From assembly GCF_014698235.1 (NCBI RefSeq), contig NZ_JACJSP010000004.1, positions 124,001-188,000 of the forward strand: 64,000 bases of DNA, read 5' to 3'. Below are positions 1 through 64,000 of the stretch, piece after piece. This DNA comes from Limnothrix sp. FACHB-406. GTDB lineage: Bacteria; Cyanobacteriota; Cyanobacteriia; CACIAM-69d. The translations under genes and the position numbers were made by a program. Within the stretch, counting starts at the first letter, position 1; each line of letters begins with the position of its first letter. The notes under the pieces were generated by a model, which ran no database searches, had not been told where the DNA came from, and saw only the letters and a list, made by a program, of their open reading frames with translations.

Positions 1-1077
1 GCGGTGACCCCCACTGCCAATGACCTGGTGGTTAGCATCCCCACCGCCGCTGACTATCGACTCACGGCCGTTGCGGTTCCCACGCAGCGCCTCGATCGCC
101 CGGCTGTGCCCGTGAGTGCCGCCGCCGCCCGCACGGTTGCAACGGAAGAAGCCGGCGGTGGTGCGGTCAATCTTCTGAGCCATGCTGCCACTGCTCAATC
201 GCTGGCCGGCGCTGCCGATGTGCCCACCGCCAGCAGCCGCCTCCAACAGGGGACGGCCAACAGCGACCTAGCCAGCCCGCGCTACAGCCCCTACATCGAC
301 GGTCTGCGAGCTGAAATTCAGGCCCTGCAAGCTCGCTACCAAAACCAAACCGGCGAATCGAGCCGCAGCGGTGCAATCAGCCTGTTGGCTCCGGCCGCCG
401 CCACCGCCGTGGCCGCCAGCCAAGCCAGCACCGTAGCTAATCAGGCGGCAACCGTGGCTGTGCAGCCGCCCTCTGCACCCCTGAGCGATCGCCCGCTGGC
501 CCTGAGCCAACCGATGCCGGAAGCGGATCCGCGCCGCAGCCAACTAATTGCAGCCGCCTCTGAACCGCTGAACGCCCGTAATCCCCGCGTGCAAACGCTG
601 CTGAATGCCAGTGTTTCACCCCAACTACCGCCTCTGTCGGATCCTTCGGCTTACCTACCGGGCGCACAACCCCAGGCCATGCGCGGCTACATCTGGCCGA
701 GCCAAGGCATTCTAACCTCTGGCTATGGCTGGCGCTGGGGCCGGATGCACCGAGGCATTGATATTGCAGCCCCTGTGGGTACACCGATTGTGGCAGCGGC
801 TGACGGTGTGGTGGCAGTCTCCGGTTGGGACAGCGGTGGCTACGGCAACAAGGTGGACATTCGCCACCCGGACGGCAGCTTCACTCGCTACGCCCACAAC
901 AGCCGTCTTTTGGTAAGGGCTGGTCAAACCGTTCGCCAAGGTCAATTGATTGCAGAAATGGGCAGCACCGGCCGCAGCACTGGCCCCCACCTGCATTTTG
1001 AAATTCGCCCATCGGGCAAAGGCGCAGTGAACCCGATGGCCTTCTTGCCGAGCGGTGGACTACGGGCGGCTCGTTAG
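1..1077 (+). CDS. M23-family (LytM-type) peptidoglycan endopeptidase, 5' partial
   Basis: The reading frame is open to the left edge, so the N-terminus, including any signal peptide or membrane anchor, is missing. The visible 357 residues are an Ala/Pro/Gln-rich, probably disordered linker (about 1-225) followed by a M23 zinc peptidase domain (about 230-350). Zinc and catalytic residues are visible: HxxxD (H249, D253), RYAH (H298) and GPHLHFE (H329, H331), counting from the GTG at position 4. The complete ligand set suggests an active hydrolase cutting peptidoglycan cross-links in the periplasm; by family analogy the role is cell division or wall turnover. An active enzyme or an EnvC/NlpD-like activator are both possible, but degenerate activators usually lose these residues. 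A terminator follows directly. Confidence 0.88.
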   Translation, partial: AVTPTANDLVVSIPTAADYRLTAVAVPTQRLDRPAVPVSAAAARTVATEEAGGGAVNLLSHAATAQSLAGAADVPTASSRLQQGTANSDLASPRYSPYIDGLRAEIQALQARYQNQTGESSRSGAISLLAPAAATAVAASQASTVANQAATVAVQPPSAPLSDRPLALSQPMPEADPRRSQLIAAASEPLNARNPRVQTLLNASVSPQLPPLSDPSAYLPGAQPQAMRGYIWPSQGILTSGYGWRWGRMHRGIDIAAPVGTPIVAAADGVVAVSGWDSGGYGNKVDIRHPDGSFTRYAHNSRLLVRAGQTVRQGQLIAEMGSTGRSTGPHLHFEIRPSGKGAVNPMAFLPSGGLRAAR

Positions 1078-1119
1078 ATTAACTGACGCTCCAATCCCTG
1101 CTTAGGTTCCCCTAAACTA

Positions 1120-1162
1120 AACCCGTGCTGGACGCGATCGCTGCATCCGGCATGGGTTTTTT
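1120..1162 (+). terminator. Rho-independent terminator after the M23 gene
   Basis: AACCCGTGC (1120-1128) pairs with GCATGGGTT (1150-1158) with one G-T wobble, followed by a run of six T (1157-1162). It lies about 45 bases past the stop codon. The 21-base loop contains a HIP1-like CGCGATCGC. Confidence 0.7.
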
Positions 1163-1370
1163 AGTTGGCATTTTTATGGGCATTTTTAGTCGCCATTAAC
1201 TTTGGGTGTTCGGGGTGAGTCTTGCTGGAGGTGCTTTTGGGGAACCGGTTGAAGTTTTCGAGTTTAAACTGAAAAGCATTGTCCCTAACGGGCCATGCAT
1301 CAGGCTGACCTTGCTAGTGGCTTTGCTTGTTCGTGGCTTTGTTAGATCGAACCGTTTGCGGGAGAGAACC

Positions 1371-1799
1371 ATGCGACTACTTCACACCATGCTGCGGGTG
1401 GGCGACTTGCAGCGATCGCTCGATTTCTATTGCAATGTGTTGGGGATGAAACTCTTGCGCCAAAAGGATTATCCTGATGGCAAGTTCACGCTGGCCTTTG
1501 TGGGCTATGGGGACGAGTCGGAAACGGCCGTCATTGAGCTAACCCACAACTGGGGCGTGGAGTCCTACGAACTCGGAACGGCCTACGGTCACATTGCTCT
1601 GGGGGTAGATGATATCTATGCCACCTGCGAAGAAATCACGACGCGGGGCGGGCGAGTGACCCGCGCCCCCGGCCCCATGAAACATGGCTCGACGGTGATT
1701 GCCTTTGTGGAGGATCCAGACGGCTACAAGGTGGAACTCATTCAGCTCAAAAATCAAGATGCTGCCCCATCGCCATCCCTAGCGACGGCGGCTTCTTAA
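1371..1799 (+). CDS. gloA: Lactoylglutathione lyase (glyoxalase I)
   Basis: Product of 142 residues, the normal size for bacterial Ni/Co-type glyoxalase I. It isomerises the methylglyoxal-glutathione hemithioacetal to S-lactoylglutathione in the cytoplasm. Seen: N-terminal [20 protein letters not shown] with metal-ligand His5, the second half [14 protein letters not shown] with a ligand His, and [11 protein letters not shown] ending in the ligand Glu; this is a two-module vicinal-oxygen-chelate fold. The ATG at 1371 was chosen because the family N-terminus starts exactly there; the frame is open further upstream to 1206 but that part resembles nothing. It is convergent with the HIT gene and shares a strong hairpin with it. 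Glutathione reductase lies 2.2 kb downstream but is not in an operon with it. Confidence 0.93.
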
Positions 1800-1819
1800 G
1801 TGTGGGTGGTGCAGACGGA

Positions 1820-1854
1820 GCGCGGGGCCCGTTGAAAGTACCCGGGCCCCGCGC
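1820..1854. terminator. Bidirectional hairpin between convergent gloA and HIT genes
   Basis: GCGCGGGGCCCG (1820-1831) is a perfect 12-bp reverse complement of 1843-1854, with an 11-base loop. It fills the 75-bp gap between two convergent stop codons, the expected place for a shared terminator. There is no T-run on either side, so termination efficiency is uncertain. Confidence 0.55.
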
Positions 1855-1874
1855 GGCAGGCGGTTAAAAATCCA

Positions 1875-2938
<1,064 letters not shown>

Positions 2939-3727
2939 ATGAAATCAACAAAAATGTTGGCAGAAAATTCCTTGCAGACGATCACAGAATCAGGGCGATC
3001 GCGCGGCAAAATCCTGATTGTCGATGATGAATCGGCATTGCGGATGATCCTGACTACGCGCCTTTCGCTGGCGGGGTATGAAGTCGTGTCGGCGGCGGAT
3101 GGAGAGGAGGCCCTCGAGGTATTTGACCGCGAGGATCCCGATCTGGTGGTGTTGGATGTGATGATGCCGAAAATTGACGGCTATGGCGTTTGCCAAACCC
3201 TGCGCCAAAACTCCGATGTGCCGATCATTATGTTGACGGCCTTGGGCGATGTGGGCGATCGAATCACTGGCTTACAAATGGGAGCCGATGATTATTTAGC
3301 TAAGCCTTTTTCCCCTAAAGAATTAGAGGCGCGAATTGCCTGTGTGCTGCGCCGGGTGAAGGACAAAACCACGCCGCCCCCGATCGGGAATGGCACGATT
3401 CAAATTGGTTCCCTGCGAGTCGATACCCGGAAGCGCCAGGTTTATCGCAGCGATCGGCGGATTCGTCTAACCCATACGGAATTTAGCCTGTTGGAATTGC
3501 TGTTTAGCCGCAACGGAGAAGCCGTGCCCCGGGGCGAAATTCTGCAAACTCTCTGGGGTTATGCCCCTCGGATCCAAGCGGACATGCGGGTGGTGGATGT
3601 GCATGTGGCGCGGCTGCGATCGAAACTGGAAGACGATCCGCGTAACCCGGAAATTATCTTGACGGTACGCGGCACGGGCTATGCGGCTCCTCGGATGACC
3701 GACAGTTCTGAGGCGATCGGGGCTTAA
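2939..3727 (+). CDS. rpaB: OmpR/PhoB-family response regulator, RpaB (Ycf27) type
   Basis: A 262-residue two-domain regulator. The receiver domain (about 23-140) has the acidic pair D29-D30, phospho-acceptor D73 in VLDVMMP, T100 and K122. The C-terminal winged helix (about 155-250) contains RLTHTEFSLLELLFSRNGE and VVDVHVARLRSKLEDDP, very close to the RpaB/Ycf27 pattern. RpaB is the essential cyanobacterial regulator of photosynthesis genes under high light and redox stress, partnered with the kinase NblS. The N-terminus is about 15 residues longer than usual RpaB; the alternative ATG at 2954 would shorten it. An RpaB-type paralogue rather than RpaB itself cannot be excluded. No kinase gene is adjacent. 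Confidence 0.85.
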   Translation: MKSTKMLAENSLQTITESGRSRGKILIVDDESALRMILTTRLSLAGYEVVSAADGEEALEVFDREDPDLVVLDVMMPKIDGYGVCQTLRQNSDVPIIMLTALGDVGDRITGLQMGADDYLAKPFSPKELEARIACVLRRVKDKTTPPPIGNGTIQIGSLRVDTRKRQVYRSDRRIRLTHTEFSLLELLFSRNGEAVPRGEILQTLWGYAPRIQADMRVVDVHVARLRSKLEDDPRNPEIILTVRGTGYAAPRMTDSSEAIGA

Positions 3728-4014
3728 GGATTCGCCCAAAGGGATCTGCCCAAAAGAATCTGCTCAACCCATGGCTCATCGATGGTTAATCGGCCGAGGG
3801 CGCGGGGTCAGGGCATTTCATGATCGTGCCATTTGTCATGATCGTGCTTTGATCGCCTTTTTCGATCGCCTTCCTTAATCTCCTCTCTTGATCGCCTTGC
3901 TCCTTCTGGGCTGCTAGCTCGATCGCAATCCAGTGCGCCCGTTTGCGAGGTCGGTTGCTACGATCGAAGGGCGGGGCAAGCTCGATCGCTCCGGCTGGAT
4001 CAGAAGGCAATATC

Positions 4015-5388
4015 ATGACATTTGACTACGACCTCTTCGTTATTGGTGCAGGCTCCGGCGGGTTGGCCGCTTCCAAGCGAGCCGCCAGCTATGGCGCAAA
4101 AGTGGCGATCGCAGAAAGCGACCTCGTGGGCGGCACTTGCGTGATTCGCGGTTGCGTGCCCAAAAAACTCATGGTCTATGCATCCCAGTTTGCCCACTGG
4201 TACGAGGATGCCACGGGCTACGGTTGGTCCGCAGTGGAGCCAGAGCACGACTGGTCTAAGCTGATCAACGCGGTGCAGACGGAAGTGATGCGCCTTAACA
4301 AACTACACATCAGTTTTCTAGAAAAAGCGGGCGTAGAGCTGATTTCGGGTCTGGGGCGCTTTGTGGATGAGCACCGGATTGAAATCGTTAGCCCCAGCGG
4401 CACTCGCGAAGTGACCGCCCGCTACATCCTGATTGCCGTGGGTGGCGAAGCCGTGCGCCCAGATGTGCCCGGCATTGAACATACGATCACCTCGCGGGAG
4501 ATGTTCCTGCTGAAGGAGCGCCCCCAACGGTTTGTGGTGCTGGGCGGGGGCTATATCGGTGTGGAATTTGCTGGAATCCTCAAGGGCTTAGGCTCTGAGG
4601 TGACGCAGGTGTTGCGGGGCGATCGAATTCTGCGCGGCTTTGATAGTGACATTCGGGATCAAATCCAGCAAGCCATGGTCGATCGGGGCATTGCTGTCCA
4701 TACCCACGCCGATATCGCCACCCTTCAAATTGAAAAAACCGATGCCGGTCTGCGAATGCAGTTCAAAACCGCCGATGGTGTGGCCCATGAGTTGATGGCC
4801 GATGCCATTCTGAGCGCCACAGGCCGCAAACCCAAACCCCAAATTGAGCCGCTGAATCTGGAACTTGCCGGGGTGGAAGTGGTGAATGGGGCGATCGCCG
4901 TGACTGCCGACCATTGCACCAACCAGCCCCACATCTACGCCGTGGGCGACTGCACCGATCGGGTCAATCTCACCCCCGTGGCGATCGCGGAAGGGCGTGC
5001 CTTTGCCGACACGGTATTTGGTCACCAGCCTCGCACCATCAGCCATCGCAACATTCCCTCCGCTGTGTTTTCGCAACCGGAAGCCGCCACCGTGGGCATG
5101 ACCGAAGAAGAAGCCCGGGCCGTCTATGGCGATCGGGTGAAAATCTACCGTGCCCGCTTCCGCCCAATGATCTACAGCCTGACCGATTGCACCGAAAAGG
5201 TGTTGGTCAAACTGGTGGTAGAAGGTGAAGACGAGCGTATTTTAGGCGTGCATATGGTGGGCAAAGATGCGGCGGAAATTATCCAAGGCATGGCTATTCC
5301 TGTGGTGATGGGGGCAACGAAGGCCGACTTCGATCGCACCATTGCTATTCATCCTTCCACCGCTGAAGAGTTCGTGACTTTGCGATAG
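4015..5388 (+). CDS. gor: Glutathione-disulfide reductase
   Basis: A 457-residue FAD-dependent oxidoreductase that regenerates glutathione with NADPH. Seen in order: FAD motif VIGAGSGGLAASKRAA, redox-active disulfide GGTCVIRGCVPKK (C42, C47), NADPH-binding GGGYIGVEFAG followed by an RGDRILRGFD segment typical of NADPH-specific reductases, second FAD motif YAVGDCTD, and C-terminal IHPSTAEEF with the active-site His/Glu. The CVIRGC form of the redox site is shared with plant and cyanobacterial glutathione reductases. ATG 4015 (with AGAAGG just upstream) matches the family N-terminus; the open frame from 3943 adds 24 unrelated residues. Monocistronic. Confidence 0.95.
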   Translation: MTFDYDLFVIGAGSGGLAASKRAASYGAKVAIAESDLVGGTCVIRGCVPKKLMVYASQFAHWYEDATGYGWSAVEPEHDWSKLINAVQTEVMRLNKLHISFLEKAGVELISGLGRFVDEHRIEIVSPSGTREVTARYILIAVGGEAVRPDVPGIEHTITSREMFLLKERPQRFVVLGGGYIGVEFAGILKGLGSEVTQVLRGDRILRGFDSDIRDQIQQAMVDRGIAVHTHADIATLQIEKTDAGLRMQFKTADGVAHELMADAILSATGRKPKPQIEPLNLELAGVEVVNGAIAVTADHCTNQPHIYAVGDCTDRVNLTPVAIAEGRAFADTVFGHQPRTISHRNIPSAVFSQPEAATVGMTEEEARAVYGDRVKIYRARFRPMIYSLTDCTEKVLVKLVVEGEDERILGVHMVGKDAAEIIQGMAIPVVMGATKADFDRTIAIHPSTAEEFVTLR

Positions 5389-5780
5389 ATTGCCCAGGGC
5401 GATCGCCCCATTCTTAATCAATGGATCATTAACCAATGGATCATTAACTCATGCGCAACTCATGATTGATGTGCGATGTGTCGATGATCAATTCATCCAT
5501 GGGTTGATCGTGCTTGATGCATTCATGAACAATCAGCAGCTTATGGCCAATTGGTTGGCAGTTGGTTGGCAGTTAATTTGCAGTTAATTTGCAATTGGTT
5601 TGCAATTCGTTCATGATCAAGATCACGATCAACGCAATCATGATCAACCCACGATCAATTCATCATCGATCGGTTAGCAACTCATTGGCGACTGATCAAT
5701 GATTCGGTAATTGATTCGTGGTTGGTTTTCCCGATCGGTTCCCGATCATCACCTTCCAAACACCCTAACTCTGGATCGCT
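5389..5780. repeat. 392-bp gap filled with degenerate short repeats
   Basis: Between gor and the DUF3386 gene the DNA is built from repeated short words: ATCAATGGATCATTAA-type units near 5418-5450, GGTTGGCAGTT and TTTGCAGTTAA units near 5550-5605, and many ATGATCAA/GATCAA words near 5610-5690. No hairpin terminator with a T-run and no convincing gene were seen. The pattern looks like slippage-generated repeat decay. Confidence 0.5.
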
Positions 5781-6437
5781 ATGACCCTCGCTCAAGATCG
5801 CGCCCAAGAAACCAACGCTCGGGATTTGTTTCGGGCCGCCTACGAAAATCGCTATACCTGGGATGCTAACTTTCCGGGTTACACCGCCGATGTGGAACTG
5901 TGCCAAGGGGAAGAAAGCTATCAGGGATCCGTGGCGATCGCGGCTGATTTCAGCGTCAGCGTCACCGGCATTGATCATCCCGAAGTGTTGAAAACGTTGG
6001 AACATCAACTGCGCGATATTGTCACCCATCGTCAGCGCAGCAGCTTTGACAAAGCCCACGGCCAAAACGAATTTACCTTGGGAGCCACTGACGAAACGGG
6101 CGCGGTGGAGGTGTTGGTTTCTGGGAAATCCATGGGATCCAGCTACAAAGTGCGCGATCGGGAAATTTGCCATGTGGAGCGTCCCGTGGGCCCCATGAAA
6201 TTCATCATCGATACCCAAGCAACGATGAATACTGGTGAAGGCTATTTGCCCACCTTGACCGATGCCAACTTCTATAAGCTGCCGGAAAACCAACTGGTGA
6301 AGCAGGTGCGCTATGAAGACACCCACGAACGGGTGGGCAATTACGTTTTGATGAGTTCTCAAGCCATTCGAGTCAAGGAAGGAGACCAAGAAATCGTCAC
6401 AACCATGACGTTCTCCAACTTGAAATTGCAAGGATAA
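5781..6437 (+). CDS. DUF3386-family conserved cyanobacterial protein
   Basis: A 218-residue soluble protein without signal peptide or membrane segment. It matches the remembered pattern of the DUF3386 family: ARDLFRAAYENRYTWDANFPGYTADVEL at the start, a central LRDIVTHRQRSSFDKAHGQNEFTLG, then GAVEVLVSGKSMGSSYKVRDREIC, and a C-terminal TTMTFSNLKL. The family is largely restricted to cyanobacteria and plastids, and its function is unknown to me. The ATG at 5781 fits the family start. It stands alone between two repeat-filled gaps. Naming of the family is from memory; conservation of the domain is clear, its role is not. Confidence 0.8.
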   Translation: MTLAQDRAQETNARDLFRAAYENRYTWDANFPGYTADVELCQGEESYQGSVAIAADFSVSVTGIDHPEVLKTLEHQLRDIVTHRQRSSFDKAHGQNEFTLGATDETGAVEVLVSGKSMGSSYKVRDREICHVERPVGPMKFIIDTQATMNTGEGYLPTLTDANFYKLPENQLVKQVRYEDTHERVGNYVLMSSQAIRVKEGDQEIVTTMTFSNLKLQG

Positions 6438-6819
6438 GCTGGATCAAACTTTCTCTTGGCTAGCCCTTGTCGATGTCTGTTGCTAGTGATTGTCTAGTTA
6501 ATGACCAGTTGATTGCTAGTGAATAGTTAATTACTAGTTAATTACTGGCAATTTTCTAACTGCTTGCTAATTACTGGCTAATCACGAATTGGTCATTGGC
6601 TAATGATCGAATAGCCAGAATAACCACTGATCAATCATTTGACCAATCATTAGTTCATGGCGCGGGTGGAATCTTTCCGCCCGCGTTTTGTTGTGCATAA
6701 CATTATGAACAACATCAAGCGTGAATCACATCAAGGATGAATCACAAGGGCCCTCAGCCATTGCTCCGGGAATTGACCTCGCGCCTAGAATGGGAGAAAG
6801 ATTGGTTCGATCGCCCCCT
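6438..6819. repeat. 382-bp gap with degenerate TAGTTAATTACT-type repeats
   Basis: Positions about 6480-6620 consist of imperfect copies of words such as TAGTTAATTACTAG, GCTAGTGA and ACTGGCTAAT. The region then becomes mixed sequence carrying the leader of the GH57 gene. A G/C-rich hairpin-like stretch (GCGGGTGGAATCTTTCCGCCCGC at about 6662-6684) could be a terminator for the DUF3386 gene: GCGGG pairs with CCCGC and TTTTGTTGT follows. No gene was seen. Confidence 0.45.
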
Positions 6820-9081
6820 ATGCCTTACCCGCTGCACGTTGCCTTTGTTTGGCATCAACATCAGCCCCTCTACAAAAGCCGTGGCAACCTGGCCGAAACA
6901 GCCTTGGCAGACGTGCCCCAACAGTCGGAAGAAGCGCAATATCGACTGCCTTGGGTGCGGTTGCATGGCACCAAGGACTATCTCGATTTGATTTTGATGT
7001 TGGAACGGTTCCCCCGGTTGCGCCAAACCGTGAACTTGGTTCCTTCTTTGATGTTGCAAATTGAAGATTATGTGGCGGGCCGGGCGATCGACCCCTACTT
7101 GGCCTTGGCGCTCACCCCTGCTGAACAACTGCAACCGACACAAAAGCGCTTTGTGCTGGAGCATTTTTTTGATGGCAACCACCGCACCTTGGTGGATCCC
7201 CATCCTCGCTATTGCCAATTGTTTGAACAACGCAATGATTTGGGAATTCCTTGGTGTTTAGACCATTGGAAACCCGAGGATTTTGGGGATCTGTTGGCTT
7301 GGCATAACCTGGCTTGGATTGATCCGCTGTTTTGGGATGATCCAGAAATTGCCCGTTGGTTAGAACGGGGCAAGGATTTTTCGCTCACCGATCGCCAGGA
7401 AATTTGGGCCAAGCAACGGGAAATTTTGGCGCGAATTATTCCCAAGCACCGATCGATGCAGGAGTCGGGCCAGTTGGAAGTGACCACCACGCCCTACACC
7501 CATCCCATTTTGCCCCTGCTGGCCGACACGGACGCGGGCCGGGTGGCCATTCCCCAAATGCAACTGCCCGCGAGCCGGTTCCAGTGGGCGGAAGATATTC
7601 CCCGGCATCTGGAACGGGCCAAAACCATGTACCAAGAGCGGTTTGGCTGCTTGCCTCGGGGGCTGTGGCCTTCGGAGCAGTCCGTGAGTCCGGCAATGTT
7701 GCCCGATGTGGCGGCGGCCGGTTTCCAATGGTTAATTTCCGATGAGGCGGTGTTGGGCTGGACGATCGAGCATTTCTTCCACCGCGACGGATCGGGCAAC
7801 GTTCTGGAGCCACAGTACCTTTACCAGCCCTATCGCCTAGCCACGGATCAGGGAGATTTGGCGATCGTCTTCCGTGACCACCGCCTTTCGGATCTGATTG
7901 GCTTTAGCTATGCGGGCATGGAACCCCAAAACGCTGCCCAAGACTTGATTGGCCATTTGGAAGCGATTACTCGGCAACTGAAACAACGCCAAGGGGACGA
8001 TCGCACCAGCCTAGAGCAGCCTTGGTTGGTGACCATTGCCCTGGATGGGGAAAACTGCTGGGAATATTACGATCGAGACGGGCTACCGTTCTTGGATGCG
8101 CTCTATAGCCGCCTCAGCCAGCATCCTGAAATTGAGCTGGTAACCGTGGGCGATTATCTCGATCGATTCCCGCCCCGTGAAACCCTGCCGGTCGATCGCC
8201 TGCACAGTGGCTCTTGGGTGGATGGCTCCTTTTCCACCTGGATTGGCGACCCGGCCAAAAACCGCGCCTGGGATTTGCTGACGGCGGCCCGCGAAACCCT
8301 GGCTCGCCACCCGGAAGCCACCGAAACCACCAATCCGGCCGCTTGGGAAGCGCTTTATGCGGCGGAGGGTTCCGATTGGTTTTGGTGGTTTGGGTTTGGC
8401 CACTCGTCGAATCAAGATGCCATTTTCGATCGCCTGTTTCGGGAGCACCTGTGCGCCATTTACCAAGCCCTGAACGAACCCATCCCCCCGGAATTGTTGG
8501 AGCCGGTGGAAGTCCATGAAGCCACGGGCGATCGCACTCCCCAAAACTTCATTCACCCGATCATTGACGGCTGTGGCGACGATCAAGACTGGAACCAAGC
8601 GGGCCGAATTGCGGTGGGTGGCTCCCGGGGCACGATGCACCAATCCAGCCCGATCCAAACCATTTGGTACGGGGTGGATCACCATCACTTCTATGTCCGG
8701 CTAGATTTCCAAACCGGCAAACAGCCCGATGAAATTCACCTGTGCTGGTTCTATCCCGATCGCCCCGCCCACAACAGTCCCGTGCCCCTGGAGCAATTGC
8801 CCGATTTGGCCCCGGCCAACTATCATTACCGGCATCACATTGGCCTGAAGTTGCCCACCAAAACCCTCTGGTTCTCGGAAGCGGCGGAATTCAACACCTG
8901 GCGGGCCCGACCCAGCCGCGCCCGCTTCGCTGTGGATAGCTGCTTGGAGTTGGCGGTTCCTTGGGATGATTTGCCCGTGGAGCCTGATTGGGGGCTGCGC
9001 CTAGCCCTGTTTGTGGCCCATCGGGGTGAATTTAGCGAAGTGTTACCCGGCGAGGACTTAATTCAAATGGGCGTGCCCTAG
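6820..9081 (+). CDS. Glycoside hydrolase family 57 protein
   Basis: About 753 residues from ATG 6820; ATGs at 6721 and 6790 are in frame but the conserved region begins right after 6820 with LHVAFVWHQHQPLY, the first GH57 motif. Further GH57-like signatures are GLWPSEQSVSPAML and WLISDEAVLGW (the latter near the expected acidic active-site position). GH57 enzymes act on alpha-glucans (alpha-amylase, 4-alpha-glucanotransferase, branching enzyme). This one is longer than branching enzymes and carries a C-terminal beta-rich extension (about residues 590-753). A role in glycogen metabolism is likely but the exact reaction cannot be assigned. No signal peptide, so cytoplasmic. A strong terminator lies 140 bases downstream. 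Confidence 0.88.
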   Translation: MPYPLHVAFVWHQHQPLYKSRGNLAETALADVPQQSEEAQYRLPWVRLHGTKDYLDLILMLERFPRLRQTVNLVPSLMLQIEDYVAGRAIDPYLALALTPAEQLQPTQKRFVLEHFFDGNHRTLVDPHPRYCQLFEQRNDLGIPWCLDHWKPEDFGDLLAWHNLAWIDPLFWDDPEIARWLERGKDFSLTDRQEIWAKQREILARIIPKHRSMQESGQLEVTTTPYTHPILPLLADTDAGRVAIPQMQLPASRFQWAEDIPRHLERAKTMYQERFGCLPRGLWPSEQSVSPAMLPDVAAAGFQWLISDEAVLGWTIEHFFHRDGSGNVLEPQYLYQPYRLATDQGDLAIVFRDHRLSDLIGFSYAGMEPQNAAQDLIGHLEAITRQLKQRQGDDRTSLEQPWLVTIALDGENCWEYYDRDGLPFLDALYSRLSQHPEIELVTVGDYLDRFPPRETLPVDRLHSGSWVDGSFSTWIGDPAKNRAWDLLTAARETLARHPEATETTNPAAWEALYAAEGSDWFWWFGFGHSSNQDAIFDRLFREHLCAIYQALNEPIPPELLEPVEVHEATGDRTPQNFIHPIIDGCGDDQDWNQAGRIAVGGSRGTMHQSSPIQTIWYGVDHHHFYVRLDFQTGKQPDEIHLCWFYPDRPAHNSPVPLEQLPDLAPANYHYRHHIGLKLPTKTLWFSEAAEFNTWRARPSRARFAVDSCLELAVPWDDLPVEPDWGLRLALFVAHRGEFSEVLPGEDLIQMGVP

Positions 9082-9220
9082 GAATAGCACCTGGGGCGAT
9101 TGGGGCGATCGCCTGGTCAGCGCCCCAAATCCGCAAGCAACGGGACTGAAGCTCCACCTCGGGAAGCACGAACCCCAAAAACTCGAACCCCCAAAAACTC
9201 GAAACCCAAAAAACAAAACA

Positions 9221-9263
9221 AAATCGGCTAGACCGGTTGTATTGCCTCAGGTCTAGCCGATTT
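9221..9263. terminator. Strong hairpin terminator between convergent genes
   Basis: AAATCGGCTAGACC (9221-9234) is a perfect 14-bp reverse complement of 9250-9263, followed by CGTTTGTTTG on the plus strand and preceded by an A-rich run (AAAAAACAAAACA) that would be the U-tract on the minus strand. It therefore fits termination in both directions, serving the GH57 gene and the convergent small membrane protein gene. Just upstream, at about 9170-9200, CCCCAAAAACTCGAA is repeated. Confidence 0.75.
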
Positions 9264-9381
9264 CGTTTGTTTGACTGCAACTGAATTGCGGGTCAGTTTT
9301 GATGATCAGTCTTGGATGATCAATTTTTGATGATCAATCACTTTGGGTGCGAAAAAACAGGGAACCGGCAGAACCATCCTG

Positions 9382-9681
9382 CTATTGCAGAGGCTCCACC
9401 AACCGATCCCAATCGGCGAGGATGGCGGATTGGCGCATCCCGGCTAGAGGATCGCTAGCGGTGACGGGCACGTTATAGGTGGCATAGGCATTGCGATCGA
9501 CCGAGAGCAAGTAGCGCAGCGAACTGTTGCCCAGGAAGTAGACCACCACCAGGGCTGCCGCTGCTGAAGCAACGAGGGTTCCGGCCAGCATCAGCGAAAA
9601 CTCCTTGTTGCTGAGGGCCTGTTGCATCAGGTGCAATGACCAAGCTACTAGGGCGATCGCCAGCAGCAGAACGACAACCAT
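9382..9681 (-). CDS. Small two-helix membrane protein, unknown function
   Basis: A 99-residue protein from ATG 9681; an in-frame TTG at 9699 would add six residues. Two hydrophobic segments are clear: MVVVLLLAIALVAWSLHLM (about 1-20) and a second around residues 30-50 (LMLAGTLVASAAAALVVVYF). The tail of about 45 residues is polar. I do not recognise a family by name; similar short two-helix proteins are common in cyanobacteria. It lies between the GH57 terminator and hisF. The gap to hisF's stop is about 95 bp, and hisF is on the same strand upstream of it, so read-through from hisF is possible. Confidence 0.6.
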   Translation of the reverse strand: MVVVLLLAIALVAWSLHLMQQALSNKEFSLMLAGTLVASAAAALVVVYFLGNSSLRYLLSVDRNAYATYNVPVTASDPLAGMRQSAILADWDRLVEPLQ

Positions 9682-9776
9682 GGACAGAGTGCAGATCAAG
9701 ATTTATGAGTGTGTTTTTACGTATTGTAAAGGAAATCTTGACAATCTGCCAGCAATTTATCGTTTCCTAAGGTTTT

Positions 9777-10577
9777 CTACAGAGTTGCGATCGCCCCAGT
9801 GTGACGCACTGGCAAGCCCGCTTGCTGCAAATCGGTCTTAATCTCGTCAATGCTGAGTTGACCGTAATGTAACAAGGAAGCGAGCAGGGCGGCTTCGGCC
9901 TTGCCTTCGGTCAGGGCTTCGCGGATATGTTGGCAGTTGCCCGCGCCCCCGGAGGCAATTACCGGCACAGCCACGCGATCGGCGATCATCCGGGTCAGCT
10001 CCAGGTCATAGCCCGCCTGGGTTCCGTCTGCGTCCATGCTGGTTACTAGCAATTCTCCCGCGCCGCGCCGCACCACCTCTTCGGCCCAGGCGATCGCATC
10101 CAAACCCGTATTTTCCCGGCCGCCGCGCACATATACATCCCAGGCACTGGGCACACCATTTTCGCCGGTTCCGGGGCGGCGGCGCGCATCGATCGCCACC
10201 ACAATGCATTGGTTACCAAACCGGGCACTGGCGCGATCAATCAAGTCCGGATCCCGCACCGCCGAAGAGTTGATGCTAATTTTGTCGGCTCCGGCTCGTA
10301 ACAGTTTTTTAATCGTTTCTAAGTCACTGATCCCGCCGCCCACGGTCAGGGGAATGAACACCTGCTCGGCGGTTTCATAGACCACATCAAAAATAATCCC
10401 GCGATCTTCGTGGGTAGCCGTGATGTCCAAAAACACCAGCTCATCAGCCCCGGCGCGATCGTAGGCCCTGGCCAGCTCCACCGGATCGCCCGCGTCTTGC
10501 AGATTCACAAAGTTCACGCCCTTGACGACGCGACCGGCTTTGACATCGAGGCAGGGAACGATCCGTTTGGCGAGCAT
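9777..10577 (-). CDS. hisF: Imidazole glycerol phosphate synthase, cyclase subunit
   Basis: HisF (266 residues from ATG 10577) forms the synthase with the HisH glutaminase and makes imidazole glycerol phosphate plus AICAR in histidine biosynthesis. The TIM-barrel N-terminus [23 protein letters not shown] contains catalytic D11. Also visible are VGGGI (phosphate binding), [22 protein letters not shown] with the second catalytic Asp, and IASGGAGN. The longer frame to 10616 adds 13 unrelated residues. It is slightly longer than typical (about 255) because of a short C-terminal extension. hisH is not in the window, as usual for scattered his genes in cyanobacteria. Confidence 0.95.
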
Positions 10578-10763
10578 AGGGCGGAGGAGGGAAGGTGGAC
10601 AGCCGTGAATAGCCACAGATCAAACTACGCGATCGCGATGAACCTTGGCCCCGGTGGTCTGAGCAGATGCGTCAATATAAATAATACAAATAAATCAGAG
10701 GTTGATTTATAAGATTCCCATAATCAAAATAAGAACAGCCCGCAGCAAGCTGGAGAAATCGTC

Positions 10764-11303
10764 ATGAACCTGTCCTCAGCCCCCTCCCGTCGATTGCCCC
10801 CCGTCCAGTTGTTGACCGCCAGCGATCGGCCCACGGAAACCGGCGGGTTTCGATCGCGCTTGGTCTGGATGTTGGAACGGGTGCAAGACGCGATCGCCGT
10901 GTCCCTTTGCCTGGGGCTATTTGGCGTGATGGTGGTGCAACTGCGCGTCATTTTCATCTCCCTGCTGGAACCCCCAAACTTTCACCTGATTACGGCAGAT
11001 ATCCTATCGGTGCTGATTTTGGTGGAAATGTTCCGGCTGCTGATCATTTACTTGCAAGAACAGCGCGTGTCGATCGGGGTGGCCGTGGAAGTGGCGATCG
11101 TTTCCGTGCTCCGGGAGTCGATCGTGCGGGGGGTGTTAGAAGTGCCCTGGCAGCAACTCTTGGCCACGGGCGTATTTCTGTTGGTTTTGACTCTGATTCT
11201 GTTGGCCCGGGTTTGGTTGCCGCCCACCTTTGAGGGCATTGATCCCGAAAAGCGGATCATGGAGCGCTATCGCCATGTCGCCAATGGGGATCTGGTGGAT
11301 TAG
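10764..11303 (+). CDS. PsiE-like (phosphate-starvation-inducible E family) membrane protein
   Basis: A 179-residue inner-membrane protein with about four hydrophobic helices (around 45-65, 78-98, 108-125 and 132-155). The pattern HLITADILSVLILVEMFRLLIIYLQEQRVSIGVAVEVAIVSVLRE matches the PsiE family: the membrane helix with L-x-E-x-F/R and the I-x-L-R-E motif. It ends with a polar cytoplasmic tail. Start ATG 10764 has GGAG eight bases upstream. The molecular function of PsiE is not established; the name reflects induction in E. coli. Divergent from hisF, with a 186-bp shared promoter region. Confidence 0.8.
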   Translation: MNLSSAPSRRLPPVQLLTASDRPTETGGFRSRLVWMLERVQDAIAVSLCLGLFGVMVVQLRVIFISLLEPPNFHLITADILSVLILVEMFRLLIIYLQEQRVSIGVAVEVAIVSVLRESIVRGVLEVPWQQLLATGVFLLVLTLILLARVWLPPTFEGIDPEKRIMERYRHVANGDLVD

Positions 11304-11410
11304 GCCAAAAGCCCCTAACTCGCGATCGCGCTACCCCATCGATCGCGGCGATCGGGTCAAAATGCAGTAGTCTTATTAGCTGTGGATTCAGTTTACTAGA
11401 GACGGTTCCA

Positions 11411-11614
11411 GTGGTGATTGAGCTAGGTCAGCGCGTCAAAGTGCGCCGGATTCGCGATCGCATGTCCACCGCGATGGTTGAAAAAATTAAACAAAATCCG
11501 GTCGGTACGGTTAAGGAATACAAAATGGTTGACGGCAGCGGCATCGGCGTTGTCGTTGAGTTTACGGGTGGTTTGGCAACTTGGTTTTTTGAAGACGAAC
11601 TCGAAGCGGTCTAA
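11411..11614 (+). CDS. Small conserved cyanobacterial protein, DUF2862 type
   Basis: A 67-residue, highly charged soluble protein starting with GTG (11411, or the next codon GTG 11414). The core, KVRRIRDRMSTAMVEKI followed by GTVKEYKMVDGSGIGVVVEF and WFFEDEL, is the pattern I associate with the cyanobacterial DUF2862 family, which appears to adopt a small SH3-like beta fold. No function is known. A canonical terminator follows 20 bases after the stop. It is a single-gene unit. Confidence 0.75.
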   Translation: MVIELGQRVKVRRIRDRMSTAMVEKIKQNPVGTVKEYKMVDGSGIGVVVEFTGGLATWFFEDELEAV

Positions 11615-11632
11615 GCAACGAGTGAATAAATT

Positions 11633-11668
11633 ACGCCAGTGGGAGTTGTTCCGCTGGCGTTTTTATTT
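11633..11668 (+). terminator. Rho-independent terminator after DUF2862 gene
   Basis: ACGCCAGT (11633-11640) pairs with GCTGGCGT (11653-11660) with one wobble, followed by TTTTATTT. It lies 18 bases after the stop codon at 11614. Confidence 0.8.
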
Positions 11669-11721
11669 GGGACAAATGATTTGGCTAGCGCTAGTAGTGG
11701 CGTGACAGGTTTCATTCATTT

Positions 11722-11864
11722 AGATCTCTTGCACAAATGAAACCCCTCTGAATCACGATGGGCTGATCAACGATCATCTCGTAGGTTGGGTTGAGGCACG
11801 AAACCCAACAGCAGTAAGGCTTGCCGTGATTGAGTTGGGTTTCGCAAAGCTCAACCCAACCTAC
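11722..11864. repeat. MITE-like dispersed repeat, copy 1 (probably truncated)
   Basis: The core is GTAGGTTGGGTTGA (11781-11794), with its perfect reverse complement TCAACCCAACCTAC at 11851-11864, giving an 84-bp foldback. The core and the left flank CTGATCAAC.ATCATCT are shared with copy 2 at 31811-31913. The left edge AGATCTCTTGCA (11722-11733) resembles the terminal repeat of copy 2 (AGACCTCTT / TGCAAGAGGTCT). No matching right end is seen here, so this copy looks decayed. No coding sequence inside. Confidence 0.7.
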
Positions 11865-11943
11865 TAGCTGGAGAGCGATCGACCTCGCACCACCCCACAG
11901 GAACTTGCTAGGCTGTGGGTAGCGACCTCACCCCGATCGCCCC

Positions 11944-12384
11944 ATGACCACCGAAACTCGCCTCAACACCCTCGAAGCCCAGCTCCAGCAACTGACGATC
12001 AACGTCACCACCCTGGCCAGCGTCACCACGCAGCAGTCCTTTGATTGGAATCAGCGGTTTAGCCACCTCGCCGAACTGACGGCCGCGAATACGCAGGCGA
12101 TCGCCACCAACACACAGGCGATCGGGGAATTGCGCTTGGCGATCAACGGTCTGCAACAGGCCATGGAAGGGTTAAATAACCGAATCACCCAATTGGAGCA
12201 GGTCGTAGACGATCGCACCGATACGTTCCTGGGCTTATTTGACCAAACCTTTGCCCGCATGGATCAGATGCAAAGTGACATCACCTCCCTAAAAGCAGAT
12301 GTCACGGGCCTGAAAACAGATGTCACAGGCCTAAAAACAGAAATTCAACGGGTGATCGAAATTTTGGGCGAGATGCGCCAGTAA
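11944..12384 (+). CDS. Coiled-coil protein of unknown function
   Basis: A 146-residue protein that is almost entirely predicted helix. It starts with TRLNTLEAQLQQLTINVTTL, continues with alternating N-T-Q-A-I repeats (TAANTQAIATNTQAIGELRLAI), and ends in heptads repeated nearly exactly (LKADVTG, LKTDVTG, LKTEIQR). These are the signs of a long parallel coiled coil, as in many cyanobacterial proteins annotated only as hypothetical. No signal peptide or membrane segment. The repeated 21-bp units at 12289-12345 suggest recent heptad duplication. It lies 61 bp upstream of the ArsA-like ATPase gene in the same direction and could be co-transcribed. No function can be assigned. Confidence 0.65.
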   Translation: MTTETRLNTLEAQLQQLTINVTTLASVTTQQSFDWNQRFSHLAELTAANTQAIATNTQAIGELRLAINGLQQAMEGLNNRITQLEQVVDDRTDTFLGLFDQTFARMDQMQSDITSLKADVTGLKTDVTGLKTEIQRVIEILGEMRQ

Positions 12385-12445
12385 ATACACGCCGGTCGGC
12401 AATCGTTGGCACAATGGGGGGCGACAACGCTAGAGGAGTGCGATC

Positions 12446-13552
12446 GTGGCTTTCACGCTGACGCTGTTGGGAAAAGGGGGATCGGGGCGATCGACCCTGG
12501 CGATCGCGGCGGCGATGGCCCTGGCCAACCAAGGCAAGCGGGTGCTGCTGTTTGGGCAAGATGCCGGGCCCACCCTGGGCATGATGTTGGGAACGGGGGC
12601 GATCGGCTCGGATCCCCAGGCGATCGGCTCCAACCTTTGGGCCGTGCAACCGGCTGCCACCACCCTGCTGGAACGGGGCTGGGATGAAATTAAGCGCCTA
12701 GAGTTGGAATATTTGCGCCAACCCTTTTTCCGCAACGTCTACGGTGAAGAACTGGCCGTGTTGCCGGGGATGGATCGGGCGCTGACGTTGAACACCCTGC
12801 GGCAATACGAAGCATCGGGAAATTACGACGCGATCGTCTATGACGGCAACAGCGATCGAGCCACCCTGCTAACCATCGGCGCACCGGAGGTTTTGTCCTG
12901 GTACGTGCGCCGCTTCCAAAAGGTGGTGGCCGAGTCGGACTTTGCCAAGGCGATTTCGCCCTTTGTGCAGCCGATTTCCATGGCGGTGTTGAGCAGTGGC
13001 GGCATGTCTAGCACGCCGTGGGAAGGCCCCTTGGGTGAGTTTCAGGACTTGCTCGATCGGGGACGAAACTTGCTGGCCGATCCGCGTCGAGTGGCGGGCT
13101 GGCTGGTGGCCAATGGCGATCCGGTGTCGCAGGCCTTGGCTCAATACCTGTGGGGCAGTGCGCAACAGGCGGGCTTAACCGTGGGCGGGTTGTTTTTGAA
13201 TCGATCGAGCGATCCGGGGGCGATCGGCTCGGACTTCAACCCCCTGACCGTGACGGCAATTCCCGAGCAAAGCGCCACCCCGAATTGGGATGCGCTGATC
13301 CCGCTGATGCCGGATTTTGCCGCCTTGGCCCAGCAGGCTCCCCGCCCGATCGAAATCGACTTAGCCACCCAACAGGTGAAGCTGTTCCTGCCAGGGTTCA
13401 CCAAGGAGCAAATCCACCTGACCCAATCGGGGCCAGAGGTGACGATCGAAGCGGGCGAACAACGCCGCAATATCTTCTTGCCGCCGTCCCTGGCCGGGCG
13501 ATCGGTCAAGGGCGCAAAATTCAGCGATCGCTACTTGATCATTTCCTTTTAA
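12446..13552 (+). CDS. ArsA/Get3-like deviant Walker ATPase with C-terminal HSP20-like domain
   Basis: A 368-residue protein. The N-terminal P-loop is GKGGSGRST (residues 9-17): the signature lysine K10 of the MinD/ArsA/Get3 class is kept, but the usual second Walker lysine is Arg15. The ATPase domain spans about 1-290. The last about 65 residues (from EIDLATQQVKLFLPGFTKEQIHLT to GAKFSDRYLIISF) look like the alpha-crystallin-like beta domain found at the C-terminus of some ArsA-type proteins. Proteins of this layout are widespread in cyanobacteria and proposed, without proof known to me, to act like Get3 in membrane-protein targeting. Soluble. Probably transcribed with the upstream coiled-coil gene; 61 bases apart. 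Confidence 0.78.
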   Translation: MAFTLTLLGKGGSGRSTLAIAAAMALANQGKRVLLFGQDAGPTLGMMLGTGAIGSDPQAIGSNLWAVQPAATTLLERGWDEIKRLELEYLRQPFFRNVYGEELAVLPGMDRALTLNTLRQYEASGNYDAIVYDGNSDRATLLTIGAPEVLSWYVRRFQKVVAESDFAKAISPFVQPISMAVLSSGGMSSTPWEGPLGEFQDLLDRGRNLLADPRRVAGWLVANGDPVSQALAQYLWGSAQQAGLTVGGLFLNRSSDPGAIGSDFNPLTVTAIPEQSATPNWDALIPLMPDFAALAQQAPRPIEIDLATQQVKLFLPGFTKEQIHLTQSGPEVTIEAGEQRRNIFLPPSLAGRSVKGAKFSDRYLIISF

Positions 13553-13619
13553 GCTCAGCCCCCACCCCTCGATCGTGCAAGACAATGGGATCGGCTGACC
13601 CTCTGGAGGCAATGTGGCC

Positions 13620-14201
13620 ATGACGCTGCCAACCATCACCCCTGCGTTGACCCTGGCGGACTTTTTGCGGCGAACGGAGATTGACGAATCGCCCGCTTGG
13701 GAATTTCACGATCGCCTAGCCCAGCAAAAGCCCATGCCCGGAGTTCAACATAGTCGGCTGCAAATTCGGTTGGCGGTGGCGATTAACGCGATTGCTTCCG
13801 GTTGGGAAGCGTTGCCGGAGTTGCGTTGCACCTTTGGCGATCGGTCGATCGTGCCCGATTTGTCGGTGCTGAAAACCGCTGAGTTGCCGATCGACTCCCA
13901 AGGAATGGTGATTGCTGAAGGGATTGAGTTTGCCCCGGCTTGGGCGATCGAAATTTTGTCGCCGGCCCAGGGCGAAACCCGTGTGATTCGGAATCTCACG
14001 CATTGTCTAGCCCATGGCAGCCAGTTGGGATGGTTAGTGTTGCCGCGCGATCGGGTGGTGGTGGTGTTTTTGCCCGATCGCGCTCCGGTGGAGCTGGCCG
14101 GGGGCGATCGGTTGCCGGTGCTGCCGGATTTGGATCTCAATTTGACGGGCGATCGGCTCTTTGGCTGGCTGGCGGGTGCTGCGTCAACGGAGCGGGACTA
14201 A
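13620..14201 (+). CDS. Uma2/DUF820-family putative endonuclease
   Basis: A 193-residue protein from ATG 13620; an in-frame GTG at 13614 lies only four bases after GGAGG and is an alternative start. It matches the Uma2 family, a PD-(D/E)xK nuclease fold that is hugely expanded in cyanobacteria. Seen: YEFHDRLAQQKPM-like segment (WEFHDRLAQQKPMPG), VPDLSVL with the conserved Asp, and AWAIEILSPAQGETRVIRNL with the acidic/hydrophobic strand and conserved Glu. The usual Lys after the E-I-L-S-P strand is not obvious. Biological role of these proteins is unclear. It follows the ATPase gene by 67 bp on the same strand. Confidence 0.8.
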   Translation: MTLPTITPALTLADFLRRTEIDESPAWEFHDRLAQQKPMPGVQHSRLQIRLAVAINAIASGWEALPELRCTFGDRSIVPDLSVLKTAELPIDSQGMVIAEGIEFAPAWAIEILSPAQGETRVIRNLTHCLAHGSQLGWLVLPRDRVVVVFLPDRAPVELAGGDRLPVLPDLDLNLTGDRLFGWLAGAASTERD

Positions 14202-14269
14202 CCCAAGAGAGACGGGCATTGAGTGGGTTGCTTATACTAGCGGCATCCCCTTTCCCTTACGAAACGCCC

Positions 14270-14449
14270 GTAGGGTGCATGGGAGAAAGCTTGGCAGGCC
14301 ATAACAATCCCCATTCATCTCCCATGCACCGCCACCCGTCACGCTTGCAACGACGATTCCCGATCGGTTGGGTGGCGATCGATTTTCGGTGCATGGGAGA
14401 ACAAATGCAGCGTTTCGTGACCATTGGGCCTTGCTCCCATGCACCCTAC
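14270..14449. repeat. 180-bp compound foldback element
   Basis: GTAGGGTGCATGGGAG (14270-14285) is the exact reverse complement of 14434-14449. Inside are CTCCCATGCACC (14319-14330) and its reverse complement GGTGCATGGGAG (14388-14399), and CGCCACCC / GGGTGGCG around 14330-14377. The four arms can pair outer-with-outer or as two adjacent hairpins. It carries no coding sequence and looks like a non-autonomous repeat or a duplicated hairpin unit. Confidence 0.75.
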
Positions 14450-14597
14450 GATTTTTCTGCGATAAAGAAGCCGCCGACAAATCGATTGGCTTTTTTAAAG
14501 CCATATCCCAAATTCTTCCCAGCCTATCGAGTGCGATCAACGGCTTGCTGGGTCAAATTACGGCTCTGTTGGGCTGAAATGCCCCCGATCGCTCAGC

Positions 14598-14730
14598 CAA
14601 CAAACAGCAGCGAAACGGACAAACCCGATCGATTCCCGTAGGGGCGCATCGCCATGCGCCCTCCGATAAGCGAAATCTACGAGAGACCCTGGCGGAGGGC
14701 GTACAGCGGTACGCCCCTACCTGTTTGTTG
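14598..14730. repeat. Foldback element of the GTAGGGGCG family
   Basis: Outer arms CAACAAACAG (14598-14607) and CTGTTTGTTG (14721-14730) are exact reverse complements. Inside lie GTAGGGGCG (14638) and CGCCCCTAC (ending 14720), plus two small perfect hairpins: GGGCGCAT-cgcc-ATGCGCCC and GGGCGTAC-agcg-GTACGCCC. Related single units occur at 16509-16532 and 60004-60026. Confidence 0.7.
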
Positions 14731-14768
14731 TTTTTGTAAGAAAACAGCATGGTGATCTCGAAGGGTGA

Positions 14769-15197
14769 TCAGCGCATGAAAAAGATGACCCGCAAACAAC
14801 GTGATAGGAACATCCAAAAGCTCTTTCCGCCAATTGCCGACATTAAGCCGATGATGCTGCCGGACACGAGCATAATTGTGAGCAAACTGCTGCCGGTTGT
14901 TGCACCGCCAACAACGCCCAAGGTAATGGCTAAAAGCGGCCCAAAGAGTGCCCCTGCTAAAAAGCGCACCAAAAACATGACCCATGGAGCGGTTGGTTTC
15001 TGCTCTGGTGGGGGAGCCGCAATACCAGCGGGAGAGGCTGTCGCTTTCGGGGGCGATCGCGTCGGTGACAGGTGCTTGGGCTGGGTCTGTGCTGCCATGC
15101 TGTCAGCAAGGGATGGCAGTTCACGGTGAGTTAACAAGGGATTAGAGGAGTCATTGGGTGATGACTCTGAAGAAGATGGTGGGGGAGGTTCGGCCAT
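14769..15197 (-). CDS. Membrane protein with Pro/Ser-rich N-terminus, unknown function
   Basis: A 142-residue protein from ATG 15197; ATG 15218 would add seven residues. Residues about 1-75 are rich in Pro, Ser and Gln and look disordered (AEPPPPSSSESSPNDSS near the start). Residues about 75-142 contain two or three hydrophobic segments (WVMFLVRFLAGALFGPLLAI, then GSSLLTIMLVSGSIIGLMSAIGG) and end in a basic tail. I do not recognise a family. It is divergent from chlG with a 236-bp gap between their start codons, and a foldback element abuts its 3' end. Confidence 0.6.
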   Translation of the reverse strand: MAEPPPPSSSESSPNDSSNPLLTHRELPSLADSMAAQTQPKHLSPTRSPPKATASPAGIAAPPPEQKPTAPWVMFLVRFLAGALFGPLLAITLGVVGGATTGSSLLTIMLVSGSIIGLMSAIGGKSFWMFLSRCLRVIFFMR

Positions 15198-15433
15198 AGG
15201 GCGATCGATCTCATCCAATCCAGATTGCGTGAAGAATTACGTCCGATGACAACACCAAATCAGGCGCTCCTCCGTTCTAGCGCAATTAGTATTAATAGGA
15301 ATTGGGCGCAGTTTGTGTGGCAACAATCGGCAGTCTTGCTCTTTAATTCCACGCTGACGGCGGGTTGAGTAGGAGAGCAGACGCGATACCATGGCTCCCA
15401 ACGACAAGCAAGATCCAACCCATCGATCGAACC

Positions 15434-16435
15434 ATGACCACCGAACCCAACACCGAGGCGATCGAAACGCCCACCCCCGCCGAAGACAGCGGCTCCAAGG
15501 CCCGGCAAATGCTGGGGATGAAGGGAGCCGCCAGTGGGGAAACCAATATTTGGAAAATTCGCCTGCAATTGATGAAACCGATCACCTGGATTCCCCTGAT
15601 TTGGGGCGTGGTCTGCGGGGCGGCTTCCTCGGGGCACTACGAATGGACGCTGGAGAATTTTCTGAAGTCGGCGCTCTGTATGTTGATGTCGGGGCCGTTG
15701 CTGACGGGCTACACCCAAACGATCAACGACTACTACGATCGGGAAATTGACGCGATCAACGAACCCTATCGCCCGATTCCCTCCGGCGCGATTTCGATTC
15801 CGCAGGTGGTGACGCAAATTTTGGTGTTGCTGTTCGGGGGCATCGGCGTGGCCTACATCCTCGATCGCTGGGCGGGCCACGAGTTCCCAGTCATCACGGT
15901 CTTGGCGATCGGCGGTTCGATCGTCTCCTATATCTATTCCGCGCCGCCCCTGAAGCTGAAGCAAAACGGCTGGCTCGGTAACTACGCCCTCGGCGCGAGC
16001 TATATCGCCCTGCCTTGGTGGGCGGGCCAAGCGCTGTTTGGCACCCTCACGCCGACGGTGGCGGTGGTGACGCTGATTTATAGTTTGGCGGGCTTGGGCA
16101 TTGCGATCGTCAATGACTTCAAGAGCGTGGAGGGCGATCGCACCTTGGGTCTGAAGTCGCTGCCCGTGATGTTCGGGATTGGCACGGCTGCTTGGATTTG
16201 TGTGGCCATGATCGACACCTTCCAAATCGGTATTGCGGGCTATTTGGTCAGCCTGCATGAGAATTTGTACGCCTCGATTTTGGGTCTGTTGATCATTCCG
16301 CAAATCGTGTTCCAGGATATGTATTTCCTACGCGATCCGCTGAAGAATGATGTGAAATATCAAGCCAGCGCCCAGCCCTTTTTGGTATTAGGAATGTTGG
16401 TGGCTGGCCTAGCCATGGGTCACGCCGGAATTTAG
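15434..16435 (+). CDS. chlG: Chlorophyll synthase (chlorophyllide a esterifying prenyltransferase)
   Basis: A 333-residue UbiA-family integral membrane enzyme that attaches phytyl or geranylgeranyl diphosphate to chlorophyllide, the last step of chlorophyll synthesis in thylakoid membrane. The diagnostic prenyltransferase motif NDYYDREIDAINEPYRPIPSG is present, as is the second Asp-rich loop IVNDFKSVEGDRTLGLKSLPV. About eight to nine membrane helices are visible. The N-terminal region KARQMLGMKGA and LQLMKPITWIPLIWGVVCGAASSG are typical of ChlG. ATG 15434 matches the family start; the frame is open further up to 15365 without similarity. A degenerate AAGGGGCTTAAGCTCCTT palindrome 30 bases after the stop may terminate it. 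Confidence 0.96.
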   Translation: MTTEPNTEAIETPTPAEDSGSKARQMLGMKGAASGETNIWKIRLQLMKPITWIPLIWGVVCGAASSGHYEWTLENFLKSALCMLMSGPLLTGYTQTINDYYDREIDAINEPYRPIPSGAISIPQVVTQILVLLFGGIGVAYILDRWAGHEFPVITVLAIGGSIVSYIYSAPPLKLKQNGWLGNYALGASYIALPWWAGQALFGTLTPTVAVVTLIYSLAGLGIAIVNDFKSVEGDRTLGLKSLPVMFGIGTAAWICVAMIDTFQIGIAGYLVSLHENLYASILGLLIIPQIVFQDMYFLRDPLKNDVKYQASAQPFLVLGMLVAGLAMGHAGI

Positions 16436-16465
16436 ATCAGATCACCAATCCAATCCAGCACCAGA

Positions 16466-16485
16466 CAAGGGGCTTAAGCTCCTTG
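16466..16485. repeat. CAAGGGGCTTAAGC-type palindrome, copy 1
   Basis: CAAGGGGCTTAAGCTCCTTG is a near-perfect 20-bp palindrome 30 bases after chlG. The same word recurs at 19368-19399, 29795-29814, 29872-29886 and 38559-38578, always between genes, which suggests a repeat family that may double as a terminator. Confidence 0.6.
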
Positions 16486-16508
16486 CCCCAAGAGTTTTGG
16501 GATGATTG

Positions 16509-16532
16509 GTAGGGGCGCACCGCCGTGCGCCC
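16509..16532. repeat. GTAGGGGCG-family hairpin in the leader of the crr7-like gene
   Basis: GGGCGCAC-cgcc-GTGCGCCC forms a perfect 8-bp stem with four-base loop, preceded by GTAG. It is the same unit seen in the foldback at 14598-14730 and at 60004-60026. It lies about 50 bases before the start of the crr7-like gene and may be in its 5' untranslated region. Confidence 0.65.
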
Positions 16533-16583
16533 TTTGCATTTTGGGACGGTAAAAACGGTTTTTTCGAGCAGGAGAAGCGATCG

Positions 16584-16844
16584 ATGGCTGATGCAATGTT
16601 GTATCAAGAAAATGAATATTTTGTCGTGCTCGAAACCAATCAGCCCGAGGTGATTTTGTCCGTGGAGGAGTTGCGCGAAAAACTGACCGGCGTGGTGGAA
16701 TCCTTGGGCGATCGCCTGCCGCGTGACTTGCAACGGTTGACCACCACGGAAGCGCGAGTGCGATCGCTCATTGAAGAAGCCTGCGAGCTGGACTTGGGCC
16801 CCGATCGATTCTTGCAGTGGTATGCCGTCCGCCTGGCAAAGTAA
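16584..16844 (+). CDS. CRR7-like protein (chlororespiratory reduction 7 family)
   Basis: An 86-residue soluble acidic protein starting at ATG 16584 with AGGAGAAG nine bases upstream. The sequence LYQENEYFVVLETNQPE, then the L/E-rich helix, and the C-terminal CELDLGPDRFLQWYAVRL match the conserved pattern of cyanobacterial and plant CRR7. In plants CRR7 is needed for assembly of the thylakoid NDH-1 complex for cyclic electron flow; in cyanobacteria its role is less defined. Gap to mobA is 75 bp in the same direction. Family name is from memory of the conserved C-terminus. Confidence 0.8.
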   Translation: MADAMLYQENEYFVVLETNQPEVILSVEELREKLTGVVESLGDRLPRDLQRLTTTEARVRSLIEEACELDLGPDRFLQWYAVRLAK

Positions 16845-16919
16845 ATTGGAGACTCAGGGATGGCCCGGGAGCATTGTGCTCATCACTGAGAACCATGGCC
16901 CGCAGGTGGATAAGCACTC

Positions 16920-17561
16920 ATGATTCAGGCAGCAATCTTGGCAGGTGGTCAAAGTCGCCGAATGGGGCGCGACAAGGTGTTGCTGCCTTGGAACGGACAG
17001 CCCATGCTCCATCGGGTTTGTGAGGTGGCCATTTCGGTGACGGAACGCCGACCAATTATTTTTTCGCCCTGGCCGGAACGCTACCAAACCCATCCCGCCA
17101 CGGCTGCCTTGCCGGTGGATTGGTGGCGGGAGTCGGTGGCCGATCGGGGGCCGCTGTTGGCTTTTTCAGAGTTGCTCGATCGCGCGGCCCGAGACCTAAC
17201 CGACATTAACTGGGTGTGGCTGCTGGCTTGCGATTTGCCCTGTTTGGATGGGCCCGTTTGTCGTTCCTGGCTCGATCGCCGCCATGCCCTCAGTTCCAAG
17301 CAAGTGGCGCTGGTTCCACGCACCGATCGCGGTTGGGAGCCCCTGTGTGGGCTATATCGACCCGCGATCGCGCCCCAACTGCGGACTTTTATTGATCAAG
17401 GCGGGCGATCGTTTCAGGCCTGGTTAGACCAACTGGCGACGGAACAGCGAGCCATTTATCTACCGCTGACGACGCTAGAGGCGGCTACCTTGCGCAACTG
17501 CAACAGCCCTCAGGATCTGCAAGATTTTTTGCGTCACCGGGCCCCGGTCTCAGAAGACTAG
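16920..17561 (+). CDS. mobA: Molybdenum cofactor guanylyltransferase
   Basis: A 213-residue nucleotidyltransferase that joins GMP to molybdopterin to give the MGD form of the cofactor, used for instance by nitrate reductase. The N-terminal GTP-binding loop LAGGQSRRMGRDKVLLPW is diagnostic, and LLACDLPCLDGP holds the metal-binding Asp. The C-terminal half is variable, as usual in this family. ATG 16920 gives the family N-terminus directly; no clear ribosome binding site. No other moa/moe genes are close. Convergent with the S24 gene, 28 bp apart. Confidence 0.9.
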   Translation: MIQAAILAGGQSRRMGRDKVLLPWNGQPMLHRVCEVAISVTERRPIIFSPWPERYQTHPATAALPVDWWRESVADRGPLLAFSELLDRAARDLTDINWVWLLACDLPCLDGPVCRSWLDRRHALSSKQVALVPRTDRGWEPLCGLYRPAIAPQLRTFIDQGGRSFQAWLDQLATEQRAIYLPLTTLEAATLRNCNSPQDLQDFLRHRAPVSED

Positions 17562-17589
17562 GATCAGATTGCTCTGGGTTAATCAACAG

Positions 17590-18189
17590 TTAGCGGAATT
17601 GGTGAATAGCGCTGGCCACAATCCCCAAAATCTTAAACACCATCCCTTCGGTGATTTGCAAAGGGGCATAGATCGGATTTTCGGAATGCAGAAAAATGCG
17701 ACCATCCAGCACTTGCAGCCGCTTGACCGTTACCTTGTCATCCACCAACGCCAGTACGATTTGTCCCGTCTGGGCGTTATCCGCCTCAGAGGCATCAATC
17801 ACCAGCATGTCATCGGGATAGATGCCAATGCCGATCATGGAATCCCCCGTGACCCGCACCAAAAAAGACTCGCTGGGATGCCGACTGAGATAGGTGTTCA
17901 GGTCGATCGCGTCGGGTTCCGTGTCCTCTTGGGGCGCAAAGGCATGTAACCCAGCGGCCGCAGGCATTTCATAGAGGCGCAGGGGTGGCGTGGGGTGGTC
18001 TTCAATGCGTTGGAGCCGGCCATCGGCGATGGCTTCCGTTTCCAATTGATCGAGCTGCCATTGAGCCAGGAGTTCCGGCAGGCGATCGACAAAACTGATC
18101 GGCAGTCGAACCGCTTTGGTGGGTTCGCCATATTTACCTGTGCCTTTGGGACGACCCGCGCCCGGACGGCGACCGCCTCGACCGGTCAT
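17590..18189 (-). CDS. S24-family (UmuD/LexA-type) self-cleaving protein with basic N-terminal tail
   Basis: A 199-residue protein. The C-terminal peptidase part resembles UmuD more than LexA: cleavage-type A79-G80, IDLNTYLSRHPSESFLVRVTGDSM with nucleophile Ser117, and DDKVTVKRL with Lys156 (39 residues apart, as expected for the Ser/Lys dyad). The N-terminus GRGGRRPGAGRPKGTGK is strongly basic and AT-hook-like, which UmuD lacks. No UmuC/DinB polymerase gene is adjacent. Possible roles: UmuD-like accessory of a translesion polymerase, or a DNA-binding regulator that self-cleaves after DNA damage. It is not canonical LexA because a winged-helix N-terminus is missing. Confidence 0.78.
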   Translation of the reverse strand: MTGRGGRRPGAGRPKGTGKYGEPTKAVRLPISFVDRLPELLAQWQLDQLETEAIADGRLQRIEDHPTPPLRLYEMPAAAGLHAFAPQEDTEPDAIDLNTYLSRHPSESFLVRVTGDSMIGIGIYPDDMLVIDASEADNAQTGQIVLALVDDKVTVKRLQVLDGRIFLHSENPIYAPLQITEGMVFKILGIVASAIHQFR

Positions 18190-18586
18190 AGTGACTCCTT
18201 GGATTGAATATGCTGAATTTTGAAGATGATCGGTAAGCTAAGAAAGCAGCGGTGGGCCATGGGTTTGTTGGCGGTTTTGCTGCCCCAATCGGGTTCAGCG
18301 CCAGGGCCAAAACTTGCCCGAACATTTACCAGATAGCCAGTTAGTTTGGCGTTTGCTGGTTTGGCGTTTGCTGACTTGACGCTGCTGATTTTAGGTTGCT
18401 GAAATCTTGGCTTGGGTTTTCTGGCTTGAATTTCCTGGCGTGGATTTCTTGACCTGGATTTCTTTGCTGGGGTTGCTGAATTGCTATCAACGCATTGATT
18501 GCAGTACACGAATTTAGACTAGCACGATCGCCCGAAAGAGTTACTCCACAGAATTGAGAAGAATTATGAGAATTTGGGAAAGCATT
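18190..18586. other. 397-bp gap with short tandem words
   Basis: Between the S24 gene and the DUF3122-type gene, divergently transcribed. It contains TTTGGCGTTTGCTG-type tandem words near 18350-18375 and repeated GGATTTCTTG/GAATTTCCTGG words near 18425-18465. No hairpin with a T-run and no gene recognised. Confidence 0.5.
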
Positions 18587-19180
18587 ATGAATCGCCAAAA
18601 GAGTCAAAATATCCAAACAAGCAAGGGAAGCGTTCGATCGCCCCAATTGCCCGAGTGGTGGATGGGTTGGCCTGCGTTAGGCAAGGCCTTGGGGTTGTTG
18701 TTGGCGGTTGTGCTTTGGGGTTGGGGGCTGATGCCGGAACCCGCGATGGCGAGCCTGCATCCCTATCCCCTTCCGGGCGATCGGGTCTTGTGTCGATCGT
18801 TGCAATCCCTGCGAGATCAGCGCGATCGTAGTTGGCAATTGGTGCTGTTTGGCGAAGCGGCCAACGGACAACCACCCACAACAGGATTTCGGTTGCGGGT
18901 GGTTGGGTTTCCCAGTTTGCGGGTCAATCGCGATCGATCTTTAATCGTCACCAATTCCACAGGGGCCGTTGCCCAGCTTGCGGATCAGTTCCCGATCGAT
19001 TCATTAGCCCTCAACACCGGAGAATATGAATTTGATTCCGTGGCAGGTCGGTTAAACCAATTAGGTATTTTGCGATTAACCATCCCCGTCGGTGATGCTG
19101 ATCAGGCAGAAATTCCCGTACCGCCTTTTGTTTTACAAGAGTGGAAAATGCTTCAAAAATCAGGATGTCCCAAGGCTTGA
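18587..19180 (+). CDS. Exported DUF3122-like cyanobacterial protein
   Basis: A 197-residue protein from ATG 18587 (in-frame ATGs at 18554 and 18566 are possible starts). It has an N-terminal basic stretch, a hydrophobic segment LGLLLAVVLWGWGLM and a likely signal peptidase site after PEPAMA, so it is probably periplasmic or lumenal. The mature part starts with SLHPYPLPGDRVLCRSLQSLRDQRDRSWQLVLF, which matches the pattern I remember for DUF3122 (SLHPY...RSLQSLRD...WQ.VL). It continues with a beta-rich region ending in PFVLQEWKML. No function known. Stands alone between two divergent/convergent neighbours. Confidence 0.75.
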   Translation: MNRQKSQNIQTSKGSVRSPQLPEWWMGWPALGKALGLLLAVVLWGWGLMPEPAMASLHPYPLPGDRVLCRSLQSLRDQRDRSWQLVLFGEAANGQPPTTGFRLRVVGFPSLRVNRDRSLIVTNSTGAVAQLADQFPIDSLALNTGEYEFDSVAGRLNQLGILRLTIPVGDADQAEIPVPPFVLQEWKMLQKSGCPKA

Positions 19181-19367
19181 GGCAGTCAAAATTGTGGTGG
19201 CATAGGATACTCAACAGACCCTAATTGCAAGTCTGAATTGTCCAAGGATGGTTCAACAAATTGCTACTGAATCAATTACTCATGAAGGAGTAATCTTCAG
19301 GTGGCTAATTCAGCCTCAGCGGGTGTTTAAAAAGCTAGATCCGGTAGGCAGCTTACTCGATCTACAA

Positions 19368-19399
19368 CAAGGAGCTTAAGCCCCTAGGGACAAGGGGCT
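19368..19399. repeat. CAAGGGGCTTAAGC-type palindrome, copy 2
   Basis: CAAGGAGCTTAAGCCCCTAG followed by GGACAAGGGGCT, in the gap between the DUF3122 gene and hpf, which converge. It is the same palindromic word as at 16466-16485 with an additional half-copy; a role as shared terminator is possible. Confidence 0.55.
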
Positions 19400-19452
19400 A
19401 TGGTATTTAGCAGATATTTAGCAAGTGCTTCCCGATGCTTTTCAAGCAACCT

Positions 19453-20052
19453 CTAAGCAGCGGAAGAGTTCTCGGCAAAGCGTTGGGCCTTGCGGGGTTG
19501 AATCACGCCGTAACCGCCATGGTTCCGTTCATAAATCACGTTGATTTCACCCGTTTCTGAGTTGCAGAACATGAAGAAATCGTGATCAACCAGCTCCAGT
19601 TGCTCCAGGGCCTCCGCGATCGTCATCGGGGCCATTTCAAAGTATTTCGTCCGCACCACATCCGCCGGCAACTCGGGTTCTCGGGGCGGAATAATGGTTC
19701 CGACCGGCATTTCGCCCAGCACTTCTGCGGTCTTCACCGGCTCGCGGCGACGTTCTTGATGTTTTTCCTTATACTTGCGAAGTTGACGGGCAATTTTGTC
19801 AGCAACCATGTCAATGCTGGCATACAGGTTCTCGCTGCTTTCTTCAGCTCGAACAACTGTGCGGTTCGCGTAAATGGTCACCTCAGCCGTTTGGTTAGAA
19901 TCAATCCGGGGGTTGCGAGCTACCGACAGGTGCACATCCACTTCAAGAGTTAAGTGTTGAAAATGGCTGACGGCCTTTTCAATTTTTTGCTGAACATAGT
20001 CACGCAGTGCATCGGTAATCTCGATGTTTTTACCCTGGATGACAAGCTTCAT
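19453..20052 (-). CDS. hpf: Long-form ribosome hibernation promoting factor (LrtA/HPF)
   Basis: A 199-residue protein. The N-terminal S30AE domain (about 1-100: [31 protein letters not shown]) binds the 30S subunit at the tRNA/mRNA channel; a charged linker follows ([15 protein letters not shown]); the C-terminal dimerisation domain (about 140-195) has [53 protein letters not shown]. The long form makes 100S ribosome dimers during stress or darkness. In cyanobacteria the gene is called lrtA, light-repressed transcript. Start ATG 20052 has GGGAGGAAG upstream. Divergent from lipB with a 191-bp gap; its long leader could carry the dark-stability determinant described for lrtA, but none was identified. 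Confidence 0.94.
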
Positions 20053-20243
20053 AGAGCTTCCTCCCCTTCGAGATGGGTGATACTTTCAACGTAGCACTTT
20101 GGGATCGGGGGAAGAATTTCCTTTAAAATCTTTTGCATCTGTTGATGATTCTTGACCTTTTCTTCAGTGATTCCCCACAAACCATCACCAAACTCCCCTT
20201 GGCAATTCTCAATCTTTATGGTTAGGGCATTCGGCTAGAGTTT

Positions 20244-20972
20244 ATGGTCTGTGATGCTGCTACTGAAACCAATGGGGAAAGTGCCGGGCCGATCGCCCCC
20301 TGTTGGCAACTGAATTTGCAAACCACAGCTTACGAAGTGGCTTGGGGTTGGCAGCGCCAGTGGCAGGCTGATCGAATCGCGGATCCGACACTGCCCGATG
20401 GGTTAATGCTGTTGGAACATCCGCCGGTTTATACCCTGGGGCGTGGGGCCGATCGCGCCTTTGTGCGGTTTGACCCCGCAACCCATCCCGTGCCGTTAGT
20501 GCCCATTGAGCGCGGGGGTGAGGTGACCCACCATTGCCCTGGGCAGTTGGTCGGCTATCCAATTTTGAATTTGCGCCGCCACCAACCGGATCTCCATTGG
20601 TATCTGCGCCAGTTGGAAGAGGTGTTGATTCGGGCGATCGGGACTTGGGGCTTGGGTGCGGAACGGCTGCCGGGCCTGACGGGGGTGTGGCTAGAGGGGT
20701 GCAAGGTGGCGGCGATCGGGATTCAGGTCAGCCGTTGGGTGACCATGCACGGCTTTGCTCTGAATGTGGATTGTGAGCTAGCGGGCTTTCGGGAAATTGT
20801 GCCCTGTGGAATTGCCGATCGCCCCGTGGGCCGCTTGGCGGATTTTGTGCCTGGATTGACGGTGGCCCAGGCGCGATCGGTGGTGGCAGAACAGTTTGCG
20901 GCGGTGTTTGGCCTGCGCTTGGAACCCTGCCCCCCAAACCACCGACCGGCGGGCGCATTGATGTTGCCCTAG
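20244..20972 (+). CDS. lipB: Octanoyl-[acyl carrier protein]:protein octanoyltransferase
   Basis: A 242-residue enzyme that transfers octanoyl from ACP to lipoyl domains, the first step of protein lipoylation. Motifs seen: [19 protein letters not shown], and [30 protein letters not shown] with the catalytic Lys, and EIVPCGI with the catalytic Cys. Gly/His-rich substrate loop is intact, so the enzyme should be active. Stop overlaps the hypB stop by four bases (convergent). The partner lipA is at 54.5 kb in this window, so both steps of lipoate synthesis are encoded but not together. A variable acidic N-terminal 20 residues precede the conserved core. Confidence 0.94.
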
Positions 20973-21988
20973 GGAGCCAAATCGGCGGTGGCCACAGGAC
21001 AGGCTCGATCGCGTTGAGCCAAAAGCCAGTCGTACCAGTCGGCCAACCCTTCGCCGGTCAGAGACGAGAGGGGCAAAATTCGCGCCTTGGGGTTCACCTG
21101 CTTCACGGCGGCGATCGCCCGGTCTAGGTCAAAGGGCAAGTAGGGCAGCAAATCGATTTTGCTCAGCAGCACCAAATCGCAGGCCCGAAACAAGTGTGGG
21201 TATTTCAGGGGTTTGTCTTCACCCTCAGTGACCGAAAAAATCCCGACCCGGGACGCTTCTCCCAAGTCAAACAGCGCAGGACAAACCAGGTTGCCCACAT
21301 TCTCGATCGCCAAAATGCTGCCCGGTGGCGGTTGCAGTTGCTGGCAGCCTCCTTGCACCATGGCCGCGTCCAAGTGGCAACCCGTGCCCGTGTTGACCTG
21401 AACCACGGGGCAACCGGTGGCCCGCACCCGCTCCGCATCATTCAAGGTGGCCTGATCCCCCTCAATGACGGCGAAGGAGACTCGATCGGCCAAATCCGTC
21501 AGGGTTTTCACCAGCAGCGTCGTTTTGCCGGCCCCGGGCCCGCTCATCAGGTTCAGGGCCCAAATGCCCTGGGTTTGGAACCATTGGCGGTTGGCGGCGG
21601 CCAGTTGGTTGTTTTTGTCTAGCAGCCGCGCTTCGAGGTGCAGGGTTTGGGTGACCGGATCCGTTGCCGTCAGAGAGGGGCGATCGGCTAGGTGATGATC
21701 CAAACCGGCCTGGGGATGGTCGTGATGGTGAGGATGGGAATGATGGTGATGAGCAGGGCTGGGGCTGGGGCTGGGTGCTGCGGGCCCGTGGCGATGCACC
21801 ACCACTGAACCATCGGGATGTTGGTGACTGTGCCAATCGGAGCCGATCGGGGAGTGGCCCAAAGCGGGATCGATCGCCTCGGATTGGGTCAGCTTATTTT
21901 GGGACAGGTTACTTTGGGGCCGCTCACTGTGGGATAGGTTGGTGATCGTGACCGATGCCCCCTCATCACAACCGCAGGTTACGCACAT
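20969..21988 (-). CDS. hypB: Hydrogenase nickel incorporation GTPase HypB
   Basis: A 339-residue GTPase that, with HypA, delivers Ni to [NiFe] hydrogenase. N-terminal MCVTCGC is the CXXCGC high-affinity metal site (C2, C5, C7). A His-rich stretch (about residues 75-105, with [10 protein letters not shown]) is a nickel store. The GTPase core has P-loop [12 protein letters not shown], the switch region [24 protein letters not shown] with metal-binding Cys/His, [16 protein letters not shown], and KIDLL (guanine specificity). ATG 21988 has GGAGAT upstream and overlaps the hypA end by ten bases, implying coupling. Last gene of the hypF-C-D-E-A-B unit. N-terminal extension between Cys motif and core is longer than in E. 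coli. Confidence 0.95.
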
Positions 21989-22320
21989 GGGATGATCTCC
22001 AAGGTTTTTAAAATTAAGTCTTGCCCCGCCTCGATCGCCCAATCCAAGCTGTTGCAATGGGGGCAAATTCCCACCACATCATCCAGGGGGAAATCTCGGC
22101 CGCAATGGTGGCAGCGGGCCCGGCCAGGCACGATTGTGATGTCCAACTCCGCCCCCTCCAGGGCCGTGCCCATGGCGCAGGGGCCAAAACAAAAGGCGAT
22201 CGCCTCCGTGGAAATGCCCGACAGGGCCCCCACGGCCAAACCCAGTCGGCGGATGGGGGCCCCTTGGGCCTGGGCCAGCGCCAACCGCACCAGTTCCTGA
22301 GTAATGCCTAGTTCGTGCAT
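21979..22320 (-). CDS. hypA: Hydrogenase nickel chaperone HypA
   Basis: A 113-residue metallochaperone. MHELGITQ gives the invariant MHE nickel site (H2). The zinc ribbon has two CXXC pairs, CHHC and CPHC, spaced 24 residues apart. It works with HypB to insert Ni into the large subunit after Fe(CN)2CO. Overlaps hypB (21979-21988). Upstream, 155 bases separate it from hypE, and that spacer holds 24-bp tandem repeats. Confidence 0.95.
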   Translation of the reverse strand: MHELGITQELVRLALAQAQGAPIRRLGLAVGALSGISTEAIAFCFGPCAMGTALEGAELDITIVPGRARCHHCGRDFPLDDVVGICPHCNSLDWAIEAGQDLILKTLEIIPCA

Positions 22321-22348
22321 TGCCTTTCTCCCGTGTTCGATCGGCCTG

Positions 22349-22450
22349 AACCAATTAGCCCCGATTAGCCCAAACCAATTAGCCCTGATTAGCCCAAACC
22401 AATTAGCCCTGATTAGCTCAAACCAATTAGCTCAAATCAATTAGCCCGAA
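22349..22450. repeat. 24-bp tandem repeats in the hypE-hypA spacer
   Basis: Three 24-bp units start at 22349, 22373 and 22397; each begins AACCAATTAGCCC and contains GATTAGCCCA or a near copy. A degenerate fourth unit runs to about 22450. The first three differ at only one or two positions, so the array is recent. It sits in the transcribed spacer between hypE and hypA. Confidence 0.8.
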
Positions 22451-22475
22451 TCCATCGGCCCTCGCAAATTCGGCC

Positions 22476-23591
22476 CTAGCAAATCCGAGGCAAGGGATCG
22501 CCCATCGGCCACTCAATAATTCGTTCAGAACCAAAGCGCGTTTGCAAAATCACCACTGGTGGATCCGCCTTGGTCACATGGCCCACCAAACAGGCCTCCC
22601 GCCCTTCCGGCAGCATTTGCATGGCCATCAGGGCCCGAGCTGCAAATTCCCCCGGAACCACCGCCACCAACAGACCTTCGTTGGCCATGTGCAAAGGATC
22701 GAGACCCAACACTTCGCAGGCGGCGGCCACGGGCGGCCGCACGGGCAACGCCGCCTCTTCGAGCACCATGCTGACGCGGCTGGTTTGGGCAAATTCATTT
22801 AGCACGGCCGCCACGCCGCCCCGAGTGGCATCGCGCATGGCCCGCACGGTGGGACAAGCTTCACAGAGGGCCGCCGCCAGATCATGCAGGGGCTGGCAAT
22901 CGCTGGTGATGTCCGCTTCGAGGGCCAAGTCTCCTCGGGCTAACAAAATAGCCGTGCCATGGTCGCCCATGGGGCCACTGAGCAGAATGGCATCACCCGG
23001 TTGCAGGTAGCGTGGCCCGGGCACTTGGTTCGATCGCGCCACGCCCACCCCAGCGGTATTGATATAAATTTGGTCACCTTTGCCCCGAGGTACAACCTTT
23101 GTGTCGCCGGCCACCACCTTGACGCGGGCCGTGTCGGCGGCCAGTTTCATGCTCTGGGCAATGCGGCGTAGCAGGGCGATCGGGGTGCCCTCTTCAATGA
23201 TGAACCCACAGGAGAGATAGAGCGGCTGGGCCCCGGTCACGGCCAAATCATTCACCGTGCCATTGATGGCCAGGCTGCCGATGTCGCCGCCGGGAAAAAA
23301 CAGCGGATCCACCACGAAGGAATCGGTGGTGAAGGCCAACCGATCGCCCCGGGCCATGAACAGGGCTAAGTCCAGCCGCGCACTGTCATCCAGCGCATTG
23401 AGGGCATCGCTGTGAAAGGTTTCTAGGAAAATGTCAGTGATCAGGTTATGGGTGGCCCGGCCGCCGCTGCCGTGGGCCAGGGTGATGTAGCCTTCGTCGC
23501 TCGATCGGGTGCGATGCTGGGGCTGTTGAAACTCGAGCACGTTAGATGGGGGGGTGGCGAGGGAATCGGACGGATGATTAGAAGAAGCCAT
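22476..23591 (-). CDS. hypE: Hydrogenase expression/formation protein HypE
   Basis: A 371-residue PurM/AIRS-like ATPase that dehydrates a carbamoylated C-terminal cysteine into thiocyanate, the cyanide donor for the active-site iron. The C-terminus ends in PRIC, the reactive Cys. Other signatures: YITLAHGSGGRATHNLI near the start, FTTDSFVVDPLFFPGGDIG, VVAGDTKVVPRGKGD, and MRDATRGGVAAVLNEFA. N-terminal about 30 residues are a polar extension. Lies 47 bp from hypD. All key residues are present. Confidence 0.95.
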   Translation of the reverse strand: MASSNHPSDSLATPPSNVLEFQQPQHRTRSSDEGYITLAHGSGGRATHNLITDIFLETFHSDALNALDDSARLDLALFMARGDRLAFTTDSFVVDPLFFPGGDIGSLAINGTVNDLAVTGAQPLYLSCGFIIEEGTPIALLRRIAQSMKLAADTARVKVVAGDTKVVPRGKGDQIYINTAGVGVARSNQVPGPRYLQPGDAILLSGPMGDHGTAILLARGDLALEADITSDCQPLHDLAAALCEACPTVRAMRDATRGGVAAVLNEFAQTSRVSMVLEEAALPVRPPVAAACEVLGLDPLHMANEGLLVAVVPGEFAARALMAMQMLPEGREACLVGHVTKADPPVVILQTRFGSERIIEWPMGDPLPRIC

Positions 23592-23638
23592 AGCATCAGG
23601 AGGTGAGGGCGGAAATCACGGCGATCGGGCCAATGCAG

Positions 23639-24817
23639 CTATCGGGCCAATTCTGATTGCAGCGGGGGGCGGGCGGACGCTTCGGCAAATCTGCGGGGTG
23701 CAGCCATGGGCGATCGGGGGCCCCCGTGACCGTATTTGTAATAGGCAGCGCAGGCCCCTTCGGAGGAAACCATGCAAGCGCCTAGGGGATGGTCAGGGGT
23801 GCAACCGCGCCCAAAGGCACTGCATTCCCAGGGTTTGAGCTTGCCCTGCAAAATGAGGCCGCATTGGCAAACGGGTGAATCCTCACTGGCTTGGCTGGGT
23901 AGGCAATAGCGCTGTTCTGCATCAAAGGCCGCAAAGGCCGGAGCGATCGCCAAACCCGATCGGGGCAAGGATCCCAAACCGCGCCACTCAAATTGCTCCC
24001 GCACCGTGAATACCTGGGCCAGGGCGGCCAGGGCTGGACTGTTGCCCTCGGGCTTCACCAGCCGGTGATATTGGTTTTCCACGGCACAGCGCCCTTCAAC
24101 CAACTGCAACAGCAACATCCAAATCGATTGGAGCAGGTCGATCGGTTCAAAGCCTCCCACCACCACCGGTTTCTGATAGCGATCGACCACCGCTTGATAG
24201 GGATCAGTGCCAATCACGGCGCTCACATGGCCGGGGCCAATGAACCCATCCAAACGCAAGCCGCTGGCCTGGAGCAGAAATTCCAGAGCCGGGACAACGA
24301 GCACATGGTTGCAGAAGACGCTGAAGTTGGCTTGCTGGGTGCGGGCCGCCGCCAGGATGGTCATGGCCACGGCGGGAGCGGTGGTTTCAAAGCCCAAGCC
24401 AAAAAAGACCACGGGCCGATCGGGATGGGTTTGGGCTAAGGTCAGCGCATCGAGGGGCGAATAGACCACGCGTACATCGGCTCCTCGGGCCTTGGCCTGC
24501 ATCAGGCTGCCCCGCGCGCCGGGCACTCGCAGGGCATCGCCAAAGGTGGCAAAGATCATGCCCGGTTGTTCTGCTAGGGCGATCGCATCGTCAATTCGGC
24601 CCCGAGGCATGATGCACACGGGACAGCCGGGCCCATGGATCAGCTCCACGGTTTCCGGCAGCAGGGCTTCGAGGCCATGTTTAAAGATGGTGTGGGTCTG
24701 GCCGCCGCAGACTTCCATCAGGGCCACGGGGCGATCGAGCCGTTGCGCTAAATGGGCAATTTCCCGCACCCACCCTGCCACCGACGCGGGATCACGAAAT
24801 TCCGTCACAAACTTCAT
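23639..24817 (-). CDS. hypD: Hydrogenase formation protein HypD
   Basis: A 392-residue iron-sulfur scaffold which, together with HypC, assembles the Fe(CN)2CO unit. Motifs: LMEVCGGQTHTIFKHG (redox Cys), IHGPGCPVCIMPRGRID (two Cys), FGLGFETTAPA, FIGPGHVSAVIG, and the C-terminal 4Fe-4S region with CQCGLILQGKLKPWEC and GACMVSSEGACAAYY. The start ATG 24817 has AGGAG seven bases upstream. The last about 30 residues (RSPMAAPRRFAEASARPP) are a basic/Pro extension beyond typical HypD. The spacer to hypC holds short tandem repeats. Confidence 0.95.
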   Translation of the reverse strand: MKFVTEFRDPASVAGWVREIAHLAQRLDRPVALMEVCGGQTHTIFKHGLEALLPETVELIHGPGCPVCIMPRGRIDDAIALAEQPGMIFATFGDALRVPGARGSLMQAKARGADVRVVYSPLDALTLAQTHPDRPVVFFGLGFETTAPAVAMTILAAARTQQANFSVFCNHVLVVPALEFLLQASGLRLDGFIGPGHVSAVIGTDPYQAVVDRYQKPVVVGGFEPIDLLQSIWMLLLQLVEGRCAVENQYHRLVKPEGNSPALAALAQVFTVREQFEWRGLGSLPRSGLAIAPAFAAFDAEQRYCLPSQASEDSPVCQCGLILQGKLKPWECSAFGRGCTPDHPLGACMVSSEGACAAYYKYGHGGPRSPMAAPRRFAEASARPPLQSELAR

Positions 24818-24871
24818 CGCAAACTCCTGAAACGGCTCTTCAAACGGCTTTTGGGTAATGACTGCTTCAGC

Positions 24872-24984
24872 AAATGACTTCTTGAAATGACTTCTCGAAA
24901 TGACTTCTTAAGGCACAGTTTCTGGAACAAGGTTTGAGACAGGCAGACTGGATCGCGCGGGAACTGAATCACGCGGGAACTAAA
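24872..24984. repeat. 13-bp and 16-bp tandem repeats in the hypC-hypD spacer
   Basis: AAATGACTTCTTG or near copies start at 24872, 24885 and 24898 (13-bp unit). A second array of roughly 16 bp, based on AATCACGCGGGAACT, runs from about 24951 to the end of hypC. The spacer is 167 bp long within the hyp unit. Confidence 0.7.
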
Positions 24985-25230
24985 TCACGCGGGCGTTATC
25001 AGACGATCGATCCAAGTCAGGGTTTCCGTGGCTGCGGCCACATCTAACTCTTCCAATGCAAAACCCGCGTGAACCACCACCCAGCGCCCCACCCACTGCT
25101 CGATCGGGCGGTCGGGCGTGACCAAACAGGCCAAGCTGACCGATCGCCGAACACCGCTCAAATCAACCGTGGCTAGCTGTTGATCTCCACTGACAATGGC
25201 CACCACTTGGCCCGGAACCGCTAAACACAT
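24985..25230 (-). CDS. hypC: HypC/HybG-family hydrogenase assembly chaperone
   Basis: An 81-residue chaperone. The essential N-terminal MCLAVPGQV with Cys2 is exact. It binds HypD to build the iron cofactor and transfers it to the large-subunit precursor. ATG 25230 was chosen to place Cys2 at the N-terminus; the frame to 25245 would add five residues. Between hypF and hypD in transcription order. Confidence 0.93.
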   Translation of the reverse strand: MCLAVPGQVVAIVSGDQQLATVDLSGVRRSVSLACLVTPDRPIEQWVGRWVVVHAGFALEELDVAAATETLTWIDRLITPA

Positions 25231-25356
25231 CCTGAAACCTCTCAATAACTCCTAAGGGCTGGCGTTGAATAGCTTGTGATTTTGATGGCTTGTGATTTGA
25301 ATGGCTCGTGATTCCCGGTGATTCCCATTGGCGACCAGCACGGGATCACCGAGACC

Positions 25357-28300
25357 CTAAACATGGCCCAACTGGAGCCAAGCGGCGGCGATCGCCGTTT
25401 GCCCCAACGCCAAGCCCCCATCGTTTACGGGAACCTGTTGCGGCAACAGCAACGGATCATGCAGATTGCTGGCCATCAGGGCGGCTTCCAAACACTGCAA
25501 CAGCAGCCGATTTTGGAAGACTCCACCACCACAGGCGATCGCTCCAAAGTGCAATCCCTGCTGTTTCAAGGTTTGGGCCGCTTGCACCAAAGCCTGGGCC
25601 AAGCCGCGATGGAACCGCAGGGCCATCACCGCCTCGGGCAGCCCCAGGGCCCGATCCAAAATCAGGGCTTCCCAAAGGGCTTGGGGATGCAGCCACAGCA
25701 GCGATTCCGATCGCAGCTCGATCGGGTAGGCCTGCTGATCTTGATCCCAAGCTTGGCGGGCTAGGTTTTCGAGGGCGATCGCCGCTTGCCCTTCATAGCT
25801 CAAGCAGTCGGGCGCACAGCCTAAAAAGGCCGCCACCGCATCAAACAGCCGTCCGCAGGATGAAGACCAAGGGCTGTTGAAACCCGTTTGGGCCATGCCC
25901 GTCAGCAGATTCAGCGGCTTTTGAGCAAACCACTTTTCGGAGTCCACCCGATCGAGCAGGCCCGTGGCGTGGAACTGGGCGTATAGATTGCGCCAAGGCT
26001 CCTGAGCAGCGCGGTTGCCCCCCAGTAACCGTGCCGGCCACAGGGCCCCGACTCGGTGATATTGCTCGTAGGTTGTCCACAGCAGCTCGCCGCCCCAAAC
26101 CGTGCCATCGCTGCCCCAACCGAATCCATCCAGGGCAATGCCCAACACGGGCGGGCGATCGAATCCCCATTGGTTGTCGGCCAAGCAGGCGGCAATGTGG
26201 GCATGGTGGTGCTGAATGCGCAACAACGGCACTTCCAAGGCCTTGGCCAAGGATTCACCCACCTTCACGGCTTGGCCATCCGGGTGCAAGTCCACAGCGA
26301 TCGCGCTGGGGCGGTGGTCAAACAAGTTGCGCAAGTCCGCGATCGCGGTGCTGTAGGCCTGGAGGCAGGCGGGTGAGTCCAAATCTCCAAGGTGAGGCGA
26401 GAGGATCGCTTGTCCGTCCCGCGAGAGGCAAATGGTGTTTTTCAGATCGCTGCCCAGGGCCAAGATCGGCGGGCTGTTGGTGAGGCCCGGCGGCAGGTTA
26501 ATGGAACTGGGAGCGTAGCCGCGCGATCGGCGAATCACCTGCACTGAAGTGGGCAACACCCGCACCACCGAATCATCCACCCGATTCAGGATCGATCGGT
26601 TGTGGAGCAAAAAAGCATCGGCGATCGACTGCAACTGCAGATGGGCTTCGTGGTTGTCAATGCATTGGGGATTGCCGGCCCGGTTGCCGCTGGTCAGCAC
26701 AATGGGCCGATCCACCGCGCTCATCAGGAGATGGTGCAGGGGAGAGTAGGGCAACATCACCCCCGCCTCCGTCATGTCAGGAGCCACCGACGGGGCCAAA
26801 TAATGGGGATCGCGGATCGTGAGCAGCACGATCGGGGCAGCCCCCCCCAAGAGGAGCGATCGCTCGTGATCACTGACTACGCAAAACTGCCGCACGGACT
26901 CCAAATTGCGGGACATCACCGCCAAAGGCTTGTGGGGGCGATGTTTGCGGGCCCGCAGCCGTTGCACCACGGCTTCCTGGGTGGCATCGCAGGCTAAGTG
27001 GATGCCGCCCAAGCCTTTGATGGCCACGATCGCCCCCTGGCGAATGGCTTCTGCTGCTTGGGCGATCGCCTGCTCATCCTTCACAATCGGCCGTTGCTGG
27101 CTGGGTCGCTCAAACCAAATGCGCGGCCCGCATTCCGGGCAGGCCGTGGGCTGGGCATGGAAGCGGCGATCGCCCGGATTATCGTAATCGCGTTGGCAGT
27201 CGGGACAGAGCTGAAACCCGACCATGCTGGTGCGCACCCGATCGTAGGGCAGGGAGCGAATGACCGTCAGCCGCGGCCCGCAATGGGTGCAGTTCACGAA
27301 GGGGTAGTGATAGTACCGACTGTCGGGATCGTGCAAATCCCGCAGACAGGCGGCACAGGTAGCCGTGTCCGGCGCAATTTGGGTGCGCACCGGGCCCGAC
27401 TGGCTCTCCAAAATCCGGAAAGACAAGGGCGATCGCCCCAGGAGTTCCGCCGAGGACAAATCCAGGGCTTGGCTGCGATGGGAAACCGGCAAGGGAGCCG
27501 ATCGAGACACGATCGGGGTTGGGGGTTGCAGTGGCGTATATAACGCTGGCCCCGGATCCGCATCATCCACCACCACCGGCACGATCGGCCCGAGGGGAGT
27601 CGTGGGCGGTTCCGTCGGTTCCAAGGGCCGCAACCGATCGATGGCCGGCTCCAAGAGTTCCGCCAACTCCTCTGCCAAGGAGTTGGAAAGTTCTGGATCC
27701 AGGGGCTGATGTAAGTTTTGAGCTAAATCTTGGCCTAGACCGTGATCCAACCGATTGGCATCTAACTTGGGATCCGACGGGCCATGGTTCAAATCTTGAT
27801 CGCTGGGCCCCACCCGATCGCCCGATCGCCGATCTGAGATGCCAGGACGGACATCAGGACGGATGCCAGAACGCGGCCCCCAATCGCCCGATGGTTCGCT
27901 GGGAGCAGCCGTGGGTGAGCTATCAAACAACTGATCCAAACGCGATCGAGACAGGGAATCGCTGGCGGGGGCTGCGGCTCCGTTGCCATCAACGGCCGAG
28001 CGGGGATCATCCCGATCGCCTAAATCCCTCTGATCCGCACCGGAATGCCCATTCAACTCAGTCCGCACCGGATCGACCTGATCCAACGGCCCAGCGCTCT
28101 CGGATTCCGCGCCATGCTCAGGGTCGATCGGGGACGGCCGCTCACCTTCGGGGCCCCTGTCTAACCAGCGCGATCGGCCATGGTTGCCCGCTTCCCCTTG
28201 CCCCACGCTTGATCCTTCCCGAGGATCCATCGCCATCACTTCTCCGTAGGTTTTCCCAGCCTGTCGCTCGATCGTGCCGTCATCGGCAACCGCCACGGCC

Positions 28301-29028
28301 CTCCAAGGAACGGGCTGCGCGGTTTCCCTCGCCACCACCGACTCCTCCTCCAGTCCATGGGCATAGGTAGGGCGATGTTTTGGTCGCAAATGCAAAGGGC
28401 AGCGGGGGCCCTGGGGTTTGTCCCCGATCGATGGCCCTTGATGACTGTTTGGATGGCCATCGGCCTGGGCTGCCTGGCGATTTCGCTGAAGTTGCATCGC
28501 CGTTTGTTGCCCCAGGGCGATCGAATGTTCATCCCAAGTGAGATCGTCGGATCCAGACTCGAAGGTCGCTGTGAACCTGGATGGCCCGGTGGGCAAGTTT
28601 GTTAGCCGCTCTGTCGCGGATTCGGTTGCTGATTTTGCGGGTAGTTTCTCAGGTAATTGCTCAGGGGCCGCCAACTTGCCCAATGCACCAGATTCCGACG
28701 GAGAAACAGCGGGTAGGTTGCCACTCGGCAACGGCAGTCCTGGCTCCATCAATTCCGACAGGGCGATCGGGGTTCGGATCAGCGTATCAATGCGGGAAAG
28801 GGGCGGTTTTTCCTGATAAAGCCGTTGTAAAAAAACATCAATTTGATCCGGATATCCCGCAATCCGAATCACCACGCCAACTCCATCATTCGCCACCGAT
28901 CCCATCAGTCCACATTCGATCGCTAGTCGATAAACCGTGGGACGAAAGCCGACTCCTTGGACAACGCCAACGACCCGAATTTCTTCGGCTCTCATCGTCA
29001 ACGATTGCTCGTCTTGAGTGCTGGCCAT
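25357..29028 (-). CDS. hypF: Carbamoyltransferase HypF with a giant low-complexity insertion
   Basis: HypF makes the carbamoyl group later converted to cyanide by HypE. Family members are about 750-800 residues; this one is 1223 from ATG 29028 (GGGAGAA upstream; ATG 29061 lacks a site). Order: acylphosphatase VRVVGVVQGVGFRPTVY start (about 18-90) with catalytic Arg29 and Asn47; about 440 residues rich in D, G, P, R, S, Q (about 92-534); final acylphosphatase strand SFRILES; paired zinc fingers (CAAC, CTHC, CPDC, CPEC); YrdC-like domain; Kae1-like domain with HHHAH and LDGFGWGSDGTVWGGE. All catalytic parts are kept and the frame is open throughout. First gene of the hyp unit. Confidence 0.93.
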   Translation of the reverse strand: MASTQDEQSLTMRAEEIRVVGVVQGVGFRPTVYRLAIECGLMGSVANDGVGVVIRIAGYPDQIDVFLQRLYQEKPPLSRIDTLIRTPIALSELMEPGLPLPSGNLPAVSPSESGALGKLAAPEQLPEKLPAKSATESATERLTNLPTGPSRFTATFESGSDDLTWDEHSIALGQQTAMQLQRNRQAAQADGHPNSHQGPSIGDKPQGPRCPLHLRPKHRPTYAHGLEEESVVARETAQPVPWRAVAVADDGTIERQAGKTYGEVMAMDPREGSSVGQGEAGNHGRSRWLDRGPEGERPSPIDPEHGAESESAGPLDQVDPVRTELNGHSGADQRDLGDRDDPRSAVDGNGAAAPASDSLSRSRLDQLFDSSPTAAPSEPSGDWGPRSGIRPDVRPGISDRRSGDRVGPSDQDLNHGPSDPKLDANRLDHGLGQDLAQNLHQPLDPELSNSLAEELAELLEPAIDRLRPLEPTEPPTTPLGPIVPVVVDDADPGPALYTPLQPPTPIVSRSAPLPVSHRSQALDLSSAELLGRSPLSFRILESQSGPVRTQIAPDTATCAACLRDLHDPDSRYYHYPFVNCTHCGPRLTVIRSLPYDRVRTSMVGFQLCPDCQRDYDNPGDRRFHAQPTACPECGPRIWFERPSQQRPIVKDEQAIAQAAEAIRQGAIVAIKGLGGIHLACDATQEAVVQRLRARKHRPHKPLAVMSRNLESVRQFCVVSDHERSLLLGGAAPIVLLTIRDPHYLAPSVAPDMTEAGVMLPYSPLHHLLMSAVDRPIVLTSGNRAGNPQCIDNHEAHLQLQSIADAFLLHNRSILNRVDDSVVRVLPTSVQVIRRSRGYAPSSINLPPGLTNSPPILALGSDLKNTICLSRDGQAILSPHLGDLDSPACLQAYSTAIADLRNLFDHRPSAIAVDLHPDGQAVKVGESLAKALEVPLLRIQHHHAHIAACLADNQWGFDRPPVLGIALDGFGWGSDGTVWGGELLWTTYEQYHRVGALWPARLLGGNRAAQEPWRNLYAQFHATGLLDRVDSEKWFAQKPLNLLTGMAQTGFNSPWSSSCGRLFDAVAAFLGCAPDCLSYEGQAAIALENLARQAWDQDQQAYPIELRSESLLWLHPQALWEALILDRALGLPEAVMALRFHRGLAQALVQAAQTLKQQGLHFGAIACGGGVFQNRLLLQCLEAALMASNLHDPLLLPQQVPVNDGGLALGQTAIAAAWLQLGHV

Positions 29029-29794
29029 GGCATATTCTCCCAAAGGAGCGGCATCAAACATACAGGTTTACTTAGGTTGGTTTCCTTAGCAGGGACTAGG
29101 AACCAGGTTCAAAGGCTCAAAATTCCCTATGTCAGATGTAGCGCGTTTGCCATGAAAATAGAGGAATCTTTTTGTTTTTTTAGCTTTTACTATCAGCAAT
29201 CTTTAGAAACCTCTGTGTTTTTTAAAGATCATCAACAATGGTTCTTGAATCCGGATTCGATTAAAGGTTCAAATCCATACTCGAATCTCTTGGATCTTTA
29301 AGAAAGATTTAATGTTTGAATTATTTTCTAGAAGGGTCTTAAGTCTGATCTGGGTAGATTTTGAGTGTATTTTCAGTATATTTCAGATCCCCTGTCTATG
29401 TGTTGTAAAGATTACGTAGTATTTTTGCAAAAATGGTCGCAAAAATAACAAAGAAGTGTTTTATAAATGGTTCAAAAGAAACTTAAAGATGCTTTGGAGA
29501 TAATTTGAAAAATATTTAGAAACGATCTAAAAAATTCACTTCTTGAATCAATTTGAAGCGTAATGTATTAAAGAATAAAGTGAAAAAATCAGAAAACAGT
29601 CTGACCTGCTGCCTGCTAGGTTTTACGAGGAACTCAAAAAAATTTATACCTCGATCTGAACTTCGGCTTAGAAACGAAATTCAAACAAGTTTGTACTGTT
29701 ATCTAGATTTGGATGGCGGCAATTACTTTCAGCTCTCAGGGGATGTCTGAAAGGCCTAAACGGCTACCTTGCGGGTCTCACCAACTGACGAAGA

Positions 29795-29886
29795 CAAGGG
29801 GCTTGAGCATCTTGTTCCCCACGATCCGCTAACGGCATATCTAGGGCTTCGGGCTAAACGACGACATGCCCTAAGCCCCTTGCCCC
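29795..29886. repeat. Pair of CAAGGGGCTT repeats in inverted orientation
   Basis: CAAGGGGCTTGAGCATCTTG (29795-29814) and TAAGCCCCTTGCCCC (29872-29886) are opposite-facing copies of the palindromic word found also at 16466, 19368 and 38559. Together they can form a long hairpin with a loop of about 60 bases. Confidence 0.55.
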
Positions 29887-29921
29887 GACGATGATGATTG
29901 CTTGAGCTGTGCCGAAAGTCA

Positions 29922-29941
29922 CTCTTCAGATATCTGAAGAG
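29922..29941. repeat. Perfect 20-bp palindrome
   Basis: CTCTTCAGATATCTGAAGAG is its own reverse complement. It is followed by mixed sequence without a T-run. It lies about 170 bases past the end of the aldo/keto reductase gene (minus strand). It could be a protein-binding operator or a decayed hairpin. Confidence 0.6.
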
Positions 29942-30108
29942 ATACAGCCTTTACCTAAAATAATTGGCACGCCATATCACAGATACCATGAGGCAACGGC
30001 TCGGTGGGCAGTGCCCACCCTACGGGCTTCAGATATTCCTCCAAACATCCTTTCAAATACTCTTTCAAATATTTCCTGAAACCCTTCACGATGCTGATAT
30101 CCAGTTGC

Positions 30109-31236
30109 CTAATCCCAAAGGCGACGACCCCAACGGCCGCTGAGTCGATCGTGGGTGTCTTGCAACAGGTCGGGAATGTTTAATTGTTCGGGGCAACGGG
30201 GCAAGCAATCCCCACATTCCGTGCAGCGATCGCCCCGTTGTCCTGGAAACCAATGTCCAGCATTTTCAAACATGCCGTAGCGGTAGCGCCCAAAGTCCAC
30301 CATTTTGAAAGCCACCGCCAGATTACGCAGCCGCAACACCTCTGGAATTTGAATTTCCTCGGGACAGGGCAAGCAGGCATAGCATTGGGCACAACGATCG
30401 GTTTCGAGGGCCGCAATTTGGTGTCGATCGAGCCGATTAAAAATTGCCTGCTCTTCCGCGCTGAGGGGTTCGGTGCGCTCAATCCAGGGTTCGATCGCCC
30501 CCAACTCTTCCACCTTGGCGGGGCCAACGCTCAGGGTGGTGATCCCCGGTTGGGCCAGCAGCCAACGGTAACCGGCTCCCAAGGGCGACAGGGGCGCACA
30601 GAGTTGGCTCAAAGTAGGCGGCGGGGTGTAGAGCTGTCCCCCTTTGTCGGCGGGGGAGATGATGAAAATGCCCAAATCCCGATCGAGGGCCGCCTGAACA
30701 GCGGGGGCATTGCGTTGAAAAAAGTAATTGAAATGTAAATTGACAAACTCAAATTGATCGGTGGCAATGGTCTGCAAAATCAAAGCCAAGGGCCCATGGG
30801 TGGAAAATCCCAAATGACGAATTCGACCATCGGCTAGGGCCCGATGCAACGCGGCCATTCCCGATTGTTGGTCTTGAATCCAATCCAAATGTTCTGGCAG
30901 ATTCACCCCATGAATGGCTAGGCAATCTAAATAGGGCGTTTGCAGGCGTTCCAGGGATTCGGTCAGTTGCCGATCGATCTCTTCTGGGCTGCCGGTGGGT
31001 AATAGTTTGCTGGTGAGAATGACTCGATCGCGCGGCACAATTCCTTGGGCGATCGCCTGGCCAACAAAAACTTCGCTGGCTCCATAACCCCGAGCGGTTT
31101 CAAAATGGTTAATTCCCAGCTCGATCGCCCGAGCAAACACTTCGGCCGCCTGCTCGGCAGAATCCAAGCACCGCATTGTCCCCAAGGAAAAGACGGATAG
31201 TTGAAGATTGGTTTTGCCAAATCGTCGATATTGCAT
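30109..31236 (-). CDS. Aldo/keto reductase with C-terminal 4Fe-4S ferredoxin region
   Basis: A 375-residue protein from ATG 31236 (ATG 31257 gives seven extra residues). The N-terminal TIM barrel begins MQYRRFGKTNLQLSVFSLGTMR, with catalytic Tyr in ETARGYGASE and Lys in LTSKLLP. After about residue 285 two Cys clusters appear: CAQCYACLPCP and CTECGDCLPRCP, the signature of two 4Fe-4S sites. This architecture is common in cyanobacteria and anaerobes; the substrate is unknown. NADPH and iron-sulfur clusters in one chain suggest an electron-transfer link, but that is inference. Upstream of it on the same strand lies gatC, 96 bp away. Confidence 0.9.
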   Translation of the reverse strand: MQYRRFGKTNLQLSVFSLGTMRCLDSAEQAAEVFARAIELGINHFETARGYGASEVFVGQAIAQGIVPRDRVILTSKLLPTGSPEEIDRQLTESLERLQTPYLDCLAIHGVNLPEHLDWIQDQQSGMAALHRALADGRIRHLGFSTHGPLALILQTIATDQFEFVNLHFNYFFQRNAPAVQAALDRDLGIFIISPADKGGQLYTPPPTLSQLCAPLSPLGAGYRWLLAQPGITTLSVGPAKVEELGAIEPWIERTEPLSAEEQAIFNRLDRHQIAALETDRCAQCYACLPCPEEIQIPEVLRLRNLAVAFKMVDFGRYRYGMFENAGHWFPGQRGDRCTECGDCLPRCPEQLNIPDLLQDTHDRLSGRWGRRLWD

Positions 31237-31332
31237 GAGCCAGCTTGCGTGAGCCATAAAAATGGGCGGAATTGAATCCGCCCACCCCGTGTAATTTTTG
31301 GACGGGTCAGAGTTCCTAACCCGATCGCCCGT

Positions 31333-31623
31333 TTAGCTGTTCAAGATCTTGGGCACTTTGAAGAAATCTTCATCGCGATCCGGCGCACATCCTAACAGAC
31401 CTTCCCGATCGGTGTAGCGATCGAGTTGATCAGGACGCATCACGTTATTCACATCGATCGCCCGGGTGGTGGGTTCCACATCGGTCACGTCCAACTCGCT
31501 CAACTGTTCCACATAGGTCAGGATGTTGTTGAGTTGGGCGGCGAATTTTTCCTCCTCTTCAGCAGTCAGTTGAATTCGCGCCAAATGGGCAACCTTGCGA
31601 ACTTCGTCCAAACTGAGGCTCAT
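31333..31623 (-). CDS. gatC: Aspartyl/glutamyl-tRNA amidotransferase subunit C
   Basis: A 96-residue subunit of the GatCAB complex, which converts Glu-tRNA(Gln) to Gln-tRNA(Gln). The typical start MSLSLDEVRKVAHLARIQLTAEE, then FAAQLNNILTYVEQLSELDVTDVEPT, and a C-terminal ...FFKVPKIL are present. Length is normal. gatA and gatB are elsewhere, as is common in cyanobacteria. Confidence 0.95.
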   Translation of the reverse strand: MSLSLDEVRKVAHLARIQLTAEEEEKFAAQLNNILTYVEQLSELDVTDVEPTTRAIDVNNVMRPDQLDRYTDREGLLGCAPDRDEDFFKVPKILNS

Positions 31624-32078
31624 AGCAGCTCTAATTGCGATGGTTTGCTTGTTGAAAGGTCAATTTCCAGGATCTCAACAGATCAAGAAATTGAATCCTA
31701 AGTGGCAATACTAGGCGATCGCCCTAGGGCCTGTCGTCATTACCTGGGATTCAAAGAATTTGCCCAGATCATGAGACCTCTTTTCCAAAAATTCCTCTGC
31801 TCAAGATCGGCTGATCAACAATCATCTTGTAGGTTGGGTTGAGGTACGAAACCCAACAACAGCAGGGTTCGTAGTAATCGAGTTGAGTTTCCCAAAGCTC
31901 AATCCAACCTACCGGAGAACCAAGCGTTTGAGCGTTTTGTCAGTCAATCAGTAATCTGGGAGAGGAATTTAGGATTAGGATTCTGATTGATGCAAGAGGT
32001 CTATTGACTCAGGAATCAATCTAGATCTCAACTCAAAAATGAGCATCCAATCGATTGAAAAACGATGGGAAAATCAAC
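31624..32078. other. 455-bp gap holding a MITE-like element
   Basis: Between ycf3 and gatC, both on the minus strand. Positions 31774-32002 are occupied by the MITE-like repeat. The remainder, next to gatC, is its promoter region. No gene seen. Confidence 0.6.
31774..32002. mobile_element. MITE-like element, about 229 bp, copy 2
   Basis: The ends AGACCTCTT (31774-31782) and AAGAGGTCT (31994-32002) are perfect reverse complements. Inside is the foldback core (31829-31913): GTAGGTTGGGTTGA and a near-complement ending CAATCCAACCTAC. The core is about 85% like copy 1 at 11781-11864, including its left flank. No open frame large enough for a transposase. The AGACCTCTTGCA-type end resembles ends seen in cyanobacterial insertion sequences, so mobilisation in trans by such a transposase is a reasonable guess. 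Confidence 0.65.
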
Positions 32079-32600
32079 CTAGAAGAAGACATCCATGTTC
32101 GATCGACCGGTGGTTTTTAACCAGTTTTGGGCCTCGATGTAGTTGTTGGGTGCTAAGCGAATGGCCCGCTTCCAATATTCCGCCGCCTTGTCGAACCAAC
32201 GCTCGGCTGCTTCATCTTCGCCGCTGGCTTGGGCTTGCTCGCCGTTGTAGTGATAAATCACGGCGATGTTATTCAAGGCCTGGGGCATTCGCGGATTCTG
32301 ATCAAGGGCTTGGTGATAGTAATCAACGGCTTTGTCCCGTTCGCCATTGCTGGCAAAAATCAAGGCCATGTTATACAGGATGAAGCTGCGATCGTAGGGA
32401 TCTTCTTCTAGGTTCAGGGCTTCTTCGTAGTTTTGCAAGGCTTCTGCATATTCACCTTCGCCTTGGGCAGACATGCCATCTCGGTAATAAACAAAAGCTT
32501 CTTTCGCTTTTTTGTTGGTGGGCAGCACTTTCAGAATCAAGTCCGCCATCACCGTAAAGGTTTTGTCAATAAAATTGTCGTTTTTTTGAGTTCGAGGCAT
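32079..32600 (-). CDS. ycf3: Photosystem I assembly protein Ycf3
   Basis: A 173-residue TPR protein essential for PSI assembly, acting with Ycf4/Ycf37 at the thylakoid membrane. The start [36 protein letters not shown] is nearly invariant in the family. Three TPR units follow ([55 protein letters not shown], and [17 protein letters not shown]). It ends with ...[22 protein letters not shown]. Divergent from the pentapeptide gene; 110-bp gap. Confidence 0.96.
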
Positions 32601-32710
32601 GGGTCAAGCTGCTTTTGAAGCCAAAATAGGGAACGATTGCTGATGGAGTCTGCTCCATAGCTTAACGCCATGGGTTGCCGCATTGCGCGGTAGGGGGATG
32701 ATTCGTTGCC

Positions 32711-33958
32711 ATGGAGTTGTCGGAGTTTCAATTGGCGCTCGATCGGGGACGGCGCGACTTTCCTTGGGTGAGTCTGGAAGGGCAATGTTTGCGAAAGCTG
32801 TCGTTGGTGGGGCTGTCCCTGCGCCAAGCCAAGCTCGATCGGGCTGATTTGAGCGAAACGGATTGCAGCGGGGCCACGTTGCTGAAGGTGTCGGCCACGG
32901 AAAGCCAATGGCGTGCGGCCCGGCTCGATCGCGTCAATGCCCAGAAGGCGAATTTTAGCGGAGCCAGCTTTGTCAATGCCCAACTATCGGCAGCCCAACT
33001 GCAAGGGGCGGATTTGTCGGCGGCTGACTTTCGGCAGGCGAATTTGCGGGGGGCAAACCTAACCGGCGCAACTTTGACCGGGGCTTGTTTTGCGGCCGCG
33101 GACTTGACCGACGCGATCTTCGACTGGGACTCGGAACCGATCGCCCAAGGGGATTTCACCGCCGCCACCATGCCCGATGGACAACCCTTCAGCGCCGATT
33201 GGCAACCGGGCCCCGTCGATCCCTTGCCCCCAGCGCCACCAACCACCGATCGGGCGATCGATGTAGGGCGATCGAATCCTGTTGATCGCGCCGTGACCGA
33301 GGCGATCGAACCCACCGATGCAACAACAAACGCACCCCCACCCGATCGGCCCCATCGCTATTTGTTGAGTAATCCCAACTTTGCCGTTCCCAACGCCGGA
33401 CCGCCGCCGCCGCCGCCCAAACCCGCGAACCTTTGGGAAGCCGGCCAGCGCCTACCGTTGCCATTGTTAACCCTCTGGCTTTTGGGTTATGCGCTCTGGG
33501 GCAGCAGCCTTGCCGTTTTGGATCCACCGCCCCACAGTTGGTTGCTGCTGGCCTGTAGTTCCTTGGCGGGGATGGCGGGGTTGCAATGGGGTTTTTTGGC
33601 CCTAACCGGCGGGGCCATGGCGATCGTTCTGGCGGTTCCGCTGCCTCAGCAGGTATTGAGCATTCTGCTGGGTGGGGCCACCGGGTTAACCGTTGGCCTG
33701 CTCACCAAATTTCTGATGCATGTTTCCTGGAGCGGGGCCCTGCGCAACGCGCTGTTGGCCTTGGCTTCCGCTGTCACGGTCATTAATTTGGCATTGGGGG
33801 TTGTCTGGCTGGGCATGGTGGGAGCCTTGGCCTTCACCTTTTCCGCCATGCCCCTTTGGACAATCATGGTTGAGCAAAATTTGTCCCAAACCCAACGCCT
33901 GTTGGTGATGGCGGGAGTGGCCACCTTGGGCGTGGCGATCGGGCGCTGGGTTGCCTAG
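32711..33958 (+). CDS. Pentapeptide-repeat protein with C-terminal membrane domain
   Basis: A 415-residue protein. Residues about 30-140 contain pentapeptide repeats (A[DN]LSxx pattern, for example GADLSAADFRQANLRGANLTGATLTGACF), which form a right-handed quadrilateral beta helix. A proline-rich linker follows (about 155-240, with PPPPPP). The C-terminal about 170 residues contain four to six hydrophobic helices (LPLLTLWLLGYALWGSSLAVL onward). Cyanobacteria have many pentapeptide proteins; role unknown. No signal peptide, so the beta helix should face the cytoplasm. Function cannot be inferred. Confidence 0.82.
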   Translation: MELSEFQLALDRGRRDFPWVSLEGQCLRKLSLVGLSLRQAKLDRADLSETDCSGATLLKVSATESQWRAARLDRVNAQKANFSGASFVNAQLSAAQLQGADLSAADFRQANLRGANLTGATLTGACFAAADLTDAIFDWDSEPIAQGDFTAATMPDGQPFSADWQPGPVDPLPPAPPTTDRAIDVGRSNPVDRAVTEAIEPTDATTNAPPPDRPHRYLLSNPNFAVPNAGPPPPPPKPANLWEAGQRLPLPLLTLWLLGYALWGSSLAVLDPPPHSWLLLACSSLAGMAGLQWGFLALTGGAMAIVLAVPLPQQVLSILLGGATGLTVGLLTKFLMHVSWSGALRNALLALASAVTVINLALGVVWLGMVGALAFTFSAMPLWTIMVEQNLSQTQRLLVMAGVATLGVAIGRWVA

Positions 33959-33985
33959 GGGCGACTCTCTAGCCGCGATTGCGCA

Positions 33986-34041
33986 GTTTGATCGCTTGAT
34001 CGCCTAGTTTGATCGTTTGATCGCCTAGTTACGATCGCCTA
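33986..34041. repeat. 21-bp tandem repeat at the end of a small gene
   Basis: GTTTGATCGCTTGATCGCCTA (33986-34006) is followed by a copy with one change (34007-34027) and a shortened third unit ending at 34041. The third unit supplies the stop codon of the minus-strand 81-residue gene. Units contain GATCGC, half of HIP1. Confidence 0.75.
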
Positions 34042-34284
34042 GTGCAGTTGTTCCCAGGTGCGAGCCACCACATCACTCAGCCAGCGCCGGGACTCGCCAT
34101 CCAGCAAGTTATCATCCGCCAGCACTTCCGCCGTCAGATCTTCCAAGGATTGGCCCTTGGCCCGGGCCGCCGCGATCGCCACAGTGATGGCATCCGCGAT
34201 CGAATCGATCAACCCTTCACCTGAGGGGATTAACTCCGCCCGTCGGGGGCGCGGCTGGCCATAAGTTGGATTAAACGCATTCAC
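34039..34284 (-). CDS. Small conserved hypothetical protein
   Basis: An 81-residue acidic protein started from GTG 34284, which has GGAG eight bases upstream (minus strand). The upstream open frame to 34449 is not protein-like. The sequence NAFNPTYGQPRPRRAELIPSGEGLIDSIADAITVAIAAARAKGQSLEDL and then DDNLLDGESRRWLSDVVARTWEQL suggests two or three helices. It reminds me of short conserved cyanobacterial proteins without known role. It is convergent with the pentapeptide gene. Confidence 0.6.
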   Translation of the reverse strand: MNAFNPTYGQPRPRRAELIPSGEGLIDSIADAITVAIAAARAKGQSLEDLTAEVLADDNLLDGESRRWLSDVVARTWEQLH

Positions 34285-35136
34285 AACCGAAACTCCGAAT
34301 CGAAAAGGTGTGTTGAGCGGGGAGCGATCGGGAAGTTTATTTCCCAAGGACAGCAAGCGAAACTGCAACGGGCAACGAGCACTGGGGCCCACAGATTTGT
34401 CCGGTTTTGGGTTGGCAGGGGCAGGCGCGATCGGGAAGAGATAACCCAATTTCGGGTAGCCATCTCATGTAGCAATCTCGCTGAAACCCCCATCCAACCC
34501 CAGTCAAAACCCAATTCAATTGGGCATCCTGGGGACAGGCGAGGTCGGCCATTCGGTGGCGCGGTGGGGCAACCCATCAACCATCCGGCTTGATCAAGCT
34601 CGCCTGTCCCCAGACCGCTTGCAGATCCAGGGAACCCGCAAGGTGTTCACAGACAGGTCAATACAGAACAGGTCAATACGGGCGGGGCAATTCCGAATCT
34701 TCAGGGAGCGATCCCGATGCGATCGGCCCTGCCAAGTCAGCCCTGTTAAGTCAGCTTAGGCAATTACTCTCGATATTTGTAAACTTCTGTAAAGTTTATT
34801 AATTATTTTGAGTAAACGGAAGGATAGCGCATTTCTTTCATCTGTCAAGGATATTTCCAGGATTGCTTAAGATCACAGGTGAAACCATCTCGCCTCCGGG
34901 GTTCGTGGCCGCTAAGCAGGGATCCGTCGCTTGGCTAGGGCCTCGGAAACACGCGATGATGGAAACGATCGCCAAAGCCTGAGATGCTTTTCAGGCGAGC
35001 TTTGCAGCGTCCACAGCACCCCAAGGGCTGAAAAACTTCACCCTAAAAAAGGAAACACTCCCGCTTTGGTTGCAAGTTTGTTGCAAAACGCTTCTTTTTA
35101 CGCCCGTTTACGATTTGAGTAATCAGAACCCAATCC
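34285..35136. other. 852-bp gap upstream of the cruA-type gene
   Basis: Contains a perfect inverted repeat (34529-34543 with 34599-34613), a small direct repeat ACAGGTCAATAC near 34651-34680, and an AT-rich stretch at about 34770-34820. A plausible RNA gene was looked for in 34860-35090 but none recognised. No gene seen. The long leader region probably includes the promoter of the lycopene cyclase gene. Confidence 0.5.
34529..34613. repeat. Perfect 15-bp inverted repeat with 55-base loop
   Basis: CTGGGGACAGGCGAG (34529-34543) is the exact reverse complement of 34599-34613. It carries no T-run. It could form a long stem-loop in a transcript from either side or mark the ends of a small inserted element. 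Confidence 0.65.
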
Positions 35137-37239
35137 ATGAAAGAACTGCTTTATCTGGAAGTGCCGACTCCGGAAGCCGCAACGGTGCTGAACTGGTTGC
35201 AGCAAGAGTTTATGGTTCCCAGCGGGGTGAAGGTAGCGGCTCCCACGGGGTTTCGCTGGCAACCGGCGGGCGATCGGGATGGGGAAACTGTGGCGGGTTG
35301 CGTTTGGTCTTTGCAGCGCACCACCTATCTGAAGCTGTTTCGGTGGAGCGATCGCCCGATCGCGGGGGAAGGGGCCTTGGTGCGGGCCCTGCGGCAACAG
35401 GTGGCCGAAAAATTCCCCACCACCTACCCGGAGCTTCCTGAGATTGACTTAACAAAGAGCAATATTTTCGAGGCCCTTGCGCCCAAATATCCACAAACCG
35501 CTAAGTATTTTCAACGGATGCCCAATGGTGAACGGGATTTGCTGCGGGCCTATTGGTGGGAAAAGCGCTGGCGGGAAGCGGTGCGGAATCCTCAGCAACA
35601 TAAGCAGGTTATTTTTCAGGGCCAGACTTCTCAGGGCGCGACTTCTCAGGGCCAAACTTCTCAGGGGCAAAACCCCGACCCATTGCCGGCCATTACCTAT
35701 GACTTGATCTATGTGGGCGGGGCCTTGGGGGTAATTCATGCGGCGATGATGGCGCGGTTGGGCTATCGGGTGTTGTTGCTGGAGCGGTTGCCCTTTGGCC
35801 GCATGAATCGGGAGTGGAATATTTCCCGGGAAGAGTTGCAAGTGCCGATCGACCTGGGCCTCTTCACGCCCGCTGAGGTGGAAGGATTGATCGCCACGGA
35901 ATATCGCGATGGGTTTCACAAGTTTTTTGATGCCAACAATCCACCGCAAGCGCGGGCCAATGTGCTGCACACGCCGACGGTGCTGAATGTGGCGATCGCG
36001 GCTGATCGCATCATTCAGCTCTGTGGCCAAAAGCTGCGGGAAGCGGGCGGCGACATTTGGGACGAAACGGAATTTGAACGGGCGGACGTGATGGGCGATC
36101 GAATCACCATGACCGCCAAACACTTGCCCACGGGGGAAACTCGCCAAGTGGCCGGTCGGTTGCTGATTGATGCCATGGGCACGGCTTCCCCGATCGCCTG
36201 GCAACTGAACGGAACCCGCGCTTTCGATAGCGTTTGTCCCACGGTGGGGGCCGTGATTGCCAATGGAATTGATTGGCCGGTCTGGGATTTGGACTATGGC
36301 GACGTGCTGTTCAGCCATGGGGACATTTCCCGTGGCCGGCAACTGATTTGGGAGCTGTTCCCCATTGGCGGCAAGGCCGTGACCGTTTATCTGTTCCACT
36401 ACCACCAAGTTCACCCCGAAAATCCTGGTTCCCTGCTGGAAATGTATGAGGACTTTTTCAGCATCCTGCCGGAATATCGCCGCTGCGATTTGGACAAGCT
36501 GACCTGGGGCAAGGCCACCTTTGGCTATATTCCCGGTCACTTCAGCCAAAGCGAGGGCGAGCGGCGCGTCTCGTTCGATCGCCTCTTGGCTCTGGGGGAT
36601 GCCGCTTCATTGCAATCTCCCCTGGTGTTCACCGGTTTTGGTTCCATGATTCGCAACTTGGGCCGGCTCACAGACTTGCTGGATACGGCCTTGAAACATG
36701 ACTTGCTGACGGAACAGGACTTGGGTTCAATCCGGGCCTACCAAAGCAACGTGGCGGTCACCTGGATGTTCTCGAAGGGGATGATGGTTCCCACGGGTCG
36801 CACGCTGCCACCCCAGCGGGTGAATTCCATGCTGAACACCTTCTTTGGCCTGCTGGCCGATGCCGAGGAGGATGTGGCCGATCGCTTCATTAAGGATCGG
36901 TTTGATTGGTGGTTGTTCAATCGCCTGGCCCTGAAGGCGGCGGTGCAAAATCCAATGCTGCTGTGGTGGATTTGGGATTCGGCGGGCCCTTGGGATCTGT
37001 GGCGCTGGATGGGCAGCTATCTCACCTTTACCCTGTCGAGCTTGGTGGCTTGGCTGCTGGGGTGGCTACCGGCGATCGCCCGCCGAATTCAGCCCTGGTT
37101 GGAGCAGCGCGCGCCGGGTCTGTGGTTGCGGGTGCTGGCCCGGTGCTATGCGATCGACCTCACTTGGGGGCAACGGGCCCGCGTGGCTCGCACGGTTCCC
37201 CGATCGCCCACGGAAGCGGTTTCCAGCGGCACGGTCTAG
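35137..37239 (+). CDS. cruA: CruA-type lycopene cyclase / FAD-dependent oxidoreductase
   Basis: A 700-residue protein. An N-terminal region of about 180 residues (MKELLYLEVPTPEAATVLNWLQQEF) precedes an FAD-binding domain starting YDLIYVGGALGVIHAAMMARLGYRVLLLER (about 187-215), then GRMNREWNISREEL and a flavoprotein core with LALGDAASLQSPLVFTGFG. This is the pattern of CruA/CruP cyclases, which make gamma- or beta-carotene from lycopene in cyanobacteria lacking CrtL. Its size favours CruA; CruP cannot be excluded. Residues about 161-180 are four copies of QG(Q/A)TS encoded by 15-bp repeats, absent from a normal cyclase. Hydrophobic C-terminal segments suggest membrane association. Confidence 0.82.
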   Translation: MKELLYLEVPTPEAATVLNWLQQEFMVPSGVKVAAPTGFRWQPAGDRDGETVAGCVWSLQRTTYLKLFRWSDRPIAGEGALVRALRQQVAEKFPTTYPELPEIDLTKSNIFEALAPKYPQTAKYFQRMPNGERDLLRAYWWEKRWREAVRNPQQHKQVIFQGQTSQGATSQGQTSQGQNPDPLPAITYDLIYVGGALGVIHAAMMARLGYRVLLLERLPFGRMNREWNISREELQVPIDLGLFTPAEVEGLIATEYRDGFHKFFDANNPPQARANVLHTPTVLNVAIAADRIIQLCGQKLREAGGDIWDETEFERADVMGDRITMTAKHLPTGETRQVAGRLLIDAMGTASPIAWQLNGTRAFDSVCPTVGAVIANGIDWPVWDLDYGDVLFSHGDISRGRQLIWELFPIGGKAVTVYLFHYHQVHPENPGSLLEMYEDFFSILPEYRRCDLDKLTWGKATFGYIPGHFSQSEGERRVSFDRLLALGDAASLQSPLVFTGFGSMIRNLGRLTDLLDTALKHDLLTEQDLGSIRAYQSNVAVTWMFSKGMMVPTGRTLPPQRVNSMLNTFFGLLADAEEDVADRFIKDRFDWWLFNRLALKAAVQNPMLLWWIWDSAGPWDLWRWMGSYLTFTLSSLVAWLLGWLPAIARRIQPWLEQRAPGLWLRVLARCYAIDLTWGQRARVARTVPRSPTEAVSSGTV
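35617..35673 (+). repeat. 15-bp in-frame repeat inside cruA-type gene
   Basis: Units beginning CAGGGCCAGACTTCT start at 35617, 35632, 35647 and 35662 with one to three changes. They add about 19 residues (QGQTS-type) in the linker between the N-terminal region and the FAD domain. Because 15 is a multiple of three the frame is kept. Confidence 0.75.
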
Positions 37240-37398
37240 GCCAGGAGTCGCAGGGCGATCGAAATAGGGTGATCATCCCATCGCGATCGCCCCATCTCGA
37301 TCGCCCAATCCCATTGCAGTTATTAACACAGGCTTGCCCCACCGTTGGGATCGCGTACGATCGCCCATGAGCAGCGTTTGCATAAGAGATGCAATCCT

Positions 37399-38478
37399 AT
37401 GGGTGAGATAAAACGAATCGGAGTGCTGACCAGCGGCGGAGATTGCGCAGGGCTAAATGCTGCCATTCGGGGTGTGGTGATGCGGGCTGCCAGCTACGGC
37501 TGGGAAGTGATGGGCATTCGCCACGGTACGGAAGGGCTAACTCGGCAGCCCACCGAAGCCCTGCTGCTGACACCGGACAAGGTTGAGCGGTGGTTAACCT
37601 TGGGGGGAACCCTGCTCGGAACCATTAACCGGGGCCAACCCTTTCAGGTGACCTTGCCCGATGGCACGATGCACGATCGCACCTTGGACTTTGCCAAGGG
37701 CTGTCGGGAGTTGGAGCTATCGGCCATTGTTGGCATTGGCGGCGATGGGAGCCTGAAAATTCTTCATGATCTGATGACGAAAGTGGGTGTGCCCTTTGTG
37801 GGGATTCCCAAAACGATCGATAACGATGTGGCCGCCACAGAACAATCGATCGGGTTTGACACAGCCGTGAACATTGCCACGGAAGCTCTCGATCGGCTCC
37901 ACTTCACCGCCGCCAGCCACGATCGAGTCATGATCCTGGAAGTGATGGGGCGCGACGCGGGCCACATCGCCCTCCACGCCGGCATTGCGGGCGGGGCCCA
38001 GGTGATTTTGATTCCCGAAATTCCTTACAAGCTGGAAGTGGTGTCCCAGGCCATTCGCAATCGCCAGGCCGCTGGCAAGGCCTTTTCCGTGGTGATCGTG
38101 TCCGAAGCGGTCTGCACCAGCGGCGGTGACGTGGTGACGCAAACCCAGGCCTTTGGGGAATGTCGCCTGGGGGGCATTGGGCAATATTTGGCCCAGGAGC
38201 TGGCCCAAAGCACTGGCGCTGAAACCCGCGTCACCGTGCTGGGCCATGTGCAGCGCGGTGGCGTGCCCTCGCCGCTCGATCGCCTGATTGCCTCGGCCTT
38301 TGGCGTGGAGGCAGTGGATCTGATTGCTCGGGGCGAGTTCGATCGGGTGGTGACTTGGCAACAGCGCCAGGTGGTGAGTGTGCCCGTACTGGAGGCCATT
38401 TCCCACTGCCGCATCGTTGACCCCAATGATACGCTGCTGAAAACCGCACGGGGCCTGGGAATTTGCCTCGGGGATTAG
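37399..38478 (+). CDS. pfkA: 6-phosphofructokinase (ATP-PFK family)
   Basis: A 359-residue glycolytic enzyme phosphorylating fructose 6-phosphate. Motifs: GVLTSGGDCAGLNAAIRGV, GIGGDGSLK (Gly at the position that selects ATP over pyrophosphate) and GIPKTIDNDV, with catalytic Asp. The Lys in PKTIDND is usual in PPi-type and 'long' ATP-PFKs; together with GGDGS it fits the cyanobacterial/actinobacterial ATP-PFK group. ATG 37399 chosen by the family N-terminus MGEIKRIGVLTSGGD. A hairpin repeat lies 80 bases after the stop. Confidence 0.92.
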   Translation: MGEIKRIGVLTSGGDCAGLNAAIRGVVMRAASYGWEVMGIRHGTEGLTRQPTEALLLTPDKVERWLTLGGTLLGTINRGQPFQVTLPDGTMHDRTLDFAKGCRELELSAIVGIGGDGSLKILHDLMTKVGVPFVGIPKTIDNDVAATEQSIGFDTAVNIATEALDRLHFTAASHDRVMILEVMGRDAGHIALHAGIAGGAQVILIPEIPYKLEVVSQAIRNRQAAGKAFSVVIVSEAVCTSGGDVVTQTQAFGECRLGGIGQYLAQELAQSTGAETRVTVLGHVQRGGVPSPLDRLIASAFGVEAVDLIARGEFDRVVTWQQRQVVSVPVLEAISHCRIVDPNDTLLKTARGLGICLGD

Positions 38479-38558
38479 TAGGCAAGCCAGGACAAGAGGC
38501 GACATAGCAAAGGATTAACCAAAAGACCAACCAAAAGACAGAGGACACCCTAAAAAGA

Positions 38559-38578
38559 CAAGGGGCTTCAGCCCCTTG
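38559..38578 (+). terminator. CAAGGGGCT hairpin after pfkA (repeat family)
   Basis: CAAGGGGCT-tc-AGCCCCTTG is an almost uninterrupted palindrome, another copy of the family at 16466-16485. It follows pfkA by 80 bases and could act as terminator, although no T-run follows. Confidence 0.5.
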
Positions 38579-38678
38579 CCCCCATCATCAATGGTACTGA
38601 GTCGGGATTGGAAAACTGAATCAAGAGGCTTTCAGAACCAGCCTCAAAACCAGTCTAAAAACCAGTCTTGAATTGACC

Positions 38679-39026
38679 TCAAAACCACAGACAATCTGAC
38701 CAGGAAGGGGTGAACTGCACTGTTCCGGTCGTGACTCCATTGCTGGGCTGATCCAAGCGCGTAATGCGCTGCAAAATTTCTAAGTTGGTGGGATCTCGAA
38801 AAGTTGCAATTCCAATAAAAATTAGCCCCATCACCCAAAGCTGGCTGTTGTCCTTTGGTGGTGGCGCGGCATCCTTTAAGGTGCAGACTTTGACCTTCCC
38901 TTTTTTGGCCTTGGCGATCGCGGCGGCCTCGTCTTTGTCGGTAAAGTGGACTGCTTTGCAAGCGTCGGGCACTGAACCGTTGGGGACATAATAGGAGCCA
39001 TCGGGCAATTCGACAACGTAACACAT
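38679..39026 (-). CDS. Small hypothetical protein with a single hydrophobic segment
   Basis: A 115-residue protein from ATG 39026 (frame open to 39077). The first half MCYVVELPDGSYYVPNGSVPDACKAVHFTDKDEAAAIAKAKKGKVKVCTLKDAAPP looks like a small beta-alpha domain; a hydrophobic segment LWVMGLIFIGIATF follows (about 63-77) and then a polar tail. No family is recognised. It lies between pfkA and the PQQ-type gene on the minus strand, with 290 bp separating it from the next gene. Confidence 0.5.
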   Translation of the reverse strand: MCYVVELPDGSYYVPNGSVPDACKAVHFTDKDEAAAIAKAKKGKVKVCTLKDAAPPPKDNSQLWVMGLIFIGIATFRDPTNLEILQRITRLDQPSNGVTTGTVQFTPSWSDCLWF

Positions 39027-39316
39027 GCTCAATTCCCTGATCGATGATCCTGAAAGGATGGAAATTTCAGACAGCACAAATCCGCACAGCTTTTGGTGAA
39101 GAAAGCTGCTTTTGGTTGACCCTCAAGGTCAAGTCAATTCAGTGCAAAATAGAGGACGAGAAATGACGAAGACGGCGCATAACCATCCGTCTCGTTTTAC
39201 GTCTTGTTTTGCATTCAAAAATTTGTACTAGTCATCTATCGAGAAAGCTTCAAAAAATTATGCAAACCTGACCCGATCAGGATCATCCGTTAGGTTTTGG
39301 GCCTCGCCAAGATCAA

Positions 39317-40954
39317 CTAGCCGAGGGCATAGAGCCAGCCATCGCGCCCACTCAGATAGACCGTTCCATCCCAGACGATCGGGGTGGCCTCAAAGGAAGA
39401 TCCCGGGGCAAAGTGCGCCAACAGAGTGACCTCCAAGCGAAACCACTGGCCCCGACCATTGGGCAAAGCGGCCGGGTCTTGGGACTGGGTGGGCAAAAAG
39501 CGCAACTGAAACAGCCGCACCCCGTCGTAGCTGGCGGCCACGAGGCGATCGCCCTCGGTGAAAATCGGGGTGGAAATGGTGGGGCCAATCCGGGTTTGAA
39601 AGGCCACGTAGGGCGAGTTGTGTGGCCCATCCCGCTGCGGCCCCCAATGGGCCAGGCCGGTGGTGCGTAACTGGGAGCCAATGTAGAGGATTCCATCGAT
39701 CGCCCCCGTGGCAAACAGGGGCGGCTGTCCCCGATCGCGATAGTCATCATTCAGGGCCGCTGAGCCGATAATTCCACCCTGCCAATCTTGGTAGCGCAAG
39801 GAGCCGGTGGGCAAAAACCATTCCACGGCCTCGGCGGGCGGCCTGGCCGGATTCAGTTTAAAAAGACCGCCGGGCCCGGATGTATATTGCCGCTCGATCG
39901 CGCAAAAGAGCTTGCCATCGCGCGAAACCACCGCCGTTCCGTCAATATCCGTACCGGTGAAGAAATCCCAGTCAATTTGCCGACTGTTCAGGTCAACGCC
40001 ATAAATGTGACCGGAGCCAGCCGCCACAAACAGCCGATCGCCCAGTCGTGACGGGGAAGATTCCGCCACCAGGTTGCCGCCATGGCGGGCCCCATCGCCC
40101 GGGGCATAGAACAGCAATTCCCCCGCGATCGCCGGTTGGGTGATGCCGTCCCGTTGGGTGACCGTGTTCAGCGCGGCCCCCAAAAAGGAACCAATCCCGT
40201 TTTCGCCCACATTAAACAGCAGCCCATTACGCAAATCGAGGGGGCTGCTGTCGTTGTCGCGGCTGTAGCTGGCGGTTTGGCGCACGTTCCACCGCCACAA
40301 CTCTTGGCCCGTGCGAAAGGAAATGGCCCGCAAACTGGGAACCACCCGCGCCGTAAAGGGCACATTCACCCCCTGGCGACTGCCCTGAAGCACAATCACT
40401 TGATCGAGTGGTGGTGCGGTGCGATCGATGTAGATCGTGGCTGTTCCCTTCAGCACGTCGTCAAATCGATAGCGCCAAACCTCTTGCCAAGTTTGCAGGT
40501 CAATTTTGCGCAGGTGGTGGTCAAACGCGCCAATCAGCAGATAGTCTCGTCCCCGATCGCGCACGAGGGTGCATTGCCCCGTCCAGCCCGCACCGCTCCA
40601 AACCTCCAATCGCCGCCCAATCCTTGTTGGGCCGGATCCCAAAAAAAACTTGCGCCGTACCCCCAATCCCTGGGGAATGCCTCGGCCATAGAACCGGCGG
40701 GCTTGGTTACCCAAAAAGCTGGGAATCAGCAGTTCCACTTCGGCGCGGGGATCTTGGGCGGCGGCCAACTGTTCTTGGGCCAAGCGATCGGCCATCCGCA
40801 GTCGATCGGCCCAGGCGGCGGGTTGTCCAGGAATTAACGGCGCGGCCTCGGCCTGTTGCCGCAGCTCGCTGGCCCGCTGGCCCATGGCAGCTCCCATGGA
40901 TCCCAACAATCCCCCTTGGGCAATCCAGCGGGTGACGGTACGACGCGAGGGCAC
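39317..40954 (-). CDS. Exported PQQ-type beta-propeller protein
   Basis: A 545-residue protein with a twin-Arg-like N-terminus (MPSRRTVTRWIAQGGLLGSMGAAMG) and then a repeat region of beta-propeller blades of PQQ/Kelch-like type: units such as YLLIGAFDHHLRKIDLQTWQEVWRY, and RLFVAAGSGHIYGVDLNSRQIDW and the C-terminal PIVWDGTVYLSGRDGWLYALG. Conserved W/G-rich motifs and the YxVDxxTG pattern fit outer-membrane-assembly-like or quinoprotein-like propellers. No catalytic PQQ ligands were identified. It follows the large sensor kinase by 110 bp on the same strand. Binding protein is a fair guess. Confidence 0.75.
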   Translation of the reverse strand: MPSRRTVTRWIAQGGLLGSMGAAMGQRASELRQQAEAAPLIPGQPAAWADRLRMADRLAQEQLAAAQDPRAEVELLIPSFLGNQARRFYGRGIPQGLGVRRKFFLGSGPTRIGRRLEVWSGAGWTGQCTLVRDRGRDYLLIGAFDHHLRKIDLQTWQEVWRYRFDDVLKGTATIYIDRTAPPLDQVIVLQGSRQGVNVPFTARVVPSLRAISFRTGQELWRWNVRQTASYSRDNDSSPLDLRNGLLFNVGENGIGSFLGAALNTVTQRDGITQPAIAGELLFYAPGDGARHGGNLVAESSPSRLGDRLFVAAGSGHIYGVDLNSRQIDWDFFTGTDIDGTAVVSRDGKLFCAIERQYTSGPGGLFKLNPARPPAEAVEWFLPTGSLRYQDWQGGIIGSAALNDDYRDRGQPPLFATGAIDGILYIGSQLRTTGLAHWGPQRDGPHNSPYVAFQTRIGPTISTPIFTEGDRLVAASYDGVRLFQLRFLPTQSQDPAALPNGRGQWFRLEVTLLAHFAPGSSFEATPIVWDGTVYLSGRDGWLYALG

Positions 40955-41064
40955 GATCGACTCCTGAAGCGAGGCCTAAAAATCAGCCCCATCATCGCAA
41001 GATTTCCAGGGTTTTTCAGCCTGCTGTGGAGAAATGGCCGATCGGGGAGGGCGATCGAACCGGG

Positions 41065-43665
41065 CTACACCGTCGCCGTGGATCGGGGCCCCGGGTGAAT
41101 TGTGTTTTGGGGCTTGCTGGATCCGCAAATCGGCAGCTCAATGTAAAACTCCGTGCCCCAATCGGGACTGGACTGGCAAGTCAGCGCCCCGCCGTGCTGT
41201 TCCACAATCACTTGATAGCTAATGGACAGGCCCAAGCCCGTGCCTTTGCCCGTGGGTTTGGTGGTGAAAAACGGCTCAAAAATTTGATCGCGTACCTCCG
41301 GTGGCATTCCTGGGCCATTGTCTCGAAACCGAACAATCACCAATTGCTGATTCAACGTGGCCGTGGTGATTTCAATGCGGCTGGGATTTTGGCGCATGTC
41401 CGCAAGGGTTCGGCCCGCATCCCGCAGGTCGATCGCATCGATCGCATTCACCAACAAATTCATAAACACCTGATTTAGATGTCCCCCGTAGCATTCCACC
41501 AACGGCAATGGGCCATATTGCTTAATTACCTCAATGGCCAAGCGATCGGAGCGGCCCTTCAGCCGGTTTTGCAAAATAATTAATGTGCTATCAATGCCCT
41601 CATGTAAGTCAAACGTTTGCAACTCTGCTCGATCGATTCGAGAGAAAGTCCGCAACGATTGCACAATGTCCTGCACGCGCCGCGCACCCAACTGCATCGA
41701 TTGAAAAGTTTTTGGCAAATCCTCAACCAAGAAATCCAGCTCCAACTCCTCTAAAGCTTCGCGCAAGGTTGGCTCTGGGTCTGGATAGAATGTGTCAAAC
41801 AAACTCATCGCCTTCAGCAGGCTTTGAACATATTCTTCCGCGTGGGTTAAGTTGCCCGCAATGAAGTTAATAGGATTGTTGATTTCGTGGGCTACCCCTG
41901 CCACTAATCCTCCCAGGCTTGACATTTTTTCCGTTTGAACGAGCTGGGTTTGGGTCTGTTTTAGTTGACTGAGGGTTGCTTCCAAGTCCTCCGTGCGCTC
42001 TGCCACCCGCTGCTCCAATTGCTCATTTGCCTGGTGAATTTCCAGAAATCTTTCCCGCAAACTTTCGGCCATTAACTGCCCATTGGTTGACAGTTGATCA
42101 AACTCCTGAACTGGGCTTTGTGGCCAATCCACATCTTGTTGATTATTCACGCGATCGGGCAGGTCTGTGGTGATTTTTGCCAAAATTTGTAAGGGTTTAA
42201 CCAAGGCCTTGCTCACCCAGTAGGCCGCCAGCATACTGCCATAGACCACCAGCATCACAATCCCAAATCGCTGGTTATAGTCCACCTGCAAATCATCCAG
42301 GTGGGGTTGCGCGGGGAATGAAATCCACAAATGCCAACCTAAATTGCCCGGCAGGATACTATCAAGCCAATAGGTGGACTGGCGAGCACGAACCATGGGC
42401 GGCCGAGCGGGATCGTTGGTCAAAACCTGATAAAACTCGGCGCTGCTGGTTCCCAGTTGCCTAACCCAAGTTTTCGGCTGACTCAGATTAAAACTATCCT
42501 GCGGTTCATAGGCCGGATTCACACTGCCCATCACTTGCTGGTTTTCATTCACCAACACCGCGCCCACCGCCTGATCGTAAATTTTCACCGGACTCGTGAG
42601 CGCATCAATGAATCGATCGAACCGCAGATGGGCAATTAAAAATCCCGTGGACTCCAACCCCTGGGTTAAGGGCCGCACCAACCAAAGCTGATGCTCATCG
42701 CCAGTTTTGTCCTTCGGAATTGCCACAATTCGCCAGGCTTGAAGCTGATTGAGTTGACTTTCACGTAGCTCCAACTGCGATAGGGACTGAAGGCTGAGAG
42801 ACACATCAGGATTATTGGTTGCCTGGGTCAGAAAACGTAGTTTGGAATCCAGCACCCAAAGACCATCAATCAGCACATTCTGTTCCAGGGCCGTGATTAA
42901 TTGAGCTTCGGTCAAGGACTCCGCTTTGAGTTGGGAAAAATCCGTGGCTGTTTCCCAAATTTGTCGCTGCCAATTGCGAATTTGCTCAATGATTGGCGCA
43001 CTTGCCAGTTGTAAATCTGTCCTGACTGATCGCTCCAAATCCACCAACATTCGGTTGGCATCCAGGGTGAAGAGCAACATAATCGGCAGCAACACAAAAG
43101 CCACCAAAATATCGTTTAAAACATCCCGTAACGGCCAGCGAACTGATTGAAACCTTTGTGGAAATCGCTGTCCTAAAAAAGAAAAAATTCCAAGGATGCC
43201 GCTGGCAATTAGAGCATTACAGACCCCATTCAGGGCTTGTTTCAGCAAAATGAGCTGCACCTGTAAAACGCCCACCTGCAACAGGGCCCCATAAAACAGA
43301 GCCACCAACAACGATCCCACCACCAGCCAATACAGACCATCCAGCAACAGCAAACTTTGGCGATGGCGCTGGCGAACCCACCCCACCAGGGCCGCTTCCA
43401 CCGTGAAAATAATCATGGCGTAGGGGTGGCTCCAAAGCACCCAGGTATAGCTCCCGATCGCTGCCCCGGCAATGCCACCCCAAAGGGGCCCATAGAATCG
43501 TGCCGCCAGTAGAGCGGCCACACTCCCAAAGATAAAATCAACGCCTAAAAATAACTTTGCTCGGTAGTAGTTACCGAGTAAGCCCAAAATAATTAGCCCA
43601 ATAAAGCAAACAATTTTGAGTCCTTGGGGATGAACCCCCTTTTTCGAAACTGTCATTTTGCCCAT
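41065..43665 (-). CDS. Membrane-bound hybrid-type sensor histidine kinase (5TM input and extracytoplasmic domain)
   Basis: An 866-residue kinase. N-terminal about 170 residues carry five to six hydrophobic helices with a LytS-like pattern (DFIFGSVAALLAARFYGPLWGGIAGAAIGS). A seventh helix starts near residue 190, followed by an extracytoplasmic region of about 260 residues, a helix and a HAMP-like segment (about 480-530), a coiled coil (EQRVAERTEDLEATLSQLKQTQTQLVQTEKMSSLGGLVAG), the phospho-acceptor box VAHEINNP (His about 593), and an ATPase domain with N, G1 (DNGPGMPP), F and G2 (GTGLGLS) boxes. No receiver domain, so the partner is encoded elsewhere. Ligand unknown. Upstream of the beta-propeller gene. 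Confidence 0.88.
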   Translation of the reverse strand: MGKMTVSKKGVHPQGLKIVCFIGLIILGLLGNYYRAKLFLGVDFIFGSVAALLAARFYGPLWGGIAGAAIGSYTWVLWSHPYAMIIFTVEAALVGWVRQRHRQSLLLLDGLYWLVVGSLLVALFYGALLQVGVLQVQLILLKQALNGVCNALIASGILGIFSFLGQRFPQRFQSVRWPLRDVLNDILVAFVLLPIMLLFTLDANRMLVDLERSVRTDLQLASAPIIEQIRNWQRQIWETATDFSQLKAESLTEAQLITALEQNVLIDGLWVLDSKLRFLTQATNNPDVSLSLQSLSQLELRESQLNQLQAWRIVAIPKDKTGDEHQLWLVRPLTQGLESTGFLIAHLRFDRFIDALTSPVKIYDQAVGAVLVNENQQVMGSVNPAYEPQDSFNLSQPKTWVRQLGTSSAEFYQVLTNDPARPPMVRARQSTYWLDSILPGNLGWHLWISFPAQPHLDDLQVDYNQRFGIVMLVVYGSMLAAYWVSKALVKPLQILAKITTDLPDRVNNQQDVDWPQSPVQEFDQLSTNGQLMAESLRERFLEIHQANEQLEQRVAERTEDLEATLSQLKQTQTQLVQTEKMSSLGGLVAGVAHEINNPINFIAGNLTHAEEYVQSLLKAMSLFDTFYPDPEPTLREALEELELDFLVEDLPKTFQSMQLGARRVQDIVQSLRTFSRIDRAELQTFDLHEGIDSTLIILQNRLKGRSDRLAIEVIKQYGPLPLVECYGGHLNQVFMNLLVNAIDAIDLRDAGRTLADMRQNPSRIEITTATLNQQLVIVRFRDNGPGMPPEVRDQIFEPFFTTKPTGKGTGLGLSISYQVIVEQHGGALTCQSSPDWGTEFYIELPICGSSKPQNTIHPGPRSTATV

Positions 43666-43883
43666 TGCTTGAGGAAAAATCTTATTGATCTACAGATATA
43701 GACTCAACCGGCACAGATTCCCCAGATACAGACCCAATATGAATTTAATTTCATGGATCTGAGCTTGGGTCTCTTGGCGCGACGGACGAGACCGATCGCC
43801 CGCTGGGTTGCCGATCGGGTCGGGGAAGCCCGCTATGATGGAGAGGCTTAGAATTATGAAGTTTTTTTGCTAGAAACTTATCA

Positions 43884-45374
43884 ATGGCCATTGCACCGAA
43901 CCAAAACATCAGTTCCGGCTCCGACGCGATCGCACCCCAGGATCCGCCAACGGGGCGATCGTCTGGTCTGCGCTCGGTGATCGTAGAAAAGCTTTTCTTT
44001 GGCAACGAGCCAACCCCGGAACTGATTGCCATTTTGCTGGTGTATCTGGTGCAGGGCATTTTGGGGCTGGCTCGTTTGGCCGTCAGTTTTTTCCTGAAGG
44101 ATGAGTTGCACCTGAGTCCGGCGGAAGTGGCGGCCCTGATGGGGGTTGTGGCCATTCCCTGGATGGTGAAACCGCTGTTTGGGTTTATGTCTGACGGGTT
44201 GCCTATTTTGGGCTACCGGCGGCGACCCTACCTCATTCTGTCGGGCATTGGTGGGGCCTTGGCTTGGGTGGCGATGGCCACGGTGGTGCATACGGGCTGG
44301 GCGGCCATGCTGGCGATCGCCCTTTCTTCCCTGGCCGTGGCCGTCAGTGACGTGATTGCCGATTCCTTGGTGGTGGAACGGGCCCGCAACGAGTCCACGG
44401 GCACGGCCGGATCCCTGCAATCCCTTTGTTGGGGGGTTTCGGCGCTGGGGGGCCTGTTGACGGCCTATCTCAGCGGCGTGTTGTTGGAGCAGTTCAGCGC
44501 CCAAACGGTGTTTTGGATGACCTCCATGTTTCCGCTGTTGGTTTGTTTTGGGGCCTTTGCGATCCACGAAACCCCCTTAACCGCCCGTCCAGACCTGAGC
44601 GTGGTTCAACAGCAGGCGCGAGATCTATGGCAGGCGGTTTCCCAGAAGGCGATTTGGCTGCCCACGCTGTTTCTGTTCCTTTGGCAGGCCACGCCCTCAT
44701 CGGATACGGCGTTTTTCTACTTCACCACCAATGAGTTGCAGTTTCCGCCGGAGTTTTTGGGGCGGGTGCGGCTGGTGACCAGTGTGGCGGCCTTGATTGG
44801 GGTTTGGGCATTTCAGCGGTTCTTCAAAACCGTGCCTTTCCGCAAAATTTTCCTTTGGAGCACGCTGGTTTCCACGGCGCTGGGGATGACAACGCTGCTG
44901 TTGGTGACCCATGCCAACCGGGCTTTGGGCATTGATGACCGCTGGTTTAGCTTGGGCGATAGCCTGATTTTGACCGTGGCGGGACAAATTACCTTCATGC
45001 CGGTGTTGGTGCTGTCGGCGCGGCTTTGTCCGCCGGGGGTGGAGGCAACGCTGTTTGCGCTGTTGATGTCGGTTTATAACCTGGCGGGGGCGGTGTCCAG
45101 TGAGTTTGGGGCCCTGCTGACCCATTGGTTGGGGGTGGATGAAACCCACTTCGATCGCCTGTGGTTGTTGGTGACGATCGCCAACTTGTCAACCCTGTTG
45201 CCGCTGCCGTTGGTGGGCTGGTTGCCACAGGATGATGCAACCGATGGCGATGCCCAGCTATCGGAGTTGCCGCCGGAGGTGACAGCCGTGAAACATCGGG
45301 AGCCAAACCTAGTGCCAACCTTTATGCCGGAGATGTCTCCGCAGCCCGATCGGCGCGATCGCTCCAAAACTTAG
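43884..45374 (+). CDS. Folate-biopterin transporter (BT1/FBT) family protein
   Basis: A 496-residue MFS-like protein with about twelve membrane helices. It matches the BT1 pattern: LVYLVQGILGLARLAVSFFLKDELHLSPAEVAALMGVVAIPWMVKPLFGFMSDGLPILGYRRRPYLILSG, and DVIADSLVVERAR. Plant and Synechocystis homologues transport folate across plastid or plasma membranes. Substrate here is inferred only. N-terminal about 40 and C-terminal about 50 residues are polar and variable. A perfect hairpin lies just after the stop. Confidence 0.88.
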   Translation: MAIAPNQNISSGSDAIAPQDPPTGRSSGLRSVIVEKLFFGNEPTPELIAILLVYLVQGILGLARLAVSFFLKDELHLSPAEVAALMGVVAIPWMVKPLFGFMSDGLPILGYRRRPYLILSGIGGALAWVAMATVVHTGWAAMLAIALSSLAVAVSDVIADSLVVERARNESTGTAGSLQSLCWGVSALGGLLTAYLSGVLLEQFSAQTVFWMTSMFPLLVCFGAFAIHETPLTARPDLSVVQQQARDLWQAVSQKAIWLPTLFLFLWQATPSSDTAFFYFTTNELQFPPEFLGRVRLVTSVAALIGVWAFQRFFKTVPFRKIFLWSTLVSTALGMTTLLLVTHANRALGIDDRWFSLGDSLILTVAGQITFMPVLVLSARLCPPGVEATLFALLMSVYNLAGAVSSEFGALLTHWLGVDETHFDRLWLLVTIANLSTLLPLPLVGWLPQDDATDGDAQLSELPPEVTAVKHREPNLVPTFMPEMSPQPDRRDRSKT

Positions 45375-45378
45375 GGTT

Positions 45379-45412
45379 CAGGCGGGCGATCGGGGAGCCG
45401 ATCGCCCGCCTG
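45379..45412. terminator. Perfect 15-bp hairpin after BT1 gene
   Basis: CAGGCGGGCGATCGG (45379-45393) and its exact reverse complement (45398-45412) are separated by GGAG. It starts five bases after the BT1 stop. The next gene, gmhB-like, converges and ends 45 bases away, so the hairpin may serve both. No T-run. Confidence 0.6.
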
Positions 45413-45456
45413 AGATTGAATTAGCAAAGCCGTTCAAAGCCGTTGAGCAATTGAGA

Positions 45457-46041
45457 CTATCGGGGCGATCGCAAAATCCACCGCACCGCTTCTAGCAAAT
45501 TAGCCGCCACAAAGTCCGGCTGCGTCGCGTGTTGATAGTTGCCCGCCAACACCTGCTCCCCAAACCCCGTCGTCACCAAAATGCCCGTACAACCGGCATT
45601 CTTGGCTAGGTCAATATCCGTCGCCTTGTCACCCACCATCACACTGCGCGACAAATCGAGATCCCAATCCCAGGCGGCCGCCACCAGCATTCCGGTGTTG
45701 GGTTTGCGCCAAGTGCTATAGCGGGTGAACTCTGGATCTTTGCCGCCTTCGGGGCCGCTCAGGTACGGGCAGTAATAGAGCGCATCCAGCTTGGCCCCTG
45801 CTTCTTGGTCAAGCAGGCGACAGAGCCGATCGTGCAGCGCGTCTACGTGGGATTGGGGATAGTAGCCCCGGGCTGGGCCGGCTTGGTTGGAAGCCAAACA
45901 GCAAAACCAGCCCGCCTCGTTCAGTTGCCGCACCGCTTGGGCTGTGCCGGGGATTAGGTGCAGGTCTTCGAGGCGGTGAATGTAGCCCGCCTCTTGGTTC
46001 AATACGCCGTCGCGATCGAGAAATACCGCCGGTCTAGACAC
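45457..46041 (-). CDS. HAD-IIIA phosphatase, D-glycero-D-manno-heptose 1,7-bisphosphatase-like
   Basis: A 194-residue protein from GTG 46041 (GGAGAAG upstream), overlapping the preceding GT9 stop by eight bases; another GTG at 46077 adds twelve residues. HAD motifs: FLDRDGVLN (I), SNQAG (II), RKPNTGM (III) and VGDKATDIDLAKNAG (IV). GmhB normally has a Zn loop of one Cys/His pair plus a C-x-C; here the loop CPYLSGPEGGKDPEFTRYSTWRKP keeps only one Cys, so the zinc site seems lost. Likely an LPS-type sugar phosphatase, coupled to the GT9 transferase. Confidence 0.82.
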   Translation of the reverse strand: MSRPAVFLDRDGVLNQEAGYIHRLEDLHLIPGTAQAVRQLNEAGWFCCLASNQAGPARGYYPQSHVDALHDRLCRLLDQEAGAKLDALYYCPYLSGPEGGKDPEFTRYSTWRKPNTGMLVAAAWDWDLDLSRSVMVGDKATDIDLAKNAGCTGILVTTGFGEQVLAGNYQHATQPDFVAANLLEAVRWILRSPR

Positions 46042-46996
46042 CCAACTTCTCCAGAATGGCGCTGGGGGGAATGTCACTCATCCGATCGGTCGGGGACTTG
46101 ATGGCCACGAAGCGATCGTCACCGGGCGGCAGCAGCTTGGCGGGATCGGTGGGGCCAAACAGGGCGATCGTGTAAGTGCCCAGGGCCACAGAAATATGCA
46201 TCGGGCCGCTGTCGCCACAGAGCATCACATTCGCCCCCGCCGTCATCGCCGCGAGTTGACCAATGTTGTTGGGAGTCACCAGTTTCAGGCTCGGACAAGC
46301 GGCCTGCAACGTAGCCACAAAATCCGTATCGTCAGGCCCCTTCACTAGCACGATCGGCAGTTCCGGCTTGGCCTGTTGCACCTTGGTCAACACCGCCTTC
46401 CAGGAGTCCACCGGATAGACCTTATCAAAGCCCTTCAGCTTGGCCATGGCACTGGAGCCACCATGCACCAGCAAATAACCCTGGCCCTTGATCCCCAAGC
46501 GGGCCTGCTCTGCTTCAGCCCAGGCCAGTTCCTTTTGGGGCACTTGCAGCGACAGGGCCGGCCGGGGAGCCGTGATTCCAAAGCCGCGCACCAAGTCGTG
46601 GTACAGATCGCCCGCGTATTGCTCCAAATTCAGGGGCACGGGATCGGTCAAAAACATCTTGCCGCCGGCCGCGTAGCCCACGCGCTTGGGAATCCCCGTC
46701 AGCCACAGCAGCAGCCCCACGGCCCACCGCCGCCCCAGCGACAGCACCGCGTCATATTCCCGATCGCGGATGGTGCCCAGCAGGTTGCCCCAGTCGGCGG
46801 GACTGTTGCGATCCTTGAAGTCAAAGGCGATCGTGTCGCGCACCGAAGCACAGACCTGGTAGGCCGCAACCGATCGCGGCTCCACCACCACGTCAATCTG
46901 CGCCTTCGGGTAGGTCTGCTTCAGTTGGGTCAGGGCGGGGAAAAATAAGATCTGGTCGCCAATGCCACCAGGTACGAGGGCGAGGATCTGCATCAT
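46034..46996 (-). CDS. Glycosyltransferase family 9 (heptosyltransferase-like)
   Basis: A 320-residue GT-B glycosyltransferase similar to LPS ADP-heptose transferases. The start MQILALVPGGIGDQILFFPALTQLK and the C-terminal nucleotide site LCGDSGPMHISVALGTYTIALFGPTDP are diagnostic. Two ATGs (46996, 46993) are tandem. Its stop overlaps the gmhB-like start by eight bases, suggesting co-translation and a common role in heptose-containing surface polysaccharide. Cytoplasmic side of the inner membrane expected. Confidence 0.88.
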   Translation of the reverse strand: MMQILALVPGGIGDQILFFPALTQLKQTYPKAQIDVVVEPRSVAAYQVCASVRDTIAFDFKDRNSPADWGNLLGTIRDREYDAVLSLGRRWAVGLLLWLTGIPKRVGYAAGGKMFLTDPVPLNLEQYAGDLYHDLVRGFGITAPRPALSLQVPQKELAWAEAEQARLGIKGQGYLLVHGGSSAMAKLKGFDKVYPVDSWKAVLTKVQQAKPELPIVLVKGPDDTDFVATLQAACPSLKLVTPNNIGQLAAMTAGANVMLCGDSGPMHISVALGTYTIALFGPTDPAKLLPPGDDRFVAIKSPTDRMSDIPPSAILEKLGV

Positions 46997-47322
46997 AAAA
47001 CTCGCGGGGTTGCCAAGTAGCGGCGGTAAAACAATATCGAAATCCGTGAAATGAAGCCTGAAAAACCGATAGCCAGCAATGGTGTTTCGACCCGCGAGGA
47101 CTTCGCAGGCGAATCCAAATCGCTACGGTCAGGAATCGCTCTCAATTTTAGAAGGATCTGCCCTAGGGTCAACTCGATCGCCCAAATCAACTCCAGGGTT
47201 TAGGGCAGCCCGTCCACAGCCTTGCGAATTCCCGAGAAAGTCGATTGAATCTTGATCGGGCGATCTGCCCAATCCCATTGGGTTCAGTCACAACATCCAC
47301 AACATTATTTAGGAAACCGATT

Positions 47323-48006
47323 TTGTATCTCCTAATTCCGGCGGCCGGCTCCGGCAAGCGCATGGGCGCGGATCGCAACAAACTCCTGATCGACCTAGCG
47401 GGCGAAACAATCTTCGCTTGGACGCTGAAGGCCGCCCAGGCCAGCCCGTCGATCGCCTGGATTGGGATCATGTGTCAGCCGATCGACCGGCCGGATTTCG
47501 AGGCGATCGCCCAGAACCTGCACCTGACCAAGCCCGTTGTGTTTATCCAGGGCGGCGACACCCGCCAAGCCTCGGTCTACAATGGCCTGCAAGCCCTGCC
47601 CCCCGAAGCCGATCGCGTCTTGATCCACGACGGGGCCCGCTGCTTGGCCACCCCAGACCTGTTCGATCGCTGCACCGCCGAGCTGGCCACCTGTCCGGGA
47701 TTGATCGCTGCGATTCCCGTCAAGGACACGATTAAGCAAGTGGATGCGAATCAAATTGTTAGCAACACGCCCGATCGCGCCACCCTCTGGGCCGCCCAAA
47801 CGCCCCAAGGCTTTGAAGTGGCCACCCTCAAGGCCTGCCACGATCGGGGCTTGGCTGAAAACTGGGAAGTCACCGACGATGCCGCCCTGTTTGAGCGGTG
47901 CGGCTTGCCCGTGAAAATCGTGATGGGCGAAGAAACCAACCTGAAAGTCACCACGCCCCAAGACTTGGCGATCGCCGAGTTCATCCTCCGCCAGCGCCAA
48001 CCCTAG
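47323..48006 (+). CDS. ispD: 2-C-methyl-D-erythritol 4-phosphate cytidylyltransferase
   Basis: A 227-residue enzyme of the MEP isoprenoid pathway, transferring CMP to MEP. Motifs: LIPAAGSGKRMGADRNKLL, VLIHDGARC and TPQGFE, with the usual length. The start is TTG 47323 (AGGAAA upstream), because no ATG/GTG fits; another in-frame TTG at 47245 would add 26 residues with no family match. Transcribed toward the small peptidoglycan-binding gene. Confidence 0.92.
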   Translation: MYLLIPAAGSGKRMGADRNKLLIDLAGETIFAWTLKAAQASPSIAWIGIMCQPIDRPDFEAIAQNLHLTKPVVFIQGGDTRQASVYNGLQALPPEADRVLIHDGARCLATPDLFDRCTAELATCPGLIAAIPVKDTIKQVDANQIVSNTPDRATLWAAQTPQGFEVATLKACHDRGLAENWEVTDDAALFERCGLPVKIVMGEETNLKVTTPQDLAIAEFILRQRQP

Positions 48007-48127
48007 CCGTTCCCCAACAACCTAACAACCCAACGCCGCAATCGCCAAAGCGAGCGCTACCATAGCGATCGCAGCCCCTACGATCGTCTTCAAGACCATT
48101 GTGGGAGTGGCTTTCAGTTGATTCGGA

Positions 48128-48418
48128 GTGGTGAATATCTTGTCTAGCAATAACCCACCGGCTAAATCCGAACGCTCCGGCGTGCCGGCCAGCGACCAAG
48201 TGGTCAGTGATATTTTGCGACTGGGCGATCGGGGTAACCTCGTGCAGGTCGTCCAGCATGAACTAAACATGCGTGGTTTTGATGCGGGACAACCGGACGG
48301 TATGTTTGGCCCCCAAACCGAAATCGCCGTCAAACAGGCCCAATCCGCCTATGGTCTCACGCCCGATGGCATCGTTGGGGCAGACACCTGGGAGCGTTTG
48401 GGCTTCACGTTCCGCTAG
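48128..48418 (+). CDS. Peptidoglycan-binding domain protein
   Basis: A 96-residue protein. From about residue 28 it is one PG_binding_1 repeat: LGDRGNLVQVVQHELNMRGFDAGQPDGMFGPQTEIAVKQAQSAYGLTPDGIVGADTWERLG. Start codon is GTG at 48128, with a second GTG at 48131. No signal peptide is visible in the short polar N-terminus, so export is unclear. It may be a stand-alone binding module or a remnant. It is 121 bp downstream of ispD in the same direction and may share its transcript. Confidence 0.8.
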   Translation: MVNILSSNNPPAKSERSGVPASDQVVSDILRLGDRGNLVQVVQHELNMRGFDAGQPDGMFGPQTEIAVKQAQSAYGLTPDGIVGADTWERLGFTFR

Positions 48419-48638
48419 ATTGCCGCGAGCACGTTCCACCCCAAAACCCATCAATCAAAAACCGACGCGGGGCCCAGCAGCCCCCCATCGGTCAACTCAA
48501 AGCGGCACTACAGTCCGCTGTTGGCAATTCAGACGCAAAATCTGATCATTACCCGCAATTGATCATCCAAAATTCATCACCTGTAATTGATCACCAGGGA
48601 GGAGCTAGAGTGCCCCTCTCTGGTGCGGTGACGTTGCC

Positions 48639-49019
<381 letters not shown>

Positions 49020-49179
49020 TCACTGGGCCATTGTGGCTTTCCCCTTGGCACACCTCAAAATCCTCAGGTTGGGATCGGGTTTGCATCGGAGTTGTTGCAC
49101 ACAAAATCTCAGCGATCGCCCGGTTCTAGCCTGGGTGTTGCAGCCCCATCACCACCCCAGGGATCTGGCTCCTTGGGAG

Positions 49180-49230
49180 TTGGCAACCCAGTTTGGTAAC
49201 CAAGCTTGGCAACCCAGTTTGGCAACCAAG
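49180..49230. repeat. 26-bp tandem repeat upstream of glnB
   Basis: A 26-bp unit beginning TTGGCAACCCAGTTTGG starts at 49180 and again at 49206, with a third partial start at 49231. Two units differ by about three positions. Confidence 0.7.
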
Positions 49231-49409
49231 TTGGGGTCAACCAACACCCAAGCATAGAAGGGTTGGCCGTGGCCTGCACAACAAACCGATATCTCTGACG
49301 AAATCGGCATTTTATTAACCCGGTTATCAACCTGGTTATCAACCCGGCTAACGGGGCAACCGCCAGGCGGCTGAGCTAGATCAGAGATGAACAACGCCGT
49401 GGGGCGTTA

Positions 49410-49570
49410 TCCACAGGCTGACCCTTGCAGGCTGGAAAGTGCTGAGCTTGACCCCTGAGTTCGGCCACCGGACGAGGTTGCACGTTGGCGCAAGTGCCTG
49501 TACAGGCCACGCTAAAGCCTGGAACTGCCCACCTGCAAGAGCCAGAGAACAGTGGTTGGCATTTTTAAGG
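49410..49570 (+). ncRNA. Candidate structured RNA upstream of mrdA-type gene
   Basis: CTTGCAGG (49424-49431) is the exact complement of CCTGCAAG (49532-49539), closing a domain of about 115 bases that contains the 12-bp palindrome GCCTGTACAGGC (49496-49507), a GTTGCAC...GCAAG pairing and an unpaired-looking GACCCCTGAGTTCGGCC. A T-run (ATTTTTAA, 49561-49568) follows. The CCCTGAG word in a large internal bubble resembles 6S RNA, but I cannot confirm this; an mRNA leader element of the next gene is an alternative. The strand is assigned only from the T-run. Confidence 0.3.
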
Positions 49571-49779
49571 CTAGCCTATCAAAAGCCGGGGGCGCTCAGG
49601 CTAGTGGGCTGTATATCCCTGGTTGCGTTGGGTTAACAGTTAGCACTGGATCTCATCAGGGTTTTGTAATGCTCGTTACCGGTTGTTGAGCAAGACCTAT
49701 CCCGAGGGGGGAGGGTTGGGTGCGGATCAGACAAGCAATGGCCCTTTGTCGTCGGTAGCCCTGCTGGCTTGCACTTGCT

Positions 49780-51579
49780 ATGGGATTGGTATCTATTCGT
49801 AGGGGCGGCTTTGCTCCGTCATCGGTCGCGCCCGATCGCACCCAAACCTTCCGTGCCCTGGTCTTGATGACTTTGGTAACGGCGCTGATCGGATCCTTGG
49901 CGTTTCGCCTCAGTCGCTTGCAACTGGTGGAGGGGGCTGTGCAGCGCCAGGCCGCAGAGCGGAATCGATTGCGGGGGTTGCCCTTGGTTCCCGATCGGGG
50001 GGCCCTGTTCGATCGTAAGGGCCAGGTGCTCGCTCGGAGTCGCTTAATCCGCAGCGTGTATCTGTCGCCCCAGCGCCACAGCCCGGCCGAGTGGCAGCGG
50101 ATTCTGAAGCCGATGGAAAGCATTTTCGATCGCCCCGTTGCGGCCATTGCCCAACAGATTGCCACTCAGCGTCAGCAGGGCCGGGGTGATATGCCCATTC
50201 GGGTGGCCCGGGATCTGACCCCTGAAGGATTTGTCCGGCTGGCAGAACTGGATCCGGGAGCAGGCATCCTCGCCGTGCGCGTGGAAGCTGAGCGGGACTA
50301 TCCCCACGGTTCGACCGCCGCCCACGTGATTGGCTATTTGGGGGAAGCCAACCCCGAAGATATTAAAAACAACCCCGATTTGCCCATGGGAGCCACCGTG
50401 GGCAAGGCAGGTATCGAACGGTTGGCAGAATCGACCCTGCGGGGCACTTGGGGCTACGACTGGATTGAGGCCGATGCCAAGGGCCGTCTCCTGCGGCCGG
50501 CGGGCCAACGGCCCCCGAAGCCGGGCCAGCCCCTTCAGTTAACGCTGGATTTGGCCGTGCAACAGGCGGCGGAACGGGGACTTCAGGGACGGCGCGGCGC
50601 AGTGGTGGCCATGGATCCCCGCACGGGGGCCATTTTGGCCATGGCCAGCAGCCCCACATTCGATTCCAATTGGTTTACCCAGCGCATTACCAAAAACCAG
50701 TGGGCCCAACTCCAAGACCCCAGCCGCCCCCTGTTGAATCGGGCCCTTCAGGGCTATCCCCCGGCCAGCACGTTCAAGATTGTGACTTCGGTGGCGGCGA
50801 TCGAGTCGGGAGCCTATAGCCCGAATGCCACGGTGGGCACTGCCGGGGCCCTGTCCCTGGGGGGGACGGTGTTTCGGGAACATGGGGGCGGTGGCTACGG
50901 CACGATCGGCTTTGCCAGGGCCCTCGAAGTCAGCAGCAATACCTTCTATTACCAGGTGGGAATGAAGACCGGCCCCGAGGCGATCGCCCAATGGGGCCAG
51001 GCCCTGGGCATTGGTCAGCCGCTGAAGTTGGGGCTGTTGGGCAGTCGGGGCATGTTGCCCACGCCGGCCACCAAACAAACTCTGTACCGTCAACCCTGGT
51101 ACTTGGGCGATACGGTCAGTATGTCGATCGGGCAAGGATTGGTCTTAACCACGCCTTTGGAACTGGCCACGGTTGTTTCCGCGATCGCCAATGGAGGAAA
51201 GCGTGTGGTTCCCCACCTGTTGGCTAACCAAACCAGCCAATCGGACTTTCAGCCCCAGTTGATCGGCCTGAAACCCGAAACCCTGAACGTGGTGCGCCAG
51301 GGACTCAATGCGGTGGTGCGCCAGGGAACCGCCAAAGTGCTCAATGATCCCAGTCTGCCCCCCAGCGCTGGCAAAACGGGAACCGCCGAAGTGCCCAGCG
51401 GCCCCAATAACGCAATGTATGTGGGCTATGCCCCGGTGGATCAACCGCAAATTGCCCTGGCGGTGGCTGTGGAAAATGCTGGCTATGGGGGAGCTGTGGC
51501 GGCCCCGATCGCGAAGGAAGTGTTCAAGGCTTACTTTGGCCCAAAACCGCCCGCCGCTAATCCGCCCGCGAATCCGTAG
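49780..51579 (+). CDS. mrdA: Penicillin-binding protein 2 (elongation transpeptidase), first copy
   Basis: A 599-residue class B PBP. One N-terminal membrane helix (about 25-48), dimerisation domain, then the transpeptidase with S330-T-F-K333 in PPASTFKIV, S385-S-N387, and K532-T-G534 in SAGKTGTAEV. MrdA/PBP2 makes peptidoglycan cross-links during elongation with RodA in the periplasm. The C-terminus is Pro-rich. ATG 49780 is used; no clear ribosome binding site. A second paralogue follows 820 bp downstream. Confidence 0.9.
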   Translation: MGLVSIRRGGFAPSSVAPDRTQTFRALVLMTLVTALIGSLAFRLSRLQLVEGAVQRQAAERNRLRGLPLVPDRGALFDRKGQVLARSRLIRSVYLSPQRHSPAEWQRILKPMESIFDRPVAAIAQQIATQRQQGRGDMPIRVARDLTPEGFVRLAELDPGAGILAVRVEAERDYPHGSTAAHVIGYLGEANPEDIKNNPDLPMGATVGKAGIERLAESTLRGTWGYDWIEADAKGRLLRPAGQRPPKPGQPLQLTLDLAVQQAAERGLQGRRGAVVAMDPRTGAILAMASSPTFDSNWFTQRITKNQWAQLQDPSRPLLNRALQGYPPASTFKIVTSVAAIESGAYSPNATVGTAGALSLGGTVFREHGGGGYGTIGFARALEVSSNTFYYQVGMKTGPEAIAQWGQALGIGQPLKLGLLGSRGMLPTPATKQTLYRQPWYLGDTVSMSIGQGLVLTTPLELATVVSAIANGGKRVVPHLLANQTSQSDFQPQLIGLKPETLNVVRQGLNAVVRQGTAKVLNDPSLPPSAGKTGTAEVPSGPNNAMYVGYAPVDQPQIALAVAVENAGYGGAVAAPIAKEVFKAYFGPKPPAANPPANP

Positions 51580-51749
51580 CAGATTCACCAAGGAGCAGAT
51601 TCGCAAAAATCCACGAAACTCCTGCCAAAAGCCTGCCCAAGACCCATCAAAACCACTCCAGCGAGCGGATCCTTCAAGGCCAACCTTCTGTAGTCCCTGG
51701 ATCTCGGAACAGTTAAGGGCAGGTCAGTCTCAGCAGCTCAGCAACCATT

Positions 51750-51780
51750 TAGGGGCGATCGCACTAGCCGATCGCCCCTA
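51750..51780. terminator. 12-bp hairpin after first PBP2 gene
   Basis: TAGGGGCGATCG (51750-51761) pairs perfectly with CGATCGCCCCTA (51769-51780), loop CACTAGC. It is 170 bases after the stop. AATTCATTGATT follows, no clear T-run. It shares the TAGGGGCG word with the foldback family at 14598-14730. Confidence 0.45.
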
Positions 51781-51846
51781 AATTCATTGATTCGCATCCA
51801 TTCATGAGGCTCATGAGGCTCAATTCAGGCAATTGCTCAAGATTTT

Positions 51847-51922
51847 GAGCCTGATGTCATCAAATCATCAGAATCCCAGGTTCAAAATTTCGAGCCTAAT
51901 GTCATCAAATCATCAGAATCCC
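51847..51922. repeat. 31-bp direct repeat between the PBP2 genes
   Basis: A 31-bp unit starting GAGCCTGATGTCATCAAATC lies at 51847-51877 and again, with one change, at 51892-51922. The spacer is 14 bases. A 14-bp array CCCCGAGCCATTGA also occurs at 52221-52248. Confidence 0.75.
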
Positions 51923-52398
51923 TAATCAGCCCTGCGCCCCAAGCCACAAAACAGCGTGCCATCAGGTCTTTGCGGAACCCGATCGCGCCAAATGCCCAAA
52001 ACTGGTTTGGTCACCCTCAGAATTTCCGGTAAAGTATTGGGCGACGGCCGATTGGGCATGGGTGACAAACAGAAACCCTCATCAATGGGTCACTTAAGCG
52101 CCCGCCGCCCATCAGCAAACCCCCGATCGAATCCCCAAAAGCCTAATTTTTGGGATTTCAAGGGTTGCCTTGTTCCTGGTTTTGTTTTTCCCGTCCCGTT
52201 GCTTCTTCCCTGTGCGATCGCCCCGAGCCATTGACCCCGAGCCATTGACCCCGAGCCTATGCGTTGATGCTCAGAGCTAGACCAGTTGCCCCATGACCTG
52301 CACCTGTTGGTTCGATCGCTAACTGCTCTTGCGCTTGCTGATTGTTGTCCGCTTGGGATTTTTCCCCTTGCTCCCTCTTTCCATCGGCCGATCATCCT

Positions 52399-54255
52399 AT
52401 GACGCTGCTACAACCGCTGTACGATCGCCTCAACACCGATGGCCGCACCATCGGGCGATCAAACCAAGGTTGGATTTTGATGGGTGTGGTTTCCCTGTTG
52501 ATCTTTGGGGGACTGGCTCAGCGCCTAGTGCATCTCCAGCTCATGGAAGGTGAGGCCCTGCGGGCCCGGGCCGAGCGCAACCGCATTCAAACCATCCCCA
52601 AAATTCCTAGCCGGGGCAACCTGCTCGATCGCAACGGCAACCTGCTCGCGGGTAACCAGCTCACCCACTCCGTTTCCGTTTGGCGCACAGCGGTTAACCG
52701 GCCCAACTGGCCCCGACTGCGGAATGTTCTGGCCACCACCCTCAATATTTCAGAAGACGATCTCCAGGCCCGGGCCGATCATCTAGATTTTGAATCTCGC
52801 TTTCTGATTCCTGTTCAGCACAACGTGAAACCCGAAGAGGTCGTGCGGTTGCGGGAATATGGCGTGGATCTGCAAGGGGTGCAAATTGAACGGGAAACCA
52901 GTCGCTCCTATCCCTACGGTGAAACGGCCGCCCACGTCTTGGGCTACATCGGCGAAATCAGCAAGGAAGAACTGGAAGGCAACCGATTTCGGGCCCAAAA
53001 ATCCGCCAAAGGCTATCGCTATGGCGACATTGTGGGCAAAATGGGCCTTGAAAAATCCCTGGAATTTACCCTGCGGGGCCAGCCCGGTAGCGGTCGGGTA
53101 GAAATTGACGGCAAGGGCAACCTGATCAACATTCTGGACGATCGCCCCGCTCGACCCGGTGAAGATATCCACCTCAGCTTAGACGTTGACTTGCAGCGGG
53201 CTTCGGAATCGGCCTTGGGGGGACGCAACGGGGCCGTGGTGGTCATGAACCCCAAAACCGGTGAAGTGTTGGCCCTCGCCAGCGAACCCCGATTTGACCC
53301 CAATATCTTCACCCGCAAGATTGACCAACGCACTTGGCAAGCCCTGCAAAAGCGCCGCCATCCCTTCGTGAACCGAGCTTTGCAGGCCTATCCCCCCGCC
53401 AGTACCTTCAAGGTGGTGACCACCGTGGCGGCGGTGGAGTCGGGCAAGCTCCCGCCGGATGCTGTTCTGCCCACCTATGCCTATTTGCCCGTGGATGGTA
53501 CTCGGGTTTGGGATTGGAACAAATCCGGCTTTGGCCCCATGAGCTTCATCAGTGCCATGGCCATGAGCAGCAACACCTTCTTTGGGCAAGCGGGCCTGCG
53601 GGCGGGCGAAAAAAACCTGGTCACTTGGGCCCGGAAGTTGGGCTTTAGCTCACCAACGGGCATTGAACTGCGATTTGAGGAAGCCAGGGGACTGATTCCC
53701 AGTGATGAATGGAAGCGGAAAAATGACTTGGGACGTTGGCATCGGGTAGATACAGTCAATGCCTCGATCGGGCAAGGCTACGTGCAAGCGTCCCCCCTGC
53801 AAGTGGCGGTCATGTTTTCAGCCGTGGCCAATGGGGGCTATCGGGTGCAGCCCCGGTTGGTGCAGTCCACGCCGATTCAGCGGGAGTCTTTGGGTTTGAA
53901 ACCCAGCACCTTGGAACTGTTGCGGAAATCCCTGCGCAGTGTGGTAACGGCGGGTACGGGCAAAGCCCTGAATGGCACGGTGTCGGTGGCAGGCAAGAGC
54001 GGCACGGCGGAAGATCCGCCCCGGGAAACCCATGCTTGGTTTGGGGCCTATGCGCCCTATGAAAAACCGGAGATCGTGGTGGTGGCGTTTTTGGAAAATG
54101 GTGGCGGTGGCGGCAAGGTGGCCGGCCCCGTTGCCCGATCGGTGATTGATGCCTATTTTGCTAAGGCTCGCCAACCCCAAAAGGGCAAATCCAACACCGC
54201 CCAAGCCTCAACGGCCAACCAGCCCACCGGCAACAATCGCCAATCTCAGGATTAG
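52399..54255 (+). CDS. Penicillin-binding protein 2-type transpeptidase, second copy
   Basis: A 618-residue class B PBP from ATG 52399, paralogous to the first copy. N-terminal helix (about 25-45), dimerisation domain, and S335-T-F-K338 in PPASTFKVV, SSN in MSSNTFFGQ, and K533-S-G535 in AGKSGTAED. The third motif is KSG rather than KTG, which is common in some PBPs. C-terminus is a low-complexity tail (KGKSNTAQASTANQPTGNNRQSQD). It is longer by about 20 residues and differs throughout, so the duplication is old. Both copies should be catalytically active. Confidence 0.88.
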   Translation: MTLLQPLYDRLNTDGRTIGRSNQGWILMGVVSLLIFGGLAQRLVHLQLMEGEALRARAERNRIQTIPKIPSRGNLLDRNGNLLAGNQLTHSVSVWRTAVNRPNWPRLRNVLATTLNISEDDLQARADHLDFESRFLIPVQHNVKPEEVVRLREYGVDLQGVQIERETSRSYPYGETAAHVLGYIGEISKEELEGNRFRAQKSAKGYRYGDIVGKMGLEKSLEFTLRGQPGSGRVEIDGKGNLINILDDRPARPGEDIHLSLDVDLQRASESALGGRNGAVVVMNPKTGEVLALASEPRFDPNIFTRKIDQRTWQALQKRRHPFVNRALQAYPPASTFKVVTTVAAVESGKLPPDAVLPTYAYLPVDGTRVWDWNKSGFGPMSFISAMAMSSNTFFGQAGLRAGEKNLVTWARKLGFSSPTGIELRFEEARGLIPSDEWKRKNDLGRWHRVDTVNASIGQGYVQASPLQVAVMFSAVANGGYRVQPRLVQSTPIQRESLGLKPSTLELLRKSLRSVVTAGTGKALNGTVSVAGKSGTAEDPPRETHAWFGAYAPYEKPEIVVVAFLENGGGGGKVAGPVARSVIDAYFAKARQPQKGKSNTAQASTANQPTGNNRQSQD

Positions 54256-54465
54256 CCATTGGGAATCCAAGGCCGATCGGCTAAGAAACCGGTTGAGGCA
54301 GTCCCGCCCACGGGGTTGTGCCGTTCCCTTGGGCGCGGAAGCGATGTGAATTTGTGAATTAGCCCTAACTGATTAGCTCTAATTGATTAGCCCTAATTGA
54401 TTAGTGTTAATTAATCAATAATGAATCAGTGCCCCAAAACTGGGTGAAACCCAACCCGACTACTC

Positions 54466-55392
54466 GTGAACCCAAACTCCAACCCGATCGCCCAAAAACC
54501 TGAATGGCTCCGCGTCAAGGCTCCTCAGTGGGAGCGCGTGGGCAATGTCAAAGATATTTTGCGGGACTTGGCCCTGAACACGGTCTGCGAAGAAGCCTCC
54601 TGCCCCAACATTGGCGAGTGCTTCAATGCCGGAACGGCCACGTTTTTAATCATGGGGCCCGCCTGCACCCGCGCTTGTCCCTATTGCGACATTGACTTTG
54701 AGAAGAAGCCCAAGGCCCTGGATCCCACGGAACCAACGCGGCTGGCGGAAGCGGTGCGCCGGATGCGGCTGAACCATGTGGTGATTACATCGGTGAATCG
54801 GGATGATTTGCCCGACGGCGGGGCGGATCAGTTTCGCCAATGCATTGCGGCCGTGCGATCGGCCTCGCCGGGAACCACGATCGAGGTGTTGATTCCGGAT
54901 CTCTGCGGTAACTGGGCGGCGCTGGATATTATCCTGTCGGCGGGGCCGGAGGTGCTGAACCACAACACGGAAACGATCGCCCGTCTTTATCGCCGGGTGC
55001 GCCCCCAAGGGGACTATCAACGCACATTGGAACTATTGCAACGTGCCAAAACCCTTGCCCCTTGGCTGTATACCAAATCTGGAATCATGGTTGGGCTGGG
55101 GGAAACGGCGGCGGAAGTGGAACAAGCCATGGCCGACCTACGATCAGTGGATTGCGATATTTTGACCCTCGGGCAATATCTCCAGCCTTCGCCTAAGCAT
55201 TTGCCGGTGCAGTCTTTTGTGACTCCGGAGCAGTTTGAAGCTTGGCGGGTGGCCGGGGAAGCCATGGGCTTTTTGCAGGTGGTTTCTTCGCCGCTGACCC
55301 GCAGTTCCTACCATGCGGAACAGGTGCGATCGCTGATGGAACGTTATCCCCGATCGCGCCCGCAGTCTGCTGAGGCGCTTTCCGTCGGCTAG
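54466..55392 (+). CDS. lipA: Lipoyl synthase
   Basis: A 308-residue radical-SAM enzyme that inserts two sulfurs into octanoyl-lipoyl domains. Both iron-sulfur sites are seen: auxiliary cluster [12 protein letters not shown] and SAM cluster CTRACPYC. The family's LPDGGADQF and the C-terminal SSYHAE (RSSY) are also present. The start is GTG 54466. Upstream (54358-54420) is a TTAGCCCTAATTGAT-type repeat array. It uses the product of LipB, found at 20.2 kb. Confidence 0.95.
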
Positions 55393-55465
55393 GCAACGGT
55401 TAACGGATTCCTCAAATTGAATCCTCAAATTGAATCCTTAACTTGAATCCTTTCGCTCCAGAACC

Positions 55466-56215
55466 ATGGCGCAGCTCATTGCCCATCGGGGCAGTTCCGC
55501 GATCGCTCCCGAAAATACCTTGGTGGCGATCGAACAGGCGATCGCTGACCGGGTTGATGCGATCGAGCTGGATGTGCAGGAGCTGGCGGACGGCACGTTG
55601 GCGGTGCTCCATGACACGAACTTGCGGCGGTTAGCCGGGGTCGATCGCCCCAGCCATCAACTGACTGCTGCGGACTTAGCCCAATTGGAGGTGGGATCCT
55701 GGTTTAGTCCCCGGTTTGCGGGAACCCAGATTCCGACCCTGGCGGTGGTGTTGGCCCAAGTGGGCGATCGGGTGGCCCTGAATTTGGAGCTGAAGTGTCA
55801 TGGCCAGGAACGCCAACTACCGGAAGCCGTGGTGGCTTTGTTGAGGGCGTTTTCCCAAGCACAGGTCACGCTCACGTCTTTTAATTGGGCAATGCTGCAA
55901 CGGGTGCGGGCGATCGCGCCTGAGTTGCCATTGGGCCCGATTGCGGCTGACCCGCTGGATTGGGCCGCGCTCGATCGGGAATTGGGGGCGGTGGCGGTGG
56001 TGTCGTTGCACCATGGCCAGCTCACCCCCGAAGTGGTGGCTCTGGCGCGATCGCGGCAGGCGGCCCTCTGGGTTTGGACAGTGGACGATCCCATCGAAAT
56101 GGAGCGGGCCCTGAGCTTGGGGGTGGATGGCGTGATCACCAATGCTCCCGATCGGGCCCGGTTCGATCGGCTGGCTGCGGCGGCTCCTAGCCCGATCGGC
56201 TCGGACGGTCAATAG
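55466..56215 (+). CDS. Glycerophosphodiester phosphodiesterase family protein
   Basis: A 249-residue TIM-barrel enzyme. The GDPD signature MAQLIAHRGSSAIAPENT, AIELDVQELADGTLAVLHD and NLELKC is complete, including the catalytic His pair and metal-binding Glu/Asp. It hydrolyses glycerophosphodiesters to glycerol 3-phosphate. No signal peptide. ATG 55466, 73 bp after lipA. It is a GlpQ/UgpQ-like cytoplasmic enzyme; exact substrate not determined. Confidence 0.9.
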   Translation: MAQLIAHRGSSAIAPENTLVAIEQAIADRVDAIELDVQELADGTLAVLHDTNLRRLAGVDRPSHQLTAADLAQLEVGSWFSPRFAGTQIPTLAVVLAQVGDRVALNLELKCHGQERQLPEAVVALLRAFSQAQVTLTSFNWAMLQRVRAIAPELPLGPIAADPLDWAALDRELGAVAVVSLHHGQLTPEVVALARSRQAALWVWTVDDPIEMERALSLGVDGVITNAPDRARFDRLAAAAPSPIGSDGQ

Positions 56216-56266
56216 CTCACCAGCGCCCAACGGGAACCCCAGAATTTCAGGGCCCAACTGGCCCAA

Positions 56267-56779
56267 TTACAGGCCAAATTCGCGCTTAATCTGGGCCACC
56301 CAAGTGGCAATTCGCTCATCGGTCAAGTCCGGTTGGTTATCTTCATCCAGCGCCAACCCCACGAACTGATCGCCCCGTTGGGCCTTGGATTCGCTGAAGT
56401 CATAGCCCGCGATCGGCCACATGCCCACGGTTTGGCCGCCCAGGCTGGCGATCTTTTCCTCAAGCAATCCCATCGCGTCTTGGAAATTGTCCGCGTAGCC
56501 CACCTGGTCGCCGGGGCCAAAATAGGCCACCTTTTTGCCCGCAAAGCTGATGTCGTCTAGCTCTCCGTAGAGGCCGTCCCAGTCGCTTTGGAGTTCGCCA
56601 ATGTTCCAGGTAGGGCAGCCCACAATCAGGTAGTTGTAGGGCGCAAAGTCTTCGACGCTGGCATCCGCCACATCGTGCAAATCCACCACGGAATCGCCGC
56701 CCAGGGCCGCTTGAATTTTTTCAGCCAAGGATTCCGTGTTGCCCGTTTGCGTGCCGTAGAACAGTCCGATCGTTGCCAT
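56267..56779 (-). CDS. isiB: Flavodoxin
   Basis: A 170-residue long-chain FMN flavodoxin that replaces ferredoxin in electron transfer from PSI when iron is scarce. Motifs: MATIGLFYGTQTGNTESLAEKI (phosphate loop), PTWNIGELQSDWDGLY and FGPGDQVGYADNF. The start ATG 56779 fits the family; the open frame to 56857 is not protein-like. It lies 387 bp downstream of the CP43'-PsaL gene and has its own Fur-box-like sequence upstream. Its location after isiA-type genes is the classic isiAB arrangement, here with an extra gene between. Confidence 0.96.
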   Translation of the reverse strand: MATIGLFYGTQTGNTESLAEKIQAALGGDSVVDLHDVADASVEDFAPYNYLIVGCPTWNIGELQSDWDGLYGELDDISFAGKKVAYFGPGDQVGYADNFQDAMGLLEEKIASLGGQTVGMWPIAGYDFSESKAQRGDQFVGLALDEDNQPDLTDERIATWVAQIKREFGL

Positions 56780-57166
56780 AGGTTCGATTCGTTGAAAGGT
56801 TGAGGTTGTTGAGGTCGGCCGGCCGAGTACCGATCTCGCTTCAGGGGCGATCGCCATGCACTGCTGGTTACTGGCGATTGACCCTCAAAAGCTTATCTAA
56901 TGAAATTAACTCTCAATAAATAAGCAATAGCAGCATAGCAAGCTTTTCTTAATTGAGAAAGAGTTTTAATAAACTGAAAATGCCCACCCAACCAGAAAAA
57001 AGGGGATCGATCGCCACCCCCAGCGACGGAGCGGCCCCGAATCCCCCCAGTCCTCGTAATCAGCCCTCCATGACCGATTTCGATTTCTGTAAATGACTGA
57101 CTTATGGATCAAAAACTCAAAAAACGGTTTGAACGATGCTGACCAATCAGGCTGGTCGCGAATCGC
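56780..57166. other. 387-bp gap between the CP43'-PsaL gene and flavodoxin
   Basis: AT-rich at about 56885-56975 with a Fur-box-like sequence, then mixed sequence toward the CP43'-PsaL stop. Likely holds a separate flavodoxin promoter. No gene was seen. Confidence 0.6.
56904..56923 (-). promoter_or_regulatory. Fur-box-like sequence upstream of flavodoxin
   Basis: On the minus strand it reads CTTATTTATTGAGAGTTAAT, similar to the AT-rich Fur/isi operators (TTATTGA-type half-sites) of cyanobacterial isi genes. It lies about 125 bases before the flavodoxin start. Direct evidence would need binding data. Confidence 0.4.
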
Positions 57167-58672
57167 CTAGAGCGCTAATAGGCCTGCCCCCTGGGTTAAC
57201 AACAGGAAGGCAAAGATTGCGCCGCCCATGCCGCCCACCAAGAACATGGCGCTGAACTGGCTCCAGCCGTCCGCCGTCCGCAGGTTTTCGGGCAGCACAG
57301 CCGCATTCGCGCTCACGGCCTTGGCCATGCCCCGGAACTGATCCAGGGAGCGATCGCCCCGGTTCGGGAAGGTCACGGCCCCGTAGAGCGACAGGCACAG
57401 GGACAAGATCAACAGCAGCCCCATGGTGGCAATCAGCCCCACCAGTTCCGCCGATTGGCTCGATCGCATCGGCCCCAGCTTGATGAACGGCCCCACCAGG
57501 AAGTAGCCGTGGGCCATGCCAATTTCCAGACCCCGCGACAGGGGCGACAGGTTCGGGCGATAGATCGGCAGGTATTGCACCAGGGCCAGGGTCACATCGG
57601 AGGCACTCACGGGCGTGTCCAACGTGCCCGCTTCCGGGGAGCCGCCACCGGGCCGAACAAAGCTATCGCTGCCGAACTTGAAGCCCACGGCCTCCGCCCG
57701 CACCCGCAGGGCGTGCCACAAATGCCCCGCCAAAAACAGGATTGCAAACACAAAGTGGAAGGTGGCCAGCCAGCCCCGAGCGGTTACCGTGCCGTCCTGG
57801 GTGACGATGCCCAGGGGCCCATAGAACACTTCGGGATAGGCAAAATCATTCACCGACACAAAGTAGGCCGCGAAGAAGCCCATATAGGCCAAGGCTCCCA
57901 GGCTGTAGGACAGGTAGGCTTCTCCCGTCCAATAGAACACCCGTTCCACCCAGAGCCAAGGACGGCTGAGGATGTGCCAGAGGCCGCCCGCGATGCAGAG
58001 ACCGCCGACCCACACATGGCCGCCCACCAGGTCTTCGAGGTTGTCGATCGCCGCCATCCCTTGGCTGCCGTGGGATCCGACCAGATAGCCCCAAATCGTG
58101 CCGAACTCCAGGGTGGGGTGCTCAACCAAGCGCACGGAACCGATCGCCGGGTCATAGAGACCGCCCCAGGCCATGGCCTTGGCCACCAACAGGAAGGCCC
58201 CCGATCCCAACAGCAACAGGTGAATGCCAATAATCGTGGTCATTTTGTCCTTGTCGCGCCAGTCGTAGCCAAAGAAGCCACTGAAGTTGGCGCGATCGGT
58301 CGGCAGCACCTCGGGGCCCAGCACGGCGTGATAGATGCCGCCAGCTCCCAACACCGCCGCACTGACCAGGTGCAACATGCCCACCACCAAATAGGGATAG
58401 GGGTCGGCGATCGCCCCATCGGGCCCCAAACCAAAGCCCAGGGTGGCCAAGTGGGGCAACAGAATCAGCCCCTGAGTCCCCATCGGTTGGCTCGCATCGT
58501 AGCGAGACAGCTCAAACAGGGTCATGGCCCCCGCCCAGAGCACAATCAGCCCCGCATGGGCCACATGGGCCCCCAGCAGTTTGCCCGACAGGTTCACAAA
58601 CCGACCGTTTCCGGCCCACCAGCCCAACTGTGGCATCGCGGGGGCCGCCGTCCGAGAGATTACAGCGCTCAT
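57167..58672 (-). CDS. CP43'/IsiA-type chlorophyll-binding protein fused to a PsaL-like domain
   Basis: A 501-residue protein. Residues about 15-338 are the six-helix CP43'/Pcb antenna family ([21 protein letters not shown], the GGLWHIL loop, and [21 protein letters not shown]) with chlorophyll-binding His. Residues about 365-501 are a PsaL-like subunit domain: [26 protein letters not shown], a helix, and [25 protein letters not shown] short linker (about 338-363) joins them. Such fusions form a known IsiA-related clade (CBP-V/IsiA4 type). The start codon overlaps the isiA-like stop (ATGA), so the two are translationally coupled. It likely docks to PSI at the PsaL position under iron limitation. 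Confidence 0.95.
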
Positions 58673-59739
58673 GCAGCAGCCTCCTGGGTCGATTGGGTAG
58701 CAGAATCAGCGGTGTTAGGAGTAGCCGGGGTGGTTTGCCCAAAGCCAAACCGCACACCAGCCGCTTGCAGGGCGTGGAAAATATGCCCTTGCAGGAAAAA
58801 GAATCCGAGCCAGAAATGGGCATTGGCCAACCAAACGCGGGAGGTCAATGCGCCATCGGGGCTGAAGAAATAGGGCACGCGATCGAACCCGATTTGCAAT
58901 GTGGGGCCAAAGAACGCTTCGGGGAAGGCGACGGCATTCACGGACACAAACAGGGTGGCCACAAAGGCCATCAGGGCCAGCGCCCCCAGGCTGTAGGACA
59001 AATAGGCCTCGCCCGACCAAATAAACAGGCGCTTCACGGCCGCGGACGGCTCCGAAACGATGTGCCAGAGGCCGCCACCGATCAGGATTGCGCCCAACCA
59101 AGCGTGGGCCCCGACGATCGTGGGTAGGTCATTGACGCTAGCCAGCCAGTAGCGACCGCCAGCCCCAAAGAAGTAGCCGAAGATTTGCCCCAAATCCCAG
59201 TTCAGGTCACTGACCAACTGGACACGGCCCACCGCCGGATCGTAAAGACCGCCAAAGGTGGTGGCCTTCAGCACCAGCAGCCAAGCGCCCAACCCGAGCA
59301 ACACCAGGTGAATGCCCAGAATTTGGGTCATTTTGTTGGCATCATCCCAGCGGTAATTGAAAAAGCCGGTGTGATCGAGCCGCTCGGGCCCCTTGAGGGC
59401 ATGGAACAAACCGCCCGCCCCCAGGAAGGCGGCGCTGATCAGATGAATCGCCCCGATCGCAAACCAATCATCGGTTTGGGCGATCGCCCCGTTATTGCCC
59501 AGGCCCCAACCCAACCGGGCCAGGTTCGGCAACAGAATCAAGCCTTGCTCATACAGCGGCCGACTCAGATCGCAGCGGGAGACCTCAAACAGGGTCATTG
59601 CCCCCGCCCAAAGCACGATCAGTCCCGCATGGGCCACATGGGCCCCCAACAATCGTCCCGACAGTTCCGTCAGGCGGGCATTCCCCGCCCACCAAGGAAT
59701 CGCGATCGCCGTCTGTGGCGGCGTGGTGGTGACAGTCAT
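58669..59739 (-). CDS. isiA: IsiA-family iron-stress chlorophyll-binding protein
   Basis: A 356-residue CP43'-type antenna with six transmembrane helices and without the large lumenal loop of CP43. Seen: [42 protein letters not shown] and several conserved His that bind chlorophyll. IsiA forms rings around PSI under iron starvation. The gene is the first of the isiA-CP43'/PsaL-isiB series; its stop overlaps the next start (58669-58672). Fur-box-like and inverted-repeat sequences lie upstream. It could instead be a Pcb-type protein; the context with flavodoxin favours IsiA. Confidence 0.9.
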
Positions 59740-59822
59740 AGGAAGTTCCCAACAACAGCTTGCAGCGTTTGCAGTTTTTGCAGGTATGCGCCATTCGGTG
59801 CAGATTCGAGTAACTCTCGAAC

Positions 59823-59849
59823 CTTTATTGAAACTTTATAGCAATAAAG
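59823..59849. promoter_or_regulatory. Inverted repeat in isiA leader
   Basis: CTTTATTG (59823-59830) is the exact reverse complement of CAATAAAG (59842-59849), 11 bases apart. It lies about 85-110 bases before the isiA start and may be an operator or a stem in the leader RNA. Confidence 0.4.
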
Positions 59850-59876
59850 CCTGAATCAAGATTTGGAAAATGTCAA

Positions 59877-59893
59877 GAATAATTTTCAATAAG
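59877..59893 (-). promoter_or_regulatory. Fur-box-like sequence upstream of isiA
   Basis: On the minus strand it reads CTTATTGAAAATTATTC and is followed within the same stretch by TTGACA, so a repressor here would cover a -35 element. The half-sites ATTGAAAATTATT resemble Fur operators of cyanobacterial isi genes. About 140 bases before the isiA start. Confidence 0.45.
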
Positions 59894-60003
59894 ATTTGAA
59901 CAAGTAAGTCCAACGGCTGGAGATCCAACGGCTAGAGATCCAACGGCTGACGATCGCCCCGTTTCGTCGCGCCGGTTTCAACCGATGCTCCGGGCAGCCT
60001 GAA

Positions 60004-60026
60004 GTAGGGGCGTACAGCCGCACGCC
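60004..60026. repeat. GTAGGGGCG-family hairpin
   Basis: GTAGGGGCGTACAGCCGCAC followed by GCCC; GGGCGT pairs with ACGCCC. The unit is related to those at 16509-16532 and inside 14598-14730. It lies between the end of the DUF58 gene and the isiA promoter. Confidence 0.6.
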
Positions 60027-60085
60027 CAATCAAGAGTCAACGATGCGAACGGTTGAGCGAAAACCGTTGAGCGAAAACCGTTGGG

Positions 60086-61264
60086 TTAAAGCGGATGGTT
60101 ACCGGCCTGCAATTGCTCAGAAATTGGGCGATCGCGCGAGATGACGCGGCCTTGGGCCTGGCGACCGAGCAGGCTGCCCGCCAACTCACTGCTGGGGGGT
60201 AACCACAACAACCAACGGCTGCGATCGGGCAATTGACTGACCCGATCGACCGCTGAAGTGAGCCACAGCACGGCCCGAGAAGGCGGTTCATGTTCAGCTA
60301 GCTCCCCGGCTTGGGTTCCGGCCAGGGTTTCCAACACCACCTGTCGCCCTCGCACCAACCCCGTGGCCGCCGTCCAAAGGAAGGGATCGAGGTAACAGCG
60401 GCTGGCATAGACATACATGGAGGCGGCCGCTTCCACGGCCTGCTCAAAGTCTTCGGGATCCCAGGCAATCGCACTATCGAGGGCCACAATCAAATCGGGC
60501 CCCGTGGCGGCGGTTTCCAATTCCCGCACCTGAAGCTCCCCAAACCGGGCACTGCTGCGCCAATGAATGAGCCGGGTGGAGTCGCCCCAACGGTAGGGCC
60601 GCAGGGAGCGGGTGAGGCCTTCGGTTCCCAAACGTAAGGCGCGATCGCCCGCTGCGTTTTGGGCATCCCCTTCGCCCATCCAATCCACGATCGGGCATTG
60701 GGCCAGGGGCCAAACTCGAGGGTAAACCACCAGTTTGGCTGGTGCGGTGATCGGCTGTTGTCGCCAAAACAGGCCGAAGGGCGCACCCGATCGCAAAGTG
60801 AGACTCGGCCAACGGTAGATGCCGCGCCGCTGGGCCCGAAATTGGGCTTGGATGGTGATGCTGCCTTGGGCGGGAATCAGGGCGATCGAGCCGCTGGCAA
60901 CGGGCAGGGGGGCCGGTGGCCGATCGACCCATTGCAACAGGGAGCGGGCTGATCGGGCATGGTTGGCGATCCGGCATTCCACCACGGCCAAATCATCAAC
61001 GCTGATCGGTGGAATGGGTGATCGGCTGGCGCTCAGGCCCCCGAGCGATCGCGCCGTCAGCACCGCCGCCACCAACATCAGCGCCAACAGCACCCCACTC
61101 ATCACGTAGAGCCAACCGGCCATGGCGTTGGTGGCCGCCCCAAACAGAAACAGGGCGATCGCGCCCAGCAAAGCCCCCTGAAATGAAGGACTCACCAAAC
61201 GGGTCTCCCAGCCCATCAGCCACATAACCCAGCGGTGGCGCACCGTTGCCAGCAGTTTGAACAT
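60086..61264 (-). CDS. DUF58-family protein
   Basis: A 392-residue membrane protein from ATG 61264. Two hydrophobic helices near the N-terminus (about 24-45, 48-68) precede a beta-rich domain, and the C-terminal half carries the DUF58 motif LRPYRWGDSTRLIHWRSSARFGELQVREL, a vWA-like fold. DUF58 proteins are often next to MoxR ATPases; none is in view. Function unknown; a role in envelope or chaperone-like complexes is only by analogy. Confidence 0.85.
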   Translation of the reverse strand: MFKLLATVRHRWVMWLMGWETRLVSPSFQGALLGAIALFLFGAATNAMAGWLYVMSGVLLALMLVAAVLTARSLGGLSASRSPIPPISVDDLAVVECRIANHARSARSLLQWVDRPPAPLPVASGSIALIPAQGSITIQAQFRAQRRGIYRWPSLTLRSGAPFGLFWRQQPITAPAKLVVYPRVWPLAQCPIVDWMGEGDAQNAAGDRALRLGTEGLTRSLRPYRWGDSTRLIHWRSSARFGELQVRELETAATGPDLIVALDSAIAWDPEDFEQAVEAAASMYVYASRCYLDPFLWTAATGLVRGRQVVLETLAGTQAGELAEHEPPSRAVLWLTSAVDRVSQLPDRSRWLLWLPPSSELAGSLLGRQAQGRVISRDRPISEQLQAGNHPL

Positions 61265-61371
61265 GATTGAAAGGGGGATCAGGGCCTTGCGATCGCAGCT
61301 TGGACTCTGGAGATCACTTGCACTGTTGATTAACCCATCATAGGGCGATCGCCCCGAATCGCCAGAGCCGC

Positions 61372-62502
61372 CTATTGGCCGAGGGTCAGCTCTTCCTTCT
61401 TGCCCAAAATGCCTTGGGGCCGCCACATCATCAGCACCACCAAAATCAGCCCAATGACCATTAGCCGGAAAGCGCCCAAGCGGGCATCATCCAAGGGCAA
61501 CAGGGCCGGCAACACAAACCGGGTGAGGGTGGTGTATCCCCAAAACAGGACAGAACCCAACAGCGTGCCCGCATTGTTGCCCGCGCCGCCCAAAACCACG
61601 ATCGTCCAAGCTTGGAAGGTCATCAGCGGAATGAAGCCATCGGGGTTAATGAAAGTGAGATTCCAGGCATAGAAGGAACCAGCGACCCCCGCGATCGCGC
61701 CGCCCAACATCAGGGATTGCAGTTTGTACCAAAACACGTTTTTGCCCAAGGCCCGCGCGATTTCTTCGTCTTCGCGAATTGCCTTGAGCACCCGGCCCCA
61801 GGGCGATCGGCCCAGTTGTTCCAGTTGCCAATAGACCAGACCCAAAACGGCCACCACCAGCAACATCAAGCCGCCTTTGTAGTTGAAATCCCAAAGGGCG
61901 ATCGCCCCACAGCCATAGAGCAGAAGCCCCAGTAGGGCCGAGATGCCACCCAACACCAGGCGACCCTTGGAGGGGGGCTGTTGGGTTGTGCCGGTGACTT
62001 GTCCTTGGGCGGCCTGTTGGCGCGATCGCAAAGCCTGCCGGAACCAACGCCACAGGGACCAACCCGCCGCCCCAAAGATGCCCGTCCAAAGGGCGATCGC
62101 CACCGGAGCCACCCAAGGCGCGTCCGGCACTTGGGCCAAGGGCAGCGGGTAGCCATAAACGCCCCTTGCGCCTCGGGTCAGCCACTCTTCATTCAAAGCC
62201 ACCAGCCGCACCACCTCCGACACCCCGATCGTGACGATCGCCAAGTAATCTTCCCGCAGGCGCAGGGTGGAAATGCCCACCAACAGGCCCAGCAGAGCCG
62301 CCAACCCCGCCCCGATCGCCACCGCCAGCACAATCGGCCAACCCTGAAGCGACAGCAGAATGGTGGTGTAGGCCCCAATGGTCATGAAGGCCACATGGCC
62401 AAAATTAATTAAGCCCGTGAGACCCCATTGCAAATTCAGACCCAGACCAAAGAGGGCAAAGATGCCTGAAAAGATAATCAGTGAGGTGAGGTAAGCAATC
62501 AT
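61372..62502 (-). CDS. Branched-chain/neutral amino acid ABC transporter permease (LivM type)
   Basis: A 376-residue permease from ATG 62502. The LivM start is clear: SLIIFSGIFALFGLGLNLQWGLTGLINFGHVAFMTIGAYTTI, and the conserved core GRVLKAIREDEEIARALGKNVFWYKLQSLMLGGAIAGVAGSFYAW. About ten helices. It resembles NatC-like permeases of the cyanobacterial N-I neutral amino acid system. A Gln-rich cytoplasmic loop (residues about 175-195) is longer than typical. Cognate genes (substrate-binding protein, LivH, ATPases) are not seen. Downstream gene DUF58 is 107 bp away. Confidence 0.88.
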   Translation of the reverse strand: MIAYLTSLIIFSGIFALFGLGLNLQWGLTGLINFGHVAFMTIGAYTTILLSLQGWPIVLAVAIGAGLAALLGLLVGISTLRLREDYLAIVTIGVSEVVRLVALNEEWLTRGARGVYGYPLPLAQVPDAPWVAPVAIALWTGIFGAAGWSLWRWFRQALRSRQQAAQGQVTGTTQQPPSKGRLVLGGISALLGLLLYGCGAIALWDFNYKGGLMLLVVAVLGLVYWQLEQLGRSPWGRVLKAIREDEEIARALGKNVFWYKLQSLMLGGAIAGVAGSFYAWNLTFINPDGFIPLMTFQAWTIVVLGGAGNNAGTLLGSVLFWGYTTLTRFVLPALLPLDDARLGAFRLMVIGLILVVLMMWRPQGILGKKEELTLGQ

Positions 62503-62643
62503 GGGGGCGCGATCGAGCCTCAGCGTAGGAATAGCCCAAATTTCACGCCCCATTGTAGGGCAGGGAGCTGATGGATCGATGGTTTAGGCATTGGTTGAGG
62601 CGCTGATTTAGGCGCTGGTTTCGCCTGGCGGGCCAAGGTTGGC

Positions 62644-63801
62644 TTAGGCGCTGCCCAAGGCCGCATTCACCACCTGAGGAAACAGACCCGAACACCACCA
62701 AACCCCCACGGCAGAACAGTAAGGCAAATGGCCCGCCGGGGCGCTGAGGCTGAAGTTACGGCTCTTTTGGCTGGTCCAACCCAGGCGATCGCCAAACCGA
62801 CACCAAGCCTCCACGGGGCTGGCCGTTTGGCTGGTGACCTCTAGCCAAATGTCGTACTGAATGCGGAAGCCAAAGTGATTGTTGCTGTGGATGGTCCAGA
62901 GGCGATCGATCTCGGTTAAATCGCCCTTGGGAAATTGCTCAATGTCTTCCACCCGCAACCAACTGGCCCCCTCGCGGCCCACCACCTTCAGCATGATTCG
63001 AGTGGTTTCTCGATCGGCCTCCAGCCACTTTTGCGCTTCCAACAACTGGGACAGCCGCCCGTAGCGATCGACCGGGGCCGGAGTTGGCCCCGGCGAGGGC
63101 ATCACAAACTGCAAAATGGTCACCTCTTCCTCCGTGGGCAGCCCGTGGGCCGGCGGCATGGGGGCAGAAGGGCGATGCTCTGGCAAGTGGAAAGGATTTT
63201 CGTTGCGATCGGGATTGGCCAAGGGCGGGTTGGGATTGACCGCCGAACTCGGATTGCCCGTGTCTTGCAGGGCGGCCGTGTCCAAGGGACCCAAATCAAA
63301 CGGCAAGGGATCGGATCCCGACCCGATCGGATGGGATTGTGTCGGGGATCCTGCCTGGGGCGATCCTGTCTGTGGTGATCCCTTCTGTGGTGACCTTTGG
63401 GGCCCCGCACTCTGTTTCAGGGCTTGGATTTGTTGCTGGAGCTGACCCTGAAGCTGTTGCAGCGTTTCCAGCCATTCCGGCGAAAGGGTTTGGAGCAGCA
63501 GTTTTTGCGATTCTTGTAGTTGTGTTAGTTCCAAATACAGGTGCGATCGCTCCTGGCGGGCCCGTTTCAGTTGGCCTTCAATGTGGTTTAACTTGGCATC
63601 CAAATTTAATCGCTGCCAAAACTCCCGGGCCCAAGTGGTGCGCACCTGGTCGCGGGCCCGCAACAGGGCAATGGTCGCCCGATCGCTCCCCGTGCCCACC
63701 AGCGCCTCCGGTAACGGGGAATTATCCCAACCACAGGTTGGGCACAGCACTTCGGTGTCTGACAACTCGGTGGCACAGATAGGACAACGCACAGCAGCCA
63801 T
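62644..63801 (-). CDS. Zinc-ribbon, coiled-coil and GUN4-domain protein
   Basis: A 385-residue soluble protein. Residues 1-25 form a zinc ribbon (CPIC and CPTC pairs). A helical coiled-coil region (about 45-135) follows, then a Pro/Ser/Gly-rich linker with QKGSPQTGSPQAGSP repeats, and from about residue 245 a GUN4 domain (YGRLSQLLEAQKWLEADRETTRIML, then a helical core with WLRVEDIEQFPKGDLTEIDRLW). GUN4 binds Mg-protoporphyrin and stimulates Mg-chelatase. The typical GUN4 length is about 230; here it is part of a modular protein. A role in tetrapyrrole sensing is inferred. ATG 63801. Confidence 0.85.
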   Translation of the reverse strand: MAAVRCPICATELSDTEVLCPTCGWDNSPLPEALVGTGSDRATIALLRARDQVRTTWAREFWQRLNLDAKLNHIEGQLKRARQERSHLYLELTQLQESQKLLLQTLSPEWLETLQQLQGQLQQQIQALKQSAGPQRSPQKGSPQTGSPQAGSPTQSHPIGSGSDPLPFDLGPLDTAALQDTGNPSSAVNPNPPLANPDRNENPFHLPEHRPSAPMPPAHGLPTEEEVTILQFVMPSPGPTPAPVDRYGRLSQLLEAQKWLEADRETTRIMLKVVGREGASWLRVEDIEQFPKGDLTEIDRLWTIHSNNHFGFRIQYDIWLEVTSQTASPVEAWCRFGDRLGWTSQKSRNFSLSAPAGHLPYCSAVGVWWCSGLFPQVVNAALGSA

Positions 63802-64000
63802 GGGTCAAAAGGGGGGTGAGGGCAGGGGGATGCTACTGCCGCCCCTATTCTACTCAGCCGGTTGGCACTGTCGGGAACTGCGCTCTCGGCCCAGACGCAG
63901 GGGGGCCGGTGTCTGATGCAATCGTTACCGTGATCGGGGGTGGGAGCTGGGCTACACTCAAGGCGCGATCGGGACGATAAAAAGACGATAAGAAGGAGTG
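63802..64000. other. Right edge, no gene recognised
   Basis: The last 200 bases hold no convincing gene. The purine-rich AAGAAGGAGTG at the very end could be the ribosome binding site of a plus-strand gene that starts outside the window. Confidence 0.5.

Follow-up and report, generated by a model that had tools for sequence, protein, structure and literature searches.

Introduction

HypF is the carbamoyl:HypE ligase that starts the synthesis of the hydrogenase cyanide ligands, and its acylphosphatase domain is a much-used model for folding and aggregation. Disordered linkers that carry short binding motifs are known in other bacterial proteins. The cysteine of the C-terminal PRIC motif of HypE is the carrier of the cyanide precursor (PMC12130793; PMC12134894). 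HypE associates with HypF in a stable alpha2-beta2 assembly that is separate from HypCD (PMC12134894), and, according to a 2025 review, HypF forms no stable complex with HypCDE (PMC12134894). In an open-access literature search, no paper on HypF insertions or on the HypF of Limnothrix was found.

Here, the hypF locus of Limnothrix sp. FACHB-406 is described within a 64,000-nucleotide stretch of its genome (contig NZ_JACJSP010000004.1, positions 124,001 to 188,000), referred to as the window. An earlier note had reported a complete HypF with an in-frame insertion of about 440 residues in the acylphosphatase domain, and this report is borne out: the insertion comprises 442 residues, is free of stops, and is accompanied by all Pfam domains of HypF.

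Results

The window encodes a complete HypF within a hyp operon

The hypF gene lies on the minus strand at 25357..29061 and encodes 1234 residues from the first ATG. The boundary given earlier, 29028, is a second ATG in the same frame (MASTQDE, 1223 residues); it is preceded by GGGAG at a distance of a few bases and is the likelier start, although the open frame itself runs to 29061. A Pfam search of this frame returned the full HypF domain set, all on the minus strand. The first part of the acylphosphatase domain (28750..28983, aa 27-104; Pfam match aa 27-96) contains VQGVGFRP and SVANDGVG unbroken, and the catalytic Asn is present. The domain is then split by the insertion (27424..28749, aa 105-546), which is predicted to be disordered, and is retained in the structural model described below. 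The last acylphosphatase strand, SFRILES (27403..27423, aa 547-553), is followed by two zf-HYPF fingers matched as two stretches (27112..27369, about aa 565-650), a YrdC-like domain (26524..27051, aa 671-846), and a Kae1-like carbamoyltransferase region (25399..26478, aa 862-1221) made up of HypF_C (aa 862-962) and HypF_C_2 (aa 974-1221). The HHHAH motif at aa 951-955, which matches the metal site of Kae1-like carbamoyltransferases, shows no departure, and only 4 of 159 near-invariant columns are altered in the whole protein. On the same strand lie hypC (24985..25245), hypD (23639..24817), hypE with its C-terminal PRIC motif (22476..23591), hypA (21979..22320), which is collinear in Limnothrix sp. 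CACIAM 69d (locus L031), and hypB with a His-rich segment (20969..22066). The window genome (G000) combines these hyp genes with a NiFe hydrogenase. Apart from its loop, the window HypF is a normal, complete HypF.

The insertion occupies a single loop of the acylphosphatase domain

Alignment to 40 other HypF proteins shows that the insertion interrupts the acylphosphatase loop that links the region of the RIDTL strand to the final strand. It ends immediately before SFRILES, as had been stated earlier; its start lies after RIDTLIRTPIALSEL, about 10 residues later than the PPLSRIDTL boundary first proposed. At the same site, 39 of the 40 other proteins have a loop of 11-13 residues. The remaining protein (L014, genome G010) has a 36-residue loop, and no further expansion was seen at this site. 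Among 160 cyanobacteria with a HypF match, open frames above 1200 aa occur only in three Limnothrix genomes. The 20 loci with the next longest frames were fetched and checked, and these were rejected as further cases: their loops have 11-17 residues, and the extra length comes from N-terminal extensions or run-on frames.

The insertion is rich in P, L, S, A, G, D, R, and E. The HIP1-type words noticed earlier are indeed present, with one full HIP1 word (GCGATCGC) and a density of the HIP1 core CGATCG of 10.6 per kb versus 6.2 in the window. A tandem-repeat origin was rejected, as repeats are only weak and short. In agreement with the earlier remark that no domain is obvious, no known domain was matched in Pfam up to E 10, and a PDB sequence search gave matches at chance level only. 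No copy of the insertion was found beyond HypF in its own genome and in the relatives searched. An RNA element or intron was rejected, as a search of Rfam to E 0.1 gave no match. An antisense frame on the plus strand (27519..28370, 283 aa) was likewise rejected as a gene: the longest antisense frames in the other two Limnothrix genomes are only 149 and 95 aa, and by this comparison the frame is open by chance, and in the window only.

The insertion is shared by three Limnothrix genomes

An alignment of related HypF proteins, suggested earlier as a check on place and length, finds the insertion at the same site in all three Limnothrix genomes examined, with 442 residues in the window, 461 in CACIAM 69d (G001, the same contig as L031), and 488 in a third, more distant species (G002, locus L033). 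Of these only three insertion-bearing genomes, two are close (92% identity); the HypF cores of G000 and G002 are about 59% identical. In G004, a member of the same family but of another genus (L034), the AKR-hypF-hypC-hypD-hypE order is that of the window and the loop has 13 residues. Within the limits of the genomes sampled, this distribution places the origin of the insertion on the Limnothrix stem, after the split from the nearest family members among them. The earlier note had named a close relative with the same synteny and a normal HypF, combined with signs of an artefact, as evidence that would overturn its description; only half of this combination is found, in a different genus, and no artefact is seen.

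Reading frame and substitutions point to a translated insertion under uneven constraint

The insertion frame is stop-free in all three species, whereas the other frames hold several to many stops, and the length of the insertion is always a multiple of three. No stop-free sequence was obtained among 5000 in-frame shuffles of the window insertion. Between the window and G001, the insertion has a dN/dS of 0.41 (p = 1.5e-6 against 1) and the core one of 0.05. From the absence of stops, the multiples of three, and this ratio, it is deduced that the insertion is translated. Constraint is distributed unevenly: dN/dS is 0.27 for aa 105-200, 0.84 for aa 201-270, 0.31 for aa 271-325 and 0.71 for aa 326-420 (few changes in both), 0.38 for aa 421-470, and 0.03 for aa 471-546. 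The values for aa 201-270 and 326-420 are not distinguishable from 1, and in aa 471-546 a single amino-acid-changing substitution stands against 12 silent ones (p = 3e-6). The earlier suggestion that the insertion might be neutral is thus apt for the two near-neutral segments, but not for aa 471-546 or for three islands conserved across the genus. When the window and G001 proteins are aligned, five gaps appear, all of them within the insertion; the core has none. Few silent changes are seen at window positions 27802-28251 (aa 271-420), where pS is 0.05-0.10 against about 0.15-0.2 elsewhere; recent exchange or constraint at the DNA level is possible.

Between the window and G002, synonymous sites are saturated (dS about 2). 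The two insertions are collinear, with a score of 145 against 111 for the best of 500 shuffles, and two ungapped segments stand out with scores of 75 and 63, reached by 0 and 4 of 1000 shuffles, respectively, although shuffles handle low-complexity sequence crudely. Judged by these alignments, the loop is inherited, has been kept for the age of the genus, and is partly conserved.

Conserved islands lie within a predicted disordered loop

Three islands, each searched singly against G002, show a similarity that is reached by none of 500 shuffles. Island 1 (28366..28416, minus strand, aa 216-232; 10 of 17 identities) contains RCPLHLRP, a motif found once per Limnothrix genome and in HypF only; the other 387 genomes hold 3 matches, which is about the chance rate. 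Island 2 (27637..27696, minus strand, aa 456-475; 10 of 20 identities), SLAEELAELLEPAI, is predicted to be an amphipathic helix and has the highest hydrophobic moment in the window insertion. Island 3 (27439..27486, minus strand, aa 526-541; 7 of 16 identities), RSxxxDLSSxxxL, directly precedes the last acylphosphatase strand. A further possible helix (28474..28530, minus strand, aa 178-196), EHSIALGQQTAMQLQRNRQ, is weakly conserved, its score being reached by 11 of 500 shuffles. The islands account for only about 50 of the 442 residues and, RCPLHLRP itself excepted, their conservation of near 50-60% does not exceed the core average (about 59%). The insertion is no uniform filler: three genus-wide islands are separated by nearly neutral sequence.

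The structure of aa 24-1222 was modeled with AlphaFold2 from 36 sequences. The core has pLDDT values mostly above 85. The insertion is mostly at 22-38, with two possible helices (aa 179-198 and 456-475) at about 48; this prediction supports the disorder envisaged earlier, with the caveat that the insertion is covered by three alignment rows only, which makes low pLDDT a weak proof of disorder. The model superposes on the full-length HypF structure 3VTH over 732 residues (rmsd of 2.0 Å, Z of 43.8). Because this alignment extends from the first to the last residue of 3VTH, the acylphosphatase domain is predicted to sit in its proper place with the loop hanging out. Among 369 sampled ORFs of the window genome, 7 have predicted disordered runs of 100 aa or more, and the HypF run is the second-longest. 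In view of these other long runs, the lineage may be generally prone to loop growth.

An orphan hypF-hypE pair retains the loop in a third species

In G002, a draft genome rated 99% complete, no match for the NiFe large subunit, HypC, or HypD was found in a search of the genome. The hypF and hypE genes are adjacent (L033:1093-6293) beside lipB, where the window has its whole hyp operon. A hyp-operon hypB is also missing from G002, and the best HypB match there is a second copy of the kind that G000 and G001 carry at other loci. This second HypB-like gene lies outside the hyp operon at G000:C8:143743-144408 and at L130 in G001, and is the closest relative of HypB in G002. Both frames of the pair are open, and the loop and islands are kept. 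As the HypE-HypF complex is stable apart from HypCD, the pair kept in G002 is that known complex.

Both proteins have lost motif residues expected of active enzymes. G002 HypF retains the acylphosphatase motif and zinc-finger cysteines, but both outer His residues of HHHAH are replaced (H951R and H955Q, window numbering), and 28 of the 159 near-invariant columns are altered versus 4 in the window. G002 HypE ends in LIDPSSH and lacks HGSGG and the C-terminal PRIC motif with its cysteine. In a neutral-decay simulation (without indels) that matched the near-invariant losses, about 11 stops were expected in hypF and hypE together, and each of 200 runs yielded at least one; G002 has none. An argument from G002 as an outlier in identity is weakened by the wide scatter of G000-G002 orthologue identities and by a G000/G001 stem branch that is also long in the tree; the argument for constraint thus rests on the open frames set against the near-invariant losses.

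HypF-like genes also occur in a further genus. The proteins encoded at L036:6533-8674 (G003) and L037:5023-7158 (G005) have YrdC and Kae1-like domains, and lack the acylphosphatase domain and zinc fingers. In these two genomes, of which G005 is a draft rated 93% complete, no NiFe large subunit, HypC, or HypD was found, and no clear HypE. The gene is under purifying selection (dN/dS of 0.12, dS about 1.06); its product has no loop and forms a long, loosely placed branch in the tree. Separately, extra HypF-like genes matching the Kae1-like part only were observed at G007:C172, G031:C184, and G058:C1104, in genomes that also have a full or split HypF.

Discussion

The most likely reading of the loop is that of a disordered, flexible linker that presents short partner-binding motifs, a proposal that could equally well prove right or wrong. 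Such a linker would leave the fold and chemistry of HypF untouched. The RCPLHLRP island and the amphipathic helix would be the partner-binding segments, with a helix that may fold upon binding, and the stretches between islands would drift and freely gain or lose codons. As partner, HypE, another protein that meets the HypE-HypF complex, or a protein outside the Hyp system would fit better than HypC or HypD, since G002 has kept the loop but neither of the latter.

The main and serious rival to the linker, itself a tentative reading, is mostly neutral growth: in a length-tolerant surface loop, a low-complexity stretch would have expanded via slippage and HIP1-like words, and the islands would be leftovers of slow drift or reflect a need for solubility. 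Growth of this kind is consistent with the two segments whose dN/dS (0.84 and 0.71) cannot be told from 1, the confinement of all five gaps to the insertion, the enrichment of CGATCG, the 36-residue loop at the same site in another cyanobacterium (L014), and the long disordered runs in other proteins of the window genome. It accounts poorly for the single amino-acid-changing versus 12 silent changes in aa 471-546 (p = 3e-6), and for the survival of RCPLHLRP and the helix in G002 at a HypF core identity of only about 59%.

The facts from G002 and G003/G005 raise the possibility of a role independent of hydrogenase. That the loop serves such a job of HypE-HypF, G002 having lost its hydrogenase and HypC/HypD and kept a non-catalytic pair with the loop, is unlikely, though it deserves weight. 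The missing hydrogenase and maturation genes, the pair's position beside lipB with catalytic motifs lost and yet frames open against about 11 expected stops, and a complex that is stable without HypCD (PMC12134894) all argue for this job, as does the purifying selection on the G003/G005 gene where no other hyp genes were found. However, G002 stands for one draft genome only and has no close relative from which dN/dS could be estimated; the frames could still be open after a recent loss, provided that the active-site changes were rapid and small in number; and the G003/G005 protein is loopless and on a long, loosely placed branch. Slightly less likely still is the wider version, in which HypF-derived proteins of Limnothrix and its family have a hydrogenase-independent role, the loop is part of that role, and the two G002 proteins are pseudo-enzymes kept for it after hydrogenase loss.

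The earlier note had also suggested that the loop might tether HypE, HypC, or HypD. A tether to HypC or HypD, which would reduce the distance between HypF and the HypCD scaffold, is very improbable: G000 and G001 do combine the loop with hypC, hypD, and the NiFe large subunit, but G002 keeps loop and islands with neither protein found, and HypF is reported to form no stable complex with HypCDE (PMC12134894). From this gene content, such a tether cannot be the whole story of the loop; a role on the side of HypE, which remains beside HypF in G002, would be compatible. Finally, an assembly error, intron, intein, or bypassed DNA can be dismissed, as no supporting point was found, all three Limnothrix assemblies carry the insertion, neither an Rfam match (to E 0.1) nor a Pfam domain such as an intein is present, the reading frame is intact at a dN/dS below 1, and in neither of the other two species does the 283-aa antisense ORF stay open.

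A loop of 440-490 residues in the HypF acylphosphatase domain is a natural test of insertion tolerance in a small fold, and of whether disordered loops give old enzymes new partners. The orphan hypF-hypE pair of G002, where no hydrogenase was found, raises the question of Hyp roles beyond hydrogenase maturation.

Comparison with known systems

The window HypF shares its domain order, near-invariant residues, and hyp operon neighbours with known HypF proteins (full-length 3VTH, E. coli 3TSP, and the acylphosphatase domain 1GXT). What sets it apart from them is the loop that precedes the final acylphosphatase strand, longer by 442 residues; sampled relatives have 11-17 residues there, and one has 36. 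The HypF of G004 (L034:9331-12309) resembles it in gene order and in the presence of a hydrogenase, and differs in its 13-residue loop. It is instead extended at length at the N-terminus and carries a DPDPDP-rich stretch behind the YrdC domain, which shows that low-complexity sequence has grown elsewhere in HypF within the family. In its low complexity, drifting length, short conserved islands, and predicted amphipathic helix, the window loop is like the disordered linkers of other bacterial proteins; unlike these, which lie in tails or between domains, it is embedded in a small folded enzyme domain.
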